Below, one piece after another: positions 1-64,000 of a stretch of DNA of 64,000 nucleotides. The stretch is from a bacterium (GTDB lineage Bacteria > Pseudomonadota > Alphaproteobacteria > Acetobacterales > Acetobacteraceae), in the NCBI GenBank assembly GCA_026224825.1, contig JAMFRO010000002.1:124001-188000 (forward strand), read 5' to 3'. Every line of letters starts with the position of its first letter. The first letter of the stretch is position 1. Under the pieces are notes generated by a model. The model ran no database searches. It was not told the DNA's origin and was given only the letters and a program-made list of their open reading frames with translations. The position numbers were made by a program, and so were the translations under genes.

Positions 1-1064
1 AGAAAGGCTTTTTCGATGCGCGGGAAAAACGGTGCCAGATCGTCTATCCCGCCCGCTTTGGCCACGCCGCCGGCAATCCACACGAAGCGCTCATAGCAGC
101 CCATGGCGCGGCTCGTGGCATCGGCATTGGTGGCCTTGCTGTCATTGATGAAGCGCACGCCAGCGCGCAGCCCTACCTCCTGCTGCCGGTGCGGTAGGCC
201 GGGGAAGCTCGCAATGCCTTGCGCGATCGCGCCCCAGTCCACCCCCAACGCACGGGCCAGCGCCGTAGCGGCGGAGGTATTTTGCACGTTATGCTTACCC
301 GGCAACGCCTTCACATGCAGCTCCGGAATATCCTCGCCGGAGATTTCCACCATTTTCACATCGCGCGTGTGCAGCCATGCCGCCATCTCGCGCGACTCGG
401 TATCGTCAATGCCGATCACCGCCGTGCAGCCCTCATCCTGGCGCGCGAAAATCTCCCGTTTGGCGGCGGCATAGCCGGCCATGTCCCCGTGCCGTTCCAG
501 ATGATCGGGCGAGAGATTGAGCATTACCGCAACATCGAAGCGCAATGTTGCGATTCGTTCCAACATATAGCTGGACATTTCCAGCACATACACGCCGTTA
601 TCGGGCAAAAGCGGCAGGCTCAGCGCCGCCGGGCCGAGATTTGCCCCCGCCGCATTGGGCACACCGGCTACATCCAGTATATGCGCCAGCAGCGCGGTGG
701 TGGTGGATTTGCCATTCGTGCCGGTAATACCGGCAAACCGGGCGTGGCTCCCCTGCCCGCGCACGGCCTGGTACAGCAGCTCGGCATCGGTGAGAATCGG
801 CACACCCTTCGCGAGCGCCCATTTCGCCTCATCATGCGGCTTGGGCAATTTATGCGGAATGCCGGGTGAGAGCACCAGCGCATCCAGCCGCCCCTTCACT
901 TTCGAAGGCCGCGCCACGTTAAATCCCGCCGCTGCCTCGCGCGACGCGGCATTATCATCCCAGACAAACACTTCCGCGCCCAGCTCGCGCAAGCGTTCCG
1001 CCGCCGGCAGCCCTGCCCGCCCCAGCCCCACTACCGCGTAACGCTTGCCGGAGAAAATGCTCAT
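1..1064 (-). CDS. murD: UDP-N-acetylmuramoylalanine--D-glutamate ligase MurD (3' end cut by window)
   Basis: Cytoplasmic Mur ligase that adds D-glutamate to UDP-MurNAc-L-Ala during peptidoglycan precursor synthesis. Reading leftwards from ATG at 1064, the protein begins [19 protein letters not shown], a Rossmann-type N-terminus typical of MurD. The Mur-ligase ATP loop TGTNGKSTT lies around residue 110-120. About 354 codons are present and the C-terminal domain is lost beyond base 1. The start codon overlaps the mraY stop (ATGA), so it is the last visible gene of the translationally coupled dcw operon. Identity is secure; only the truncation at the window edge limits it. Confidence 0.93.
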
Positions 1065-2149
1065 CTGATTTTCAGCGTGGCCAGACCCACCAGCCCGAGA
1101 ATCATCGAGATGATCCAGAAACGGATCACGATGGTCGGCTCCGCCCAGCCCTTTTTCTCGAAATGATGGTGCAACGGCGCCATCAGGAACACGCGCCGGC
1201 CGGTGCGCTTGAACCAGAGCACCTGCACGATGACCGAGATGGTCTCGACCACGAACAACCCGCCGACAATGGCCAGCACGATCTCATTCTTGGTCGCCAC
1301 CGCAACCGCACCCAAAGCGCCGCCCAGTGAGAGCGAGCCGGTATCGCCCATGAACACGGCGGCCGGGGGTGCGTTGAACCATAGGAAGCCCAGGCCCGCG
1401 CCGATGAGGGCGGAGAGAAACACCGCCAGCTCGCCCACGCCGGAGACGAAATGCAACTCCAGATAGCCGGAGAAAATCTTGTTGCCGACGAGATAGGCGA
1501 TCAGGGCGAATACGGCTGCGGCGATCATCGTCGGCACGGTGGCCAGACCATCCAGACCATCGGTGAAATTCACCGCATTGGCCGCACCTATCATCACGAA
1601 AAGTGCTACGAAGGGGAATAAAATGCCAAACGGGATGAGTAGATTTTTGAACAACGGCAACGCCAGATCGGTGGCAATGCCCGGCGGCATCAGCGAGATC
1701 ATCCACACGCCCGCGATCAGCCCGATCACGCTTTCGCCCAGCAGCCGCACCCGGCCGGATACGCCTTTGGTGTTGCGCCTGGTCAGCTTCAGATAATCAT
1801 CGGCAAAGCCGATGGCGCCGTAGCCGAAGGTGACAAACATCGTGGCCCAGACAAAGCCGTTGCCGAGATCGCCCCAGAGCAGGACGGAGAATCCGAGGGC
1901 GAGGAGGATCAGCACACCGCCCATGGTGGGCGTGCCTTTTTTCTCCACCAGATGCCGCTCCGGGCCGTCCGAGCGAATCGGCTGGCCATGGCGTTGCACG
2001 GATTTGAGGTAGCGGATCACTTTGGGGCCGAGCCAGAAGCTGATGACCAGAGCCGTGAGGCACGCCCCGCCCGCCCGGAAGGTGATGTACCGGAACAGGT
2101 TGAAGAAATGCACATTCCCAGTCAAATGAAGCGCTAAAAAATAAAACAT
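1061..2149 (-). CDS. mraY: Phospho-N-acetylmuramoyl-pentapeptide transferase MraY
   Basis: Integral membrane enzyme that transfers phospho-MurNAc-pentapeptide to undecaprenyl phosphate, forming lipid I. The 362-residue product shows KKGTPTMGG near residue 70, [10 protein letters not shown] with the catalytic aspartates, [10 protein letters not shown] and the APLHHHFE histidine motif, separated by about ten hydrophobic spans, all as in the family. I chose ATG at 2149 ([11 protein letters not shown]) rather than the longer in-frame extension because it fits the family N-terminus and shares one base with the murF stop (TGATG). It ends in an ATGA overlap with murD. Confidence 0.96.
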
Positions 2150-3486
2150 CAGCCGGGGCTTTCCAGAGCAGAGATAACGTCGCGCATCCGGCTGCCGTAG
2201 CTGCCTTTCACCAAAACAATGTCGCCATCCTCGAGTGCGGCGAGCACAATCGGGGCCAGAGCGGCGGCGGTTTCCGCATGCGCGCCCTGCATGGACTGTG
2301 GCAGCGATTCGAACAAAATTTTGCTCCACGGGCCGGCGGTGAAAACGATGTCGGCACCGTCTTCAACCATGGCGCGCAGGCCGAGATGCTCGGCGGCGGC
2401 ATGCTCACCCAGCTCCAGCATATCGCCCAGCACGGCCACGCGGCGCCCGCGCTGCAGTTTCAGCACGGCGAAGGCGGCGCGCATCGAGGCTTCGGAGGCG
2501 TTGTAGCTTTCGTCCAGCAGTAGCGCCGTACCGCCCGGCACCTTGATATTGCGCCGCGCCCCACGGCCGGAAAACGGCGAGAACCCGTCCAGCGCCGCCG
2601 CTGCCCGGTTCGCATCCAGCCCCAGCGCATGGGCGGCCGCCAGAACGGCGAGCGCGTTGAACGCCATGTGAATGCCCGGTGTGCGCAAGGTCAGATAGAC
2701 TTCGACCCCGCCAACCCGCGCGGTGATCGATCCGGTCTCGGCCGTCTCATCCAATGCCACCAACTGCGCTTCGGTGCCTGGAAATTCCACAACCCGTATG
2801 CCCGGCGGCACCAGCCCGCGCAGAAAATTAAACTGGTCCGACACACGCGGCAGCACGGCTACGCCCTGCGGCACCAGCCCGCCCATGATCGCCGCTTTTT
2901 CATGCGCGATCGCTTCAATGGAGCCCATCAGCCCTATATGCGCCCGCTCGACGGTGGAGATGATCGCCACGTCCGGCCGCACCAGCGCCGCCAGCGGCGC
3001 AATCTCGCCGGGGTGGTTCATGCCGATCTCGAACACGCCGAATGCGGTGTCGCGCGGCATGCGGGCGAGGGTTAAAGGCACGCCGATGTGGTTGTTGAAA
3101 CTGGCCTCGGCGGCGTGCACATTGCCGAAGCCGGACAGCGTGCGGCGTAGCATTTCCTTTACCGTGGTTTTGCCCACGCTGCCGGTAACCGCGACGATTT
3201 TTGCCTCTGACCGCGCCCGCGATGCGGCGCCCAGACGCTCCAGCGCTTGCAGCGTGTCCGGGACGAGAAGCACATTGCCGGGCAGCTCGCGTGAGACCAG
3301 CGCGGCCGCCGCCCCTTTGGCGAAGGCGGTCGCGACGAAATCATGCCCGTCGCGCTCGCCTTGCAAAGCGACGAACAGATCGCCCGGCTGCAACGAGCGC
3401 GTATCGATACTGATGCCGGAAATATCCCAGCCGCGCGCAACGCCCAGTGCCGCCGCCAGCTCTGTTGCGCCCCAGAGCGGGTTCAT
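2149..3486 (-). CDS. murF: UDP-MurNAc-tripeptide--D-Ala-D-Ala ligase MurF
   Basis: Adds the D-Ala-D-Ala dipeptide to the UDP-MurNAc tripeptide, completing the cytoplasmic pentapeptide. The 445-residue product has the Mur-ligase order: N-terminal UDP-substrate domain ([13 protein letters not shown], residues 26-38), ATP loop TGSVGKTT (residues 101-108), a central domain with NNHIGVP, and a C-terminal domain with LLDESYNAS and LGDMLELG. The length is normal for MurF. Its ATG overlaps the murE stop in ATGA and its stop shares a base with the mraY start, so it sits in a tight coupled chain. Confidence 0.96.
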
Positions 3487-4889
3487 AGCGCGCCGCCAAG
3501 TTCACGGATCACGGCGGCGTCGTCGAAGGGAATCACCTCGCCCTTTACGATTTGCCCCTGCTCATGGCCTTTGCCGGCCACCACCAGAACATCACCCGGC
3601 GCGAGCCCCGCAAGTGCCGCGGCAATGGCCTCACGGCGGTCGCCTATCTCTATTCCGCCCTTGCAGACGGCCATGATGGCGGCGCGAATCAGGGCGGGGT
3701 TTTCGCTGCGCGGGTTGTCGTCGGTGACGATGCAGACATCGGCCAGTTGTGCCGCCGCCGCGCCCATCAGCGGGCGCTTGCCGGTATCGCGGTCGCCGCC
3801 GGCACCGAATACGATGTGCAATTTGCCTGTGGCATGCGGGCGCAAAGCGCTCAGTACACGGGCTATCGCGTCCGGCGTATGGGCATAGTCAACATAGGCC
3901 GCGGCGCCATTGGGCAGCACCAGTGCACCTTCCAGCCGCCCGCGCACGCCTGTGAGCTGCGGGAGGAGCGAAAATGCGTCGGCAACGCCGCAGGCCTCCG
4001 CCAGGGCTGCCGCCAGCACGGCGTTATCCGCCTGGAAACGGCCTGGCAGGTGTAGCTCCGCAGTCCGCCCGCCGCTCACCAGCAACTGCCCTTCCGGGCG
4101 CGGCTCCACAAGCTCCAGCCCGACCGCCGCAAAATCCAGCCCCTGCAAAGCGGCAATCGCTTTCAGCCGGTGCAATATGCCGGGGGCTATATCCGCCATC
4201 ACCCGTACCGCCCCGCCGCGCTGCATCAGCCGGGCGAATAATTCCAGCTTGGCCTCGCCATAGGCTTCCATGCTGCCGTGGTAATCGAGGTGGTCGCGGG
4301 TGAAATTGGTGAAGCCGGCGGCGGTAAAACGTAAGCCATCCAGCCGGTGCTGCGTGAGGCCGTGGCTGGAGGCTTCCATCGCCACATCGTTCACGCCATC
4401 GCGGGCCAGCTCGGCCAGGGTTTGTGCCAGGGTTACAGGGTCCGGTGTGGTCAGGCTCTCAGCTACAGGCCGCCCCGGCGCCACAACACCCAACGTGCCA
4501 ATGGAGGCCGCGCGGCGCCCGGCGAGGGTAAAAATCTGCCGCAAAAAATCGACCGTACTGGTCTTGCCATTGGTCCCCGTCACGGCGGCCAGACGCTCCG
4601 GCATCCGCCCTGCCAGCTCCACGGCAAATTCCGCCAGTTTCGCGCGCGGCTCGGGTGCTGTGATGAGCTTGCGCGGCGGCACACCCGGCGGCCATTGCGT
4701 ACCCTCGGGCGCCAGCACCGCCGCCGCACCACGCGCCACGGCTTCCGCGATGAAGGCGCGCCCATCGGCCTTCACGCCAGGCAGTGCCGCGAACAAAAAC
4801 CCAGGCCGGACCGCCCGGCTATCCGCCGTTATCCCGGTAATGCCTTGCATCTCAGGAGACACCATCGCCCGTATCCCGTTCCGTGACAT
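3483..4889 (-). CDS. murE: UDP-MurNAc-L-Ala-D-Glu--meso-diaminopimelate ligase MurE
   Basis: Adds the third residue of the peptidoglycan stem peptide. It shows the ATP loop TGTNGKTS (residues 104-111), the YDYAHTPD-like YVDYAHTPDAI segment, and DNPR at residues 391-394, the motif associated with meso-diaminopimelate rather than lysine specificity; the wall is therefore predicted to be DAP-type. The start is uncertain: ATG at 4889 has a GGGTAG upstream but overlaps ftsI by 38 bases, ATG at 4865 is weaker, and ATG at 4850 lies just past the ftsI TGA and leaves a slightly short N-terminus. I list the longest form. Confidence 0.93.
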   Translation of the reverse strand: MSRNGIRAMVSPEMQGITGITADSRAVRPGFLFAALPGVKADGRAFIAEAVARGAAAVLAPEGTQWPPGVPPRKLITAPEPRAKLAEFAVELAGRMPERLAAVTGTNGKTSTVDFLRQIFTLAGRRAASIGTLGVVAPGRPVAESLTTPDPVTLAQTLAELARDGVNDVAMEASSHGLTQHRLDGLRFTAAGFTNFTRDHLDYHGSMEAYGEAKLELFARLMQRGGAVRVMADIAPGILHRLKAIAALQGLDFAAVGLELVEPRPEGQLLVSGGRTAELHLPGRFQADNAVLAAALAEACGVADAFSLLPQLTGVRGRLEGALVLPNGAAAYVDYAHTPDAIARVLSALRPHATGKLHIVFGAGGDRDTGKRPLMGAAAAQLADVCIVTDDNPRSENPALIRAAIMAVCKGGIEIGDRREAIAAALAGLAPGDVLVVAGKGHEQGQIVKGEVIPFDDAAVIRELGGAL

Positions 4890-6930
4890 GGCTACCCAGC
4901 ATCGAGGGCGAGACCGGTGCCATCACCCCATCATGCCGCCGCCGGTGCACATGCGCCGCCGCTGGTACCGGGGTCACCCCCGTGGCGGCTGCCGTGCCCG
5001 GCTTTACCACCGCCAAAGCGGAGGCCGGCGGTGCGGCGCCCATCAACTCATAGGCAAACGGATTGGCACCCGGCGGCAGCGGCCGCCCCGGCCCCAGGGC
5101 AATCTGCCCCGGCGGTGCCGTGGGGCTCAGCGGCACGGTCAGCCGTTGGTCCAGTGCCGCCAGTTGCACACCATCGGCCGGCATGATGCCCAGCATGGGG
5201 CCGATGCGCGCGATGATGCGGCCCACGCCAGGGGCGGCGATGTAGCCGCCGGTGGTAAAGCCGTAGGTGGTGGCATCGGGTTTCGGCTGCAGCACCAGCA
5301 CGTACACCACGTATTGCGGGTTCTCCATCGGGAAGGCGGCCATGAAGGAGGCGTTGTTGGTGTGCTTGAGGTAGCCGCCATGCGGGCCCACCACCTGGGC
5401 GGTACCGGTCTTGCCGCCTACCACATAGCCCGGCACGGCCGCGTTTTTGCCCGTGCCGTACAGCACCACATTGGTCATCAGCTTGCACATCATGTCGCTC
5501 GTGCCCTGCTGCATGATGCGCAGGCCGGTAGGTTGCACACCCGCAGGGTCCACCGCCAGAAGTGTCGGCTGATAGCGAATCCCGCCGTTGACGATGGGGA
5601 GCACGGCGGTGACCAGTTGCAGCGGCGAGATGGCAATGCCGGCGCCAAACGACACCGTCATCGTCGCCGCCAGACCCCAGTTGTTGAACGAGGGGAATTG
5701 CGGTTTCGGCGGGCCGGGGAGCTGGATGTTCAGCGGCTGGAAGAACTGCTGGCGCGTGTACCAATCCTGTTCGATCTTCGGCCCCAGAACCGTGGCAATG
5801 CGCGAGGCGCCGATGTTGGAGGAGACGTTGAGGATTTCCGGCACCGCCATCCAGTCATGCGCCGGCTCGAAATCGGTGATCTGGAAGCGCCCGACTTTAA
5901 GCGGGTGTGTGGTGTCGAAATAATCCCAGTAATGCACCATGCCGCTATCGAGTGCCATGGCGATGGTCTGCAGTTTGAACACCGAGCCGGGTTCATACGT
6001 GCCGTTCACGCATTTATTGAACTGGTCATTCGGCACGGCGGAGCCGTAGCTGTTCACGTCGTAATCCGGCAGGCTGACCATGGCCAAAATCTCGCCGGTA
6101 TGCGCATTCATAACGATGGCGCAACCGCCGGGCGACTGGAACTCTTTCACCGCCGAGGCCAGCTCATCATGCACGATGCTCTGGATGCCGGCATCTATGG
6201 AGAGGGCCAGCGGCGTGGGGTCACTCGTCAGTCTTTTGTTGAAATACTGTTCCACGCCGGCAACACCGGTGGAATCCACTTTAACGCCGCCCAGAATATG
6301 CGCGGCGAGGTCGCCATCCGGGTAATGCCGCTTCTCATTATTCTCGAAATACACACCGGGAATGCCCAGCGAGTTCACCGCCAGCTCTTCCTGCGGCGTC
6401 AGCTTGCGGTCGAGATAGACGAATTCTTTCCGCTTCTCCACCGGCACGCCCGCGCCTAGCTTCGCGGCGGTTGCAGCTTCATCCACGCCCGGCATGGCGT
6501 TGGCCAGCAGTGTCGCCGCCGCTGCCGGGTCCGGCACCTGCTGCGGGTCGGCGAAGAGTGCTGCACCCGGCAGAGACACAGCCAATATGGTGCCGTTGCG
6601 GTCGGTGATATCGGCCCGGCTCGGCGGCGGCGGGGCCACGCTCAGCGTCGGCTGCATCGCCGCGATCTGCGCCGCGGAGGGGAGCTTCGGGTCAACCACC
6701 GTGGACCAGGTGAGTTTTAGCCCCAGCACGAAATACAGCCCGACGAACAGGCAGGCCGCCACGAGAATCCGCTTGCGGGCGCGGTCCAGCGCCCTTCGCG
6801 TGTCCAGCTCCGGGCTGGTCACGCGCACCTGCTCCATCATCGGCGTGGCGCCGCCGCGCGCGGGGGCGCCTTTGCGTTTTTGCAGCGGTTTGCGGGGCGG
6901 CTCATCACCCGGCGTGAAATTCAACGTCAC
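4852..6930 (-). CDS. ftsI: Septal peptidoglycan transpeptidase FtsI (PBP3)
   Basis: Inner-membrane penicillin-binding protein that cross-links septal peptidoglycan in the divisome with FtsW and FtsL. The 692-residue product has one membrane anchor (about 54-74), a PBP dimerisation domain beginning near residue 103 (SRADITDRNGTILA) and a transpeptidase domain with the catalytic SVFK (316-319), SSN (370-372) and KTGT (507-510). The C-terminus carries an Ala/Pro-rich extension beyond the catalytic domain. The start is GTG at 6930, overlapping the upstream stop as GTGA; this places it in the coupled dcw chain. Confidence 0.96.
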   Translation of the reverse strand: MTLNFTPGDEPPRKPLQKRKGAPARGGATPMMEQVRVTSPELDTRRALDRARKRILVAACLFVGLYFVLGLKLTWSTVVDPKLPSAAQIAAMQPTLSVAPPPPSRADITDRNGTILAVSLPGAALFADPQQVPDPAAAATLLANAMPGVDEAATAAKLGAGVPVEKRKEFVYLDRKLTPQEELAVNSLGIPGVYFENNEKRHYPDGDLAAHILGGVKVDSTGVAGVEQYFNKRLTSDPTPLALSIDAGIQSIVHDELASAVKEFQSPGGCAIVMNAHTGEILAMVSLPDYDVNSYGSAVPNDQFNKCVNGTYEPGSVFKLQTIAMALDSGMVHYWDYFDTTHPLKVGRFQITDFEPAHDWMAVPEILNVSSNIGASRIATVLGPKIEQDWYTRQQFFQPLNIQLPGPPKPQFPSFNNWGLAATMTVSFGAGIAISPLQLVTAVLPIVNGGIRYQPTLLAVDPAGVQPTGLRIMQQGTSDMMCKLMTNVVLYGTGKNAAVPGYVVGGKTGTAQVVGPHGGYLKHTNNASFMAAFPMENPQYVVYVLVLQPKPDATTYGFTTGGYIAAPGVGRIIARIGPMLGIMPADGVQLAALDQRLTVPLSPTAPPGQIALGPGRPLPPGANPFAYELMGAAPPASALAVVKPGTAAATGVTPVPAAAHVHRRRHDGVMAPVSPSMLGSHVTERDTGDGVS

Positions 6931-7715
6931 TGACTGCCGCCCTGCGCCATGCCCAGCAGCGAGCCGCCATCCTCAGAGGGTGCGGGGGATGCCACGGCGC
7001 GCACCGGCACGAGCTGCGCGCCCATCGGCATGCCGCGCGCCGGCGCCGGGCCGGAGGCATCAGCCAGATAGACGGACGAACCCGAATCATGCCGCGTGAC
7101 ATGATGCATGGGAATGGTGGCCACACGCTCAGCCGCCGCATGATGATGCGGCACAACCGGGGCGAGGGATGCGAAATGCACGGGTGCTGCCACCGGCTTG
7201 GCCGCTGGTGCTGGGGCAGATTCCTGCGCGGCAAGCTGCGCGGGTGCCGGGGCAACGGCCGGGGCAACCGCCCCTGGTACAATAGCGGGGGGCACAACAG
7301 CGGCAGTCTGCACCGGTGCGGGCGCAGCTTGTGCTGCTGCCGGCGCAGCGGGCACGGCCGCCGCCAATTGCGGCAGCGCCGGCACGGGGTCTTCCGGATT
7401 ATCGCCCGGCGGTTTGGCACCTGGCGCCGGCAGGCTGGTCCCCAGCGAGGCCATCGTCACCAACTGCCCCGGCTTCATCGGCTGCAACCCGGTAAACTGG
7501 GTTGCCAACTGCGCGAGACGCGACGGGTCCGCCTCCAGCGCCCATTGCGCCTGCAACACGCGGATGCTCTGCTCATCCTGCGTCGTCGCCTCATTGGTGG
7601 CGGAGAGCTGCGCATCCATCGCCTGGCTCTGATGCTTGACCACGAACATCATCGCGCCCGAGAGCACGAAGGCCATGCCGGTGAGAATGGTGAAGGGCCG
7701 GATGATCATGCTCAC
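6927..7715 (-). CDS. ftsL: FtsL-like division protein with long Ala/Pro-rich tail
   Basis: Position between rsmH and ftsI, one N-terminal membrane span (about residues 7-26) and a following short helical segment (SATNEATTQDEQSIRVLQAQW) match FtsL, the bitopic divisome scaffold partner of FtsB/FtsQ. The sequence LAQLATQFTGLQPMKPGQLV resembles the conserved end of the alphaproteobacterial FtsL family. From about residue 95 the protein continues for some 165 residues of low-complexity Ala/Pro-rich sequence with His clusters, unlike the roughly 100-residue classical FtsL. ATGA overlap with rsmH. Identification rests mainly on synteny and topology. Confidence 0.8.
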   Translation of the reverse strand: MSMIIRPFTILTGMAFVLSGAMMFVVKHQSQAMDAQLSATNEATTQDEQSIRVLQAQWALEADPSRLAQLATQFTGLQPMKPGQLVTMASLGTSLPAPGAKPPGDNPEDPVPALPQLAAAVPAAPAAAQAAPAPVQTAAVVPPAIVPGAVAPAVAPAPAQLAAQESAPAPAAKPVAAPVHFASLAPVVPHHHAAAERVATIPMHHVTRHDSGSSVYLADASGPAPARGMPMGAQLVPVRAVASPAPSEDGGSLLGMAQGGSQ

Positions 7716-8665
7716 AGCCTTTCCCCAAGCTTTTCCCCGAGCTTTTCCAGGGCGCGCAGTTTCGCACTGCGCGCACGCGGGTTGGCGCGCATTTCCGCCT
7801 GCCCCGGTGTCACGGCCTTGCGCGTCACCAGCTCAAACCGCGCCGCCTCGGGCCGCGCATAACCCGCCGGGTCATGCCGCGATGCCGCCGGCTCACGCCC
7901 CGCGGCCTTGCTGAAAAAACTCTTCACGATGCGATCTTCCAGCGAGTGGAAGCTCACCACCACCAGCCGCCCGCCCGGCTTGAGCATCGCCGCCGCCTGG
8001 GCCAAAGCCGCCTCGATATCGGAGAGCTCCTCATTCACCGCGATGCGCAGCGCCTGAAAACTTCTGGTCGCCGGGTCGATGCCCGATTTATCCGGTCTCA
8101 CAACACTCCGTATCACGCCAGCCAGATCCGACGTCGTCTCAAATTTTTGGGCCCGGCGCCGCTCGACAATCGCTTTCGCAATTTTCCGCGAGGCCTTCTC
8201 GTCGCCATACTCATACAAAATATCTGCAAGTTCGGATTCGGGGCAAAGGTTTACAATCTGCGCCGCGTTCTTTCCGCTGCTGCCCATCTGCATATCCAAA
8301 GGCCCGTCAAGGCGGAAAGAGAAACCGCGCGCCGGATCGTCGATCTGATACGATGACACACCGAGATCGAACACCGCGCCATCGAGCGCGATTACCCCCA
8401 GCACCTCCAGAAGAGCGGCAAGATTGCCGATCCTGCCTTCACAAATCGAAAACCGCTCCGGGTACGCGGCGGCAAATTCTTGCGCCCTTGCAACGGCCGC
8501 GGGGTCACGGTCTATCGCCACCAGCGCGCACGCCGCCGAGTCGAGAATCGCTTTCGCATAGCCGCCGCCGCCGAACGTGCCGTCGAGATATACCCCGCCA
8601 TCACGCGGTTGCAGCGTCTGCACCGCCTCATCACGCAGCACGGGAATATGTGAAAACTCTGTCAT
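7712..8665 (-). CDS. rsmH: 16S rRNA (cytosine(1402)-N4)-methyltransferase RsmH (MraW)
   Basis: SAM-dependent enzyme that methylates N4 of C1402 in the ribosomal P site. The product (317 residues) begins MTEFSHIPVLRDEAVQ and contains the SAM-binding GTFGGGGYAKAIL, FDLGVSSYQID, the DMQM segment and VVSFHSLEDRIVKSFF, all hallmarks of RsmH. An upstream in-frame extension to 8791 is rejected, since ATG at 8665 overlaps the mraZ stop as ATGA and gives the family N-terminus. Confidence 0.96.
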   Translation of the reverse strand: MTEFSHIPVLRDEAVQTLQPRDGGVYLDGTFGGGGYAKAILDSAACALVAIDRDPAAVARAQEFAAAYPERFSICEGRIGNLAALLEVLGVIALDGAVFDLGVSSYQIDDPARGFSFRLDGPLDMQMGSSGKNAAQIVNLCPESELADILYEYGDEKASRKIAKAIVERRRAQKFETTSDLAGVIRSVVRPDKSGIDPATRSFQALRIAVNEELSDIEAALAQAAAMLKPGGRLVVVSFHSLEDRIVKSFFSKAAGREPAASRHDPAGYARPEAARFELVTRKAVTPGQAEMRANPRARSAKLRALEKLGEKLGERL

Positions 8666-9120
8666 GGTGTCCCCGATGGTGCCGGCGCCCCGAAGGTAAG
8701 CCGTGGCGCCAAAGCCCGCGTGGCTTCGAGGAAGGCTTTCGCCGCCTCCGGTGCCCAGATATGAAAATGCGTCCCGCGCCCCAGAAAACACACAGCCTCA
8801 CCCAATTGCGCCTCGGCCACCAGATGGTCCGGCAGCATGATCCGCCCCTGCCCGTCCAACTCCAGCTCCACCGCATCAGAATAGATCTTTGTGGCAAATC
8901 CCTGGCGGTTGGGATCGGTCTCGGCCATGGCAGCCAGCTCGGCCTCGTATTTGGCGTAATTCGGCGTCGGCCAGCCCTCCACGCAACCGGCAATCAGTGA
9001 GGGGCGCAGCACCAGCGTCATCTCCGTCTCGTGCTTCCACGCATTGCGGAACGCGGCGGGTACCGATACCCGCCCCTTCGCGTCCAGCCTGTTCTCATGG
9101 GTGCCAAAGAGCTGTTTCAT
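8662..9120 (-). CDS. mraZ: Transcriptional regulator MraZ, first gene of the dcw operon
   Basis: DNA-binding repressor of the division/cell-wall operon with two SpoVT-AbrB-like halves. Both carry the family DxxxR signature: D13-R17 in RLDAKGRVSVP and D89-R93 in LDGQGRIMLP. The 152-residue length is usual for the family. It is the promoter-proximal protein gene of the cluster, and two TGGG boxes spaced 10 bases apart lie upstream (9154-9167), compatible with autoregulation. ATG at 9120 gives the canonical MKQLFGTHENRLD-type start. Confidence 0.95.
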   Translation of the reverse strand: MKQLFGTHENRLDAKGRVSVPAAFRNAWKHETEMTLVLRPSLIAGCVEGWPTPNYAKYEAELAAMAETDPNRQGFATKIYSDAVELELDGQGRIMLPDHLVAEAQLGEAVCFLGRGTHFHIWAPEAAKAFLEATRALAPRLTFGAPAPSGTP

Positions 9121-9153
9121 CGGGGCCGTGCGGCGGTTTCCTTCACCACTTTA

Positions 9154-9167
9154 TGGGAAATCATGGG
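9154..9167. promoter_or_regulatory. Candidate MraZ operator boxes
   Basis: Two TGGG tetramers on the plus strand start at 9154 and 9164, one helical turn apart, 34-47 bases upstream of the mraZ start codon. MraZ in E. coli is known to bind TGGGN direct repeats with 5-base spacers upstream of its own promoter. Only two boxes are visible and their orientation relative to the gene may differ, so this is suggestive only. Confidence 0.3.
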
Positions 9168-9290
9168 TGTAAGCTCCACTACCATGGCCCACCGTGCCGC
9201 GTCAAAGAGAATCGCCCCGCCTCCGCCGCCGAGTCGCGGCGCGTTACCCAGGGGAATCCTGGGGTTTTTCCACAAAATGTTTCCTATTTG

Positions 9291-9308
9291 TTCGCCACCA
9301 GGGGCGAA
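9291..9308 (-). terminator. Hairpin directly after rnpB, possible terminator or 3' boundary
   Basis: TTCGCC at 9291-9296 pairs with GGCGAA at 9303-9308 around a six-base loop, immediately past the P1 helix of RNase P RNA in the transcribed direction. No clear U-run follows, so it may be a processing or weak termination signal. A second hairpin (CCCAGG 9247-9252 with CCTGGG 9258-9263) lies a little further on. Confidence 0.35.
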
Positions 9309-9309
9309 T

Positions 9310-9692
<383 letters not shown>

Positions 9693-9700
9693 GCTGCTCC

Positions 9701-10096
9701 CTAGCCCCTGAAGTCAGGTTGGGTCAACCGGGGCTTTGAAGACGTACGTGCCATGATCACGGCAATCGTGCCCAACTGCACCGTGGTGGCACCCAAAAGC
9801 GCCATCACCACCTGCGCATTCACCAGCCGGCCAGAGGCCTCTATCAGGTGCAGTTTCAACTCGTGCCGGTCGCCAAAAGTCAGCCAAACGATGAAACCCA
9901 GCGTGAACAGGTTCACCACCGCGAACAACACCATGATCCAGATCGAAAGCGCCTTGCGCATCTGCGCATCCTGCAGCGCGATCCTGTCCTGAACCGACAC
10001 ACTGTCATTGGCTTCTGAAAGCGACTTGGCTTGCCCGGCCGCTACCGCAGACAGCATCTCTGCTGCCGGCATGGCGTCCCGAAGCATATCGCTCAT
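9701..10096 (-). CDS. Small two-span membrane protein, function unknown
   Basis: 131 residues. A charged N-terminal half (SEANDSVSVQDRIALQDAQMRKAL) is followed by two hydrophobic spans, about residues 49-72 (LSIWIMVLFAVVNLFTLGF) and 95-115 (VVMALLGATTVQLGTIAVIM), with a short charged loop between. I do not recognise a family. It overlaps the upstream small gene as ATGA, so the two are probably translated together. Its stop (9701-9703) lies about ten bases from the 5' end of rnpB, meaning the rnpB promoter must sit inside this coding region. Confidence 0.75.
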   Translation of the reverse strand: MSDMLRDAMPAAEMLSAVAAGQAKSLSEANDSVSVQDRIALQDAQMRKALSIWIMVLFAVVNLFTLGFIVWLTFGDRHELKLHLIEASGRLVNAQVVMALLGATTVQLGTIAVIMARTSSKPRLTQPDFRG

Positions 10097-10347
10097 GAGG
10101 CTATATTGATCTTCACGAAATTATCGAGATTACCGATCAGGATGTTGTGGTCCTTATCAGCCTTATCCGCTGCCAACTTGGCCAGAATCAACGCACGCTC
10201 AATGACCTGCGCGTTGCTTTTTACATCAAAGGCTTCACGTAGCCCTTCGATGATCTTGGTCGTCTTTTCATCGAAATCGACACCGGACGCCGCCATTCTC
10301 TCAGCTCCATGAATATCAGCCAGTATATGATTGTTCATCGCGTTCAA
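10093..10347 (-). CDS. Small protein with ribbon-helix-helix-like segment
   Basis: 84 residues. The segment FDEKTTKIIEGLREAFDVKSNAQVIERALILAKLAADKA (shown here as the region about 24-62) has the short strand-helix-turn-helix pattern of RHH/Arc-type DNA-binding proteins (EGLREAF.VKSNAQVIERAL). No catalytic motif is visible. Start is uncertain: ATG at 10347 or 10338 overlaps the amidase gene by up to 32 bases, while ATG at 10296 would retain the RHH-like part without overlap. It is coupled by ATGA to the membrane-protein gene downstream, so it may regulate or partner it. Confidence 0.65.
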   Translation of the reverse strand: MNAMNNHILADIHGAERMAASGVDFDEKTTKIIEGLREAFDVKSNAQVIERALILAKLAADKADKDHNILIGNLDNFVKINIAS

Positions 10348-10996
10348 GCAAACATCTTATCGCCGCCGCGCGCCGTGCCGTCGCCTCATCCTCCACGCCG
10401 CTCAAATTCTGCGGCAAAAACCGTCGCTGAAACGCGCGGATCACATCCCCCGGCGGCAGGCTGACATCATAGCCAATCGCCGCCAGATCGCCCCAGAAAT
10501 CGGTGGAATCGCCAAGTCCCTCGGTCCAGAGCCCAATCCCCGCAGCCGCCAGCCGCCGCCAGTCGAACAGCTCGCCCGGGTCCTGCTTGCGATTCGGCGC
10601 AATATCCGAATGCGCCACCACATTGCGCGCCGGAATCGCATGGCGGGATAGAATCCCCAGGCTCAACGCCTCCACCGCCGCCATTTGCGCCTCGGGAAAC
10701 GCCCGATACCCCCATTCATGCCCTGGATTGACGATCTCAATCCCAATGGACGCATCGTTCAACAGCCGCCGCCCGCGCCAGTAGGAAATTCCGGCATGCC
10801 AGGCCCGTTTTTGCTCCGGCACCAGGCAATAAATCGTCCCATCCTCATCCACCACATAATGCGCGGAGACCTTGGCGGCGGGAGAACACAGCAGCGCAAT
10901 CGCCGAGGCTGCATCCTGCATGCCGGTGTAGTGCATGACCAGGAATTCTACCGGGCCTTCCCGCTCGTCTATGTTGGGGGACGGAACAAAGATCAT
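10316..10996 (-). CDS. AmpD/AmiD-type N-acetylmuramoyl-L-alanine amidase
   Basis: Zinc amidase that cleaves the lactyl-amide bond between MurNAc and the stem peptide in wall recycling or remodelling. The 226-residue product has the Amidase_2 fold signatures: FLVMHYTGM (His22), SAHYVVDEDGTIYCLV, IGIEIVNPG, and VVAHSDIAPNRKQDPG with His128 and Asp138 as the remaining zinc ligands. The C-terminal part (residues about 170-215, FWGDLAAIGYDV..AFQRRFLP) resembles a peptidoglycan-binding helical module. No signal peptide is visible, so it is probably cytoplasmic, as for AmpD. Confidence 0.88.
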   Translation of the reverse strand: MIFVPSPNIDEREGPVEFLVMHYTGMQDAASAIALLCSPAAKVSAHYVVDEDGTIYCLVPEQKRAWHAGISYWRGRRLLNDASIGIEIVNPGHEWGYRAFPEAQMAAVEALSLGILSRHAIPARNVVAHSDIAPNRKQDPGELFDWRRLAAAGIGLWTEGLGDSTDFWGDLAAIGYDVSLPPGDVIRAFQRRFLPQNLSGVEDEATARRAAAIRCLLERDEQSYTG

Positions 10997-11012
10997 GGGT
11001 GCGAGAAGGTTC

Positions 11013-11054
11013 GCCGCTTTTTGTGAACAAAAACCGGCACCAAAAAAACTTTAC
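11013..11054. repeat. A/T-rich intergenic repeat, half copy (second family)
   Basis: Between the amidase start and the J-protein stop lies GCCGCTTTTTGTGAACAAAA followed by ACCGGCACCAAAAAAACTTT. The inner CTTTTTGTGAACAAAAA is a hairpin. The same unit, with arm changes, recurs at the left arm (25362-25410) and inverted at the right arm (about 25476-25521) of the element between the transaminase and aldehyde dehydrogenase genes. Confidence 0.7.
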
Positions 11055-11828
11055 TCATAGGCGGCGCTCGCGCTTGATTGCATCATACGCCGCATTGATC
11101 TTCGCCACCTTCTCTGACGCCAGTTTAATCCTAGCCGGCGCCGCCTTCTGCGAGGCCAGCACATCCGGGTGATGCTCGCGCACCAACTGCTTCCACCGCG
11201 CCCGTATTTCGTCTCCCGTCGCACTGCGCTTCAGCCCCAGCGCCGCGTAAGTATCCTCGGTCGGCGGCGCCGCCACGGAGCCGCCTGAAGCCCGGCGCAT
11301 CGCCACCTCATCCAGCCCGAACCCGTATGCCACGCGGCGCAAAAAATCTGTCTCGGCGGCGTTCACCGCCCCATCCGCCCGTGCCACCTGGTACAGCCCG
11401 CCCAGCACCTGTTCGAGAATCCCGCGCTCATCGGAGAACACCTGCCCCAATTGTGTGGCATAGCTCTCAAACCCCTCCGCACTATCGCGGGCATTGTCGA
11501 ACAGCCGCCCGACCTCGGTCACATTGGCCTCGGGAATGGAGAAACTGGAGCGGAACGCCTGGATCTCGAGCCGGCTCACCGGCCCGTCGCATTTTGCCAG
11601 TTTGGCCGCCAGCACGGTCACGCTGATGGCGAACACCTGATCCCGCCCGCCCAGCATCGCTTTGAGATGCGCCGGGTCGAACGGCAGCGCCCTTCCGGCG
11701 AAATGGGCAAATCCGTTCAACTTGCCCTGGTCAGCCGCATGCCCCATGGCCATGCCAAATAAAGCGCCGACCGGCCCGCCCATGGCGAAGCCCGCCATGC
11801 CCCCGATAAACTTACCCCAATAGCTCAT
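11055..11828 (-). CDS. djlA: DjlA-like TerB/J-domain co-chaperone
   Basis: 257 residues. A glycine-rich hydrophobic N-terminus (GKFIGGMAGFAMGGPVGALFGMAMGHAAD) probably anchors the protein in the inner membrane; a helical TerB-type domain follows (about 65-170), then a C-terminal J domain starting TEDTYAALGLKRSATGDEIR with the HPD motif in REHHPDVL, needed to stimulate DnaK ATPase. This order matches DjlA. The gene stands alone on the minus strand, separated from the amidase by the A/T-rich repeat and divergent from the 5-oxoprolinase gene. Confidence 0.9.
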   Translation of the reverse strand: MSYWGKFIGGMAGFAMGGPVGALFGMAMGHAADQGKLNGFAHFAGRALPFDPAHLKAMLGGRDQVFAISVTVLAAKLAKCDGPVSRLEIQAFRSSFSIPEANVTEVGRLFDNARDSAEGFESYATQLGQVFSDERGILEQVLGGLYQVARADGAVNAAETDFLRRVAYGFGLDEVAMRRASGGSVAAPPTEDTYAALGLKRSATGDEIRARWKQLVREHHPDVLASQKAAPARIKLASEKVAKINAAYDAIKRERRL

Positions 11829-11842
11829 ATAACCAGCCTAAC

Positions 11843-14800
11843 ATGGCATCACCCTTGAACCCAACCCAAACATCGGACATCAAACAGCGCAATCTGGATG
11901 TGAATATGGCCTGGCAGTTCTGGATCGACCGTGGCGGCACGTTTACCGATATCGTGGCACGCGATCCGGAAGGCCGCCTCTCGACCAAAAAGCTCCTCTC
12001 CGAGAATCCGGAGCGCTATGCCGATGCCGCCATCGCCGGCATACGTGAATTTCTGGGCCTCGACGCCAATGAACCCATCCCCGAGGGTGCCATAGCTGCC
12101 GTGAAGATGGGCACGACGGTTGCCACCAACGCGCTGCTGGAGCGCAAAGGGGCGCGCACCCTGCTCATCGTCAACAACGGCTTCGCCGACCTGCTGCGCA
12201 TCGGCAACCAGGCCCGCCCGCGTCTGTTCGACCTCGATATCCGCCTGCCCTCAATGCTTTACACGAGGGTCGCGGAGCTGCCCGGCCGAGTCTCCATTAA
12301 CGGCGAGCTGATCGAGCCGCCGGATGAGGCGGCGGCGCTGGCGCTGCTGGAAAAAGCGCGCCAGGACGGTTTTGAATCCGTGGCCATCGCCTTGATCCAT
12401 GCCTGGAAATTCCCCGCGTTGGAGCAACACCTCGGCGCGCTCGCCGCACAGGCCGGGTTTAACCAAATTTCTCTGTCGCATATCGCCAGCCCTCTGCTGC
12501 GCCTGGTGCCGCGGGCCGATACCACCGTGGCCGATGCCTATCTCTCGCCCGTGCTCCACAAATACATCCATCAGGTTTCTGGTGGACTAAGATTTTCAAC
12601 TGGAGCGGGAGAAGCCGTTAATCAACCCCCGCCGCTTTATTTCATGCAGTCGCACGGCGGCCTCACCCGCGCCGACGCTTTTACCGGCAAGGACGCGATT
12701 CTCTCCGGCCCTGCCGGCGGCATCGTGGGCGCCGTCCGCACCGCCGCCGCCGCTGGGTTTTCCGCCGTCATCGGCTTCGACATGGGCGGCACCAGCACGG
12801 ATGTGGCGCTGTATGACGGCGCCTATCAGCGCACGCTGGAAACCGAGATCGCGGGCGTGCGGCTGCGCGCGCCGATGCTCGCCATCAACACCGTGGCGGC
12901 GGGCGGCGGCTCCATTCTCTCATTCGATGGCGCCCGCCTGCGCTCTGGCCCTGAGAGTGCCGGCGCCAACCCCGGCCCCGCCTGTTACCGCAAGGGCGGC
13001 CCGCTCACGGTGACGGATGCCAACGTGCTCTTGGGCAAGGTTTTACCCGGCCATTTCCCGGCCATCTTTGGGCCCGAGGGTAATCTGCCTTTGGATGAAG
13101 GGGTTGTGCGGGAAAAGTTCGCAGCACTTGCGGCTGAGGTGTCGGCCGCCACCGGCACGGCGCAAACGCCCGAGCGCCTGGCCGAGGGGTTTCTCGCCAT
13201 CGCCAATGCCAATATGGCGCAGGCCATCCGCCAGATCTCGGTTCAGAAGGGCCTCAACCCGGCGGATTTTACCTTGGTCTGCTTCGGCGGTGCCGGCGGG
13301 CAGCATGCCTGCGCCGTGGCCGATGAGCTGGGCATGGAACGCGTCTTCCTGCACCCGCTGGCCGGTGTTTTATCCGCCTACGGCATCGGCCTCTCGGATT
13401 TTTCGCTCCTCCGCGAACAGGGGGTAGAGATCCCGTTCACCCCGGAGGCCAAGACGGAGCTGGCCGCCGTGGCCAAGCGGCTGGCGGCCGAGGCACAGGC
13501 CGCGCTGCTGGCGCAGAACCCCGGCGCGCCGGTTAGCCACACCACCACCATCCTGGTCCGTTATGCCGGCACGGATACGGCGTTGCCGATAAAATTCTGC
13601 AGTTTCAGTAATATGTCGAAAGAGTTTACCGAAAAACATCAGCGCCTCTTCGGCTTCACCACGCCGGAGAAACCCCTGGTGGCCGATACCGTACTGGTGG
13701 AAGCGACTTCGCCCGGCGAGGTTCTGGCCGAGCCCGAGATTGCCGTCGGAGCCCTGCCCGCGCCGCTCGGCATCTCGCGTCTCACCTCCGGCGGCCAGAC
13801 GCATGAGGCACCGATCTATGACCGCGCCGCGCTGGGGGCTGGTGCTGCCATCTCTGGCCCCGCGATTCTGCAGGAGGCGATCGCCACCATCGTCATCGAG
13901 CCCGGCTGGGCCGCGCAGATAACGCCGCTAAACCATTGTATTTTAAACCGAGTTACACCGCGCGAAAATGCCGTGATCGCCGATACCACGAAACCGGACC
14001 CGGTATTTCTGGAACTCTTCGCCAATCTCTTCATGGCCATCGCCGAACAGGCCGGGGCGGTGCTGCGCAACACGGCGCAGAGCGTGAACATCAAGGAGCG
14101 GCTGGATTTCTCCTGCGCTATTTTCGATGCCGAAGGTAACCTCGTGGCCAACGCCCCGCATGTGCCGGTGCATCTCGGCGCCATGGGCGCCTCCGTGCGG
14201 CATGTGCTGAACCTTCGGGGGGATACCCTCCGCCCAGGCGATGCGGTAGCGCTCAACAACCCCTATGCCGGCGGCACACATCTCCCTGATATTACAGTAA
14301 TTACCCCCGTATTCGACGAGACGGGCGCAAACATCCGCTTCTTCACCGCCTGCCGCGGGCATCATGCCGATATCGGCGGACTCACCCCCGGCTCCACCCC
14401 ACCCTTCTCAAAAATCCTGGAAGAAGAAGGGGTTGTCATCGACAACTTGCTCCTTCTCTCAGCCGGCGTGTTCCAGGAGCAGGCTTTTCGCGATGCCCTC
14501 ACCGGCGCAAAATACCCCGCGCGCAATCCGGACCAGAACATCGCGGATATCAAGGCGCAAATCGCCTCCAACGCCGCCGCTACTCAGGTTTTATCCGCAA
14601 TTACAGAGCGCTACGGCTGGGAGGTGGTACAGGCCTATATGCGCCATGTGATGGACAATGCCGAAGCCGCCACGCGCGCCGCCATTCTGCGCCTGCGCGA
14701 TGCCCAGTTCGACTACATCATGGATGACGGCACGCCCCTCAAAATATCGTTGAAAATCAACCATGACGACGCGAGTGCCGTGGTCGATTTCACCGGCACA

Positions 14801-15523
14801 GGCGCCGCCGGGCCGAATAATTTCAATGCCCCGCAGGCAGTCACCACCGCCGCCGTGCTCTACGCCTTCCGCTGCCTGGCCGGCACGGAACTGCCGCTCA
14901 ATGAGGGATGCCTGAAGCCGCTCACCATCATCATCCCCGAGGGCAGCTTCCTCTCCCCCCCGCCGGGCTCGGCCGTGGTGGCGGGCAATACGGAAGTTTC
15001 CCAGGCCGTTACCGTGGCGCTACTGGGTGCCATGGGGGTCTGCGCCTCTGCCCAGGCCACGATGAACAATTTCCTCTTCGGCAACGCAAAACACCAGTAT
15101 TACGAGACCATCTGCGGCGGCGCCGGGGCGGGACCGGGATTTGCCGGGTGTTCGGCCGTACATACGCATATGACCAACACCCGCATCACCGATCCTGAGG
15201 TTATGGAACTGCGCCATCCGGTGCGGGTGGAGGCGTTTTCCATCCGCCGGGGCTCAGGTGGGGCAGGAAAATTTGCCGGCGGGGATGGTGTTATCCGCAA
15301 AATCAGGTTTTTAGAGCCCATGACCGCCACCATCACCGCCTCGCGCCGCACAATCCCGCCATTTGGGCTGGGAGGCGGCGCGCCCGGCGCGCTGGGGGCA
15401 CAATTCGTCGAGCGCGCGGACGGCACGCTGGAAACCCTCCCCGGCCGGGCCGAGGCCGCGCTGGCGGCGGGCGATGCCTTCATCATCCATACGCCAGGCG
15501 GCGGCGGGTACGGGGCCGCTTGA
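11843..15523 (+). CDS. 5-oxoprolinase (ATP-hydrolysing), HyuA-HyuB fusion
   Basis: Predicted cytoplasmic enzyme opening 5-oxoproline to glutamate with ATP. The 1226-residue chain contains the hydantoinase A N-terminal signature WIDRGGTFTDIVA (about 27-39), the ATP-binding GFDMGGTSTDVALYDG (about 311-326) and NTVAAGGGS, and from about residue 715 the hydantoinase B half (ERLDFSCAIFD, HLGAMGASVRHV, PYAGGTHLPDITV, GRGHHADIGG-type CRGHHADIGGLTPGS). The whole-length fusion is typical of eukaryotic-type OPLAH and many alphaproteobacteria. The start may instead be ATG at 11906 (MAWQFWIDRGG), since the first 21 residues are unlike the family. Substrate could be a related hydantoin. Confidence 0.88.
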   Translation: MASPLNPTQTSDIKQRNLDVNMAWQFWIDRGGTFTDIVARDPEGRLSTKKLLSENPERYADAAIAGIREFLGLDANEPIPEGAIAAVKMGTTVATNALLERKGARTLLIVNNGFADLLRIGNQARPRLFDLDIRLPSMLYTRVAELPGRVSINGELIEPPDEAAALALLEKARQDGFESVAIALIHAWKFPALEQHLGALAAQAGFNQISLSHIASPLLRLVPRADTTVADAYLSPVLHKYIHQVSGGLRFSTGAGEAVNQPPPLYFMQSHGGLTRADAFTGKDAILSGPAGGIVGAVRTAAAAGFSAVIGFDMGGTSTDVALYDGAYQRTLETEIAGVRLRAPMLAINTVAAGGGSILSFDGARLRSGPESAGANPGPACYRKGGPLTVTDANVLLGKVLPGHFPAIFGPEGNLPLDEGVVREKFAALAAEVSAATGTAQTPERLAEGFLAIANANMAQAIRQISVQKGLNPADFTLVCFGGAGGQHACAVADELGMERVFLHPLAGVLSAYGIGLSDFSLLREQGVEIPFTPEAKTELAAVAKRLAAEAQAALLAQNPGAPVSHTTTILVRYAGTDTALPIKFCSFSNMSKEFTEKHQRLFGFTTPEKPLVADTVLVEATSPGEVLAEPEIAVGALPAPLGISRLTSGGQTHEAPIYDRAALGAGAAISGPAILQEAIATIVIEPGWAAQITPLNHCILNRVTPRENAVIADTTKPDPVFLELFANLFMAIAEQAGAVLRNTAQSVNIKERLDFSCAIFDAEGNLVANAPHVPVHLGAMGASVRHVLNLRGDTLRPGDAVALNNPYAGGTHLPDITVITPVFDETGANIRFFTACRGHHADIGGLTPGSTPPFSKILEEEGVVIDNLLLLSAGVFQEQAFRDALTGAKYPARNPDQNIADIKAQIASNAAATQVLSAITERYGWEVVQAYMRHVMDNAEAATRAAILRLRDAQFDYIMDDGTPLKISLKINHDDASAVVDFTGTGAAGPNNFNAPQAVTTAAVLYAFRCLAGTELPLNEGCLKPLTIIIPEGSFLSPPPGSAVVAGNTEVSQAVTVALLGAMGVCASAQATMNNFLFGNAKHQYYETICGGAGAGPGFAGCSAVHTHMTNTRITDPEVMELRHPVRVEAFSIRRGSGGAGKFAGGDGVIRKIRFLEPMTATITASRRTIPPFGLGGGAPGALGAQFVERADGTLETLPGRAEAALAAGDAFIIHTPGGGGYGAA

Positions 15524-18270
15524 AACACAAGAAGCAACTCCTCTGGCTGCTGCCGGTGGCCGTGCTGGCCACCGGCGCTGGTACGCTGATGGCCCTGCCC
15601 GGCTTTGTCGCGGCACAAAGCCACCGCCCGGCCATGGAGCGTTTTGCCTCGGCGCTCACCGGGCGGGAGGTGCATATCAGCGGGCAACTCTCCCTCAAGC
15701 TCCTGCCGCACCCGCAGCTCACCGCCATGCGTATCACCATCGCCGGGCCGGATAATGAGGTGATCAGCGCGAAAGCTCTGGCGCTGGACATTTCGCTCCC
15801 GGCCCTGCTGCGCGGCCAGCTCGCGGTGCAGACGCTCAATCTCGACAACCCGGTCATCGCCTTTCCCTGGCCGCTGCCGGGCGGGCCGCGCGCCGTGGCC
15901 CCGCCGCCCTGGCTGGCGGCGCTGCACGCACATCTGAACAATGCCAGCATCACGCTCGGCGGACTCGCCTTCACCCAGGTGAATGCGGATCTGTTCACCG
16001 GGCCGGAGGGGGCGGTGAATGTGGCCGGCAATGGCACGCTGCTGGGCCAGGCGGTGACGCTGAGCCTCGCCCTGGGCCAGACCGGGCTGGATGGTGCGGC
16101 ACCGCTCTCGGCCCAAGCCAGTAGCGGCCCGGCCAGTGCTGGTTTCACCGGTACGCTGAACGGTGAGAGCATCGTGAACGGCCAGCTCAGTGCCAAAATA
16201 CCGGGTAAGATGACGGGAAGTGCTACCGTCACCGCCGATGGCACGCAGGTGAGCCTGACCAAATTGGCGCTGGCGCAAGGCACTGAATCCCTCTCCGGCA
16301 GTGCTGGTTTCAGCCTGGTCAAACCGGCGCTGCAGGCCAATCTGCTCGGCCAGAACCTGCAACTGGACCAGTTTGTCGTCGCCTCCGGCTGGCTTGCCGG
16401 CATTCCCGCGGACGTGACGCTCGAAGCCAATGGCGTGACGCTGCTGGGGCAAAACTTCCCGGCACTGAGCGTGGATGTGAGCACGGGGCCGGCAGGCACC
16501 CTGTTGCACGCGCTGAACCTCAGCCTGCCCGGCGGCGGCCAGTTGACCGGCACGGGGGCGGTGGCCGGCGGCGGGCAGCTCTCGGGCCAACTGGCTTTGA
16601 CGGTGCCGGATAGCGCCGCCTTGCTATCCGCCTATAATCTGCCGCCTTTACCCAATTGGCCGGCGGCACATCTTACCGCCAGGCTGGGCGGTACGGCGGC
16701 ACAGCCGGTGCTGGAAACACTCGCCGGCACACTGGGGCCGGATCATGTCACCGGCAATCTCGTGCTCACCCCCCGGCATCTGGCGGGGCAGCTCGGGTTC
16801 GACCATCTGGCGCTGGGCGGGCTGGCCGCATGGGCCGGGCAATCGCCACCCGGGGCGTTTACCGCCGAGCTGGAGATTACCGCCGCCAGGGCCGAGGCCG
16901 GGGGCGCAAAACTGAGCAATTTCGCGCTGGATGCGGCGCTGGACGGCACGCTGAACGTGCGGCGCGTGTCGGCCAATTTGTATGGCGGGCAGGCGGCGGG
17001 GAGTTTTGCGCTGGACGGCAATGGCCGGGTGAGTGCCGCGCAAGGGTTTCTGGATGTGCCCTCCGCCACGCCCCTGGCCGGGCTGATCCCGGCCGCCTAT
17101 GCCCCGCCGGCCGCCATGCTGGCGCAGCACCTCACCTTGCTGTTCGCCGCGCGCGGGCCGGAGACGGCGCTCTCCGCCAGTGCGGTGGCACGGCTTGGGG
17201 AGTTCACCTTCTCGCTCTCCCCCACCATCGACATGGTGCACGGCACTGCCGGTGGCGCGCTTACGGTGCAGCACCCCGAGGCCAGGCTGGTGGCACGGCT
17301 GTTCGGCTGGGACCAGGCGCTTATCTTCCCCGGCGCCGGTTCCGCCTCGCTGCGGGCGCGATTCACCGCCTCGGCTGATGGCTATGGGCTGAACGACTTC
17401 GTCCTCTCCTTCGGCGCGCTGAACGCCAGCGGCCAAATACTGGTGCAGCACGGCGCGGTGAGCGGGGAGATCGAGGCACGAAATGTGGTGATCCCGCCGG
17501 TGCCGCTGGATGTGCAATTCCCCGCCAGCCTGCCGCTACAAGGCAAATTGTCACTGAAAGCCCAGCAGATCATCTACGCCGGTAACCCGCTGCTGGGCCT
17601 AAGTGCCGCCACGCTGAGCTGGTCCGGCACCGGCGCCACGCTGGATGTGGCGCAGGCAAGCTACGGCAAGGGCATTTTCTCCGGCAGTCTGGGCGTGGCG
17701 CTGAGCCCCACGGCCGCGCCCGCCTTTACCGCCAAGCTCCTGGCCCAAAACATCGATGCCAGCAGCATCGCCCTGCCCCTTACTTTCCCCTACCCCATCA
17801 CCACCGGCACGCTGAATGCCAGCGCCAATCTCACCGCCAGCGGCTATGGGCTGAAGAGCATAGTGGCAACACTGGGCGGCACAGCCACGCTGAACGCCAC
17901 CAAAGGCGTGCTGCACGGCTTCAGCCTGGGTGGCTTTGCCGACGCCCTGGGCACGCCCGACGCCGCACACACGCTCTACAAAACGCTCGTGAGCGGCTCC
18001 ACGCCATTCACCAGCCTCAGCCTGGCCGCGACCCTCGCCAACGGCAATTGCACCCTCACCACCGCCAACCTCACCGGCCCAGCAGGCCAGATAACCGGCA
18101 CCGGCGGCATCGACCTCTACGACAACGCCCAAGCCCTGCGCCTGATTTTTGCGCCAGCCCAAATCCAACCCCCAGTAAGCGCCACCCTGCTGGTCCTAGG
18201 CACCTGGGCCGCCCCCAAACACATAGCCCACATGAAATCCGCCCTCGACTGGACGGCGCCGAAACCCTGA
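15520..18270 (+). CDS. AsmA-family envelope protein
   Basis: 916-residue protein with an N-terminal signal anchor (about residues 7-32) followed by the AsmA pattern RPAMERFASALTGREVHISGQLSLKLLPHPQLTAMRITIAG and a long chain of short beta-strand repeats ending in the C-terminal AsmA domain (GTATLNATKGVLHGFSLGGFADAL..). AsmA-like proteins span the periplasm and take part in phospholipid and outer-membrane homeostasis. The TTG start at 15520 overlaps the 5-oxoprolinase stop (TTGA), suggesting coupling, though no functional link to 5-oxoproline is obvious. Element at 18288 follows its stop. Confidence 0.85.
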   Translation: MKHKKQLLWLLPVAVLATGAGTLMALPGFVAAQSHRPAMERFASALTGREVHISGQLSLKLLPHPQLTAMRITIAGPDNEVISAKALALDISLPALLRGQLAVQTLNLDNPVIAFPWPLPGGPRAVAPPPWLAALHAHLNNASITLGGLAFTQVNADLFTGPEGAVNVAGNGTLLGQAVTLSLALGQTGLDGAAPLSAQASSGPASAGFTGTLNGESIVNGQLSAKIPGKMTGSATVTADGTQVSLTKLALAQGTESLSGSAGFSLVKPALQANLLGQNLQLDQFVVASGWLAGIPADVTLEANGVTLLGQNFPALSVDVSTGPAGTLLHALNLSLPGGGQLTGTGAVAGGGQLSGQLALTVPDSAALLSAYNLPPLPNWPAAHLTARLGGTAAQPVLETLAGTLGPDHVTGNLVLTPRHLAGQLGFDHLALGGLAAWAGQSPPGAFTAELEITAARAEAGGAKLSNFALDAALDGTLNVRRVSANLYGGQAAGSFALDGNGRVSAAQGFLDVPSATPLAGLIPAAYAPPAAMLAQHLTLLFAARGPETALSASAVARLGEFTFSLSPTIDMVHGTAGGALTVQHPEARLVARLFGWDQALIFPGAGSASLRARFTASADGYGLNDFVLSFGALNASGQILVQHGAVSGEIEARNVVIPPVPLDVQFPASLPLQGKLSLKAQQIIYAGNPLLGLSAATLSWSGTGATLDVAQASYGKGIFSGSLGVALSPTAAPAFTAKLLAQNIDASSIALPLTFPYPITTGTLNASANLTASGYGLKSIVATLGGTATLNATKGVLHGFSLGGFADALGTPDAAHTLYKTLVSGSTPFTSLSLAATLANGNCTLTTANLTGPAGQITGTGGIDLYDNAQALRLIFAPAQIQPPVSATLLVLGTWAAPKHIAHMKSALDWTAPKP

Positions 18271-18287
18271 GGCTGGGGTGTTGCACG

Positions 18288-18487
18288 GAAAAAAGGCCAG
18301 GGCTCTGCCCTGGACCCGCTGGGGCCTGAGGCCCCAGCCCCCCATTAGTTGAAGACTTAAAAAAGAGGCCTGCCTCCGGGGTGTTTCAAACACCACAGTG
18401 GCAGGCCTCTTTTTTAAGTCTTAAGTAGCGGGATCCAAGGGCCTTTCGGCCCTTGGCGGGTCCAGGGCAGAGCCCTGGCCTTTTTCC
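18288..18487. repeat. Modular palindromic intergenic element, copy A (type I core)
   Basis: Fills the space between two convergent genes. Outer arms GGCCAGGGCTCTGCCCTGG (about 18294-18312, itself a hairpin) and its inverse at about 18461-18479 pair; inside lie hairpins CTGGGGCC/GGCCCCAG (about 18319-18337) and CCAAGGGCC/GGCCCTTGG (about 18435-18456). The core is a perfect stem of more than 20 bp, 18354-18374 with 18400-18420 (AAAAAAGAGGCCTGCC half), capped by GGTGTTT-C-AAACACC (18380-18394). A-run and T-run flanks make it a plausible bidirectional terminator. Confidence 0.9.
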
Positions 18488-18504
18488 TTACAAACGCCCC
18501 AGTC

Positions 18505-18831
18505 TCAGCGTTCGTCGTCGTTCCCTTCGGGGGGGACTTCGATGTCGGCGTCGATGACGCTGGCGTCGTCGTCGAGATCGTCGTCGCCGTCGAGGATATC
18601 TTCGTCGTCATCGGCGTCGGGCACTTCGACGTCGAGGTCATCGGCGTCCAGCTCGGGTTTGACGACTTTCTTCACCTCTTCCGGCAGCGGCGCGTTGCGT
18701 TTCAGCCGCGGCTGCTCGACCGGCTGTTCAGTGCTGCATTTGGGGCAGGTCGCGGGCTGTTTACCCAGGTCGAAAAACCTTGTGCCGCAGGACACGCAGG
18801 TATGTTTTTCGCCAAGTTCCGGTTTCGCCAT
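18505..18831 (-). CDS. FYDLN-acid domain protein (TIGR02300 family)
   Basis: 108 residues. The N-terminus MAKPELGEKHTCVSCGTRFFDLGKQPATCPKCS holds a two-CxxC zinc-ribbon-like motif with the FYDL-type core (here FFDL), followed by a long Asp/Glu-rich tail (DADDDEDILDGDDDLDDD), exactly the layout of the alphaproteobacterial FYDLN-acid family of unknown function. I prefer ATG at 18831 over the GTG two codons upstream because GAGG sits at ribosome-binding distance from the ATG. Convergent with the AsmA gene and divergent from aroA. Confidence 0.9.
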   Translation of the reverse strand: MAKPELGEKHTCVSCGTRFFDLGKQPATCPKCSTEQPVEQPRLKRNAPLPEEVKKVVKPELDADDLDVEVPDADDDEDILDGDDDLDDDASVIDADIEVPPEGNDDER

Positions 18832-18928
18832 GTTCACCCTCGGGGTCTGAGCTTTGGTAATAGAGGGCGGGGCGATGCCATGCCGTCCACGCTATGTCAA
18901 ACCGTGCAGCCCGTGCTAAGCGCGCGGC

Positions 18929-20263
18929 ATGGAGTCCGCAACGCCCCGGCCGCACCGCGCCGCCCGCCCCGCCCAGCCGCTTACCGGCAGCATTGCCGTG
19001 CCCGGCGATAAATCGATCAGCCATCGCGCGCTTATGTTTGGCGCGCTGGCGGTGGGGCGCACGCGCATAAGCGGGCTGCTGGAGGGCGAGGATGTGCTGC
19101 GCACCGCCGCTGCCATGCGGGCGCTGGGGGCCGATATTTCGCGTGATGGCGCGGATTGGGTGGTGTCTGGCCGTGGCATTGGCGGGCTGACGGAGCCGGC
19201 GGATGTGTTGGATATGGGCAATTCCGGCACGGCGGCGCGGCTACTGGCGGGAATTTTGGCGACCCATGATTTTTATTCCGTGATGACCGGGGATGCCAGC
19301 TTGCGGAACCGGCCGATGCGGCGGGTGATCGAACCGCTGAAGAGCACGGGCGCACAATTTTTTTCGCGCGAGGGTGGGCGGCTGCCGCTGACGATTATCG
19401 GCGCGCGGGATGCGCTGCCGGTGAGCTACCGCCTGCCGGTGGCCTCGGCGCAGGTGAAATCGGCAATTTTATTGGCCGGGCTCAACGCGCCGGGCATTAC
19501 CGAGGTGGAAGAGCCCGAGCCGACGCGCGACCATTCCGAGAATATGCTGAAGCATTTCGGCGCCACCATCAGCGTGGCCAGCGTCGGGCACGGGCGGGTG
19601 ATCCGCCTGACCGGCCAGCCGGAATTGCGCGGGGCGGATGTGGCGGTGCCGGGCGATCCGTCTTCGGCGGCGTTTCCGCTGGTGGCGGCGCTGCTGGTGC
19701 CGGGCTCCTCGGTAACCGTGCAGGGCGTGGGGCTGAACCCGCTGCGCACCGGGCTGTTCGAGACCTTGCGCGAGATGGGGGCGGCACTTGAGGTGACCAA
19801 TCAGCGCATTGAGGGCGGCGAGCCGGTGGGCGATATCACCGCGACCTATACCAGCCTGCGCGCGGTGGATGTGCCGGCGCGGCGGGCACCCAGCATGATC
19901 GATGAATATCCGATTCTGGCCGTGGTGTGCGCGGCGGCGAAAGGCAGCTCGCGGCTGCGCGGCCTGCATGAGCTGCGGGTGAAGGAGAGCGACCGGCTGG
20001 CGGCCACCGCCGCGCTGCTGCGCGTGAACGGTGTTCACGTAGAGATCGAGGATGACGATCTGATCGTGCATGGCGGCGGCAACCTGCCCGGCGGCGGGCT
20101 GGTGGAGACGCATATGGACCACCGGCTGGCCATGAGCGCGCTGGTGCTGGGCCAGGTAACGGGGCAGCCGGTGAGCATCGACGATGCGCGGTTCATCGAC
20201 ACCTCCTTCCCTGGATTTCTGCGCCTGATGCGGGGCTTGGGTGCGCGGGTGGAGGCGGCTTGA
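18929..20263 (+). CDS. aroA: 3-phosphoshikimate 1-carboxyvinyltransferase (EPSP synthase, class II-like)
   Basis: Sixth step of the shikimate pathway: joins shikimate-3-phosphate and PEP. The 444-residue product shows GDKSISHRALMFG (Lys28), LDMGNSGTAARLL (95-106), GDASLRNRPM, SAQVKSAILLAGLN (173-186), RDHSENML (200-207), DPSSAAFPLVAALLVPGS, DEYPILAV and RVKESDRL. SxxAQxK-type and RxHxE motifs place it with class II (CP4-like) enzymes. Residue 100 is Gly, where Agrobacterium CP4 has Ala. It overlaps cmk by TTGA, so shikimate and pyrimidine genes are coupled here as in many alphaproteobacteria. Confidence 0.95.
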   Translation: MESATPRPHRAARPAQPLTGSIAVPGDKSISHRALMFGALAVGRTRISGLLEGEDVLRTAAAMRALGADISRDGADWVVSGRGIGGLTEPADVLDMGNSGTAARLLAGILATHDFYSVMTGDASLRNRPMRRVIEPLKSTGAQFFSREGGRLPLTIIGARDALPVSYRLPVASAQVKSAILLAGLNAPGITEVEEPEPTRDHSENMLKHFGATISVASVGHGRVIRLTGQPELRGADVAVPGDPSSAAFPLVAALLVPGSSVTVQGVGLNPLRTGLFETLREMGAALEVTNQRIEGGEPVGDITATYTSLRAVDVPARRAPSMIDEYPILAVVCAAAKGSSRLRGLHELRVKESDRLAATAALLRVNGVHVEIEDDDLIVHGGGNLPGGGLVETHMDHRLAMSALVLGQVTGQPVSIDDARFIDTSFPGFLRLMRGLGARVEAA

Positions 20264-20883
20264 TTATCGCGATTGATGGGCCGGCGGCGGCCGGAAAAGG
20301 AACCCTGGCGAAACGGATCGCCGCGGCGCTGCAACTGCCCTATCTCGATACCGGCATATTGTACCGGGCCACCGCCAAACGTGTTCTGGAGAAGGGCGGC
20401 GACCCGGCCGATGTGGCCACCGCGCTTGCGGCGGCGCAGAGCCTGGGTGCGGACGATCTGGCGCGCGGCGATCTGCGCGATGCCGCGACCTCCAAAGCGG
20501 CGAGTCTGGTGGCTTCCATTGCCCCGGTGCGCCAGGCGCTATTGGACTTCCAACGTCATTTTGGCAGCAGAAACGGCGCGGTGCTGGATGGGCGCGACAT
20601 CGGCACGATCATTTTTCCCCAGGCCGATGTTAAACTTTTTGTGACAGCCAGCGTCGAGGCGCGGGCGCAGCGGCGCTACCAGGAGTTTCTGGCGCGCGGC
20701 GAGGAGGTGGCGTTCGACGAGGTGATCGCCGATGTGCAGGCGCGCGACGAGGCCGACCGCACCCGTGCCGCCGCCCCGCTGATGATGGCGGTGGATGCAA
20801 CGCTGATAGACACCACCGAGATGGATGCCGATGCCGCCTTTGCCCGCGCGCTTGAGCTGATTCGCGAAAAACTGCCGCGCTGA
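20260..20883 (+). CDS. cmk: Cytidylate kinase
   Basis: Phosphorylates CMP and dCMP to the diphosphates. The 207-residue product begins MIIAIDGPAAAGKGTLAKRIA with the P-loop (GPAAAGKGT), followed by YLDTGILYRA, LDGRDIGTIIFPQADVKLFVTAS and RDEADRTRAAAPL, all typical of Cmk. The TTG start at 20260 overlaps the aroA stop. In many proteobacteria rpsA follows cmk; here a large repeat protein follows after 57 bases, so the usual neighbour is displaced or lies elsewhere. Confidence 0.95.
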   Translation: MIIAIDGPAAAGKGTLAKRIAAALQLPYLDTGILYRATAKRVLEKGGDPADVATALAAAQSLGADDLARGDLRDAATSKAASLVASIAPVRQALLDFQRHFGSRNGAVLDGRDIGTIIFPQADVKLFVTASVEARAQRRYQEFLARGEEVAFDEVIADVQARDEADRTRAAAPLMMAVDATLIDTTEMDADAAFARALELIREKLPR

Positions 20884-20940
20884 CAGGTTGCGCCGGGAGG
20901 CGGAACGGTTACACTCCGTTAACCGAGCCGGAGAGCCCCA

Positions 20941-23898
20941 GTGACCACATCGATTGTCAGCACGACCGTCAATCACGGGGTCATACCCGGCGAGAGCGCC
21001 TACAGCATAGATCTCACCATCACCGGCAGCGGTGTCGTCAACGGCATCACCTACGGCGTTTACGGCACCAGCCTGCTGGGCAGTGTCGGCATCAATAATG
21101 CCGGGCATATCAACGGCAATGATTTCGGGGTGATGCTCACCGGCCTCGCCAGCCTCAACAACTCCGGCAGCATCCACGGCGGGGTGGCCGGCGTGGAAAT
21201 GCAGGGCGGCGGGCTGGACAATACCGGGATCATCACCGGCGGCACAATCGGCCTGCTGGTGAACAACGCCGATCTGGCGGTGACCAATAGCGGCATTATC
21301 TATGGCGTTACGCTCGGCCTATATGCGCAGAGCAGTACGATCACGAACAGCGGCAGCATCTCCGGGAATTTCATCGCCGCCCAGATCGAGAACGGCAGCT
21401 TCACCAATAGCGCGGGCGGCACGATCAGCAGCAAGAACATCGGCCTGGCCGGGGACGGCGCCTTCATTCGCAATGACGGTCTGGTTACGGGCCAGCCGAT
21501 CGGCGCCGGTATTTATGGCACCGGCATATTCGACAATACCGGAGTTATCAACGGGCTGGGCATCGGCTTCTACCTGGAAACCACATTGGCCCCCGGGGCA
21601 ACGCTGAATAATAGCGGTACGATCACCGCGTTCAATGACGGCGCGGAGGTGATCGGCGGCACCGTCATCAACAGCGGTACGCTGCTCGGGTTGAAGGACG
21701 GCGTGTATGTGAGCAGCAGCGCCTTTGCCGCGCGCATCACCGATACCGGCTTCATCAGCGGCGGCACCTATGCCATCGATGCCGTCGATTCCCTGGCCCT
21801 GACACTCGGCACCGGCGCCCGTTTTGCCGGCGCCCTGCGCGACCGCGCCGGGGACGGGCTGCTGAGCCTGACCGGGAGCGGCAGTGTCAGCAATTTCTCC
21901 GGCTTCAGCGCCATCGACTTCGCGGCGGGTGCCGCCTGGACGCTGGAGGACAGCGCGGCTGGCCTGGCCGCCGGGCAGGAGATCAACGGCTTTACCTTCG
22001 GCGATACGCTGAAACTGGACGGGTTTGCCGCCACCTCGGACACGCTGGTGGCGGACGGGCTGATATTGAGCAATGGTGTGACGAGCGAGACGCTGAACCT
22101 CGCCGGCAGTTTCGTGCCGCAGGCCCTCTCCATCACCAGCAGCGGCGGCAGCACGACCATCGCGCTGATCGAACCGCCAATGCTCAGTATCGTCAGCACC
22201 CTGCTGACCGGCGGCCTTAACATGAACGCGGCCTATGTCGCGCAGACGGTGACAGTGACCAATTCCGGCACCGTCGAGAATTACATCAGCGGCTCATACC
22301 ACTCGACGATCATCAATTCCGGTCTTATCTCTGGCGAAATTTCCAGCGTTTACCGAATCTCCAATTTAGATGGCACCATAACCAGCGGCAGCATTGCCGT
22401 TGCCCCTGGCGAACGCGGCGCGGTCGATAATACCGGTTTGATCAGCGGCCAGAATACCGGTGTCATGGCTTTCAAGGCGCAGGAGGCAGGTGGCACGCCC
22501 ATCACCAATACCGGGACGATCGTCGGCGGTGTCGACGGGGCGATTGAATATGGTGGTACCGTTATCAATTCAGGGCTGATCGCCGGTGGCGACTACGCCC
22601 TCTACAGCAGTTCGGTTTACGAGTCCGGCACGAATCCGGATTTCTATCTGGACCTGATTGTCATGTCGGGTGCGCGTTTCGATGGCAAAGTAGAGGATAT
22701 GACAGGCGCAGGCCTGTTGAACCTCTCCGGCAGCACGGCAGGCAGCATCGATATCGGCAGCTCCTTCTCTGGTTTCAGCCTCATCAGTTTTGCGCCCAAT
22801 GTAAGCTGGTCGCTGGAAGGCGCCGTGGGGGACCTTGCAGCCGGCGAAACCATCGCTGGCTTTACGCTAGGCGACACCATCATTCTCGATTCCTTCAGCG
22901 CCGCATCATATAGTTATGTCTCAGGAACCGGGTTGGTGCTGAGCAACGGCACCACCAGCGAGACGTTGGATATTAGGGGAAGCTTTACCACGCGCGATTT
23001 TGCCGTGACCAATGGTGCAGACGCCCTAGCCATCACAAACGATGTGGTGGCACCCTGCTTCTGCGCCGGAACGCGCATTGCCACCTCGCGTGGAAATGTT
23101 GCTGTGGAGGCGCTGCAAATCGGCGATCTGGTGCGCACGGCGGCGCAGGGGTTGCAGCCGGTGCGCTGGATCGGACGGCGCGGGTATGAGGGGCGGTTTA
23201 TTGCGGGCAATCATCTGGCGCTGCCGGTGAAAATCCGCCGCCATGCGCTGGGGTTCAACGTGCCGTCGCGGGATCTGTTTGTCTCGCCTGACCATGCGCT
23301 GGCCGAGGGCGGGGTGCTGGTGCATGCGTGGCGGTTCATCAATGGGGCGAGCATCACGCAGGCGCAGAGTGTGGAGCGGGTGGAATATTTCCACATCGAG
23401 CTGGAAAACCATGCGGTGATATTTGCCGAGAACACGCCGGTGGAGAGTTTTCTCGATACGGGATGCCGTGGGCGGTTCCAGAATGTGCTGAGCGCGCCTG
23501 AGGATTTGGCGCCGCAGGAGGCTTGCCTGCCGCGGGTGGAGGATGGGTATTATCTGGCCCGGCTGAAGGCGCGCATCGATGCGCGGGCGGGGATTTTTGT
23601 TCCTGCCGTGATGGGGAGATTGCGGGGTTGCGTCGATGAATCCGGGCCGCTGTTGCGTGGTTGGGCGCAGGATGCGGCGGCGCCGGATGCAGCGGTGGAG
23701 TTGGAACTGGTGTGCGATGGCCGGGTGGTGCAGCGCTTCCTCGCCAACCGCTACCGGGCGGATTTGCGGGCCGCCGGGCTGGGTGCTGGCTGTCATGCCT
23801 TCGAGCTGGCGCTGCCGGTGCTGAACGGCCCCCTCACCTTGCGCCGGGTAGGTGATGGCGCGGTGCTGGGAGACCTGATCGTTTCACTGGCAAGCTAG
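20941..23898 (+). CDS. Large repeat protein with C-terminal Hint domain
   Basis: 985 residues, GTG start with GGAGAG upstream. Residues about 1-690 are Gly/Asn/Ser-rich short repeats (NSGSI, NTGIITGG, NSGLIAGG) as in autotransporter-type beta-helices, and contain an internal duplication: the block GARF.G..RD..G.GLLSL..FSGFS.IDFA at about 297-390 is repeated at about 577-690. At Cys706 a Hint domain begins (CFCAGTRIATSRG), with SPDHALAEGG (His785) and ESFLDTGCRGRFQN, matching Hint_2 proteins of Acetobacteraceae and Rhodobacterales. The last 95 residues form a small beta-module (GRLRGCVDESGPLLRGWAQD). No Sec signal peptide or autotransporter barrel is visible. Function unknown, probably surface-exposed and self-processed. 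Confidence 0.82.
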   Translation: MTTSIVSTTVNHGVIPGESAYSIDLTITGSGVVNGITYGVYGTSLLGSVGINNAGHINGNDFGVMLTGLASLNNSGSIHGGVAGVEMQGGGLDNTGIITGGTIGLLVNNADLAVTNSGIIYGVTLGLYAQSSTITNSGSISGNFIAAQIENGSFTNSAGGTISSKNIGLAGDGAFIRNDGLVTGQPIGAGIYGTGIFDNTGVINGLGIGFYLETTLAPGATLNNSGTITAFNDGAEVIGGTVINSGTLLGLKDGVYVSSSAFAARITDTGFISGGTYAIDAVDSLALTLGTGARFAGALRDRAGDGLLSLTGSGSVSNFSGFSAIDFAAGAAWTLEDSAAGLAAGQEINGFTFGDTLKLDGFAATSDTLVADGLILSNGVTSETLNLAGSFVPQALSITSSGGSTTIALIEPPMLSIVSTLLTGGLNMNAAYVAQTVTVTNSGTVENYISGSYHSTIINSGLISGEISSVYRISNLDGTITSGSIAVAPGERGAVDNTGLISGQNTGVMAFKAQEAGGTPITNTGTIVGGVDGAIEYGGTVINSGLIAGGDYALYSSSVYESGTNPDFYLDLIVMSGARFDGKVEDMTGAGLLNLSGSTAGSIDIGSSFSGFSLISFAPNVSWSLEGAVGDLAAGETIAGFTLGDTIILDSFSAASYSYVSGTGLVLSNGTTSETLDIRGSFTTRDFAVTNGADALAITNDVVAPCFCAGTRIATSRGNVAVEALQIGDLVRTAAQGLQPVRWIGRRGYEGRFIAGNHLALPVKIRRHALGFNVPSRDLFVSPDHALAEGGVLVHAWRFINGASITQAQSVERVEYFHIELENHAVIFAENTPVESFLDTGCRGRFQNVLSAPEDLAPQEACLPRVEDGYYLARLKARIDARAGIFVPAVMGRLRGCVDESGPLLRGWAQDAAAPDAAVELELVCDGRVVQRFLANRYRADLRAAGLGAGCHAFELALPVLNGPLTLRRVGDGAVLGDLIVSLAS

Positions 23899-23916
23899 GC
23901 TGGGGCAAAACCCCAG

Positions 23917-25347
23917 CTAACTAGCCTGCGACACGAACTTGGTCACCAGATAAGGCTCCAGCCCCTCTGCCCCGCCCTCGGACCCATAGCCGCTGTCTTT
24001 CACCCCACCGAACGGGGTTTCGGTGAGGGCCAGGCCGTGGTGGTTGATGGTGACCATGCCGGATTCGATGGAGGCACCCAAAGCCGTGGCGGTGGCGTTG
24101 CTGCGCGTAAAAGCGTAGGCGGCGAGGCCGTATTCCAGCCGGTTGGCTTCGGTTATGGCGTCATCGAAGCTGGTGAAGCGGCTGAACAGGGCCAGCGGGC
24201 CGAAGGGTTCCTCGTGCAGCACACGGGCATCGGCGGGGATGTCCGTGAGGATGGTGGGCTGGAAGAAATAGCCCTTGTTGCCGGCGCGGTTGCCGCCGGT
24301 GTGCAAATTAGCGCCCTTGCCCACGGCGTCCGCCACGAAGGCCTCCATGGCGGCGACACGGCGCGGGTTGGCGAGCGGGCCCATGGTGGTGCCATCGGCC
24401 AGGCCGTCGCCGATTTTAATGCTCTCAGCGCGGGCGGTGAATTTTTCCAGGAAGGGCTCGTACACCTCGTCCTGGATGAGGAAGCGCGTGGGGGCGATGC
24501 AGACCTGGCCGGCGTTGCGGTATTTGCCGCTGCCGAGTACGGCGACGGCGGCGTCTATATCCGCATCGTTGAAGACGATGGCTGGGGCGTGGCCGCCGAG
24601 TTCCATGGTGGCGCGCTTCATGTTGGCACCGGCCAGTGCGGCGAGATGCTTGCCCACCACGGTGGAGCCGGTGAAGGAGATTTTACGCACCACGGGATGC
24701 GGAATGAGATATTCCGAGATTTCAGCCGGCACACCGAAGACGAGTTGAACGACGCCGGTGGGGATGCCGGCATCGATATAGGCGCGCACGAGCTCGGCGC
24801 AGGAGGCCGGGGTTTCCTCCGGGCCTTTCAGGATGAAGGCGCAGCCGGCGGCGAGGGCGGCGGAGATTTTGCGCACGGCCTGGCTGACCGGGAAATTCCA
24901 CGGCGTGAAACCGGCCACGACGCCGACCGGCTCGCGGAGCGACAACTGGTATATGCCCGGGTTGCGCGCGGGGATGACCCGGCCATAGGCCCGCCTGCCC
25001 TCTTCGGCGTACCAGTCCAGCACATCCGCAGCACCTGCCATTTCGGCGCGCGCCTCAGCCAGCGGCTTGCCCTGCTCGATGGTGAGGATGCGGGCGATGG
25101 ACTCACCGCGCTCACGCAGAATATCAGCGGCTTTGCGCAGCAATTTGCTGCGTTCATAGGCCGAGATCTTGCGCCATATGGCAAAGCCCTTGGCCGCGTG
25201 CTCCAGCGTCTCGTCGAGATCGCCCGTGGTGGCATGGGCGAGTTTGCCGATCACCTCTTCCGTGGCGGGGTTGACGATGTCGATGGTACGGCCGGAACCG
25301 GAGGCGCGCCATTTGCCGCCGATGTGCAGTAATACATCCTGGTACAT
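23917..25347 (-). CDS. NAD(P)-dependent aldehyde dehydrogenase, succinate-semialdehyde type
   Basis: 476-residue aldehyde dehydrogenase. It shows GFTPWNFPVSQAVRKISAAL (147-166), KGPEETP, FTGSTVVGK (225-233), general base Glu249 in TMELGGHAP, catalytic Cys283 in NAGQVCIAPTR, and EEPFGPLALF. The GabD-like sequence suggests oxidation of succinate semialdehyde or a similar omega-aldehyde acid to the acid. It lies downstream of an omega-amino-acid transaminase gene on the same strand, so the pair could convert beta-alanine, GABA or a polyamine-derived amino acid into a TCA-linked acid; exact substrate is inference. Repeat element G separates the two. Confidence 0.9.
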   Translation of the reverse strand: MYQDVLLHIGGKWRASGSGRTIDIVNPATEEVIGKLAHATTGDLDETLEHAAKGFAIWRKISAYERSKLLRKAADILRERGESIARILTIEQGKPLAEARAEMAGAADVLDWYAEEGRRAYGRVIPARNPGIYQLSLREPVGVVAGFTPWNFPVSQAVRKISAALAAGCAFILKGPEETPASCAELVRAYIDAGIPTGVVQLVFGVPAEISEYLIPHPVVRKISFTGSTVVGKHLAALAGANMKRATMELGGHAPAIVFNDADIDAAVAVLGSGKYRNAGQVCIAPTRFLIQDEVYEPFLEKFTARAESIKIGDGLADGTTMGPLANPRRVAAMEAFVADAVGKGANLHTGGNRAGNKGYFFQPTILTDIPADARVLHEEPFGPLALFSRFTSFDDAITEANRLEYGLAAYAFTRSNATATALGASIESGMVTINHHGLALTETPFGGVKDSGYGSEGGAEGLEPYLVTKFVSQAS

Positions 25348-25361
25348 GAGGAAATTCCTTT

Positions 25362-25521
25362 AAAAAGCAGCTACTTTTTGTGAACAAAAAGTAGCACAAA
25401 AAAACTTTACCACTTGGGCCAGAGCCCCTGACTCCATGGGTAGCCTCCCCATGGAGTCACAACCCGCGTCCCGATTAATAAAAGTTTTTGGTGCAGTTTT
25501 TTTCAAAAAGCTGCTTCTTCC
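25362..25521. repeat. A/T-rich palindromic intergenic repeat, full copy (second family)
   Basis: Occupies the whole gap between the dehydrogenase start and the transaminase stop. Left arm AAGCAGCTACTTTTTGTGAA continues with ACAAAAAGTAGCACAAAAAA; the right arm, inverted, reads AAGCAGCTTTTTGAAAAAAA then CTGCACCAAAAACTTTTA. A central palindrome GACTCCATGGG / CCCCATGGAGTC lies at about 25430-25458. Left arm matches the half copy at 11013-11054. Termination or attenuation within an apparent operon is possible. Confidence 0.75.
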
Positions 25522-26856
25522 TTAACTCTCTTTAATCAGCTTCCGCACAATCTCGACCATCTGGCTGATCTCATCCGGTGTAGCAACGAATGGTGGCGCC
25601 AGCACGATGGAATCGCCCGCCGCGCGCAGCACCAGCCCGGACTCGAAGGCCTTGCGCAGGATTGAAAAGCCGCGCGCGCCGGGTTTGCCATGCGGCTCTA
25701 TCTCGATGGCGCCGAGCAGGCCGAAGCCGCGCGTATCCACCACGCCCGGCACGCCCCTGAAGGCGCCGATCTGTTCGAGAAAGGCCGGGGTCAGTGTACG
25801 GACCTGGGCGAAAATATCTTCATCACGGAAGATTTTCAGCGTCGCCAGAGCGGCGGCGCAGGCCACGGGATGCGCTGAATAGGTGTAGCCGTGATAAAAC
25901 TCGACATTATCCTCAGGCGCCGCATCCAGAATCGTCTGCTGGATGTCCTCGCGCACCGCCACGGCGGCCATGGGGATAACGCCGTTGGTGAGCGCCTTGG
26001 CCATGGTCATGAGGTCCGGCACCACGCCGAACGTGTCGGCGGCAAACGCCTCGCCGGTGCGGCCGAAGCCGGTGATGACCTCGTCGAAGATGAGCAGAAT
26101 GCCGTGTTTGGTGCATATCTCGCGCAGGCGCTTCAAATAGCCATGCGGGGGCACCAGAATGCCGGTGGAGCCGGCTATGGGCTCGACGATGCAGGCTGCG
26201 ATGGTATCGGCGCCGTGCAGGTTTACGAAGCGTTCCAGGTCATCGGCGAGATCGGCGCCATAAGTGCCCTCGCCCATCTCGAAGAGGTTTTCCTGAATGC
26301 GGGTGTGGCGCATATGCGCGACACCGGGCAGGCCGACGCCGAAGGCCTTGCGGTTATTCACCATGCCGCCCACGGACCAGCCGCCGAAATTCACGCCATG
26401 GTACCCACGCTCACGGCCGATGAAACGCTGCCGCGCCCCCTTACCACGCACACGGTGGTATTGCAGGGCCACTTTCAGCGCCGTCTCCACAGCCTCGGAG
26501 CCGCCGCCGGCGAACATGATGCGGTTGAGCCCGGCGGGGAGCATCTGCGCCATTTCCTCCGCCAGGCGGAAGGCGGCGGGCACGCCGTATTGGAAGGGCG
26601 GGGCGTAATCCAGCTCTTCCATCTGCCTGGTCACGGCTTCGCGGATTTCGCGGCGGCCATGGCCGAGCGGGATGCAGTACAGACCCGAGGAGCCATCCAG
26701 CAGTTTTTCGCCCCGTGTATTATAATAATAAACACCCTCGGCCCGGGCGATAAGGCGCGGCTGCTCCAGGAACTGCCGGTTTGCAGTGAAAGGCATCCAT
26801 TGATGCACCAGAGGATTGTTGCTTGGCGGGGGGCTCGGACGGGCGGCGGCGCTCAT
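25522..26856 (-). CDS. Omega-amino acid--pyruvate transaminase (class III, beta-alanine:pyruvate type)
   Basis: PLP enzyme moving the terminal amino group of beta-alanine or another omega-amino acid to pyruvate. The N-terminal HQWMPFTANRQF, GRERGYHGVNFGGWSVGG, ACIVEPIAGSTGILVPPHGYL, LLIFDEVITGFGRTG (Asp258) and HGYTYSAHPVACAAAL closely follow the Pseudomonas omega-amino acid:pyruvate aminotransferase; Lys287 in MTMAKALTNG is the PLP lysine. I start it at ATG 26856 because GAGGAG lies seven bases upstream; the ATG at 26871 would lose this. Length 444 is usual. Paired with the aldehyde dehydrogenase downstream. Confidence 0.9.
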   Translation of the reverse strand: MSAAARPSPPPSNNPLVHQWMPFTANRQFLEQPRLIARAEGVYYYNTRGEKLLDGSSGLYCIPLGHGRREIREAVTRQMEELDYAPPFQYGVPAAFRLAEEMAQMLPAGLNRIMFAGGGSEAVETALKVALQYHRVRGKGARQRFIGRERGYHGVNFGGWSVGGMVNNRKAFGVGLPGVAHMRHTRIQENLFEMGEGTYGADLADDLERFVNLHGADTIAACIVEPIAGSTGILVPPHGYLKRLREICTKHGILLIFDEVITGFGRTGEAFAADTFGVVPDLMTMAKALTNGVIPMAAVAVREDIQQTILDAAPEDNVEFYHGYTYSAHPVACAAALATLKIFRDEDIFAQVRTLTPAFLEQIGAFRGVPGVVDTRGFGLLGAIEIEPHGKPGARGFSILRKAFESGLVLRAAGDSIVLAPPFVATPDEISQMVEIVRKLIKES

Positions 26857-27178
26857 TATTGCACTCCTCAAAGACGCTGGCCTGAAGACGGGGCAGACGC
26901 GGGTTAGTTTACTATTTTAAACGCTCTTGGCCAGAGCTTTCTTCAGCCCCGGCCATGCGGCGTGATCATGGCCATGCTGTTTAAGTATACATAACAGCTA
27001 GGTGACAATCTTCCGCCGCGCAAATGCCGTTTGCTGCCATTTAGTGTTCATAAAGATCCATACACGATGATGGGCCGTATAAGCCTCAGGCCGCGGAATG
27101 CCGTTATGGAGTGGCAGAGATTTTTAATGTTACGAAACGATATGCATGCTGGCGAAACTGCACGGCCATGGCTAGCCT
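26857..27178. other. Divergent intergenic region with a palindrome
   Basis: 322 bases between the divergent transaminase and the plus-strand gene at 27179. No convincing gene is seen. At 26976-26998 an interrupted palindrome GCTGTT-N11-AACAGC encloses GTATACAT, a -10-like sequence; it could be an operator for either gene. The rest is less GC-rich than the neighbouring coding DNA. Confidence 0.5.
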
Positions 27179-28318
27179 GTGCAATGGGATCAGCGTTTGA
27201 CGGATAATCATTTGCCTAAAGACCCACCCAATCTGAGGCCATCTCTGAAGCCAGAACAAGGGCTGTGCCGGCCGGAAGAGGCGGCACGGATGATTGGAGA
27301 AGGCCGGGTGCTGCTGCTGGCGGGAACGGAGGATGACCTCTGCCACCTGCCCGCGGGCTGCTGGATCGGCGGCACCGCCGGGTATTTCGCGACTCCGCAA
27401 GGCTGCGTGGCGGCGGCGGGCCAGATTTTCTATGTCGATTTCACCGGCATCGCCCTCGGTGCCAGTTGGCGCAGTTTCGATGCCGGCGATATCCATGAGC
27501 TCGCCCAGCATTATCCAAGCAACGGCTTTGCCATTCTGCTCCTGCCCGGCTTCTCCAAACTGCTCGGCGATGCCGCCGTGCGCATCATGGAATTCGACGG
27601 GCTGTACAATTTGCCGCTGATGGGCTGGGTCAGCGCCGTGGCGCTGGAGGGGCAGCCGCATATATTGCCGCAGGGGGTAAGGCCCAAAACTTTTGCCGGC
27701 AGCGGCGAGGCCGCGGCCGAGCGCGCCGCCGTGCTCTATATCAGCCTGCCGGAGCAATATTTCGCGCAATTGCACATCGCCAATTTGTTCGCCCCCGGCA
27801 CCGGGCCGGAAATACGCTTCCCCGCCCCCGCCCAGTTCAGCGATGGCGACTGCCTGATCGGCGGGGTGCGCGGCAATCTGGTGCGCTATATGGTGGAACA
27901 GGGCATCGACCTGCGGCTGCCGCTGGTGGCCGACCATGAAGGGGCGCTGCTCAACGTGGCCATTCTGCGGCCCCGTGACGGGGGGGCGGTGTTCCTCACC
28001 CCGGTCTCCCCCGCCCTCACCTACCGCTTTGCCGAGGAGGTGCTGGATTACGCCGCGGAATTTACCCGCACCGTGGCCGAGATCGAGCTGGACCAGGCGG
28101 TGCATGCCTGTATCTGCGCGCTGCATTACCATTATGCCGGGCTCACCTATGGCGTTGACCAGCACGCCGCCCAACGCAACGCGCTGCCCATGCCGGGGCC
28201 GGATATCATCGCCCCTGTCACCTTCGGGCAGATCGCCTATACCGTACTAAACCAGACGCTGACCTGCCTGACCATCGGGCGCAACGAAGAGGGGCTGGAG
28301 GATTTGCGCCATGAATGA
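27179..28318 (+). CDS. Uncharacterised conserved protein with WIGGT motif
   Basis: 379 residues if the GTG at 27179 is used; the first 35 residues look less constrained and ATG at 27290 (MIGEGRVLLLAG) is an alternative. The motif LPAGCWIGGTAGYF (about 57-70) resembles uncharacterised bacterial proteins with an NWIGGTIPYF-type motif, possibly DUF6976, a recollection I cannot confirm. No signal peptide, membrane span or catalytic motif is evident. It overlaps the DUF952 gene by 8 bases, so the two are likely cotranslated. Function unknown. Confidence 0.7.
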   Translation: MQWDQRLTDNHLPKDPPNLRPSLKPEQGLCRPEEAARMIGEGRVLLLAGTEDDLCHLPAGCWIGGTAGYFATPQGCVAAAGQIFYVDFTGIALGASWRSFDAGDIHELAQHYPSNGFAILLLPGFSKLLGDAAVRIMEFDGLYNLPLMGWVSAVALEGQPHILPQGVRPKTFAGSGEAAAERAAVLYISLPEQYFAQLHIANLFAPGTGPEIRFPAPAQFSDGDCLIGGVRGNLVRYMVEQGIDLRLPLVADHEGALLNVAILRPRDGGAVFLTPVSPALTYRFAEEVLDYAAEFTRTVAEIELDQAVHACICALHYHYAGLTYGVDQHAAQRNALPMPGPDIIAPVTFGQIAYTVLNQTLTCLTIGRNEEGLEDLRHE

Positions 28319-28646
28319 TGATGTCGCCTATAAGGTTCTTACGACAGAGCAATTCGCCGCATTGCAGGCCGATACGTTCGAAGGCGCGCCGGTGGATATC
28401 GCCGATGGCTATATCCACCTCTCCAGCGCCGCCCAACTCACCGGCACGGTGCGCAGCCATTTCGCCGGGCAGGAGGGGCTGGTGGTGCTGGCCGTCGCCC
28501 TTAGCCGGCTGAGTGGGACGGTGCGCTGGGAGGTGTCGCGCGGCGGGCAGTTGTTTCCGCATTTATACGGGCGGTTGCGCCTGGCCGATGTGACTGCTCA
28601 CGCGGCTTTGCGTTGGCGGGACGGGCAGGTCGTGGTGCCGGCTTAG
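28311..28646 (+). CDS. DUF952 family protein
   Basis: 111 residues. The sequence YKVLTTEQFAALQADTFEGAPVDIADGYIHLSSAAQLTGTVRSHF matches the DUF952 family, small proteins with an ADP-ribosyltransferase-like fold of unproven activity; FIHLS-type (YIHLSSAAQ) and FPHLYG motifs are present. It starts inside the end of the preceding gene. The stop codon overlaps the start of an inverted repeat element. Confidence 0.88.
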   Translation: MNDDVAYKVLTTEQFAALQADTFEGAPVDIADGYIHLSSAAQLTGTVRSHFAGQEGLVVLAVALSRLSGTVRWEVSRGGQLFPHLYGRLRLADVTAHAALRWRDGQVVVPA

Positions 28647-28788
28647 AGGCTGTTTGAGAAGTCACTCTGGCGGCCGTCTAGCGGCGATTTTCTGTGCGCC
28701 GGTGCTCACGCACGAAGAGTACGCTCCGCTCCGGTGCTCGAAAATCACCACTATACGACTCACCAGAGAGACTTCTCAAACAGTCTCT
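28645..28788. repeat. Inverted-repeat intergenic element (third family, MITE-like)
   Basis: Ends AGAGGCTGTTTGAGAAGTC (28645-28663) and GACTTCTCAAACAGTCTCT (28770-28788) are inverted with one mismatch. The palindrome continues inward imperfectly: CGATTTTC near 28688 with GAAAATC near 28740, and GCCGGTGCTC with GAGTACGCTCCGCTCCGG-type arms, so the whole 144 bases can fold. Similar elements with CGATTTTC arms are scattered through many proteobacterial genomes. No transposase is nearby and target duplications are not clear. Confidence 0.75.
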
Positions 28789-28860
28789 TCGTATTCACAT
28801 TGCAAAGCGAGGTTCAATCGGGCTAATCAATGATTCTGGCCCCTTTGAGCGGATTTACCG

Positions 28861-29760
28861 ATGACGCCTCTGCCCACCCCCCAACAATTGCGCTACCTCG
28901 TCACTCTGGCCGAGACCGGGCATTTCTCCCGCGCCGCTGCCGCCTGCGCGGTGTCGCAATCCACCCTCTCCGCCGGGATTCTGGCGCTGGAACGGCAGCT
29001 CGATGCGCAGATCCTCGACCGGACCGTCTCTAAACACGCGGTGTTCACGCCACTGGGGCTGGAGCTTGTAACCAAGGCGCGCGCGGCACTCGCGGCGCTG
29101 ACATCCGTGGCCGAGGCGGCGGATGCGGCGCGCGCGCCGATGTCCGGCCCGCTGCGCATGGGCATCATCCCCACCGTGGGGCCGTTTCTGCTCCCCCGGC
29201 TGATGCCGGCTTTACGCAACGGGTTTCCGGCGCTGAAACTCTTCCTCCGCGAAGACCAGACCGACCGGCTGTTGCAGCAATTGGAGGATGGCCACCTGGA
29301 CGTGCTGCTCCTGGCCGAGCCCTGCGCCTGCGGCGGCACGGAGAGCATCCCCCTGGCCCGCGATGAGTTTCTAGCAGCGCTGCCGCCCGGCCATGTGCTG
29401 GCGGCGCGCGAACGCGTGGCGGTGGCGGACCTGGCTGCGGAATCGTTTTTGCTCCTGGAGGACGGGCATTGCCTGCGCGACCAGGTGCTGGCGGTGTGCG
29501 GTGCCGCCGCCGGGCGCGAACAGCGTTTCGCGGCAACCTCGCTGCACACGCTCATCCAGATGGTGGCTGGGGGGTTGGGGGTGACCCTGCTGCCAAGGCT
29601 GGCGGTGGAGGCCGGGTTGGCGAATGGCACAGGTGTGGAATTGCGGCGGTTGGATGGGGCTGGAGGGTGGCGTACGCTGGCGCTGGCATGGCGGCAGGGC
29701 AGCCCGCGCGGGGCGGAGTACCGGGCACTGGCGCCGGTGGTGACAGGGGCCTGTGCTTGA
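28861..29760 (+). CDS. oxyR: LysR-type peroxide sensor OxyR
   Basis: 299 residues with an N-terminal winged HTH (PTPQQLRYLVTLAETGHFSRAAAACAVSQSTLSAGILALE) and a LysR substrate domain. Cys204 and Cys213 in DGHCLRDQVLAVC have the same 9-residue separation as Cys199/Cys208 of E. coli OxyR, and the flanking GHCLRDQ is diagnostic, so this is a disulfide-switching H2O2 sensor rather than a generic LysR. No katG, ahpC or dps gene is adjacent; targets must lie elsewhere. Confidence 0.92.
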   Translation: MTPLPTPQQLRYLVTLAETGHFSRAAAACAVSQSTLSAGILALERQLDAQILDRTVSKHAVFTPLGLELVTKARAALAALTSVAEAADAARAPMSGPLRMGIIPTVGPFLLPRLMPALRNGFPALKLFLREDQTDRLLQQLEDGHLDVLLLAEPCACGGTESIPLARDEFLAALPPGHVLAARERVAVADLAAESFLLLEDGHCLRDQVLAVCGAAAGREQRFAATSLHTLIQMVAGGLGVTLLPRLAVEAGLANGTGVELRRLDGAGGWRTLALAWRQGSPRGAEYRALAPVVTGACA

Positions 29761-29944
29761 GGGGGTATTAAAGTTACCATTACAAAACGTAATAGGCGGC
29801 GGTTTTAGCCGTGCGCCTCTCCCCTGGCCATGAACGTTTCCATACAAATTTGTCGCAATCACGTTTGATGCTCGCATGTTTCAGCGCCCGTCACATTTTA
29901 AACCTGTCGTGCGGCGTGGCCGTTAAACGACTCAGGAGGAAAAA

Positions 29945-30262
29945 ATGACGTTCAAAATGATCAGCGCATCATTGGCCTTGGCTGTCGCTTTCGCCGGCCC
30001 GGTGATGGCGCAGGATGCGAGTCCGGTGTGTAACAACACCAATGCCGCCATCGCCCATTCGCCGTCAGGTACGCCGGAGTCCACCAACTCGATGGCTGAT
30101 ACCAGCAGTGGCGGTGCCAGTACCGGCACGGGGGCCAGCAGTGCGGCCCTCGGCACCGGCCCCACCGATAAAACCGGCGTCAACAGTCCGTGCGTCGCAG
30201 GCATGGGCAGCGCCCGCGGTACAACCGGGGCTTTGCCGAACTCGCCCCCTAACACGCCCTAG
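29945..30262 (+). CDS. Small secreted Ser/Thr/Gly-rich protein
   Basis: 105 residues with a clear Sec signal peptide MTFKMISASLALAVAFAGPVMAQDA (cleavage likely after VMA, residue 22), a perfect AGGAGG upstream of the ATG, and a low-complexity mature part rich in Ser, Thr, Gly and Asn with two Cys (CNN and SPC) that could form one disulfide. No recognised family. Probably periplasmic or secreted and well translated, judging by the Shine-Dalgarno. Confidence 0.78.
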   Translation: MTFKMISASLALAVAFAGPVMAQDASPVCNNTNAAIAHSPSGTPESTNSMADTSSGGASTGTGASSAALGTGPTDKTGVNSPCVAGMGSARGTTGALPNSPPNTP

Positions 30263-30345
30263 CCGCCACCGTTGCGGGCTGACGCAAACCCGGCCTGGCC
30301 CAAGAGGCAGGTCCGGGTGCGCGACATGCCCCTATTTTTTGGCTG

Positions 30346-30483
30346 CTATTTTTTAGGGCGGTCCTTATCGCCGGAAATCTGCGACCCCAGGCTGGGGGCT
30401 GGTGTTTTGGCCTTCAGCTTTTCGGCATCGGTTTTCTTGGGCTTCTTGGCTTCGCGGTTCGATTTCAACTGACCTTTGGCCAT
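30346..30483 (-). CDS. Very small basic protein (MAKGQ..SNREAKKPKK family)
   Basis: A 45-codon frame running from ATG at 30483 to TAG at 30346-30348. The product begins MAKGQLKSNREAKKPKK and is almost entirely Lys/Arg/Pro-rich, ending GDKDRPKK. Very similar short basic proteins starting MAKGQ.RSN are common in Rhizobiales and Acetobacteraceae, which supports it being real despite its size. GGAAA precedes the ATG. Function unknown; nucleic-acid binding would be a guess. Confidence 0.7.
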   Translation of the reverse strand: MAKGQLKSNREAKKPKKTDAEKLKAKTPAPSLGSQISGDKDRPKK

Positions 30484-30555
30484 GGTGGTTTCCATTCATT
30501 TGGTTGTGCCACAAACTATAGCACGGTTCGCGGAATAGTGCTGAAAACTCTGCCC

Positions 30556-31158
30556 CTAGCCCAGCCCGCGCAACTGCTGCACCTGTTTGGTAAAGCGCGG
30601 CCCAAACAGCCGGTAGCAGGTGAAAACGACTTTGAGGTTGCGGGGTAAATCGCGCGCCACAGCCTCCATCCCCGGCATTACGCTGGTGCGCTCGATGAGC
30701 CGGCTCTCCTCCCGCGGAAACGCCACCGGCTCGGCAAAAGCACTGCGCAGATGCGGGCATAATTGCTGCGCCCGCTTCGCACACGCCAGATGCACCGGCG
30801 GCACATTGCCGGCATATCGGGAGGAATCGTCCGGCATAACAACAAACCCGCCGGACTCTTTGGGGAAAACATATCTGTCCCGTGGCGGCGTGGCCTTGCC
30901 GCACACATGGCATAAATGCCCCGCCATACCCAAACGATGCCGGCTGATATGCAATGCCGCAAACCGCGGCGCCCCAACCCCAGGCCGCTCCACCTGTACC
31001 AGATCCACCAGCCCCGGAAAATCGGTGGAAAGCCGAATGTCATAGCTCCCCTCCTCGGTCCAAGACACCGACCAAGGCACATTCCCCCCAATCACCCACC
31101 CGCCCGCGGGCGCCACAGGCAATGGTCCATCAGTTGATGCTGAAAAGCCACCGGTCAT
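30556..31158 (-). CDS. Hypothetical protein with a CxxC..HxxC motif
   Basis: 200 residues, family not recognised. The central part has HLCHVCGKATPPRDRYVFPKE followed by PVHLACAKRAQQLCPHL, a spacing of Cys and His (C-x2-C, H-x2-C, C-x-H) reminiscent of a small zinc-binding module. No membrane span or signal peptide. Coding signal is plausible on codon composition, and it is followed upstream on the same strand by the short repeat F and sdhB. Treat function as unknown; start not well supported. Confidence 0.6.
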   Translation of the reverse strand: MTGGFSASTDGPLPVAPAGGWVIGGNVPWSVSWTEEGSYDIRLSTDFPGLVDLVQVERPGVGAPRFAALHISRHRLGMAGHLCHVCGKATPPRDRYVFPKESGGFVVMPDDSSRYAGNVPPVHLACAKRAQQLCPHLRSAFAEPVAFPREESRLIERTSVMPGMEAVARDLPRNLKVVFTCYRLFGPRFTKQVQQLRGLG

Positions 31159-31183
31159 GCACGCCGACTCTCCGGTGGGGAGA

Positions 31184-31268
31184 GGAAAAAGGCAAGGGGC
31201 TCCGCCCCCTTGACCCCCGCTGGGCCTCAGGCCCCAGCGGGTCCAGGGCAGAGCCCTGGCCTTTTTCC
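31184..31268. repeat. Modular palindromic element, copy F (scaffold only, no core)
   Basis: 85 bases between the hypothetical gene and sdhB. Left outer hairpin AAGGGGCTCCGCCCCCTT (about 31193-31211), middle hairpin CTGGGCC/GGCCCCAG, right outer hairpin CCAGGGCTCTGCCCTGG-type (about 31245-31261), bounded by GGAAAAAGGC and GCCTTTTTCC. It matches the outer parts of copies A and E but lacks the long central palindrome. Confidence 0.85.
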
Positions 31269-31293
31269 TATCCCACCGAAGAGCCTACGTGCA

Positions 31294-32076
31294 TTACCCC
31301 TGGCGTTCCAGCATCAACTGCTTGATCTTGCCGATGGCTTTGGCAGGGTTCAGGCCCTTGGGGCAGGTCTGGGTGCAGTTCATGATGGTGTGGCAGCGGT
31401 AGAGTTTGAACGGGTCTTCCAACGCGTCCAGGCGCTTGCCGGTGGCTTCGTCGCGGCTGTCGGCGATCCAGCGGTAGGCCTGGAGCAGCACGGCTGGGCC
31501 GAGGTAGCGGTCGCCGTTCCACCAGTAGCTGGGGCAGGAGGTGGAGCAGCAGAAGCACAGGATGCATTCCCACATGCCGTCGATCTCGGCGCGCTCTTCC
31601 TTGCTCTGCAGGCGCTCGCCATCGGGCGGGGGTGCGGAGTCGGCCTGCAGCCAGGGCTCGATGGAGCGGAGCTGGGCGTATTGCTGGTTGAGGTCGGGCA
31701 CCAGGTCTTTTACCACCGGCATATGCGGCAGCGGGGTGATTTTGATGGCACCCTTCACGTCGTCGATCGGCTTGAGGCACGCCAAAGTGTTGGTGCCGTC
31801 GATGTTCATGGCACAGGAGCCGCAGATGCCTTCGCGGCAGGAGCGGCGGAAGGTGAGCGAGGCGTCGATCTCGTTCTTGATCTTGATGATCGCGTCGAGC
31901 ACCATCGGCCCGCATTTATCGAGATCGACCTCGTAAGTATCCATCACCGGATTTTTCCCGTCATCGGGGTTCCAGCGGTACACTTCGAACTCTTTGACGC
32001 GTGTGGCGCCGGGAGCGGCCTTGTAGGTCGTGCCCTTGCCGACTTTGGAATTCGCGGGAAGCGTAAATTCAGCCAT
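31294..32076 (-). CDS. sdhB: Succinate dehydrogenase iron-sulfur subunit SdhB
   Basis: Electron-transfer subunit of respiratory complex II, on the cytoplasmic face. 260 residues with the [2Fe-2S] cysteines in [21 protein letters not shown], the [4Fe-4S] motif [13 protein letters not shown], and the third cluster motif [17 protein letters not shown]. Last gene of the minus-strand sdhCDAB operon, 11 bases after sdhA. Downstream repeat F could terminate the operon transcript. Confidence 0.97.
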
Positions 32077-32087
32077 GACTCTGCTCC

Positions 32088-33899
32088 TTAGTACACGCGC
32101 TTCTTGGGCGGGAACACAGACACTTCATTCGTCAGCGTCTGCATTTTCACGGGGCGGTAGGTCAGCTCCACATGCCCCTTGTCGTCGCAATGGGCGACGG
32201 TGTGCTTCATCCATTCATGATCGTTGCGATCCGGGAAATCGTCATGCGCCTGCGCGCCACGGCTTTCCTTGCGGGCTTCGGCGCCGATCATGGTGCACAT
32301 TGCATTGCCCATGAGGTTGTCCAGCTCCAGCGCCTCCATGAGGTCGGAATTCCAGATCAGCGAGCGGTCGGACACTTTCATGTCGGACAGGTCGCCCCAG
32401 AGCTTCTCCATTTTCTCCACACCCTCGGTGAGGGATTTGGAGTTGCGGAACACCGCGGCATGGCCCTGCATGGTCCGCTGCAAAGTGTCGCGCAATTCGG
32501 CCACGGGCGTGCTGCCCTTGGCGTGGCGGGTGGCATCGAAACGGGCCAGCGAAGCCTCGCCGGCGCCGGCGGGCAGCGGGGCCTGGGTGGCGCCGGTTTT
32601 GATGAGGGAGGCGGCACGGTGGGCAGCGGCACGGCCGAACACGACGAGGTCCAACAGCGAGTTGGTGCCGAGGCGGTTGGCACCATGCACGGACACGCAG
32701 GCGGCCTCGCCCACGGCCATCAGCCCGGGCACGATGGCGTCGGGGTTGGCAGCGGTCGGGCGCAGCACTTCTGCGTGGTAGTTCGTGGGAATGCCGCCCA
32801 TGTTGTAATGCACGGTCGGCAGCACGGGGATGGCTTCCTTGGTCACATCGATGCCGGCGAACACGCGGGCGGTCTCGGAGATGCCCGGCAGGCGCTCGTG
32901 CAATATGTCCGCACCCAGATGCTCCAGATGCAGCAGGATGTGGTCCTTGTTCTTGCCGACGCCCCTGCCCTCGTTGATCTCGATGGTCATCGAGCGCGAG
33001 ACGACGTCGCGGGACGCAAGATCCTTCGCGGTCGGCGCATAACGCTCCATGAAGCGCTCGCCTTCGGAATTGGTGAGGTAACCGCCCTCGCCGCGCGCAC
33101 CCTCGGTGATGAGGCAGCCGGCGGGGAAAATCCCGGTGGGGTGGAACTGGACGAATTCCATATCCTGCATCGGCAGCCCGGCGCGGATGACCATGCCGCC
33201 GCCGTCACCCGTGCAGGTATGGGCGGAGGTACAGGACAAATACGCACGGCCATAGCCACCGGTGGCCAGCACCACGGTCTGGGCGCGGAAGCGGTGGATG
33301 GTGCCGTCTTCCAGATTCCAGGCCGTAACACCACGGCAAGCGCCTTCGGAATCCATGATCAGATCGAGGGCAAAATACTCGACGAAGAATTCGACCTCAT
33401 GCTTCAGGCTCTGCTGGTAGAGCGTGTGCAGCATGGCATGGCCGGTACGGTCGGCGGCGGCGCAGGCGCGCATGGCCGGCTCTTTACCGTAATCCTTCAT
33501 ATGGCCGCCGAACGGGCGCTGATAGATCTTGCCATCCTCGGTACGCGAGAAGGGCATGCCGTAATGCTCCAGCTCACGAATCGCCGGCACGGCCTCGCGG
33601 CACATGTATTCGATGGCATCCTGGTCGCCGAGCCAGTCGGAGCCCTTCACCGTGTCGTACATATGCCAGCGCCAGTCATCCTCGCCCATGTTGCCGAGGG
33701 CCGCGCTGATGCCGCCCTGCGCCGCCACAGTGTGGCTGCGGGTGGGGAACACCTTGGTGATGCAAGCGGTCTTGAGACCGGCAGCGCCCATGCCGAGCGT
33801 GGTACGCAGGCCGGAACCGCCGGCGCCGACGACCACGACGTCATAGGTGTGGTCGATGATGTTGTAAGCGCCGGATGAGAAATTCGGTATCGCATTCAT
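32088..33899 (-). CDS. sdhA: Succinate dehydrogenase flavoprotein subunit SdhA
   Basis: Catalytic flavoprotein oxidising succinate to fumarate. 603 residues: Rossmann [12 protein letters not shown] (21-32), covalent FAD histidine His56 in [10 protein letters not shown], substrate segments [15 protein letters not shown] and the capping-domain [17 protein letters not shown]. Ends with the usual [17 protein letters not shown]-type tail. Sits between sdhD and sdhB, consistent with one operon. Confidence 0.97.
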
Positions 33900-33914
33900 G
33901 TGCGCAGGATTCCG

Positions 33915-34331
33915 TTACGAGAAAGCGAGTTTAAGGACGGAGATGAGACTGGCGAGTGCCAGGATGGCGATGCCGCCCTTCACCACGAGCAAGGTGATGA
34001 TGCGCGTCGCATCGGTGCGGACGTAATCCTCGATGACCGCCTGCATGCCCATGCTGAGATGGGAAAACAAAGCCGCGATGAGGGCGATGTACAGCACCGT
34101 GTTCCAGGGCTCGGCCATATAGGCGGCCATTTCCGCATGGTCCGCACCCTTCAGGATGAGCACGGAGATGACGAAATACAGCACCAGCGGCAGCAGAGCG
34201 GCGGAGGTGACGCGCTCAGCCCACCAATGCGCGGAGCCGGATTTGGCGGTGCCAAGCCCGCGGGCGCGGCCAAGGCCGGAGCGGCGGATATGGATGGTGG
34301 GGGCGGCGGTTTCTTTGCTCATGATATTCAC
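33915..34331 (-). CDS. sdhD: Succinate dehydrogenase membrane anchor SdhD
   Basis: 138 residues with three membrane spans. The conserved helix motif FSHLSMGMQAVIEDYV carries the heme-ligand histidine and the quinone-site Asp-Tyr of SdhD. The start overlaps the sdhC stop by four bases (ATGA). Together with SdhC it anchors SdhAB and forms the ubiquinone site. Confidence 0.93.
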   Translation of the reverse strand: MNIMSKETAAPTIHIRRSGLGRARGLGTAKSGSAHWWAERVTSAALLPLVLYFVISVLILKGADHAEMAAYMAEPWNTVLYIALIAALFSHLSMGMQAVIEDYVRTDATRIITLLVVKGGIAILALASLISVLKLAFS

Positions 34332-34765
34332 CCGACCAGAAAGGCAATGACCCAGAAGGCCAATGTAAGAATGATGGCGGAGGCAAACACGAGCTTGCCG
34401 TTACGGTGCATGGCGGGGAGTTCAAACCCTTTGCCCGCATCCCAGGCGAGGTGCCGGATGCCGTTGCAGAAATGGTAGAACAAAGCCAGCGTGAAGCCGA
34501 ACAGGATCAGCAGGCCGAACCAGGAGCCGAGGATGGCCTGAATGACGGAGAAGGCGCCATCGCCGGCAGCGGCGCACACCAGCCAAGCGGTGAACAGCAG
34601 CGTGCCGGCGCCCAAAGCCACACCGGTAATGCGGTGCAGGATGGACGACCCTGAGGACATCTGAAGCTTGTAGTCGCTGGGGATCATGAACGGGGAAATG
34701 GGCCGGCGGACCAGCTTGCCCTCGGAATTGCGCCCTACCATGAGGGCTTCGCGGACATCCTTCAT
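34328..34765 (-). CDS. sdhC: Succinate dehydrogenase cytochrome b556 subunit SdhC
   Basis: 145 residues with three spans. RPISPFMI and SSGSSILHRITGVAL match the quinone-binding N-terminal region of SdhC, and FYHFCNGIRHLAWD contains the heme histidine. I start it at ATG 34765 with AAAGG upstream; the longer in-frame extension to 34948 lies in noncoding sequence and does not resemble the family. First gene of the operon, so the promoter should be in 34766-34871. Confidence 0.94.
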   Translation of the reverse strand: MKDVREALMVGRNSEGKLVRRPISPFMIPSDYKLQMSSGSSILHRITGVALGAGTLLFTAWLVCAAAGDGAFSVIQAILGSWFGLLILFGFTLALFYHFCNGIRHLAWDAGKGFELPAMHRNGKLVFASAIILTLAFWVIAFLVG

Positions 34766-34871
34766 CGGAAACCTTTCAATCTGCGTTTGAGCGCGGCCGT
34801 TTGAGCAATTTTGTGCAGGTGCGATAGTCCCCGGGCCCCGGCCCGTCAACGCTTGCTCACGAATGGTAGGG

Positions 34872-35588
34872 CTACACTGGTTGAAGGCGTAACAGCCGCA
34901 CCATGCGGGACGCCGAATCCTCCAGCTCCAGCAGCGTCGGCACCTCAATTTCGTAAATCATTTCAAAGCCTTGGCTCGGTGCATATTTACGGCCGGGGTC
35001 GGCCACGATCACCGGAATATTTACAGCACATGACATTAACCAAGGCATAATATGGTTTGTCATTGGCACCTCGTAACAGACATCGCCGCATAAAATAACA
35101 TCCCAGCGGCAGGGGGCACCGACGACATCGCCCAGCAGCGGGGTTATTTGCAAATGATTGGCTTTTGCATTGAGCTTTATGGCAGCAACCGCGAGCGGAT
35201 CTATCTCCGCGGCCTCGACAGAAGCGGCCCCGGCGCGGGCGCAGGCGAGTGCGGCGATGCCGCCGCCAGCCGCGAAATCCAGCACGCGTTTGCCCCGCAC
35301 GAGCTCCGGGTGAGCGGCAATATAATGCGCCAGCGCCTCACCGCCCGGCCAGGCAAAAGCCCAGAAGGGTGGCGCCATATTATGCTGTTCGAGGAAATTC
35401 TCGGTGGCGAGCCAGAGCGGGGTAATCTCGGAGGCCAGATATAATTTGAGCCCCGGCTGTAACACCGAGGCTCCGATTACAGTATTGGCGCGGATAAAAT
35501 CCTGCGCCTTATCGTCAGTGCACAGGCGTGAGGCCTCAGGCGAGCTGGCGGAATTTCTTCGGTGTGCGGCCGTAGGGATCGACATCCA
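34872..35588 (-). CDS. Class I SAM-dependent methyltransferase (ETFB lysine methyltransferase-like)
   Basis: Core sequence FIRANTVIGASVLQPGLKLYLASEITPLW, then MAPPFWAFAWPGGEALAHYIAAHP, the SAM loop VLDFAAGGGIAALACARAGA and EIDPLAVAAI, matches the small family related to the methyltransferase that modifies electron-transfer flavoprotein beta-subunit. The family N-terminus would begin just before FIRANT, but no ATG, GTG or TTG is there in frame: ATG 35588 adds about 30 unlike residues and overlaps the next gene, whereas a CTG at 35525 has AGG eight bases upstream. The start is therefore open. Confidence 0.8.
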   Translation of the reverse strand, partial: WMSIPTAAHRRNSASSPEASRLCTDDKAQDFIRANTVIGASVLQPGLKLYLASEITPLWLATENFLEQHNMAPPFWAFAWPGGEALAHYIAAHPELVRGKRVLDFAAGGGIAALACARAGAASVEAAEIDPLAVAAIKLNAKANHLQITPLLGDVVGAPCRWDVILCGDVCYEVPMTNHIMPWLMSCAVNIPVIVADPGRKYAPSQGFEMIYEIEVPTLLELEDSASRMVRLLRLQPV

Positions 35589-35784
35589 GCCTGTTGGTCT
35601 CGGAGAGCTCGCCCAGCAGGCGCTCGATGCCCGTGCGTTCATGCGAGACAAACGCCCAGCGCGACGCGACGGGCCAGAAGACCAAACTGGCCTGCAGGAC
35701 GATGGCTAAACAGCCCGCAACCGGGCGGCCATCCGAAAACAACGCGACACAGGGGAAAATCTTTGCCAATTTCAAAGCGTTCAT
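35536..35784 (-). CDS. Small single-span membrane protein, paralogue 1
   Basis: 82 residues. A hydrophobic segment (about residues 20-40) contains LQASLVFWPVASRWA; the C-terminal part is polar (ERTGIERLLGELSETNRLDVDPYGRTPKKFRQLA). The pattern Q-x-SLV-x-WP-x-A-x-R-x-A and the following Glu-rich helix recur in the gene at 36122-36370, so the two are paralogues of an unrecognised family. Start at 35784 with AAGG and GAGG upstream. It overlaps or abuts the methyltransferase gene. Confidence 0.7.
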   Translation of the reverse strand: MNALKLAKIFPCVALFSDGRPVAGCLAIVLQASLVFWPVASRWAFVSHERTGIERLLGELSETNRLDVDPYGRTPKKFRQLA

Positions 35785-36121
35785 GGCCTTAACCTCAGTT
35801 GATACTTTTATGATGTCCGTCGTTTAACCATGCGTCAAGTATCTTTAGTGTGCGGAATAATCGTCAAAAACCCTGTATTTTCAAATAGAAACGCAAAAAC
35901 CGAGAGAGAATTCCGCCTCTCATCATATTTGAGACGGCATCTCAGGCAAATCACTAAACCGTGATATTCAATATTGGATTTATGCTGTTGATTTTCAAAA
36001 ATAACATCCGCGATTGTGCCACTGCGAAGGCCCAAACTTCAGGCGGGTGCCATATCAATTCCGAGACAGGAATCTAAATTCTTCAACAAAAAAATTTTAC
36101 GAATTTTTAAAGTTTATTCAT
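35785..36121. other. AT-rich intergenic region
   Basis: 337 bases, visibly richer in A/T than anything around it. A small hairpin ATCAC-N6-GTGAT occurs near 35949-35964, and the end (about 36085-36120) is a run of A/T-rich repeats including AAAAAAATTTTACGAATTTT. A 66-codon minus-strand frame (35835-36035) exists but has no ribosome-binding site or recognised family. I see no convincing gene. Confidence 0.5.
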
Positions 36122-36370
36122 TCAGCACGCTTTTTGCAGCCCGTGTCCAAACGCCAGCAGCTCGGTCTGGGGCAACGCCATCGCATGCACCGCGGCCAGC
36201 TCGTTGAGCAGTTCCTGTTTCTGCCGCTCCAGCTCCAGCCTTTGCGCCGCCCGTACCGCCGCAGGCCATAACACAAGGCTGACCTGCATAATGAACAACA
36301 GTGCCGCAAAGCCCTTGCGGCCTTGCGCCCGCGCGCCCGCCCAGGGGCGCATAACTATATTGCCCTGCAT
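36122..36370 (-). CDS. Small single-span membrane protein, paralogue 2
   Basis: 82 residues with a strong GGAGGT seven bases before ATG 36370. The hydrophobic segment FAALLFIMQVSLVLWPAAVRAA (about 20-42) aligns with the SLV-x-WP motif of the protein at 35536-35784; a Glu/Gln/Leu-rich helix follows (RLELERQKQELLNELAAVHAM), likely coiled coil. No function can be assigned. Transcribed in the same direction as its paralogue, separated by an AT-rich gap. Confidence 0.72.
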   Translation of the reverse strand: MQGNIVMRPWAGARAQGRKGFAALLFIMQVSLVLWPAAVRAAQRLELERQKQELLNELAAVHAMALPQTELLAFGHGLQKAC

Positions 36371-36537
36371 ATCTCGTACCTCCGGCGGCGGGACCAGCCC
36401 ACCCGATAAGTTGAACTCAGCGGATATATTCTATCCTAGGTTCCACCTTAATTAGGCGTAAACGCCGCCACGGCAACTCACATTCGCGTTATAGCACTAC
36501 GTAGGCTGATTTGTTTTTTATTTCATATTTCAGCAAA

Positions 36538-36804
36538 CTATACAGTCTTGCCACTAATGTTTGAGACATTGGCCTCCAACGCCGCAACGCGTGCCTCCAG
36601 TGCCTCGGCCTGGGATTTCGCGCGACGCGCGAGTTCCGCCATGGCCTCGAACTCCTCGCGCTTGACGAGATCGAGCCGGCGCAGGGCCTCTTCCACCCGC
36701 GCCTTGGTCATGGAGGCCAGCTCTTCGCGCAAACCGGCGAGCACCGAGATGGCGCCCCCGGCCACACCGGCCAGGTCATCGAAAAATTTCGGGCGATCGG
36801 TCAT
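36538..36804 (-). CDS. ubiK: Ubiquinone biosynthesis accessory factor UbiK (BMFP family)
   Basis: 88 residues: MTDRPKFFDDLAGVAGGAISVLAGLREELASMTKARVEEALRRLDLVKREEFEAMAELARRA (cited in part), a two-part helical protein with the F-D-D-L-x-x-x-A-x-G-A start and the VKREEFEA..A..ARA.VEALEARVAALE coiled coil of the YqiC/UbiK family. UbiK is a lipid-associated factor of the ubiquinone metabolon. The ATG at 36804 is chosen over a longer in-frame extension to 37176 that runs antisense into hldD. Divergent from hldD, sharing a 46-base promoter region. Confidence 0.9.
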   Translation of the reverse strand: MTDRPKFFDDLAGVAGGAISVLAGLREELASMTKARVEEALRRLDLVKREEFEAMAELARRAKSQAEALEARVAALEANVSNISGKTV

Positions 36805-36850
36805 GGACTGGGCCTTCTCTGGAGTGATGCAACTCCATATAACCCGGCGC

Positions 36851-37822
36851 ATGATACTGGTCACGGGTGGCGCTGGGTTTATTGGCTCGAATCTGCATGC
36901 GGCGCTGGTAGCCGCCGGGCAGGATGTGGTGATTTGCGACTGGCTGGGCCAGGACGGGCCGAAATGGCGCAATTTCCTGCACCATCCACCCGCCGCCATC
37001 ATCCGCCCGGAGTCGCTGGATGAATATCTGGCCGAGGATATGCAGATCACCGCCATCGTGCATCTGGGCGCCATCTCCGAGACCACGGCGCGCGATGGCG
37101 ACCACGTCTGGCATACCAATGTGACACTGAGCCAGAAGCTCTGGCACTGGTGCGCGCAGCGGTCTGTGCGCTTCATCTACGCCTCGTCGGCCTCCACCTA
37201 TGGCGATGGCGCGGCCGGGTTCGATGACGACATGTCGCTGGAGGCTTTGCGTCGGCTGAAGCCGCTGAACCTGTACGGCTGGAGCAAACATGCGTTCGAC
37301 CTCTGGGCGGCACAGCAGGTGGTCGCGCCGCCGCATTGGGCCGGGGTAAAATTCTTCAACGTCTACGGGCCGAATGAATACCACAAGGGCAAAATGATCT
37401 CGGTGGTGAAGGTCAAGCATGACGAATTACAGGCGGGCGGGCCGGTGCGTCTGTTCAAATCCGACCGCGCGGATATTGCCGACGGCGCGCAGCAACGCGA
37501 TTTTATCCATGTGGACGATGTTGTCGCGGCACTGCAATTTCTGCTCGTCGCACCACAGCCGGGCGGCATCTATAATCTCGGCACCGGGGTTGCGCGCTCT
37601 TACGCGGATCTCGCGCACGCCGTATGCGCCGCCAATGGTGTGGCCGAGCGGATCGAGTATATCGACATGCCCGAGGCTTTGCGCGGACAATACCAATCCT
37701 TCACCCAGGCGCGCATGGAACGGCTGCGCGAGATTGGCTTCGCGCATCAGTTCCTCACGCTGGAACAGGGTGTCGAGTCCTATGTGAAAAACCATCTGCT
37801 GCAGGCGGACCAATACCGATGA
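36851..37822 (+). CDS. hldD: ADP-L-glycero-D-manno-heptose 6-epimerase
   Basis: Final step in making ADP-L-glycero-beta-D-manno-heptose for the LPS inner core. 323 residues beginning MILVTGGAGFIGSNLHAAL, an NADP Rossmann fold; YASSASTYGDG, the YGWSKHAFD catalytic Tyr/Lys pair, FFNVYGPNEYHKGKMISV and RDFIHVDDVV are hallmarks of HldD. ATG 36827 with GGAG close by is an alternative start eight codons earlier. It overlaps lgt by ATGA and heads a run of five overlapping envelope-related genes. Confidence 0.94.
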   Translation: MILVTGGAGFIGSNLHAALVAAGQDVVICDWLGQDGPKWRNFLHHPPAAIIRPESLDEYLAEDMQITAIVHLGAISETTARDGDHVWHTNVTLSQKLWHWCAQRSVRFIYASSASTYGDGAAGFDDDMSLEALRRLKPLNLYGWSKHAFDLWAAQQVVAPPHWAGVKFFNVYGPNEYHKGKMISVVKVKHDELQAGGPVRLFKSDRADIADGAQQRDFIHVDDVVAALQFLLVAPQPGGIYNLGTGVARSYADLAHAVCAANGVAERIEYIDMPEALRGQYQSFTQARMERLREIGFAHQFLTLEQGVESYVKNHLLQADQYR

Positions 37823-38628
37823 GCCCGATCATTCTGCCTGAATTCCCGCGTGGCTTTCACATCGGGCCGCTGTTCATCCATTACTACGCTCTGGCCTATA
37901 TGCTGGGGTTGCTGGCCGGCTGGCGGCTGGTGCGGCGCCTGGCACTACGCGTGCCGGTGGCGGCCAGCCTGGAACAGGTGGACGACTTCCTCACCTGGGC
38001 CGTGCTGGGCGTGATCCTGGGCGGGCGCACGGGCTATGTGCTGTTCTACCAGCCAGGCTATTTTATCTCCCACCCGCTGCAAATTCCCGCGGTGTGGGAT
38101 GGCGGCATGAGTTTTCATGGCGGGTTTCTCGGCGTCCTCATCGCCATTTTCTGGTTCAGTCTCAAGCATGGCCTGCATCCTTTGCGTTTTGCCGACCGTA
38201 TTGCCGTAGCCGTGCCCATCGGGCTGTTCCTCGGGCGCTGCGCCAATTTCATCAATGGCGAATTATGGGGCCGCCCTGCCCCCGCCTGGTTTCCCTGGGC
38301 CATGGTGTATCCGGGCGACCAGTACCAGTTGCCGCGCTTTCCCTCCGAGCTGATTGAGGCCGCACTCGAGGGCATCCTGCTGTTCTGCGTGCTGCTGTTT
38401 GCCGTCCGGTTCGACGCCGTGCGCGCAAGAACCGGCCTGCTGTCAGGGATTTTCCTCATCGGCTACGCGTTGGCCCGCATTACATCCGAGTTCTTCCGCG
38501 AGCCGGATTCCTTCCTCGGGTTTTTGCCCTTCGGCACCACCATGGGGCAAATTCTCTCGCTCCCCATGCTGGCGGCGGGGCTGGGGCTGGCGGCTTTCGC
38601 ACTCCGCCGCGCACCCCGTGCCGCCTGA
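37819..38628 (+). CDS. lgt: Prolipoprotein diacylglyceryl transferase
   Basis: First enzyme of lipoprotein maturation: moves diacylglycerol from phosphatidylglycerol to the lipobox cysteine. 269 residues, about seven spans; IHYYALAYMLGLLAGW, GGRTGYVLFY, GGMSFHGGFLG and the signature GLFLGRCANFINGELWGR with the catalytic Arg are present. ATGA overlap with hldD. Its partner lnt lies in this same window at 59398, and a lipobox protein three genes downstream is a possible substrate. Confidence 0.95.
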   Translation: MSPIILPEFPRGFHIGPLFIHYYALAYMLGLLAGWRLVRRLALRVPVAASLEQVDDFLTWAVLGVILGGRTGYVLFYQPGYFISHPLQIPAVWDGGMSFHGGFLGVLIAIFWFSLKHGLHPLRFADRIAVAVPIGLFLGRCANFINGELWGRPAPAWFPWAMVYPGDQYQLPRFPSELIEAALEGILLFCVLLFAVRFDAVRARTGLLSGIFLIGYALARITSEFFREPDSFLGFLPFGTTMGQILSLPMLAAGLGLAAFALRRAPRAA

Positions 38629-39538
38629 GCGGTTCGACATGTTCATGGCCCGCGCCAATGCCGCCTATTACGCGCAGGCTGAATTCGGTGCGGATTTCGT
38701 GACCGCGCCGGAACTGACCCAGGTGTTCGGCGAGTTGCTCGGCGCCTGGGCCAAAGTGGTGTGGCAGATGATGGGCTCCCCTGCGGACATCATGCTTGTG
38801 GAAGCCGGCGGCGGGCGCGGGGTGATGATGGCGGATGCGCTACGCGCCTGGGCCGCACCTTCGGTGCATTTCATCGAATCTTCGCACCGGCTGCGAGCAG
38901 AACAAGCGGCGCGCGTACCGCATGCGCAGTGGCATGATGCATTGGAAAATCTGCCGGAGGGGCCAGTGATTTTGCTGGCCAATGAGTTTCTGGACGTTTT
39001 GCCTGTCCGTCAATTCATCCGCCGGGAAGCCGGATGGATGGAGCGTTATGTGCAGGATGGCGCCTATGTGGAATTGCCCGTTGCGTACGACCTGCCCGAT
39101 GACCCGGTGGGTGCCGTGCGTGAGGTGAATGAAGCGGCGCTGGATTTTGTCCGCGCTTTGGCGGCACGCGGCGGCATCGGGCTGTTCATCGATTACGGGC
39201 CGATGGCGTCTGCGCCCGGCGAGAGTGTACAGGCCATCCGCGCCGGCAAATACGCGGACCCGTTGGAGGCCCCCGGCCATGCGGATTTAACCGCGCATGT
39301 GGATTTCGCCGCCATCACCCGCGCCGCCCACGCCCAGGGCCCGGTAAAACAGAATGCGTTTCTCACCGCCCTCGGCTTGTACCAGCGCAGCGATATTCTG
39401 GCGCAGCGCCACCCGCACCGCGCCGATGATTTGAAACTGGCTGTGCAGCGCCTGACCGCCCCCGAAGCCATGGGCAGCCTGTTCAAAGTCCTCGCGGTCT
39501 GTCCTGAAACTTTACCAACTTTACCGGGGTTCGCATGA
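38618..39538 (+). CDS. MidA/NDUFAF7-type SAM-dependent methyltransferase
   Basis: 306 residues from GTG at 38618 (PPERFDMFMARANAAYY). The motifs FVTAPELTQVFGELLG, VEAGGGRGVMMADAL, ANEFLDVLPVRQF and IDYGP match the family whose eukaryotic member (NDUFAF7/MidA) dimethylates an arginine of complex I. The N-terminus is short: the usual first helix is nearly absent, and the GTG start gives the best family fit while overlapping lgt by 11 bases. The ATG at 38639 would be shorter still. Confidence 0.88.
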   Translation: MPPERFDMFMARANAAYYAQAEFGADFVTAPELTQVFGELLGAWAKVVWQMMGSPADIMLVEAGGGRGVMMADALRAWAAPSVHFIESSHRLRAEQAARVPHAQWHDALENLPEGPVILLANEFLDVLPVRQFIRREAGWMERYVQDGAYVELPVAYDLPDDPVGAVREVNEAALDFVRALAARGGIGLFIDYGPMASAPGESVQAIRAGKYADPLEAPGHADLTAHVDFAAITRAAHAQGPVKQNAFLTALGLYQRSDILAQRHPHRADDLKLAVQRLTAPEAMGSLFKVLAVCPETLPTLPGFA

Positions 39539-40269
39539 GCATTTACGCCAGCCCGCTTCTCGCAACACCGCACCGCTTCTTCACCCGCAACGGCGGCGTC
39601 TCCACCGGCGCCTATGCCAGTCTGAACTGCAGTTTTACCGCCGACGACCCCGCCAATGTGCGCGAGAACCGCGCCCGCGTGGCGCAGGCCATCGGCGTGG
39701 AGCGGCACAAATTACTCGGCTGCAAGCAGGTGCATGGCATTGGCGTTGCCGTTGTGCAGGAGCCCTGGGCCGAGGGCGAAGGCCCGGCTGCCGATGCGCT
39801 GGTGAGCAATGTGCCAGGGCTGGGATTAGGCGTGATCACCGCCGATTGCGCGCCCGTGCTGTTCTATGGAAATGGCGTGGCCGGTGCCGCCCATGCCGGC
39901 TGGCGTGGTGCCGTTGCCGGCGTGCTGGAAGCCACCATCACTGCCATGCGGGATTTAGGTGCGGCGCAGATCCACGCCGTCATCGGCCCCTGCATCCAGC
40001 AGGCGAGTTACGAGATAGGGGCCGACATGCGCGATGCGGTGCTGGCCGCCGGCCGCAATGCGCAGCGCTTCTTCATCGCAGGCCGGCCCGGCCATTGGTG
40101 GTTCGACCTGCCCGGCTATTGCCTGGCACGGCTGGAAGCGGCCGGCGCAAAGGCTGAATCGCTGGGTTTGGATACTTGCGTGCTGGAGCAGGCATTTTTC
40201 TCGCACCGGCGCCGTACGTTAAGGGGAGAGACGGCTTTGGGGCATCAGATCTCGGTGATACGCACATGA
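39535..40269 (+). CDS. pgeF: Peptidoglycan editing factor PgeF (multicopper polyphenol oxidase/laccase-domain, YfiH family)
   Basis: 244 residues. Putative metal site His67 (CKQVHG), Cys105 (ITADCAPVLF) and His120 (GAAHAGWRGAVAGV) are all conserved, as is the ending HRRRTLRGETALGHQISVI. E. coli YfiH removes wrongly inserted residues such as L-Ser from UDP-MurNAc; other members act as purine nucleoside hydrolase/phosphorylases. ATGA overlap with midA before it and the lipoprotein gene after it. Confidence 0.92.
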   Translation: MSIYASPLLATPHRFFTRNGGVSTGAYASLNCSFTADDPANVRENRARVAQAIGVERHKLLGCKQVHGIGVAVVQEPWAEGEGPAADALVSNVPGLGLGVITADCAPVLFYGNGVAGAAHAGWRGAVAGVLEATITAMRDLGAAQIHAVIGPCIQQASYEIGADMRDAVLAAGRNAQRFFIAGRPGHWWFDLPGYCLARLEAAGAKAESLGLDTCVLEQAFFSHRRRTLRGETALGHQISVIRT

Positions 40270-41141
40270 AACATTTCCTCCTCCTCCTCCTGCCTCTGGC
40301 CCTCGCCTCCTGCGGCACACTGCCACAGCCTTTCTACGGCAACCCCGGCAGCCCGGAGGCCGCAAAACTATCCGAGCCCCCCGCCCCAGTGCTGATGGTA
40401 CCCACACCCAAAACCGCATTGCTGGATGATAAATCCGCTGGGCTCTACGCGCATGACCTGGCCGCCGCCCTCGCCGCTGCCGATGTGCCGAGTGTGGCCG
40501 GAGTAGCCGTGAAGGGTGAGTGGCAGGTCGGTATCTCCGCCGCCGTGAATGGCAATAACGTAGAGCCCGCCTACGCCGTTATAGGCCCGGACGGCAAAAC
40601 CTACGGCCACCAGGCCGGCGCGCTTGTGCCGGCGGCAGGCTGGTCCAACGGCGATGCCGCGACACTCACCACCGCCGCCACAACCGATGCCACGACGCTG
40701 GCAAAACTGATGACCAGTATCAACGCCCAGGTACAGCAGAGCAATCCGGACTCGCTGGAAAACCGCGTGCCGCGGATATTCATCGGCACGGTGACCGGCG
40801 CACCGGGCGATGGCGACGTCTCCCTCCCCCTCAACCTGGCACGCGACCTGCCAGGGCCCGATCTGGCGCTGGCGAAAGCCGCGGACCAGGCGGATTTCAT
40901 CGTCACCGGCACGATAACCACCAAGCCGGCGCCGCAAGCCCAGCTACAGGTGGAGCTGGACTGGGTGGTACGAGACCGCAACAACCGCGTCGCCGGCCAG
41001 GTGTCGCAGATCCACGACCTCAACCCCGGCGACATCACCCCCTATTGGGGCGATGTCGCGGCGGCGGCGGCCAGTGAGGCAGCGCAGGGCATCAGCACCG
41101 TGGTGCAGAATGAGATTTTGAAGAAGCCCAAGGGACGATAA
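40266..41141 (+). CDS. Predicted lipoprotein, function unknown
   Basis: 291 residues. The N-terminus MKHFLLLLLPLALASCGTL is a lipoprotein signal with lipobox LASC (Cys16). The mature part has regular beta-type segments and a C-terminal region VELDWVVRDRNNRVAGQVSQIHDLNPGDITPYWGDVAAAAASEAAQGI that appears in other alphaproteobacterial lipoproteins of unknown role. It starts inside the pgeF stop (ATGA). Likely outer-membrane anchored in the periplasm; a client of Lgt three genes upstream. Confidence 0.8.
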   Translation: MKHFLLLLLPLALASCGTLPQPFYGNPGSPEAAKLSEPPAPVLMVPTPKTALLDDKSAGLYAHDLAAALAAADVPSVAGVAVKGEWQVGISAAVNGNNVEPAYAVIGPDGKTYGHQAGALVPAAGWSNGDAATLTTAATTDATTLAKLMTSINAQVQQSNPDSLENRVPRIFIGTVTGAPGDGDVSLPLNLARDLPGPDLALAKAADQADFIVTGTITTKPAPQAQLQVELDWVVRDRNNRVAGQVSQIHDLNPGDITPYWGDVAAAAASEAAQGISTVVQNEILKKPKGR

Positions 41142-41164
41142 AACTGGTATCTTTCCTGGTTTTT

Positions 41165-41181
41165 TGATATCAATGATATCA
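41165..41181. promoter_or_regulatory. Double-palindrome operator of the toxin-antitoxin pair
   Basis: TGATATCA occurs twice, at 41165-41172 and 41174-41181, each self-palindromic and separated by one A, 23 bases before the antitoxin ATG. FitA of Neisseria binds half sites of the form TGATAGCA/TGCTATCA, closely similar, so autorepression by the RHH antitoxin is likely. Confidence 0.65.
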
Positions 41182-41203
41182 CCTTGTCCCAGGAGCTATC
41201 ACA

Positions 41204-41452
41204 ATGCCGGCTTTGAACGTGCGCAACCTCTCGGCGGAGACGCACCTCGCTTTGCGCCTGCGCGCCACCCAGCACGGCCGCAGCACTGAGGCCGAAGTGC
41301 GGGCCATCCTGGATGACGCCGTACGGCCGAAAACACCGGTGCGGCTGGGCACGCTGCTGGCGCAGATAGGCCAGGATTTCGGCGGGGTGGAGCTGGTGGT
41401 TACGCGTGACCCCGCGCCAGTGGAGCCCGCCAATTTCGCCAATTTCGAGTGA
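41204..41452 (+). CDS. fitA: FitA-like ribbon-helix-helix antitoxin
   Basis: 82 residues. MPALNVRNLSAETHLALRLRATQHGRSTEAEVRAILDDAV is the RHH DNA-binding part typical of FitA/plasmid-stability antitoxins; the C-terminal tail should wrap the toxin and insert near its active site. AGGAGC lies upstream of the ATG. It overlaps the toxin gene by four bases (GTGA), the usual order for this type II module. Confidence 0.9.
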   Translation: MPALNVRNLSAETHLALRLRATQHGRSTEAEVRAILDDAVRPKTPVRLGTLLAQIGQDFGGVELVVTRDPAPVEPANFANFE

Positions 41453-41865
41453 TCATCCTCGACACCAATGTCATTTCCGAGCCGTTGCGGGCAAAAGCCC
41501 ATACTGGTGTCATCGCATGGCTCGACGCCCAGGATTTCGAGACGCTATACATCACCAGCGTGACCCTGGCCGAGCTGTTAACCGGGTTGGAAATGCTGCC
41601 TCTGGGGCAGCGGCGCTCAGCCTTGGAAGCACGGCTCACCGCGGCATTGACCCTGTTTCCGCCAGAGCGCGTTTTGGCATTCGACGCGGCTGCCGCACGG
41701 TTTTTTGCACTGCTGATGGCGCGGGCGAAAGCAGCGGGTCACACGATCGGCTTTGCCGACGGGCAGATCGCGGCGATTGCGGGCGTAAACGGTTTTGCGG
41801 TGGCAACGCGCGATGTTGTCCCGTTTGAGGCAGCAGGGGTGGCGGTGGTTAATCCGTGGACTTAG
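41449..41865 (+). CDS. fitB: FitB/VapC-type PIN-domain ribonuclease toxin
   Basis: 138 residues, GTG start. The four acidic PIN residues are in place: Asp5 (IILDTNV), Glu42 (LAELLTG), Asp104 (GFADGQIAAIA) and Asp122 (VATRDVVPF). VapC/FitB toxins are Mg-dependent endoribonucleases that cleave tRNA or rRNA when released from antitoxin. All catalytic positions are intact, so the module is predicted active. It ends one base before the convergent orphan gene at 41867. Confidence 0.9.
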   Translation: MIILDTNVISEPLRAKAHTGVIAWLDAQDFETLYITSVTLAELLTGLEMLPLGQRRSALEARLTAALTLFPPERVLAFDAAAARFFALLMARAKAAGHTIGFADGQIAAIAGVNGFAVATRDVVPFEAAGVAVVNPWT

Positions 41866-41866
41866 T

Positions 41867-42550
41867 TTATTTTTTCCTGTCCAGATGAAACTTCTGAATC
41901 ACCTCGTAAGCCGTTCTCTTTCGCTTAAATTTACATAAATGCCTGTAAATATCCGCAATATGTTCGGCTTTCTCAAACGAAAAGCCTTCTTTGATAAGAA
42001 GATACCTCATATCGATTTCAGATGAATTTGTGCGGTCATTGCGCACAAATTCATAAAATCTTCCCCAGTCTAAGGGATGTAGCATCGTCTTATTCGCACA
42101 CTTCGTAAAATGCTCGAAATACTTTAAGCTCAGCGGGGGCAAATTTGGTTCAAGTTTTTCCTTTGTTTCTATCGATAGACGATATCTAGTTTTTTCGTTC
42201 TTGTTATACTTGGCCAGAAGTGGATTGGTAAGCAGTTTAGCTGACGAAACATATATATCATACGTAGGAAAATCATCAGGATACCAGTCATCAGCCCGCA
42301 TTTCTACTGCCACTCTATTTAAAGCAACATCAAAACAAATAAATTGAGCCCCCAAACTTTTATGAGCGGACACTCCTAAATAACGAAGATTAACCGCGTG
42401 GGCTCTATCAAGGGTAACCCGTTCCATTAAAAAATTTCTGGAATGTCGGGCAATTTCTCCAATTTTCTCGAGAAAATCGAGAGGGTTTTTGGAATTGATA
42501 TGGATAGCAGGCAACGGATCACGCACGGTTCTCAGTCCTTCTATGGTCAA
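41867..42550 (-). CDS. AT-rich orphan gene, function unknown
   Basis: 227 residues with no family I recognise. Codon use is strikingly AT-rich (many AAA, ATA, TTT codons) beside GC-rich neighbours, pointing to recent acquisition. The protein is soluble, charged and probably alpha/beta (ADDWYPDDFPTYDIYVSSAKLL, RYRLSIETKEKLEPNLPPLSLKYFEHF), ending in a Lys/Arg-rich helix (HLCKFKRKRTAYEVIQKFHLDRKK). It lies convergent with the toxin gene at its 3' end. Could be defence-related or a phage remnant, but nothing visible proves it. Confidence 0.65.
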   Translation of the reverse strand: MTIEGLRTVRDPLPAIHINSKNPLDFLEKIGEIARHSRNFLMERVTLDRAHAVNLRYLGVSAHKSLGAQFICFDVALNRVAVEMRADDWYPDDFPTYDIYVSSAKLLTNPLLAKYNKNEKTRYRLSIETKEKLEPNLPPLSLKYFEHFTKCANKTMLHPLDWGRFYEFVRNDRTNSSEIDMRYLLIKEGFSFEKAEHIADIYRHLCKFKRKRTAYEVIQKFHLDRKK

Positions 42551-42585
42551 GAATTAAAGCCCAACCCAAAGTATGTTTAAAACAC

Positions 42586-43257
42586 TCACTCCCGCCCCAG
42601 CACCGTCGCATTGATAAACTCCGCCACCCGCCCCGCTTTGAACGCGGCCCGCAGCGCCGCCTCGTCATAATCCTCGCGCACCCATTCCAAAAACGGTTTT
42701 TTGCCCTCGCCCGTGCGCCGGTACAGCTCAAAAAACGCGTCCAGAATCCCGGTCTTGCTCTGCTTGATATGCCCAAACCGCAGCGACAGTTGTTTGAGCG
42801 CCTCCGCCACCGTGCCACCCTCGATCAGCACGAACAGCCCCGCCACCAACCCCGCCCTATCCGCACCGGATTTGCAGTGGATCAACGCCGGCGGCCGCAT
42901 ATGCGCCAAAATATCCGCCAGGCGCAGAATCCGCTCCTTATGCGGGGCGCCGCGCGATTCAAACGCCATATCGTAAAAATCGAGCCCCAACTGCCGCGCC
43001 GTATCACGCGAGAGCGCATCCGAGCCGTTTTTCGCCTGGCCGCGCAGATTGATCAGGCTCTGCAGCCCCAATTTGCGCGTAAACGCCCGCAAGTTCCCCG
43101 GCGTGGGATGGTTCGAGCGGTACAGCCGCCCTGCCCTTACAGCCGCGAAATTGGTCCAGAAAATCCGCAGCACCGCATGGTCGATGAACAGCGCATCGAT
43201 CCAGGCATTACGGCGGCCCCGCCTGGTCGAGAGGTCGCCCTTGTAGATTGTGTCCAT
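42586..43257 (-). CDS. Tyrosine/dual-specificity-type phosphatase
   Basis: 223 residues. The active-site loop IHCKSGADRAGL is a complete HCX5R signature (Cys128, Arg134), and LYRSNHPTPGNLRAFTRKLGLQSLINLRG is the usual N-terminal part of bacterial dual-specificity phosphatases. Substrate may be phosphotyrosine, or inositol/lipid phosphates as for related proteins. The start ATG 43257 is divergent from the ABC exporter gene. Confidence 0.88.
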   Translation of the reverse strand: MDTIYKGDLSTRRGRRNAWIDALFIDHAVLRIFWTNFAAVRAGRLYRSNHPTPGNLRAFTRKLGLQSLINLRGQAKNGSDALSRDTARQLGLDFYDMAFESRGAPHKERILRLADILAHMRPPALIHCKSGADRAGLVAGLFVLIEGGTVAEALKQLSLRFGHIKQSKTGILDAFFELYRRTGEGKKPFLEWVREDYDEAALRAAFKAGRVAEFINATVLGRE

Positions 43258-43315
43258 GGGGCCGCGCTATAGCGCGTTTTTGTGCGGGGCAAAAATGTGC
43301 TTGAAGAGCGCCGCC

Positions 43316-45064
43316 ATGGATCAACACCCCGCCCGCCCGGAGCAGCACGCCTCCACGACCGCCCTCATCTCCCGCCTCTGGCGCGAGCATGTGAGCCATT
43401 TCCGCGGCCGCATCGCCCTCATCGTGGTGGCAACCCTGGCCATGGCCGGCACCACGGCTTTGTACCCGGCCATGATCGACTGGGCCTTCACCATGCTCAC
43501 GCATAAGGACAAGCGCATCCTGTACCAGGTGCCGCTGATGATGTCCGCCGTGGCTGCCGGGCGCGGGACGGCGATGTATTTCCAGGCGGTGCTGACGCAG
43601 GATCTGGTGCTGCTCACCATCCGCCGCTTGCAAAACGAGATGTTCGGCCACCTCACCAATGCCTCTCTGGCGCGGGTGGAGCGCGAGGCCCCGGCCCAGT
43701 TGGCAGCCCGCTTCACAACGGATGCCACCGTCATCCGCGAGGCCATGACGCGCGCGGTGAATTCCGTGGGCGATGCCGCCACCGTGGTCGGGCTGGTCGG
43801 CACCATGCTGTATCTGGACTGGAAGCTGAGCTTGGTGGCGCTGGTCCTGTTCCCGCTCGCCGCCATCCCGGTGGAGAAAATCGGCCGGCGCATCCGCCGC
43901 GCCTCGGGTGGCATGCAGGAGCGCATGGGGGCGGCGGCGGCCATGCTGAACGAGAGTTTCGCCCAGGCCCGCATCGTGCGCGCCTACGGGCTGGAAGGCC
44001 ATGAGGTCGGCCGCGCCGAGGCCACCTTCGGCCAGCTCTACAACACGCTCCTGCGCATGACGCGCATCCGCTCGCGGCTGGACCCGATGCTCGAAGTGCT
44101 GGCCGGCGCCGCCGTGGCGCTGGTCATAGGCTTCGAGGGCTGGCGCGGCGTCTCGCCCGGCAATTTCATGGGGTTCATCTCCGCGCTACTGATGGCCGCC
44201 CGGCCGCTGCGGGCTCTGGGCACGATGAACGCCGCCGCCCAGGAGGGCCTGGCCGGCATGGTGCGGGTGTTCTCCGTGGTGGATGAGCCCGCCGCCATCG
44301 CCGATGCCCCAGATGCGATTCCGCTCCCGCCCGGCCCCGGCGAGGTCGTGTTCAACGATGTCGCCTTCACCTACCCGGACGGCCGCCCGGGGCTGAAGCG
44401 GCTGAATTTCGTCGCCGCCCCCGGCAAAATGCTTGCCCTGGTCGGCTCCTCCGGTGCGGGTAAATCCACGGCTTTGGCCCTGCTGCCGCGGCTCTATGCC
44501 CCCACCGCCGGGCACGTGCGTATCGACGGCACGGACATCACCCATGTCACGCTGGAATCCCTGCGCAACTCCATCGCCTATGTCGGCCAGGAGGCGCTGC
44601 TGTTCGACGACACCATCGGCGCCAACATCCAGCTCGGCCGTCCCGGTGCCACCGAGGCCGAGATGCATGCGGCGGCGGCGGCGGCGGCCTGCGGTTTCAT
44701 CCATGAAATGCCCGAGGGGTTTCTCACCCGCGTCGGCGTGAACGGCCAGCGCCTCTCCGGCGGGCAGCGCCAGCGCGTCGCCATCGCCCGCGCCATCCTG
44801 CGCAACCCGCGCATCCTGCTCCTGGACGAAGCCACCAGCGCGCTGGACACCGAGAGCGAGGCGCTGGTGCAAGCCGCCCTCGCCCGGCTGCGCCAGGGCC
44901 GCACCACCATCGTCGTCGCGCACCGCCTCTCCACCGTGCGCGATGCTGATCTCATCGTGGTGATGGCCGATGGCGCGGCGGTGGAAATGGGCACACATGC
45001 CGATCTGCTGGCCGCCGACGGCGCCTTCGCCCGGCTTGTGAAAGCACAGGCGCTGGCAGCGTAA
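43316..45064 (+). CDS. MsbA-like ABC exporter (fused TMD-NBD)
   Basis: 582 residues from ATG 43316: six-span exporter domain (about 1-310) and nucleotide-binding domain with Walker A GSSGAGKST (about 376-384), Q-loop, signature LSGGQRQRVAIARAIL (about 480), Walker B ILLLDEATSALD and switch His in AHRLSTV. The pattern fits homodimeric MsbA/lipid A-core flippases, in line with the envelope genes nearby, but drug or peptide export cannot be excluded. Alternative ATG 43295 is seven codons upstream. The MFS gene follows after zero intervening bases. Confidence 0.88.
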   Translation: MDQHPARPEQHASTTALISRLWREHVSHFRGRIALIVVATLAMAGTTALYPAMIDWAFTMLTHKDKRILYQVPLMMSAVAAGRGTAMYFQAVLTQDLVLLTIRRLQNEMFGHLTNASLARVEREAPAQLAARFTTDATVIREAMTRAVNSVGDAATVVGLVGTMLYLDWKLSLVALVLFPLAAIPVEKIGRRIRRASGGMQERMGAAAAMLNESFAQARIVRAYGLEGHEVGRAEATFGQLYNTLLRMTRIRSRLDPMLEVLAGAAVALVIGFEGWRGVSPGNFMGFISALLMAARPLRALGTMNAAAQEGLAGMVRVFSVVDEPAAIADAPDAIPLPPGPGEVVFNDVAFTYPDGRPGLKRLNFVAAPGKMLALVGSSGAGKSTALALLPRLYAPTAGHVRIDGTDITHVTLESLRNSIAYVGQEALLFDDTIGANIQLGRPGATEAEMHAAAAAAACGFIHEMPEGFLTRVGVNGQRLSGGQRQRVAIARAILRNPRILLLDEATSALDTESEALVQAALARLRQGRTTIVVAHRLSTVRDADLIVVMADGAAVEMGTHADLLAADGAFARLVKAQALAA

Positions 45065-46186
45065 ATGCCCTACAGGCTATTCCTCGTCATCGGCGCCGGG
45101 TTTTTATCCGCCAGCTCCTTCTGGATGTTTCTACCCCTGCTCTCGCTCTCCCTGCGCGCCGAGGGCGCCAGCGATGCGCTGGTCGGGATAATGTCCGGCC
45201 TGCCCTGGGCCGGGCTGCTGGCGGTCTCCGTCTTCATCCCGCGCATCCTCCACCGCATCGGCCTGCAGCGCATGGTGCTGCTGGGTATGGCACTCTCGGC
45301 CGTGGTGTTTCTGGGCTTCGCCGGCACGCGCGCCATCTCCCTCTGGGCCGGGCTCACGCTGCTGCTCGGCGTGGCTTTGGGCCTGCGCTGGGCCGGGGTG
45401 GACACATGGATCAGCGGCAGCGTGCCGAACCATCTGCGCGGCCGGCTCATCGGCGCGTTCGAGCTGATCATGGCCGGCGCCATGGCCGTAGGTCCGGCCA
45501 TGCTGGCGGTGCTGGGCAGCAGCGGCGCAAAACCCTTTCTGGCGGCAGCGGCCGTCGCCTGCGCCGCCATGGCCCTGCTGGCCGCAGCCGGGCGCGAGGC
45601 CAGTGGCATCACCGAGCCGCCGGGCACCACCCGCGCGCTGGACGTGCTGCGCGCCGAGCTGGCCAGCTACAGCGGCATCGCGCTGGTGGGCATAACCGAG
45701 GCCTGCAATCTCTCCCTCCTGCCGGTCATGGGCCTCGGACTCGGTGCCACGCTGCACCGCGCGGCCTTGCTGCTGGTAATATGCCAGATAGGTGCTGCCG
45801 CCGGCTCCCTCGCATGCGGCGTACTGGCCGACAGACTCAACCGGCGAAGCTTAAAACGCGGCGCCGCACTGGTGATGGCGGCCCTGCCCCTGGCGGTGCC
45901 ATTCTGCCTGCATGGCCGGGCAATCTGGCCAGTGCTGGCCCTCTGGGGCGCAGCGCAAGGCGGGCTGTTCACCGTAGGCGTGGTAAAGCTCGGCACCCGC
46001 TTTTCCGGCACCGCCCTGGCCCGCGCCATGTCCCTGGCCATGGTCGTCTACACCTGCGGCGGCATCGCCGGCCCGCCGCTCATGGGCGGCATCATGGCCA
46101 CGTTCGGCCCGGCCGGACTGGTATACGGTCAGGCGGCGCTAGCCCTCGTGGGCGTGGCGCTCATCGCTCTGCGCCGGACTGATTAA
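45065..46186 (+). CDS. Major facilitator superfamily transporter
   Basis: 373 residues with about eleven to twelve hydrophobic spans; GLPWAGLLAVSVFIPRILHRIGLQRMVLLGM is an MFS loop-helix region and GVLADRLNRRSLKRGAAL the central-loop-like motif. Substrate cannot be assigned. It follows the ABC exporter with no gap, so the two are likely one operon; the stop overlaps that of the convergent purD by four bases. Confidence 0.85.
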   Translation: MPYRLFLVIGAGFLSASSFWMFLPLLSLSLRAEGASDALVGIMSGLPWAGLLAVSVFIPRILHRIGLQRMVLLGMALSAVVFLGFAGTRAISLWAGLTLLLGVALGLRWAGVDTWISGSVPNHLRGRLIGAFELIMAGAMAVGPAMLAVLGSSGAKPFLAAAAVACAAMALLAAAGREASGITEPPGTTRALDVLRAELASYSGIALVGITEACNLSLLPVMGLGLGATLHRAALLLVICQIGAAAGSLACGVLADRLNRRSLKRGAALVMAALPLAVPFCLHGRAIWPVLALWGAAQGGLFTVGVVKLGTRFSGTALARAMSLAMVVYTCGGIAGPPLMGGIMATFGPAGLVYGQAALALVGVALIALRRTD

Positions 46187-47481
46187 CCCGGCCTGTTGCC
46201 ACCAACGGGCTCAGCCCAAAGCGCCCGCTTCCCAATATCGCGCCTGCAAAATCCATCCTCCCAGTCGAGCATGTCGATCGCGGCGTAAGCACGGGCAAGT
46301 GCCTCACGCAAATCCTCACCAACCGCGTTCACCGCCAGCACGCGCCCGCCATTGGCGAGAATGCCGGCCTGCTCGGCCATGGTCCCGGCGTGGAAGATTT
46401 TCACACCCTCAACCTGCCCAGCCTCTTCCAACCCGTAAATTTCGGAGCCGGTAGCGTAAGGTCCGGGATAGCCCTTCGCGCACATCACCACCGTCGCGGA
46501 TTTTTGCGCCAACCACTCAAGCTTTACCGTATTGAGCGTACCATTCGTTGCGGCCAGCAAAACCGGCAGAAGATCGCTCGCCAGCACCGGCAAAATCGTT
46601 TCGCATTCGGGATCGCCGAAACGCACGTTGAACTCGATCAGTTTTGGCCCGTCCTCCTCCACCATCAACCCAGCGAAGAGGAAGCCACGAAACGGCGTGC
46701 CGCGCCGCGCCATCTCCCGCAGCGCCGGGCGGATGACGCGTTCCATGCTCTGCTCCACCACCTCATCCGTGGCCCAAGGCGGCGCAAAAATTGCCCCCAT
46801 GCCGCCGGTGTTCGGGCCCGTATCATTCTCGCCCACGCGCTTATGGTCGGCGGCCGTGCCAAAATACAGCGCGTCCTCGCCATCGCACACGGCAAAAACG
46901 GAAATCTCCTCGCCCACCAGGCATTCCTCGATCACCACCAGCGCCCCGGCCGCGCCATGCACCTTGTCTTCCATAATCTCGGTGATGGCCGCATGCGCCT
47001 CCTCCACCGTGGCCGCCACAACCACGCCCTTGCCCGCCGCCAGCCCATCGGCCTTGATCACGATCGGCGCGCCCACAGCCTCGATATACTCATGCGCTTC
47101 CTCGGCATGGGTAAAACTGGCCCAGGCGGCGGTGGGAATACCGGCACCATCGGCGATTTCCTTGGTGAATTTCTTGCTCCCCTCCAGCTCCGCCGCCGCC
47201 TTGCTGGGGCCGAAACAGGCAATGCCCGCCGCCGCCAGCGCATCGGCCACACCCGCCACCAGCGGGGCCTCGGGGCCAGGGATTACCAGGTCGATCTTCT
47301 CCGCCACGGCAAAGGCAACCAGCCCGGGAATATCCATCGTACGGATGGCCACATTCTCCGCCACCTCAGCCGTGCCGGGATTGCCGGGGGCGACGTATAA
47401 CTTCGTCAGCAACGGGCTGCGCGCTATGGCCACCGCCAGCGCATGCTCACGTCCGCCGGACCCGATAATCAACACCCGCAT
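46183..47481 (-). CDS. purD: Phosphoribosylamine--glycine ligase (GAR synthetase)
   Basis: Second step of purine synthesis. 432 residues from ATG 47481 (MRVLIIGSGGREHALAVAIA); an upstream in-frame ATG at 47523 gives an unlike leader. ATP-grasp features include GPSKAAAELEGSKKFTKEI, KADGLAAGKGVVVA, EECLVGEEISVFAVCDGE, GENDTGPNTGGMGA and FNVRFGDPECETILP. Divergent from xseA over a 47-base spacer. Confidence 0.96.
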   Translation of the reverse strand: MRVLIIGSGGREHALAVAIARSPLLTKLYVAPGNPGTAEVAENVAIRTMDIPGLVAFAVAEKIDLVIPGPEAPLVAGVADALAAAGIACFGPSKAAAELEGSKKFTKEIADGAGIPTAAWASFTHAEEAHEYIEAVGAPIVIKADGLAAGKGVVVAATVEEAHAAITEIMEDKVHGAAGALVVIEECLVGEEISVFAVCDGEDALYFGTAADHKRVGENDTGPNTGGMGAIFAPPWATDEVVEQSMERVIRPALREMARRGTPFRGFLFAGLMVEEDGPKLIEFNVRFGDPECETILPVLASDLLPVLLAATNGTLNTVKLEWLAQKSATVVMCAKGYPGPYATGSEIYGLEEAGQVEGVKIFHAGTMAEQAGILANGGRVLAVNAVGEDLREALARAYAAIDMLDWEDGFCRRDIGKRALWAEPVGGNRPG

Positions 47482-47528
47482 GGAAGACCCCTTTGTGAAC
47501 CGGGCCGCCTGTACCATACTCAACCACC

Positions 47529-49007
47529 ATGAGTGAAATCGGCCAGAACACCCCTGAATTCTCCGTCTCCGAGCTGGCCGGGGCGGTTAAACGCACGCTG
47601 GAGGGCTCGTTCGGCCGGGTGCGGGTGCGCGGCGAGATCACCGAGTTCAAAGCCTATGGCTCCGGCCACCAGTATTTTGCCCTGAAGGACGAAACCGCGA
47701 AAATCCGCGCCATCATCTGGAAGGGCGTGGTCCCCCGCGTGGGCCTCAAAGCCGAGAACGGCGTGGAAGTGATCGCCACCGGCAAGCTCACCTCCTACCC
47801 GGAGCGCTCGGAATACCAGCTCATCGTCGAGAAACTGGAATATGCCGGCGCCGGCGCACTGCTGGCGCGCATCGAGACGCTGCGGCTAAAACTGCAAGGC
47901 GAAGGGCTGTTCGAGCGGCGGCGCGCCCTGCCCGTGCTCCCCCGCGTCATCGGCGTGATCACCTCCGCCCAGGGCGCCGTGCTGCAGGACATTAAAACCA
48001 CCATCGCCCGCCGCTTCCCCCGCCCCATCCTGCTCTGGGCTGTGCCCGTACAAGGCGAGGGCTCAGCCGAAAAAATCGCCGCCGCCATCATCGGCTTCAA
48101 CAACCTCCCCGACCATCTGCCGCAGCCGGACGTGCTGATCGTGGCGCGCGGCGGCGGCAGTCTCGAAGACCTCATGGCCTTCAACGACGAAGCGGTTGTC
48201 CGGGCAGCAGCCGGGAGCCGCATCCCCCTCATCTCCGCCGTGGGGCATGAGACGGACACCACCCTGATCGATTTCGCATCAGACCGCCGCGCCCCCACCC
48301 CCACCGCCGCCGCCGAAATGGCCATACCCGCCCGCGCCGAACTTTTAGCGGACCTGGCCCAGAAAGCCGCAAGGCTGGAAGGCGCCAACGCCCGCCAACT
48401 CGGCGCCGCCCGCGCCGGGCTAGACCGCGCCGGCGCAAAACTCCCCGACCTGCCCGCCATCCTCAACGCAGCCCGCCAGCGGCTGGACGACCGCAACGAG
48501 CGCCTGATCCTTTCGCTCCCCAATTTCCTCACCGCCAAACGCAGCCGGGTGGAACGCCTGGCCCTGCGCCACCCGCGCGAGATCATTTCCACCCTCCGCA
48601 ACCGCATCGCCGTGCTGGGCCAGCACCTCAACACCGCCCTCCCCGCTTTGCTACGCACCGGCAGCAAACGGCTCGACGCCGCCGGCTACCGCCTCACCCA
48701 TCCCGGTTCGGAAATCGCGCTCCGGCGCGGCCGGGTGGACATGCTGAGCCAGCGCCTGACCGCCCCTCTGCCCGGCCAGCTCCGCGAAGCCCGCCTGCGG
48801 CTGGATACGGTGTCCGCCCGGCTGGACAGTGTCAGCTACGAGCGCGTCCTGGCGCGCGGCTTCGCCCTCGTCACCACCGCCAAAGGCGCGCCCGTAACGT
48901 CAGCCACAAAAATCACCCCCGGCGCCGCACTCTCCCTCCGCTTTGCCGATGGCGAAGTCGCCGTCCGCGCCGAGAAGAAAACCACGCAGCTCGATCTGGG
49001 ATTATAA
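47529..49007 (+). CDS. xseA: Exodeoxyribonuclease VII large subunit
   Basis: Catalytic subunit of the processive single-strand exonuclease. 492 residues: N-terminal OB-fold (EFSVSELAGAVKRTLEGSFGRVRVRGEI and GHQYFALKDETAKIRAIIW), catalytic core with PRVIGVITSAQGAVLQDI, ARGGGSLEDLMAFNDEAVVRA and SAVGHETDTTLIDFASDRRAPTPTAAAE, then a long coiled coil (about 270-440). The small subunit xseB is not beside it, so the partner lies elsewhere. Confidence 0.95.
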   Translation: MSEIGQNTPEFSVSELAGAVKRTLEGSFGRVRVRGEITEFKAYGSGHQYFALKDETAKIRAIIWKGVVPRVGLKAENGVEVIATGKLTSYPERSEYQLIVEKLEYAGAGALLARIETLRLKLQGEGLFERRRALPVLPRVIGVITSAQGAVLQDIKTTIARRFPRPILLWAVPVQGEGSAEKIAAAIIGFNNLPDHLPQPDVLIVARGGGSLEDLMAFNDEAVVRAAAGSRIPLISAVGHETDTTLIDFASDRRAPTPTAAAEMAIPARAELLADLAQKAARLEGANARQLGAARAGLDRAGAKLPDLPAILNAARQRLDDRNERLILSLPNFLTAKRSRVERLALRHPREIISTLRNRIAVLGQHLNTALPALLRTGSKRLDAAGYRLTHPGSEIALRRGRVDMLSQRLTAPLPGQLREARLRLDTVSARLDSVSYERVLARGFALVTTAKGAPVTSATKITPGAALSLRFADGEVAVRAEKKTTQLDLGL

Positions 49008-49030
49008 GAGAGGCTGGGTGCCTACCTTGA

Positions 49031-50329
49031 TCAGACTTCCTCTAATGTCATCCTCGCCGTTGCCCGCGCGGCGAGCTTCTCTTCCTCGGTCCAGATTTTG
49101 CGCTCGCGCTGTTTCTCCGGCTTGATTTTCTTGGCTGACCCACCGCCCAGCACGGGTGCGCGCATGGTCGAGTTCCGCGCTGCTTCCGAATGCCACTGGT
49201 GATCGTCATGAACGATCAGCGCGCGGCCGATTTCCCGCTCCACATCACGCAGCCAGGCCCGCTGCTCGGCATCGCACAGCGTTACGGCGAAGCCGCTGCG
49301 CCCCGCGCGGCCGGTACGGCCTATACGGTGGACATAGCTTTCCGGCAGGCTCGGCAGGTCATGGTTGAAAACATGCGTCACTGTGTCAACATCGATGCCG
49401 CGCGCCGCGATGTCCGTCGCCACCAGGACCTGCACTGCGCCCGCGCGGAAGGCGTCCAGCGCGCGCTCCCGCTGGCCTTGCGACTTGTTGCCGTGCAGCG
49501 CCTCGGCTGTGATGCCCGCCTCGGTGATAAAGGCGCAGACCTCGTTGGCAATGTTCTTCTGCAGCGTGAAGACCACGGCCTGACCGATCTCCGGTGTACG
49601 CAACAGCGCCAGCAGCGCGGTCTTCTTGTCGGCCGCATCGACGAACATGACCGACTGCTCAATCCGGTCGACGGTGGTGGACGGCGGGGCGATCTCGACC
49701 TTCGCCGGATCGCGCAGGAGGCTTTCGGCCAGCGAGGCGATGGATTTCGGCATCGTTGCTGAAAACAGCAATGTATGCCGATCCTTCGGCAGCGTCGCCA
49801 CGATGCGCTCAATAGGCTTGGCGAAACCCATATCGAGCATCTGGTCGGCCTCATCCAGCACCAGCGCCTCAAGCTGCGACAGGTCACAGAGGCCCTGGCC
49901 GATCAGATCCAGCAAACGCCCTGGTGCTGCCACGATGATGTCGACGCCTGCCTTCAGCGCATTGACCTGGTGGAACTGACTGACACCGCCGAAGATCGTT
50001 GTCACGCTGAACTGCAGATGGCTGCCGAAGCGCTCAAAGCCATCGGCGATCTGCGAGACCAGCTCACGCGTGGGCGCGAGAACCAGCACCCGGGCACCGC
50101 CCTTGGGCGCCGGCCTGGGCGCCATGGCAAGGCGGTGCAGCAGCGGCAGCGCGAAGGCGGCGGTCTTGCCCGTGCCGGTCTGCGCCATGCCCAGTACATC
50201 GCGCCCCTCCAGCAGCAGCGGAATTGACTGGGCCTGGATAGGGGTAGGGCTGGTATAACCTTCCTCGGCCAGTGCGCGTAACAGAGGGGCCGCGAGGGAG
50301 AGATCGGCGAAAGTCAGGGACATGGTCAA
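49031..50329 (-). CDS. DEAD-box ATP-dependent RNA helicase (RhlE-like)
   Basis: 432 residues. Motifs: Q-motif YTSPTPIQAQSIP, I AQTGTGKT (49-56), Ia PTRELVSQI, II VLDEADQML, III SATMP, V ATDIAARGID and VI HRIGRTGRAG. The short C-terminal basic tail (KKIKPEKQRERKIW) resembles RhlE-type helicases in ribosome assembly and RNA decay. TTG at 50329 has GGAGG at ideal spacing; the in-frame ATG two codons on (50323) would put the SD 12 bases away, so initiation at TTG is likely. Confidence 0.93.
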   Translation of the reverse strand: MTMSLTFADLSLAAPLLRALAEEGYTSPTPIQAQSIPLLLEGRDVLGMAQTGTGKTAAFALPLLHRLAMAPRPAPKGGARVLVLAPTRELVSQIADGFERFGSHLQFSVTTIFGGVSQFHQVNALKAGVDIIVAAPGRLLDLIGQGLCDLSQLEALVLDEADQMLDMGFAKPIERIVATLPKDRHTLLFSATMPKSIASLAESLLRDPAKVEIAPPSTTVDRIEQSVMFVDAADKKTALLALLRTPEIGQAVVFTLQKNIANEVCAFITEAGITAEALHGNKSQGQRERALDAFRAGAVQVLVATDIAARGIDVDTVTHVFNHDLPSLPESYVHRIGRTGRAGRSGFAVTLCDAEQRAWLRDVEREIGRALIVHDDHQWHSEAARNSTMRAPVLGGGSAKKIKPEKQRERKIWTEEEKLAARATARMTLEEV

Positions 50330-50512
50330 GCGGCGCCTCCGGCGCTGAGTAAGGGCGCGCCTATCGGGCTTCGCTGGTTAAATACGCGGCCTTTTAAGAT
50401 TGATGCTGCACTGCGTCAATGCGGGGTGCGCTCTCGGCGCATTCAAGCGAATTCATGGCCGTGCACCGAAGCACCAAGGCCCTCAACCGTTGCCCCCTCA
50501 CATAGGAGCCCC

Positions 50513-50938
50513 TTACCCGCCATCCCCCGTAAACCCAGCCGCCGCAATCCCCGCCAACGCCGCCGCCTCGTCATTATCCGAAGCCTCGCCGGAAATCCCC
50601 ACAGCCCCGATAATCTCATCCCCCGACTTAATCAGCACCCCGCCCGGCACCGGCACCAGCGCCCCGCCAATCGCGGACGTAGCCGCCGCGATGAAAAACG
50701 GCTGCTGCTCCGCCCGCTTCATCAGCGCCCGTGAGCCCATGCCCAACCCCAGCCCGCCGCTCGCCTTGGCCAGCGCAATCTCGCCGCGTTTCAGCGATGT
50801 CCCATCCTGCGCCACAAACGCCTTCAACGCCCCCCGCGCATCGAGCACGCCAATGGCCAGCGGCTTGAATTTCTGCTCGGCGGCAAAAGCCACAGCGGCA
50901 ACAAGGATTTTCTGCGCGGCGTCGAGGCTCAAGGACAT
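50513..50938 (-). CDS. GlcG/HbpS-family heme-degrading-like protein
   Basis: 141 residues: SLSLDAAQKILVAAVAFAAEQKFKPLAIGVLDARGALKAFVAQDG and GGVLIKSGDEIIGAVGISGEASDNDEAAALAGIAAAGF match the DUF336/GlcG/HbpS fold, found in glycolate gene clusters and in extracellular heme-sensing HbpS. ATG 50938 gives the family start; the extension to 51151 is not supported. No signal peptide. The EthD gene is divergent and the shared upstream region holds a repeat operator. Confidence 0.85.
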   Translation of the reverse strand: MSLSLDAAQKILVAAVAFAAEQKFKPLAIGVLDARGALKAFVAQDGTSLKRGEIALAKASGGLGLGMGSRALMKRAEQQPFFIAAATSAIGGALVPVPGGVLIKSGDEIIGAVGISGEASDNDEAAALAGIAAAGFTGDGG

Positions 50939-51034
50939 GGCATAGCGCTCCGGGTTGTGAGCCTGCATCACACCAGATTGGTTCCGGCGGAGCAAGCTTA
51001 TGTCCACCCCCCCATCGCCGTGACGTTTTATCAG

Positions 51035-51073
51035 GCACTTGCTTGATTTTATTAAGCACCCGCTCAATAAAAG
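51035..51073. promoter_or_regulatory. Candidate operator: 21-base direct repeat
   Basis: GCACTTGCTTGATTTTATT at 51035 and GCACCCGCTCAATAAAA at 51056 are related direct repeats spaced 21 bases (two helical turns), 40-78 bases upstream of the EthD gene. They also contain inverted TTTTATT/AATAAAA arms. This spacing suggests a cooperative regulator site controlling the EthD operon and possibly the divergent GlcG gene. The regulator is not in the window. Confidence 0.45.
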
Positions 51074-51112
51074 CCGCAAGGCCACCGGAATCGCCAAAGA
51101 CATAGGACAAAA

Positions 51113-51571
51113 ATGTACAGGGTGATGTTTCTCATCAAACGCCAACCGCATTTAACCCACGCCCAGTTTCGCGCCCATTTTGAGCGCTCACACGCGGCCA
51201 TGGCGCAAAAATACTGCGGCCATCTCTTCACCCAGTACCAGCGCCATTACCTGCAAACAATGTGGGACGGCGGCGACTCCCGCAAGCCAGGCAATAAATT
51301 CGGCCCACGCCCCTCCAACTGGGACCTCCTCTCCGTCTGGACCCTGCCATCCGAGGAAAACTACAACGAAGTCATCCGCCTCATGCTCACGCCCGAACTC
51401 GACCCCTTGTTCGAGGCCGATGAGGACCGCTTCATCGACCGCGAAGCCACCGTGATGATCCCCTGCAGCGTCGCCGATACCGGCACAACACTCAACCCCG
51501 CGGGCACCGTGTTTGACACCGCTTCCGGCCTCCCCTCATGGGACAACTGGGCTGAATTTTTACCAAAATAA
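51113..51571 (+). CDS. EthD-domain protein
   Basis: 152 residues. MYRVMFLIKRQPHLTHAQFRAHFERSHAAMAQKY is the dimeric alpha/beta-barrel EthD/ferredoxin-like fold start, with GPRPSNWDLLSVWTLPSEENYNEVIRLMLTPELDPLFEADEDRFIDR following. EthD proteins occur with catabolic oxidoreductases but lack a settled activity. It precedes the reductase gene at 51589 by 17 bases on the same strand, so a shared catabolic operon is likely. Confidence 0.86.
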   Translation: MYRVMFLIKRQPHLTHAQFRAHFERSHAAMAQKYCGHLFTQYQRHYLQTMWDGGDSRKPGNKFGPRPSNWDLLSVWTLPSEENYNEVIRLMLTPELDPLFEADEDRFIDREATVMIPCSVADTGTTLNPAGTVFDTASGLPSWDNWAEFLPK

Positions 51572-51588
51572 ACCGATAACGGAGAATT

Positions 51589-52650
51589 ATGATGAGCATC
51601 CCGGCCAAACGCTACCGCGTGGTTCAATGGGCAACCGGCAACGTCGGCTCGCGGTCCTTACGCCGCGCCATCGAACACCCGCAGCTCGACCTCGTCGGCG
51701 TATGGGTGCACAGCGCAGACAAAGCCGGGCGCGATGCCGGCGAGCTGGCGGGCCTGCCCCCCATCGGCGTGAAAGCCACCAATAAAATCGAAGACGTGCT
51801 GGCCCTCAAACCCGATTGCGTCCTGTACATGCCGCATGTCTGCAATTTCGATGAAATCTGCACCATCCTGGAATCCGGCGCCAACATTGTCACCACCCGC
51901 ATGGAATTGCAGAACCCCATCGCCTACGACCCCGCCATCGCCGCCCGCGTGGAAGCCGCCTGCCAAAAAGGCAAATCCTCCATCCACGCCACCGGCTCTT
52001 CTCCGGGTTTCATTACGGAAGCCGTGCCCATCGTCCTCGCCTCCCTGCAGCGCCGGCTCGACTACCTCACCATCGAAGAATTCGCCGATGTCTCCTCGCG
52101 CAACTCGCCCGAGATGATCTTCGAAATGATGGGCTTCGGCCAACAACCCGGTGCCGCTAACGACGCCGCCATCGAACACGCCAAAAAATCCTTCGGCCCC
52201 TCGCTGCAACTCTTCGCAACCTCCCTCGGCCTGCCCATCGAAACATTCGAACTCTCCGGCGCCATCGGCCTCGCCCGCGAAGACGTCCACATCGCCGCCG
52301 GTGTGGTACCCAAAGGCACAATCGCCGCGACGAAAACCACCCTCTCCGGCATACGCGACGGCAAACCCCTCGTCTCCTTCACCTCCACCTGGTTCGTCTC
52401 CACAGACGTCATCACCAGCGACGGCAAGGAATGGGAATTCCGCTCCCCCTCAGGCTGGCACCTCGTCATGCAAGGCGACACCCCGCTCGACGTGCAAATC
52501 TTCTACCCCATCCCCCTGGAAGACTACGCCAACATGACCCCCAACCTAACCGCCCACCGCCCCATCAACGCCGTCCCCTACGTCTGCGACGCCACCCCCG
52601 GCATCAAAACCATCGCGGACCTGCCTCAAATCATCGCGAGACTGGGATAA
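51589..52650 (+). CDS. DapB-like NAD(P)H-dependent dehydrogenase (2,4-diaminopentanoate dehydrogenase-like)
   Basis: 353 residues. YRVVQWATGNVGSRSLRRAIEHPQLDLVGVWVHSADKAGRDAGELAG is the N-terminal Rossmann part of dihydrodipicolinate-reductase-like proteins, with the long C-terminal part of the Ord-type amine dehydrogenase family. These members usually sit in lipid or aromatic degradation clusters, as the EthD partner here suggests, rather than in lysine synthesis. Substrate unknown. ATG 51595 (MSIPAKRYRV) is an equally possible start. Confidence 0.82.
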   Translation: MMSIPAKRYRVVQWATGNVGSRSLRRAIEHPQLDLVGVWVHSADKAGRDAGELAGLPPIGVKATNKIEDVLALKPDCVLYMPHVCNFDEICTILESGANIVTTRMELQNPIAYDPAIAARVEAACQKGKSSIHATGSSPGFITEAVPIVLASLQRRLDYLTIEEFADVSSRNSPEMIFEMMGFGQQPGAANDAAIEHAKKSFGPSLQLFATSLGLPIETFELSGAIGLAREDVHIAAGVVPKGTIAATKTTLSGIRDGKPLVSFTSTWFVSTDVITSDGKEWEFRSPSGWHLVMQGDTPLDVQIFYPIPLEDYANMTPNLTAHRPINAVPYVCDATPGIKTIADLPQIIARLG

Positions 52651-52894
52651 GAAAAAGGCTGGGGTTCCGCCCCTGACCCCGCTGGGGCCGCAGGCCCCAG
52701 ACCCCTAGACTTAAGGAAATGAGAGAGGGGGTCATTCGCCCCATGGACCTATGCATGTGCGCACCGGTCCATGGGGCGAATGACCCCCTCTCTCATTTCC
52801 TTTAAAAGCTAATGGGGGTCCGGGGCCGTCACGCCTAAGGCGTGCTGCGCACGACGGCCCCGGCGGGTCCAGGGCAGAGCCCTGGCCTTTTTCC
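52651..52894. repeat. Modular palindromic intergenic element, copy D (type II core)
   Basis: Lies between convergent genes. The outer hairpins GGCTGGGGTTCCGCCCC (left) and GGGCAGAGCCCTGGCC (right) are the shared scaffold. The core is a perfect 37-bp inverted repeat, 52713-52749 with 52766-52802, of the AATGAGAGAGGGGG type, with a 16-base loop. On the right, CCGGGGCCGTC / GACGGCCCCGG forms an extra hairpin replacing the usual one. Confidence 0.9.
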
Positions 52895-52902
52895 TTACCC
52901 AA

Positions 52903-54465
52903 TCACGCGATGAATTTGGCGCCAGGCCCGAGTGTGGTTAGTGACTCGGCGATGGCGGGGCCCAGGACGTAGCGGCAGGAGGTCAGGCCCCAGTCGCGGT
53001 GCAGGCTGTGGCTGATCATGGAGGCGGCGATGGTCAGCCCGGCCTGCTTGGCGCGTTGGCCGAATTGCTTGAGCAGCGCCAGATCGGGCTCGGCATCCGC
53101 CTCAGTTTCGGGTAGTTTCAGCCCGGTGATCTGCCCGCTAATTTGTTTCAATACCGAAAAATTACTATAGCTGGGCGGTACCACCATCATCGTATGCAGG
53201 CAATGCGGCAGCACCGGCTTCTGCAATTCGGCCAGTTGCACCGCGCGCATCTCATTCGGCACGCCATGGATTTCGATGATCAGCCGCTCGCGGATTTTCT
53301 TAGGTATCTGCTCCATATAACGTAAATACCGGGTCAGCAGGGGCAGTGTTTCCAGCGTATGCAAATGCAGCGGCACGGATATCAGCCGCGGCTGTTCCAG
53401 CGTGTCATGCCCCCCCAGCCGCTCCACCAGATTAGCGGCGATCGAGAGATCGAGTGCGGCAAAATATTGCGCCGCGCCCTGTTCCGCCAGCGCCGCCACC
53501 GCCTCTGGCAGCAGCCGGCCTTGGCGGTCCAGGCTCACCCGCACCACATGGATCGGGAATTTCTTTTTCTGCACATCCCATGCCGGCCAGAATTGCAGCA
53601 TGGTCCAGGGCAACACATCGGCGTTATCGCTTTTGTGCAGCTTGGCTGTGGCCGCCGCGGCAGCTTTCTCCGCCTCCTTCACGGCAATTTTCGTATCGAA
53701 CACGATGGTACGGATGTGGAATTTCGCCCCCGCCTCATCCTCCGCCAGCGTGTGGCATATCTCCCTGGCGATGGTCTGGCATTGCGCGGCACATTCTTCC
53801 TCGGTCAGCCCCGGCGTCATCAAAATATAATCGAGCTCGGCGAATCTCTTGTAAAACACACTACCGCCGCCATGCTGCTCGATGGCACCCAGCGTCACCA
53901 TCTCCACCGTGGCGGCAATGTCCGGCCATTCCTCGCCAAACTGCCCTGAAAGTTTCTGCGCATTGATATAATGCAGCCGCCCCACGGGCGTATTCGCCGG
54001 CACCGGCCCCAGCACCTCGGCAATGCGTTTCTGCAGCGCCAGATCGCTCTGCGCCTGCGCCTTGCTCTCCTCCGGCCCTTCGTGCGTGGCCTGCAGATTC
54101 AACGGCGCGCGCGCCGCCCGCAGCGCCGCAATCAGCCGCTCCGGCTGCAAGGGCTTGGAGAGTATCTGGTTCATCCCGGCAATCCGGCAGGCCGCCGCGG
54201 TTGCCGGTGAGTCGCTGTTGAGCCCGATGATCATCATCTGCTCGCTGACGTTTTGTAAGCCCCGGATTTCAATGGTGGCCGCCAGCCCGCCGATCACCGG
54301 TGCATCGATATCCATCAGGATCAGATCCGGCGGGCTGGAGCGCACCGCCTCGATGACAGCCCGCCCGTCTTCGACCACCATCGGTTCGAAATCCATATCT
54401 TTGCAGAAATCACGAATCATCAGGATGTTCGCGCTGTTATCTTCGGCAATGAGAACTCTGGGCAT
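52903..54465 (-). CDS. Response regulator with degenerate EAL-like output domain
   Basis: 520 residues from ATG 54465. A receiver domain (1-115) has acidic pair Glu8/Asp9, phospho-acceptor Asp52 in LILMDIDAP and the KPLQP lysine. A linker helix follows (VKEAEKAAAAATAKL, about 270), then a TIM-barrel-like region (about 285-510: ISVPLHLHTLETLPLLTRYL, LIIEIHGVP, TMMVVPPSYSNFSVLKQISG) recalling an EAL phosphodiesterase domain without its ExL and metal residues. It could bind rather than cleave cyclic-di-GMP, or be unrelated. No histidine kinase gene is adjacent. Confidence 0.72.
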   Translation of the reverse strand: MPRVLIAEDNSANILMIRDFCKDMDFEPMVVEDGRAVIEAVRSSPPDLILMDIDAPVIGGLAATIEIRGLQNVSEQMMIIGLNSDSPATAAACRIAGMNQILSKPLQPERLIAALRAARAPLNLQATHEGPEESKAQAQSDLALQKRIAEVLGPVPANTPVGRLHYINAQKLSGQFGEEWPDIAATVEMVTLGAIEQHGGGSVFYKRFAELDYILMTPGLTEEECAAQCQTIAREICHTLAEDEAGAKFHIRTIVFDTKIAVKEAEKAAAAATAKLHKSDNADVLPWTMLQFWPAWDVQKKKFPIHVVRVSLDRQGRLLPEAVAALAEQGAAQYFAALDLSIAANLVERLGGHDTLEQPRLISVPLHLHTLETLPLLTRYLRYMEQIPKKIRERLIIEIHGVPNEMRAVQLAELQKPVLPHCLHTMMVVPPSYSNFSVLKQISGQITGLKLPETEADAEPDLALLKQFGQRAKQAGLTIAASMISHSLHRDWGLTSCRYVLGPAIAESLTTLGPGAKFIA

Positions 54466-54532
54466 TCCATATTCGTTACACCAGCTCAGTTGCCACTTTA
54501 TTAAGCGCGGGCGATTAACAAAAACTGCCGCC

Positions 54533-55093
54533 CTAGCCTTCGAGCACGGAATCCCAGTACAGAAAATCGCGCCAGCTCTCATGCAGATAATTCGGCGGAA
54601 AATGCCGTCCCCGCTGCTGCAATTCATAGCTGGTCGGCCGGCGTGCCTCCACGCGCGGGATCATGCCGCATTCGCGCGGCATCTTGCTGCCCTTACGCAA
54701 ATTGCACGGGCCACAGGCGGTCACCACATTCTCCCAACTGGTCCGCCCGCCGCGCGCGCGCGGCACCACATGGTCGAACGTCAGCTCCTGCGTCACCCGC
54801 CTGGCCTCGCAATACTGGCAGGAGAAACTATCACGCAAAAACACATTAAATCGCGTAAATGCAGGCGTGCGGGCCGAGGGAATAAAATCCCGCAGCGCGA
54901 TCACGCTCGGCAAGCGCATGGTGAAAGAGGGGGAATGCACCTCTTTCTCGTATTCCGAGAGCACGGAAACCCGGTCCAGGAACACCGCTTTCACGGCATC
55001 CTGCCAGGTCCAGGTCGATAACGGAAAATAGGATAGCGGACGGAAATCCGCATTCAGCACAAGAACGGGAAAATGCATCCCGCCGTCAGGCAT
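54533..55093 (-). CDS. HNH endonuclease-family protein
   Basis: 186 residues. VLNADFRPLSYFPLSTWTWQDAVKAVFLDRV is the usual N-terminal part of bacterial chromosomal HNH proteins, and CQYCEARRVTQELTFDHVVPRARGGRTSWENVVTACGPCNLRKG carries the HNH core with two CxxC/C zinc knuckles (DHV, N, H-type positions). A housekeeping nuclease or RNA-linked role is possible; not a homing enzyme in any visible way. Same strand as the response regulator gene, 67 bases upstream. Start could also be ATG 55078. Confidence 0.86.
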   Translation of the reverse strand: MPDGGMHFPVLVLNADFRPLSYFPLSTWTWQDAVKAVFLDRVSVLSEYEKEVHSPSFTMRLPSVIALRDFIPSARTPAFTRFNVFLRDSFSCQYCEARRVTQELTFDHVVPRARGGRTSWENVVTACGPCNLRKGSKMPRECGMIPRVEARRPTSYELQQRGRHFPPNYLHESWRDFLYWDSVLEG

Positions 55094-55287
55094 TACTTGC
55101 CCCGTCGCCGAAGGCGAACAAACTTTCCCTGTCCCAACGCGGGACGAAATCTAGGGGGGCAGCCACGAAAACCGCCCACATATGGTAGCGCGTCCGAGTC
55201 ATGCGGGTTTTATGACAAACAAGAAGCTGCGCCGCAACCCATATGTAAAATTGTAAGCCATTTGTCATGGCCATACACTGGCTCCAC

Positions 55288-56100
55288 ATGAGCATTTTAT
55301 CCCGCTTCGCCCCCAGCCCCACCGGCTATTTGCATCTCGGCCACGCCTATTCGGCCTGGCAGGTATTCCGCCGCGCCAATATTTTGCGCCTCCGCCTGGA
55401 AGATATCGACACGACGCGCTGCCGCCCCGAATTTTACGCCGCCATCCAGGAAGATCTGACCTGGCTGGGGCTGGCATGGCAGGGCGAAATCCGCGTGCAA
55501 TCCCAGCATTTTCCCGAATACGCCACCGCCCTGGCCCACTTGCGCGAGCGCGGCCTGCTCTACCCCTGCTTCTGCTCCCGCGCCGACATCGCCCGCGCCA
55601 TCACCGCCCCGCACGGCGCCGAAGCACTATACCCCGGCACCTGCCGCCATCTCTCCGCAGCCGAACGCGCCGAAAAAATCGCTTCCGGCGCGCCCTATGC
55701 CCTACGGCTGAACGTAAAAACCGCCAGCGCCCAAGCCGGGCCATTAAAATTCCACGAAGACCAAAAAGGCTGGATCACGGCTGAGCCTGAGCGCCTCGGC
55801 GATGTCGTCCTCGCCCGGCGCGAAATCCCCGCCAGCTACCATCTCTGCGTGGTGCATGACGACGCCCTGCAAAACATCACCCATATCATCCGCGGTGAAG
55901 ACCTGTTCGAGGCCACGCATATCCACGCCCTGCTGCAAGCCCTGCTCGGCCTGCCCACCCCTGCCTACGCACACCACAAACTCCTCACCGGGCCAGACGG
56001 CAAACGCCTGGCCAAGCGCGACCACGCCGCCACATTGCGGGAGATGCGCGCCGCCGGTACCACTGCGGCAAGCATTCTGAACAATTTTGAGGGCGCATGA
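55288..56100 (+). CDS. gluQ: Glutamyl-Q tRNA(Asp) synthetase
   Basis: 270 residues from ATG 55288 (MSILSRFAPSPTGYLHLGHAYSAW). This is the glutamyl-tRNA synthetase catalytic half without an anticodon-binding domain: HIGH-like HLGH, EDIDTTRCRPE, and the KMSK-like KRLAKRD near the end. GluQ-RS adds glutamate to queuosine at position 34 of tRNA(Asp). Zinc-site-like cysteines YPCFCSRADI are present. It overlaps the CPBP protease by ATGA. ATG 55267 is an alternative start. Confidence 0.92.
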   Translation: MSILSRFAPSPTGYLHLGHAYSAWQVFRRANILRLRLEDIDTTRCRPEFYAAIQEDLTWLGLAWQGEIRVQSQHFPEYATALAHLRERGLLYPCFCSRADIARAITAPHGAEALYPGTCRHLSAAERAEKIASGAPYALRLNVKTASAQAGPLKFHEDQKGWITAEPERLGDVVLARREIPASYHLCVVHDDALQNITHIIRGEDLFEATHIHALLQALLGLPTPAYAHHKLLTGPDGKRLAKRDHAATLREMRAAGTTAASILNNFEGA

Positions 56101-57053
56101 AAAAAATCTTGAGTGCCACCGGCTGGCTCATCCTGTTCGCTGCCCTCGGCACAGCCATCATGGCCGGGCTCAGCGTGGCACTGCTGCCGCACCGCCTGCC
56201 GCTGCGCACATTGCTGCACCTGGGCGCCACCGGCATCATACCTGCTGCTCTGGCCTGGCTCATCGCCCTGTGCTTCGCCGCCCTGCCCGGCGCGAGGCGC
56301 ACACCAGGTGCCACCCCCCGCTTCGGCCTGGCGCAAGGCCTGTGGGGCATGGCCGGCACGCTGCTGCTCATGCTCTGCGGCGCGATGCTGCCCTATATCG
56401 CGGCAGTCTACCTCATGCTGATCCGCATGCTCCGGCACCTGCCCTCCCACATGCCGGACAAGCACGACATCTTCCTGCTCATCACCTCCCTGCTCGCCAG
56501 CGAGCTCATGGCCGCCCTCTGGCTCGCCTGGTACATCCGCCGCCAGGGCCGGCTGGTGCTGGCCGATGGCAGCGCCTCCGGCATCGCCTGGCGCCCCGCT
56601 CCGCTCCAGGCCTACGCCATGGCCGCCCTCGGTGCGCTGGCCGTGCTGCTGCTGGCGGCAGCCGAGTTCCTCCTGGTGCCGCCCGACCTCAGCAGACTGA
56701 ACGATCTGGAGCTGGCACAACTCTTCCAAGGCCCCGCCGCCGTCGCCCTTCTCGCAACCGGGGTCGTCGTCATCCTGGCCCCCATCATCGAGGAAGTGCT
56801 GTTCCGCGGCCTCGCCTTCGCCGGCATCGCCGCCCGCCTGGGCCCAGCCTGGGCCATAACCATCACCACCATCATCTTCACAGCCCTGCACGCCCCAGAA
56901 AAAATCCTCTACTGGCCCGGCTTCATAGACGTCGCCGCCATAGCCCTGCTCTCCTGCGCCCTGCGCCTGCACTACCGCTCCATCCGCCCCGGCATCGCCA
57001 TGCACTTCTTCTACAATTTCGGCATGCTATTGGTGCCGCTTGTGGGGAAGTAA
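56097..57053 (+). CDS. CPBP-family intramembrane metalloprotease
   Basis: 318 residues, about eight hydrophobic spans. PIIEEVLFRGLAFA contains the CPBP Glu-Glu (232-233) plus Arg motif, and the following ALHAPEK and IAMHFFYNFG His/Asn positions complete the Abi/CAAX protease site. Substrate unknown; family members cleave prenylated or bacteriocin-type peptides or act in envelope quality control. Starts inside the gluQ stop; repeat E follows immediately. Confidence 0.87.
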   Translation: MKKILSATGWLILFAALGTAIMAGLSVALLPHRLPLRTLLHLGATGIIPAALAWLIALCFAALPGARRTPGATPRFGLAQGLWGMAGTLLLMLCGAMLPYIAAVYLMLIRMLRHLPSHMPDKHDIFLLITSLLASELMAALWLAWYIRRQGRLVLADGSASGIAWRPAPLQAYAMAALGALAVLLLAAAEFLLVPPDLSRLNDLELAQLFQGPAAVALLATGVVVILAPIIEEVLFRGLAFAGIAARLGPAWAITITTIIFTALHAPEKILYWPGFIDVAAIALLSCALRLHYRSIRPGIAMHFFYNFGMLLVPLVGK

Positions 57054-57275
57054 GTAAAAAGGCTGGGGCTCCGCCCCTGACCCCGCTGGGGCCGCAGGCC
57101 CCAGACCCCTAGACTTTTGGGATAATGAGAGAGGGGCTGTGCGCGCCCCAGTTCGTGGCTACATTCCACGATCTGGGGCGCGCACAGCCCCTCTCTCATT
57201 ATCCCACTAAAAGCTAATGGGGGTCCGGGGCCTGCGGCCCCAGCGGGGTCAGGGGCGGAGCCCCAGCCTTTTTAC
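57054..57275. repeat. Modular palindromic intergenic element, copy E (type II core)
   Basis: Starts within the CPBP stop region. Outer arms GGCTGGGGCTCCGCCCC and the inverse GGGGCGGAGCCCCAGCC, then CTGGGGCC/GGCCCCAG. The core is a perfect 34-bp inverted repeat, 57118-57151 with 57173-57206, of AATGAGAGAGGGG type, capped by CGTGG/CCACG. Both ends of the core share AATGAGAGAGGGG and CGCCCCA with copy D, but the sequence in between differs. Confidence 0.9.
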
Positions 57276-57359
57276 TTATCTCCCCCACAAGCAGCACCAT
57301 TTGGCTTGTGCCGAAATTTTGGGTAGAATGGTGGCAATGTCGCGTTTGGAGAAGAGACT

Positions 57360-57608
57360 ATGGGTGGATTGAGCATTTGGCACTGGCTGGTGGTGTTGGC
57401 GGCGATCACGCTGGTGTTTGGCGTCGGCCGCATTGGCAACGTCATGGGCGAGGTCGGCAAGGGCATCAAGAACTTCAAATCGGCCCTCAACGAGGACGAG
57501 ACGAAGAAGCCTGAGGACGCCTCGATGGCCGCCACCGGCACTTTGGGCGCGCCGCATGTGCCGCCGCAAGCGCCTGTGGACCAAAAAACGACCGTCAACC
57601 AGGGCTGA
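57360..57608 (+). CDS. tatA: Sec-independent translocase TatA
   Basis: 82 residues. The short N-terminal helix MGGLSIWHWLVVLAAITLVFG with the Phe-Gly hinge and the amphipathic KGIKNFKSALNEDETKK are standard TatA. GGAGAAGAG precedes the ATG. No tatB or tatC follows, so the rest of the translocase is elsewhere. The methionine-salvage genes start two bases after its stop, so they may share its promoter. Confidence 0.9.
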   Translation: MGGLSIWHWLVVLAAITLVFGVGRIGNVMGEVGKGIKNFKSALNEDETKKPEDASMAATGTLGAPHVPPQAPVDQKTTVNQG

Positions 57609-57610
57609 AC

Positions 57611-58204
57611 ATGGTGCCTCAGGGTTTGGCGGCGCAGCTGGCGGAAGCCGGCCGCCGGATGGATGCGCGTAACTGGGTGCCCGGCTCTGCCGGCAACCTG
57701 TCCGCGCGCATCGACGATTCCAGCATCGCCATCACCCGCAGCGGCGTGCACAAGGGTAGGCTGACGGAAGCCGATATCATCGCCGTGGATTACGACGGCA
57801 AGGCGTTGGTCGAGGGCCAGAAGCCGAGTGCGGAGACGCTGCTGCATTGCCAGCTCTACCGCCTGTTCCCGCGCGTGGGTGCGGTGCTGCACGGCCATTC
57901 CGTCGCCGCCACCGTGCTGTCCATGCGCGGTGCCATCACCTTCTCCAATTACGAGCTGATAAAAGCCTTCGGCTTCGCCACGCATGATCTGGACGTGGTG
58001 TTGCCGGTATATGAGAACGACCAGGACATGGCGCGCCTGGCCGCCTATATCGAGCCTTTGCTATTACAGGACCCGCCCATCGGCTATGTCATCGCGGGCC
58101 ACGGTGTGTACGCCTGGGGCACCAGCGTGGAACATGCTTATTGGCGCCTGGAGGCGCTGGAATTTTTGCTCCAATGCGAGCTGGAGCGGAGGCAACTGCC
58201 ATGA
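57611..58204 (+). CDS. mtnB: Methylthioribulose-1-phosphate dehydratase
   Basis: Methionine-salvage class II aldolase-like enzyme. 197 residues: GSAGNLSARID, TRSGVHKGRL, KPSAETLLHCQLYR, GAVLHGHSVAATV (zinc His in HGHS) and AGHGVYAWGTSVEHAYWRLEALEF. Converts 5-methylthioribulose-1-phosphate to the diketo compound. Translationally coupled to mtnD by ATGA. Confidence 0.93.
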   Translation: MVPQGLAAQLAEAGRRMDARNWVPGSAGNLSARIDDSSIAITRSGVHKGRLTEADIIAVDYDGKALVEGQKPSAETLLHCQLYRLFPRVGAVLHGHSVAATVLSMRGAITFSNYELIKAFGFATHDLDVVLPVYENDQDMARLAAYIEPLLLQDPPIGYVIAGHGVYAWGTSVEHAYWRLEALEFLLQCELERRQLP

Positions 58205-58737
58205 CCCGTCTGACGGTTTACCATGACAACGCGCCCGAGGTGGTTTTCACCGCCACGGAACCAGCCGAGATCGTGCCGGTGCTGCGCGAGATTAACGTCG
58301 GCTTCGAACGCTGGGACGCACCGGTGCATCTGGCGCCTGATGCCGATAGCGACGCCATTCTCGAAGCCTTCCGCCCGTATCTGGACGCGCTGATGGGCAC
58401 CACCGGCGCCGGCTCGGCCGATGTGATAAAACTGACGCCCGACCACCCGCAGGCGAGCGCGTTGCGCGAAAAATTCCTGGAAGAGCACACCCATTCCGAG
58501 CCGGAAATCCGTTTCTTCGTGGCAGGCTCCGGCCATTTCGTGCTGCATGCGAATGGCAAGGTGTACGACATCCTCTGCGAGAAGGACGATCTGATCCAGG
58601 TGCCCGCCGGCATAAAACACTGGTTCGATGCCGGGGCCGAACCGTCGTTCATCGCCTTGCGCGTGTTCACCGACATGTCGGGCTGGGTGGCGCAATACAC
58701 GGGTGATGCGATTTCGAGCCGCTTTCCCGTCACGTGA
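58201..58737 (+). CDS. mtnD: Acireductone dioxygenase
   Basis: 178-residue cupin. EEHTHSEPEIRFFVAGSGHF gives two His and a Glu metal ligand (HTHSEPE) and the later IKHWFDAG the fourth His, binding Fe or Ni. The Fe form makes the methionine 2-oxo-acid precursor; metal choice cannot be read from sequence. ATG 58201 in ATGA overlap with mtnB; overlaps mtnC by four bases. Confidence 0.93.
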   Translation: MTRLTVYHDNAPEVVFTATEPAEIVPVLREINVGFERWDAPVHLAPDADSDAILEAFRPYLDALMGTTGAGSADVIKLTPDHPQASALREKFLEEHTHSEPEIRFFVAGSGHFVLHANGKVYDILCEKDDLIQVPAGIKHWFDAGAEPSFIALRVFTDMSGWVAQYTGDAISSRFPVT

Positions 58738-59405
58738 AACCCCGTTACGTGAAACCCGCCGCCATCATCACCGATATCGAGGGCACCACCACGCCCATCG
58801 CTTTCGTGCACCGCGTGCTGTTCCCCTACGCGCGGGCGCGCCTGGAAGCGCTCGTGGCCTCGGGCCATGCCGCACTGGCGGATGTGCCGGAACCGAAGCT
58901 CGAAACCCTGCGCGGCTGGATGGACCGCGACGAGAAAATCACCACGCTGAAAGCCATCCAGGGCCTGCTCTGGGATGAGGGCTACCGCAACGGCGACCTG
59001 ACGGCGGAAGTGTATGACGACGTACCCCCCGCCCTGCGCCGCTGGGCCCGCGCCGGCCTGCGCCTGTACGTCTATTCCTCCGGCTCGGTGCCCGCACAAA
59101 AACTCCTGTTCGGCCACACCAGGGAGGGCGATCTGACCCCGCTCTTCCAGGCCTATTTCGATACCAATGTAGGCCCCAAGCGCGACGCCGCGAGCTACGA
59201 CACCATCGCCAAAGGCATCGGCCTGCCCGGCGGCGAAATCCTGTTCCTCTCGGATGTGGAAGCCGAGCTGGACGCGGCCCTGGCCGCCGGCATGCAAACC
59301 TGCCAGCTCGTGCGCGCGGAAGACGCCACCAGCCCCAGCACACGCCACGCCACGGCAGCGGATTTCACCGAGGTCGCGCAAAAATTCAGCCTGCCGCATG
59401 GCTAG
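58734..59405 (+). CDS. mtnC: Enolase-phosphatase E1
   Basis: 223-residue HAD hydrolase: AIITDIEGTTTPIAFV (nucleophile Asp in DIEGTT), YVYSSGSVPAQKLLF, GPKRDAASYDTIA and ILFLSDVEAELDAALAAG. Does both the enolase and phosphatase steps of methionine salvage. The GTG start at 58734 lies in a 15-base tandem repeat, so a second in-frame GTG at 58749 gives an equally good start five codons on. Overlaps lnt by eight bases. Confidence 0.93.
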   Translation: MKPRYVKPAAIITDIEGTTTPIAFVHRVLFPYARARLEALVASGHAALADVPEPKLETLRGWMDRDEKITTLKAIQGLLWDEGYRNGDLTAEVYDDVPPALRRWARAGLRLYVYSSGSVPAQKLLFGHTREGDLTPLFQAYFDTNVGPKRDAASYDTIAKGIGLPGGEILFLSDVEAELDAALAAGMQTCQLVRAEDATSPSTRHATAADFTEVAQKFSLPHG

Positions 59406-60903
59406 ACGCCCCAGGGACATCGCCCGCGCCCTTTACCATTGGACCCAAAACCGCCCGCCGATGCGGGCGTTTTTATGGGGGCTCGCCGCAGCACTGGCCC
59501 TGCCACCGGTGCATCTGCTGCCCGCACTGCTCTTCTCCGTCCCCGCCTTCCTCAAGCTCATCGGCGAGGCGCGCAGCATCCGCCGCGTCATGCTACTGGC
59601 CTGGCTCTACGGCTTCGGCCTGGCCCTGGCCGGACTGTACTGGATCACCGAGCCCGTGCTCACCGAGGCCGCCACCTTCTGGTGGCTGGTGCCCTTTGCC
59701 GCCCCCGCCATAGCCGCCGCCGTGGCGTGCTACACCATCCTCCCCGCGCTCGCCGCCTGGTTCACCAAACCCGGCCTGGGGCGGCTCTTCGTCTTCGCCG
59801 GGGTGTGGGAACTCTCCAACCTCGCCCAGCAATTCTGGTTCTCCGGCTTCCCCTGGAATTTCTGGGGCACGGATTGGGTCGCCCCCGGCCTGCTCGGCGA
59901 TATTTTCATCCAGCCCGCCGCCTATGTCAGCGTACACGGGCTGACGCTCCTCACCGTGCTCCTCGCCGGCCTGCCCACCCTGCGCCGCCGCGGCCTGCCC
60001 CTTCTGCTCGGCGCCCTGGCGCTCTGGGCCGGACTCGGCTGGGTGCGGCTGCAAACCCAACTACCGCCCACCGGCATCACCGTAGCCCTTGTGCAGCCCA
60101 ATTTCCCCGAGCCGCAGGATCAATCCCGCCCAGCCCTCAACGCCGCTTGGGCTCGCCTGCTGGCCATGAGCAGCGCCGGGCTCAACGCCAAAGCGAACGC
60201 CGTCATCTGGCCGGAAGGCACCAGCCCCTGGTTCCTCGCCAACGATTCCGGTGCCCGCGCCCAGCTTGCCAACATCACCGGCACCACCCCCGTGCTAGCC
60301 GGCAGCCTGCGCATGGAGTCGCAGACCGATTTCCGCAATTCCCTGGTGGTCACAGCCGGCCCCGTCCCCCCGCTGGCCGTGTACGATAAATGGAAGCTGG
60401 TCCCCTTCGGCGAATACACACCGCACTGGATCCCACTTAAAATCATCCCCGACGCACTCGGCGGCGGCTTCACCCCCGGCACCGGCCCGCAGACCATCAC
60501 CATCTCCGGCCTGCCGCCCTTCGGCCCGATGATCTGCTATGAGGACGTATTCCCCGGCCAGATGGTCGACGAAACCCACAGGCCCGCCTGGCTCGTGGTC
60601 ATCACGGACGATGCCTGGTTCGGCGACTCGAGCGGTCCCCGCCAACATTTCGCCAACGCACGACTCCGCGCGGTGGAGGAAGGCCTGCCGCTCGCGCGTG
60701 CCGCGAACTCCGGCCCCTCCGCCATGATCGATTCCTACGGCCATGTCGTCGCCAGTTTACCTCTTGATGCACAAGGCGTTCTGGTCGCCCCACTGCCTAA
60801 TGCTCAGCCTGCAACGCTTTTTTCTAGGCTTGGGCTGAAAATTCCGGTAATACTTGGAGTTGTGGCAGTTATTACGGGGTTGTTAATTTCAACCTTGATT
60901 TAA
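59398..60903 (+). CDS. lnt: Apolipoprotein N-acyltransferase
   Basis: Third lipoprotein-maturation enzyme, N-acylating the Cys of diacyl-lipoproteins in the periplasmic leaflet. 501 residues: about seven N-terminal spans, then a nitrilase-like domain with the catalytic triad Glu273 (WPEGTSPW), Lys333 (YDKWKLVPFGEYTP) and Cys380 (MICYEDVFPG). Starts inside mtnC. In many alphaproteobacteria lnt is followed by an XRE regulator and metK; here the XRE gene follows but metK is absent from the window. Confidence 0.94.
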   Translation: MARRPRDIARALYHWTQNRPPMRAFLWGLAAALALPPVHLLPALLFSVPAFLKLIGEARSIRRVMLLAWLYGFGLALAGLYWITEPVLTEAATFWWLVPFAAPAIAAAVACYTILPALAAWFTKPGLGRLFVFAGVWELSNLAQQFWFSGFPWNFWGTDWVAPGLLGDIFIQPAAYVSVHGLTLLTVLLAGLPTLRRRGLPLLLGALALWAGLGWVRLQTQLPPTGITVALVQPNFPEPQDQSRPALNAAWARLLAMSSAGLNAKANAVIWPEGTSPWFLANDSGARAQLANITGTTPVLAGSLRMESQTDFRNSLVVTAGPVPPLAVYDKWKLVPFGEYTPHWIPLKIIPDALGGGFTPGTGPQTITISGLPPFGPMICYEDVFPGQMVDETHRPAWLVVITDDAWFGDSSGPRQHFANARLRAVEEGLPLARAANSGPSAMIDSYGHVVASLPLDAQGVLVAPLPNAQPATLFSRLGLKIPVILGVVAVITGLLISTLI

Positions 60904-61131
60904 TGTAATAAATTAAGGATTGCCCTGAGGTCGTCTATTTAATAATGCAATTCACGTAGTTTTATATTGCGCTTTTCGTTAAGGACCGTTAATCTTTTGC
61001 TACTTTATGGAAACAGTACGGCAAGCCCGCCGTGCTATTTGCAAGGCGGAAGAGCACCATCGCCGGTCACCTGGCCGGAGCCTCAGATTCACGCGGTGCC
61101 CGCCACCGCAAGTTGGAGTAGTTGAGTAGTT

Positions 61132-61611
61132 ATGGCTGATGAGACCGCCGAGCTTCCGCCGCGTGAAAGCCGCCCAAGCCCCATCGATATCCACGTCGGA
61201 TCCCGCATCCGCCTCCGCCGCACACTGCTCGGCATGTCCCAGGAACGCCTCGGCGACGCCCTGGGCCTGACCTTCCAGCAAGTGCAAAAATACGAACGCG
61301 GCGTCAATCGCGTCGGCGCCTCCCGCCTGTTCGATATCTCGCGCGTGCTGGACGTCCCCATCTCGTACTTCTTCGACGATATGCCCGAAGGCTTGTCCGA
61401 AACACCCATCTCCGGCCCCCGCGGCCGTGTGTACGGCTTCGCCGAACACCAGGAACCCTTCAACGCCGGCGTAGACGACCAACTCACCAAACGCGAAACA
61501 CTCGAACTCGTCCGCGCCTACTACCGCATCACCGACCCCGCCATGCGCAAACGCATGTTCGACCTCATGAAATCCCTGGCGCCTACGGAAACGGCGTTCG
61601 AGGCGAGCTAA
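61132..61611 (+). CDS. XRE-family helix-turn-helix regulator
   Basis: 159 residues. VGSRIRLRRTLLGMSQERLGDALGLTFQQVQKYERGVNRVGASRLFDISRVLDVPISYFF is a complete HTH_3 domain (about 22-83), followed by a helical C-terminal part (RETLELVRAYYRITDPAMRKRMFDLMKSL). This type regularly follows lnt in alphaproteobacteria and precedes metK. The upstream gap of about 230 bases is comparatively A/T-rich and can hold its own promoter. Element B terminates the region. Confidence 0.9.
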   Translation: MADETAELPPRESRPSPIDIHVGSRIRLRRTLLGMSQERLGDALGLTFQQVQKYERGVNRVGASRLFDISRVLDVPISYFFDDMPEGLSETPISGPRGRVYGFAEHQEPFNAGVDDQLTKRETLELVRAYYRITDPAMRKRMFDLMKSLAPTETAFEAS

Positions 61612-61613
61612 AA

Positions 61614-61815
61614 GGAAAAAGGCCAGGGCTCTGCCCTGGACCCGCCAAGGGCCGAAAGGCCCTTGGATCCCGCTACTTAAGACTTAAAAAAGAGGCCTGC
61701 CACTTCGGTGTTTCAAACACCGGGGAGGCAGGCCTCTTTTTTAAGTCTTCAACTAATGGGGGGCTGGGGCCTCCAGGCCCCAGCGGGGTCAGGGGCGGAG
61801 CCCCAGCCTTTTTCC
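61614..61815. repeat. Modular palindromic intergenic element, copy B (type I core, inverted order)
   Basis: Between convergent XRE and AraC genes. Read in reverse it is nearly copy A: hairpin CCAAGGGCC/GGCCCTTGG left (about 61650-61671), core stem 61681-61701 with 61727-61747 (AAAAAAGAGGCCTGCC half), cap CGGTGTTT/AAACACCG, then CTGGGGCC/GGCCCCAG. The right outer arm GGGGCGGAGCCCCAGCC is the other sequence type, as in copies D and E. Confidence 0.9.
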
Positions 61816-61817
61816 TT

Positions 61818-62804
61818 TTAACGCGCCACGGCGCCGTTCCGCATGTCGCCGGGTGTCATGTCGTACGTGCGTTTGAACATGCGGTCGAAGGTGGAGTGGT
61901 CTGCGAAGCCGCTGCGGAAGGCGATTTCGCTGATCAGCAAATTGGCGCAGGCGGTGGATTGCAGCAGGCGTGCGGCGTGGGCCAGGCGTGCGGTCCAGAT
62001 GGCGGTGGCGACGGTTTCCCCTTGCCCGGCAAAGGCGCGGTACAAAGCGGCGCGCGAGCAGCCCAGGCTGGTGGCGAGGTGCTGCGGCGTCAGTTCGGGG
62101 TTGATGCAGTCACGCGCGATGAGGGCGAGGGCGGCGTGGTAGGTGCCGGTGGTGAACTGGCCCGCATCGAGCCCGCCCCCGGCCTGCATCTGCAGGATGG
62201 ACAGCGCCATATCCGCGGCGGCGCCGATGGCCATGGCGCGCTGCGCCGGGAACAGATGAGCGGCCTGTTCCATGGTGGTGAGCATATGCTGGCGCAGCAG
62301 TGCCGCCAGCCCTTGCCGGGGCAATAACCGCCCCGCCAGTGCCGCCGGATTGCCAACGGCATTGCGCACACGGGCGCGCGGGATGAACAGGCTGATGACT
62401 TTATGTTTCGCGCGGTTAAGTTCGAGCGGCTGGGCGCAATCCACCACCACCATATCACCGGTGTGCAGGCGTTTCGTGCCGGCATGGGTCAGGCTGGCGC
62501 GTGTGGAGGCGGCGATGAAATCGATGGCGATGGCGTCGTAATCATCGCGCCGGCAGCGCTGGGCGTCACGCGTGGCCAGGAGGGAATCGGCGCTGTGCTG
62601 CAGCAGCTCCGCCCCATCGCCGCTCAGGCGTATCAACCGGGCCTGGAAGGGTTTTTTATCCTCATGCCGCTGTTTGGCATCGAGCCGGCGCAGCACGGAT
62701 TCAGTCCAATATGCGGCGCGCTGACCAGGCGGCACGGCATCGGTGGAGAACACGCTCACCACCTCGGCTGCTGGCGGCGCCGAAGTCTCGTTAAGCGGCG
62801 CCAT
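61818..62804 (-). CDS. AraC-family transcriptional regulator (AraC-binding-like N domain)
   Basis: 328 residues from ATG 62804 (AGGA upstream); the longer frame to 62870 is not preferred. The N-terminal part (PPGQRAAYWTESVLRRLDAK..) looks like the AraC_binding_2 type of FeaR/NahR-like regulators; the C-terminal HTH_18 is complete: LTPQHLATSLGCSRAALYRAFAGQGETVATAIWTARLAHAARLL and SEIAFRSGFADHSTFDRMFKRTYDMTPGDMR. The neighbouring permease gene on the same strand could be a target, but no evidence links them. Confidence 0.88.
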   Translation of the reverse strand: MAPLNETSAPPAAEVVSVFSTDAVPPGQRAAYWTESVLRRLDAKQRHEDKKPFQARLIRLSGDGAELLQHSADSLLATRDAQRCRRDDYDAIAIDFIAASTRASLTHAGTKRLHTGDMVVVDCAQPLELNRAKHKVISLFIPRARVRNAVGNPAALAGRLLPRQGLAALLRQHMLTTMEQAAHLFPAQRAMAIGAAADMALSILQMQAGGGLDAGQFTTGTYHAALALIARDCINPELTPQHLATSLGCSRAALYRAFAGQGETVATAIWTARLAHAARLLQSTACANLLISEIAFRSGFADHSTFDRMFKRTYDMTPGDMRNGAVAR

Positions 62805-62953
62805 CCTTGTGTATCCTTTATCCACGCCAGCCCGGCCCCAAAACCGCGCCTGGCGCACGGCAATGTACATTCGCGTGTAATGAGACTTACGGTCAATACA
62901 TTAACCATCTCCTGAAACGCAGGGCCCAATCACATCAGCCCAGCCGAGGTGAA

Positions 62954-63159
62954 GGGAAGAAGGCCAGGGGCTTTGCCCCCTGGCCCCCCCACTGGGCCTG
63001 AGGCCCAGACCCCATTAGTTGAAGACTTAAAAAAGAGGCCTGCTACCTCGCTGTTTCAAACAGCACGGAAGCAGGCCTCTTTTTTAAGTCTTAAGTAGCG
63101 GGGGTCTGGGGCCTCAGGCCCCAGCGGGGTCCAGGGGCAGAGCCCCTGGTCTTTTTCCC
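62954..63159. repeat. Modular palindromic intergenic element, copy C (type I core)
   Basis: Same order as copy A. Outer hairpin AGGGGCTTTGCCCCCT left and GGGGCAGAGCCCC right; middle CTGGGCC/GGCCCAG and CTGGGGCC/GGCCCCAG; core stem 63024-63044 with 63070-63090; cap GCTGTTT-C-AAACAGC (63050-63064). Two positions differ from copy A on both arms, so pairing is kept. It lies between two genes on the same strand. Confidence 0.9.
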
Positions 63160-63160
63160 T

Positions 63161-64000
63161 TCATCTCGCCAGCGCATGTTCCTCGGCCGCGATCTCGGCG
63201 GTGCGGGCGGCGATGGCGGCGGCGCCGATGGGCGGGCCGGGGAAGTGCTTGCGGGCGACGGCAAACCAAAAGACCGCCAGCAGCACGAGCAGGCCGATGA
63301 AGTAGCTATCGAGGATGTCGTTAGGCGGGCGGGTGCCGATATAGATGATCACCACACCGCCCAGCACGGAGATGACGGCGAACAGCTTGGAGAAAGCCCC
63401 CAGGCGGAACGGCCCAAATTCCGTCCAGCTTTTCCCTTCCGCCAGCAGCCCGGCCAGAACCGGCATGGCGTAGGAGATGTACAGGAACATCGCGCAGCCT
63501 GCCGCCAGCGCCGCGAAGGCCGGGGAGTACAGCGTGGCGGCGATGGAGAGGGCCACCGTGAACCAGATGGCGTAAACGGGTGAGCGGTGTTTATGGTCAA
63601 CCTGTTTCAGCCATTTGCTGCCCGGCAGGCCGCCATCGCGCGAGAAGGCATAGACCATGCGCGAGGTGGAGGTGACACCGGCCAAAGCGCAGAGGAAATT
63701 GGCCAGCACGATGCCGACGTAAAGCAAATCCTTGAACCAGGCCGGGATGGTCAGAGCGGCCATCAGGTTGAAGATCACGTTACCGCCGGCGGCGGCCGCC
63801 TTCGTCTCATCGGGCATGGCCAGGATAAAGGCCCCCGCCATGGCCAGGCCAAACACAGCCGACCAGAAAATGGAGTTGAGAATGCCGCGCGGCACGTTGC
63901 GGCGGGCATCCACGGTTTCTTCCGAGGTATGGGCGGAACCATCGAACCCGGTGATGGTATAGAGCGGGTAGAGCAGCGCCAGCAGGAAGAGGTAGAAATG
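63161..64000 (-). CDS. APC-superfamily amino acid permease (5' end cut by window)
   Basis: At least 280 residues; the frame is open to base 64000, so the N-terminus is missing. Readable in it are YTITGFDGSAHTSEETVDARRNVPRGILNS, a helix motif of APC permeases of the yeast/bacterial amino acid transporter type, then several long hydrophobic spans (GMA-type FWSAVFGLAMAGAFIL, VGIVLANFLCALAGVTSTSRMVYAFSRDGGLPGSKWL). Substrate unknown: GABA, polyamine or other amino acids are possible. Element C lies just past its stop. Confidence 0.88.
   Translation of the reverse strand, partial: HFYLFLLALLYPLYTITGFDGSAHTSEETVDARRNVPRGILNSIFWSAVFGLAMAGAFILAMPDETKAAAAGGNVIFNLMAALTIPAWFKDLLYVGIVLANFLCALAGVTSTSRMVYAFSRDGGLPGSKWLKQVDHKHRSPVYAIWFTVALSIAATLYSPAFAALAAGCAMFLYISYAMPVLAGLLAEGKSWTEFGPFRLGAFSKLFAVISVLGGVVIIYIGTRPPNDILDSYFIGLLVLLAVFWFAVARKHFPGPPIGAAAIAARTAEIAAEEHALAR

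What the first reader, a model, noticed from the sequence alone, without database searches (positions are those of the whole stretch)
62954..63159. Compensated base changes keep the type I core stem and its cap paired
Comparing copy C with copy A: the last core-stem pair is C18374-G18400 in A and T63044-A63070 in C, and the cap changes from GGTGTTT/AAACACC to GCTGTTT/AAACAGC. Both arms changed together while the 21-bp stem stayed perfect, as expected if a folded form is selected, or if arms are copied from one another.
Basis: seen in the sequence. Interest (0 to 1): 0.62.

Follow-up and report, generated by a model that had tools for sequence, protein, structure and literature searches.

The report
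Hairpin terminator repeats with rewritten arms
Near-perfect hairpins that sit in many copies at the ends of genes in some Acidocella bacteria, probably as two-way stop signs for transcription, keep both arms matched while their sequence changes, and some carry the same loop turned round, which hints that the arms are kept matched partly by DNA copying and not only by selection.

Summary
The letters are as described: C18374-G18400 in copy A, T63044-A63070 in copy C, cap GGTG/CACC versus GCTG/CAGC. The perfect stem is 23 bp, not 21. The genus is Acidocella. With 70 distinct cores recruited by sequence profile and a home-made tree null like R-scape's, 8 of 3003 column pairs covary, all 8 in the hairpin; the cap change is among them, the last stem pair shows no signal. 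In the 62-row set 14 of 60 rows show wobble or no pair there.

The hairpin is the core of a ~200-bp nested palindrome with dozens of copies in this genome, at gene 3' ends (27 convergent, 24 tandem, 0 divergent); it looks like a two-way intrinsic terminator. Stems change pairwise with few intermediates (0.5% wobble, RNase P 9.5%). Two exact tips occur in both orientations relative to their arms, and cores mostly do not follow their site between species. Best reading: terminator cassettes kept paired by selection plus DNA-level arm copying and exchange; termination and copying are inferred.

The parts
62954..63159 (.). Copy C, whole nested palindrome, between the stop end of the transporter gene (63161-63913, -) and the start of the AraC-type gene (61818-62870, -)
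62964..62983 (.). Outer hairpin h1 of copy C (CCAGGGGCTTTGCCCCCTGG)
   Evidence: read; shared outer arm
62992..63008 (.). Second hairpin h2 of copy C (CTGGGCCTGAGGCCCAG)
   Evidence: read
63010..63021 (.). Junction arm 'a' (CCCCATTAG...), differs from the opposite junction
63022..63044 (+). Left arm of the 23-bp core stem; A-tract on this arm
63045..63069 (.). Tip: 5x5 internal loop (63045-63049, 63065-63069) and cap GCTGTTT-C-AAACAGC (63050-63064)
63070..63092 (+). Right arm of the 23-bp core stem, T-tract 63080-63085
63093..63099 (.). Junction arm 'b' (AAGTAGC)
63106..63124 (.). h2' hairpin (CTGGGGCCTCAGGCCCCAG)
   Evidence: read
63131..63156 (+). h1' hairpin plus T-tract, terminator-like site
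   Evidence: 2 terminator-like sites in 62880-63220, shuffles 0.6 +/- 0.8; the scan allows loops of 3-8 only, so it does not see the core
18290..18489 (.). Copy A of the same family (core stem 18352-18374 / 18400-18422)
61612..61817 (.). Copy B, between convergent HTH gene and AraC-type gene
52652..52896 (.). Same kind of shell with a different core (GAGAGAGGGGG stem)
57052..57285 (.). Same kind of shell with a second GAGAGAGGGG-type core
31186..31270 (.). Shell without a core (h1, one central hairpin, h1')

Best explanation
The finding describes two variants of one core hairpin in a family of nested palindromes that stand at the 3' ends of genes in some Acidocella and most likely end transcription from both sides. 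Shown: dozens of copies in this genome and in one relative; gene-end location; near-perfect stems with A- and T-tracts; significant covariation confined to the hairpin, the cap pair among its top three pairs; few wobble and mismatch intermediates in the stem; two exact tips each found in both orientations relative to the arms; cores that mostly do not follow their site between species. Inferred: that the hairpin terminates RNA in vivo; that stems stay perfect because replication template switching (or recombination between copies) copies one arm from the other and turns the tip, while selection for two-way termination removes copies that lose the fold; and that cores move between sites by exchange through the shared outer arms.
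For: Location: 27 convergent, 25 tandem, 0 divergent, 4 unknown of 56 distinct own sequences; one tandem row (L042:251) is not an element, so 24; window baseline for gaps of at least 60 bp: 9 convergent, 12 tandem, 5 divergent. A/T tracts in 59 of 62 rows. Between the orthologous HTH and transporter genes 7 of 10 relatives' loci show a plain A-tract / GC hairpin / T-tract (by eye). Covariation. Intermediates: core stem 0.5% wobble and 0.12 intermediates per double-changed cell, RNase P of 30 Acidocella genomes 9.5% and 1.73; parsimony steps: core stem 59 double, 20 one-sided; RNase P 93 and 124. Without the pairing filter 1.0% wobble. Orthologous own/G014 cores: 26 stem pairs changed on both sides, 5 on one side, over 7 of 9 sites (one of the 9, L045/L063, is own/G021 and not counted). 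Tip inversion: 2 exact tips in both orientations relative to the arms (5 against 1; 2 against 1); by tip type 13 against 21 of 34 scorable A1 rows. Orthologous cores rank 2, 14, 15, 2 and 12 of 16 G014 cores. Arm homogenisation with spacer inversion is the published footprint of template switching (PMC8604942, abstract and one section; PMC8794818, abstract and passages).
Against: No transcript data. Cores of the GAGAGAGGGG type have no T-tract beside the stem, so the core cannot be the terminator in every copy. Internal loop and junction asymmetry survive, which full-length arm copying would erase. One G014 core (L087) has 3 one-sided changes in its stem, against 2 double, relative to its orthologue. 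No single template-switch event was seen between close strains; own and G014 flanks differ by 9-24%. Exchange of whole cores could by itself give double changes without intermediates. RNase P is more conserved overall than the cores (mean identity 0.85 against 0.72), so it is a rough yardstick. The simple shell may terminate without a perfect core.
Confidence: 0.6

Rival explanations
1. Selection alone keeps the stem: because the hairpin must fold in transcripts from both strands, a G-U pair on one strand is an A-C mismatch on the other, so one-sided changes are removed and only double changes persist.
For: Gene-end location with no divergent case; A/T tracts kept while other stem pairs covary; simple terminators in 7 of 10 relatives at the orthologous convergent site.
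Against: One mismatch in a 23-bp stem should cost little (inference). Tandem-context copies need only one strand. Does not explain tips in both orientations.
Confidence: 0.25
2. Covariation is old and was made once per variant; what spreads is the whole core, by gene conversion between copies through the shared outer arms, in either orientation.
For: Cores mostly not site-specific; the arm junctions are swapped relative to flanking genes at 6 of 9 orthologous sites, same at 2, undefined at 1 (by eye); L022 and L062 look like chimaeras with a T-type left half and an A-type right half (by eye).
Against: Does not say why each variant became perfect in the first place, nor why the tip turns separately from the junctions.
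Confidence: 0.3
3. A mobile palindromic element (REP-like or MITE-like) that happens to land at gene ends.
For: High copy number, largely genus-restricted in the genomes searched, gene-end location typical of REPs (PMC3733652, passages).
Against: No Y1 transposase in own genome (0 of 1); GTAG next to the core in only 35 of 62; no clean empty site seen at the one site compared across many species. Target-site duplication and other transposases were not tested.
Confidence: 0.15
4. Assembly artefact: short-read assemblers mend or turn inverted repeats.
For: Several contigs end inside an element; most of these genomes are in many contigs.
Against: G007, with about 10 contigs, has the same kind of near-perfect stem (L050); 52 of 56 own sequences have genes called on both sides.
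Confidence: 0.05

Closest known systems
Bidirectional intrinsic (Rho-independent) transcription terminators
   Same: GC hairpin with A-tract before and T-tract after, at gene ends, convergent or tandem
   Different: Here ~200-bp nested palindromes, repeated across the genome, with exchangeable cores
REP / BIME / REPIN elements (PMC3733652, passages; PMC3116915, search listing only; PMC12306157 RepRanger, one passage)
   Same: Intergenic palindromic repeats in high copy, between convergent or unidirectional genes. RepRanger reports 1,369 REPs in Lichenicola cladoniae, from recall also a relative in the acetic acid bacteria, so abundant palindromes in this group are not unknown
   Different: Much longer, no constant GTAG tag, no Y1 transposase found in the genome; PMC3733652 reports CGTC repeats missing from Acetobacteraceae
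Hairpin clusters as terminators (PMC8355165, passages)
   Same: Several adjacent hairpins downstream of stop codons proposed as the terminator
   Different: Those are short hairpins of 2-10 bp; here nested long palindromes
Template-switch (quasipalindrome) mutation products (PMC8604942, PMC8794818)
   Same: Perfected arms and inverted spacer or loop
   Different: Those are events inferred in single genes or in rRNA; here the pattern is seen across a dispersed family, and no single event has been caught
Stem-loop sequence families in bacterial genomes (PMC2267715, passages)
   Same: Dispersed intergenic stem-loop families, some suggested as terminators
   Different: The alphaproteobacteria in the passage seen are Brucella and Rickettsia; 'compensatory' occurs 0 times

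Membership tests
Bidirectional intrinsic terminator | GC-rich hairpin followed by a T-tract on both strands | tested here: met
   59 of 62 type I rows have AAA/TTT tracts at the expected columns; one search finds 2 terminator-like sites at copy C (h1' on +, an alternative hairpin on -). Not met beside the stem of GAGAGAGGGG-type cores, where the shell ends carry the T-tracts
Bidirectional intrinsic terminator | Lies downstream of genes | tested here: met
   0 divergent among 51 scorable elements (one non-element row removed); home-made gene caller
Bidirectional intrinsic terminator | Ends transcripts | not testable with these tools
   no RNA data
REP / REPIN | Constant GTAG tetranucleotide at the hairpin foot | tested here: not met
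   GTAG near the core in 35 of 62
REP / REPIN | RAYT (Y1) transposase in the genome | tested here: not met
   PF01797 0 matches in own genome, 94% complete; relatives not searched
CGTC-tagged REP | CGTC end and 8-9 bp stem | not tested
   a CGTCACGCC... module occurs inside some arms but was not compared
MITE | Target-site duplication and empty sites | tested here: inconclusive
   one site compared across species; 7 of 10 carry another hairpin there; duplications not tested
Template-switch product | Arms homogenised without intermediates | tested here: met
   the pattern, not an event; L087 is an exception
Template-switch product | Spacer inverted between otherwise equal repeats | tested here: met
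   2 exact tips in both orientations relative to arms, of about 6 tips found in more than one context; paralogues, not ancestor and descendant
Rfam families | Match at gathering score | tested here: not met
   only RNase P found in the window

The most novel reading that the evidence does not exclude
Acidocella terminators form a dispersed hairpin family in which replication template switching is the main force that keeps stems perfect: arms are rewritten in pairs, and loops, caps and whole cores are turned over in place at nested levels, so apparent compensatory evolution here is largely mutational rather than selective.
Probability: 0.3. Interest if true: 0.75.

Novelty: new variant of a known kind. 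Interest (0 to 1): 0.5.

Why it matters
Covariation is a standard argument that an RNA structure is selected. A repeat family with dozens of copies in a genome, double changes with few intermediates, and tips found in both directions is a natural test of the rival idea that DNA copying makes compensatory changes. PMC8794818 says that a compensatory change with loop inversion would be the strongest support for that idea and found such cases extremely rare (passages). It also gives a set of candidate two-way terminators in an environmental genus. Eight paper searches (titles and abstract starts seen; open-access PMC only) listed nothing that by title or abstract start describes such a family in Acidocella; the only search naming Acidocella listed two unrelated papers.

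Tried and rejected
REP/RAYT origin: looked for Y1 transposase in the own genome, none. Rfam: only RNase P. A first RNase P yardstick mixed strands and was discarded; it was redone with strands set (30 of the 33 genomes with RNase P). The core-stem figures do not depend on that. A first script for tip orientation used a pattern that missed most type I cores; replaced, which still counts L036, L047, L153 and L163 twice, so its 63 contexts are about 59 and its multi-context tips 6 rather than 9. A first unfiltered recruitment failed on column numbering and its pairing figures are wrong; redone.

Selection bias: the element finder asks for at least 21 of 24 paired, so alignment A1 favours paired copies. 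Of 104 centres, 63 passed a cap pattern and 62 were aligned; L162 was dropped by me as hard to align. Because of the cap pattern, the constancy of GTT/AAC in the cap of A1 is by construction; in the profile-recruited set 7 of 70 lack it. L081 and L047 (found) failed the cap pattern and L087, with a damaged stem, was missed by the finder. One search repeats the test on 70 cores recruited at E 1e-6 by a sequence profile without a pairing filter (the profile was built from A1); the result holds. The 56 sequences are distinct core sequences, not places; places with identical cores were merged. In some searches the class with two ATTA junctions is partly false (CATTGG inside h2). Orthologue counts: one search gave 24 double and 2 one-sided over 5 sites; adding L010/L081 (0, 0) and L037/L087 (2, 3) gives 26 and 5; L029/L076 and the other-type pair L045/L063 are not counted. 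Inversion counts are by eye, and L026/L084 has an uncertain right flank. Terminators are by eye: of the 10 loci with both genes, L111 is weak and L117 and L121 show none; of 4 more 3' ends of the HTH gene, L118 and L119 are clear, L122 has a T-tract only, L120 none.

Full report
What was checked. The letters and positions are right. The core stem is 23 bp in A and C, not 21. Folding of the 206-base copy C is far stronger than in dinucleotide shuffles as RNA and as DNA. The window lies in an Acidocella genome: the relative G014 has five contigs whose lengths equal those of five records named 'Acidocella sp. isolate NGEE_A_bin42', and G014 is given as same genus.

What it is. The core sits inside a shell: A-tract, hairpin h1, hairpin h2, junction, core, junction, h2', h1', T-tract. 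In the window three copies carry the type I core (A, B, C), two carry another core with the same kind of shell, and one shell has no core. The own genome gives 86 strand-matches to copy C (40 of 150 candidate regions scored), 60 to a shell arm (40 of 236 scored) and 117 to a covariance model of the core (128 of 1422 scored). Palindromes match on both strands, so places are about half of these, and the counts are lower bounds. The model finds matches in 14 of 38 Acidocella genomes, most in the own genome and G014 (117 and 91 strand-matches), and in 4 of 120 genomes drawn from the order: the own genome, one other Acidocella, and two weak ones in other genera of the family. Other cores found in the same shell have different sequences but similarly long, near-perfect stems.

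Where it is. With a simple codon-based gene caller, 56 distinct own sequences fall into 27 convergent, 25 tandem, 0 divergent and 4 unknown; one tandem row is not an element. In the window, gaps of at least 60 bp are 9 convergent, 12 tandem and 5 divergent. Between the HTH and transporter genes that lie outside B and C, 7 of 10 relatives' loci show a plain hairpin with A- and T-tracts, among them G014 with a compact one that has the same outer ends as the shell (by eye). This supports a terminator role; no transcript was seen.

Covariation. Alignment A1 holds 62 distinct type I-like cores. Of 1915 cells 96.5% are paired (shuffles 83.6%), 23 of 31 pairs have a double change, and the covariation score is 0.372 (shuffles 0.137, 0 of 500); sliding the partner by one column drops pairing to 49-58%. 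A tree-based null modelled on R-scape (home-made, 300 replicates) marks 6 of 3003 pairs, all in the structure, the cap pair 35-47 first. Because A1 was chosen partly by pairing and by a cap pattern, I recruited 70 cores by a sequence profile: over stem columns 7-27, 97.7% Watson-Crick, 1.0% wobble, 1.4% unpaired; 8 of 3003 pairs marked, all in the structure, the cap pair third.

Selection or copying. In RNase P of 30 Acidocella genomes 9.5% of cells are wobble and there are 1.73 intermediates per double-changed cell; in the core stem 0.5% and 0.12. By parsimony the core stem has 59 double and 20 one-sided steps, RNase P 93 and 124. RNase P is the more conserved set, so this is a rough yardstick. 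At 7 orthologous own/G014 sites 26 stem pairs changed on both sides and 5 on one side; 3 of the 5 are in one damaged copy, L087. This could come from strong two-way selection, from exchange of whole cores, or from copying one arm from the other. Exchange is likely: orthologous cores are on average no more alike than any own and G014 core (0.745 against 0.780), with ranks 2, 14, 15, 2 and 12 of 16; two of the five are thus near the top. Inversion is seen: one exact 27-base tip in 5 contexts one way and 1 the other way, a second in 2 and 1; the other 4 tips found in more than one context show one orientation. By tip type, 13 against 21 of 34 rows. At nine orthologous sites the junction arms are swapped relative to the genes in 6, the same in 2, undefined in 1 (by eye). 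Arm homogenisation plus spacer inversion is the published footprint of template switching (PMC8604942: abstract and one section; PMC8794818: abstract and passages). Against full-length arm copying: the internal loop pairs less often than shuffled, and the two junctions remain different in 56 of 63 contexts, 0 equal, 7 unscored (four loci counted twice). L083 has the same junction on both sides (read) but is not in that count.

Verdict. A real and somewhat unusual pattern in what seems a new family of a known kind of element. The cap example is good evidence of a maintained hairpin; the stem-pair example is not. Whether selection, exchange or DNA copying does most of the work is open, and this family is well suited to decide it.

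Noticed in passing
window 61818-62870: AraC-type gene flanked by copies B and C; no match to it in 10 of 10 relatives' loci that hold both the HTH and the transporter gene, though G045 has a 71% match on another contig. Looks like a gene gained between two elements.
   Followed up: partly
window 31186-31270: Shell without core; together with G014's compact hairpin (L097) it suggests a series of nested sizes that could arise by deletion between the repeated hairpins.
   Followed up: partly
arms in L080, L029, L030, L037 and L047: A roughly 30-bp palindromic module (CGTCACGCCGAAGGCGTGC... or a variant of it) inside the arm hairpins of some copies but not of their orthologues.
   Followed up: no
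L045:1983 and L063:1456: Second core type with a near-identical long stem in two species and a loop that has changed almost completely.
   Followed up: no
L215:1501-1970: RNase P match of G014 spans 470 nt against 384 in the window's genome.
   Followed up: no
L156 and L157 (own contig C8): Two elements in opposite orientation with mirrored neighbouring genes of equal coding score, perhaps an inverted duplication.
   Followed up: no
L026, L077 and L084: The left and right neighbours of one own element lie on two G014 contigs, each with its own element: rearrangement through the element, or an assembly break.
   Followed up: no
cap centre, alignment A1 columns 37-45: GTT...AAC recurs in cores whose stems differ widely: 63 of 70 profile-recruited cores. 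Partly circular, since A1, from which the profile was built, was chosen by a cap pattern.
   Followed up: partly
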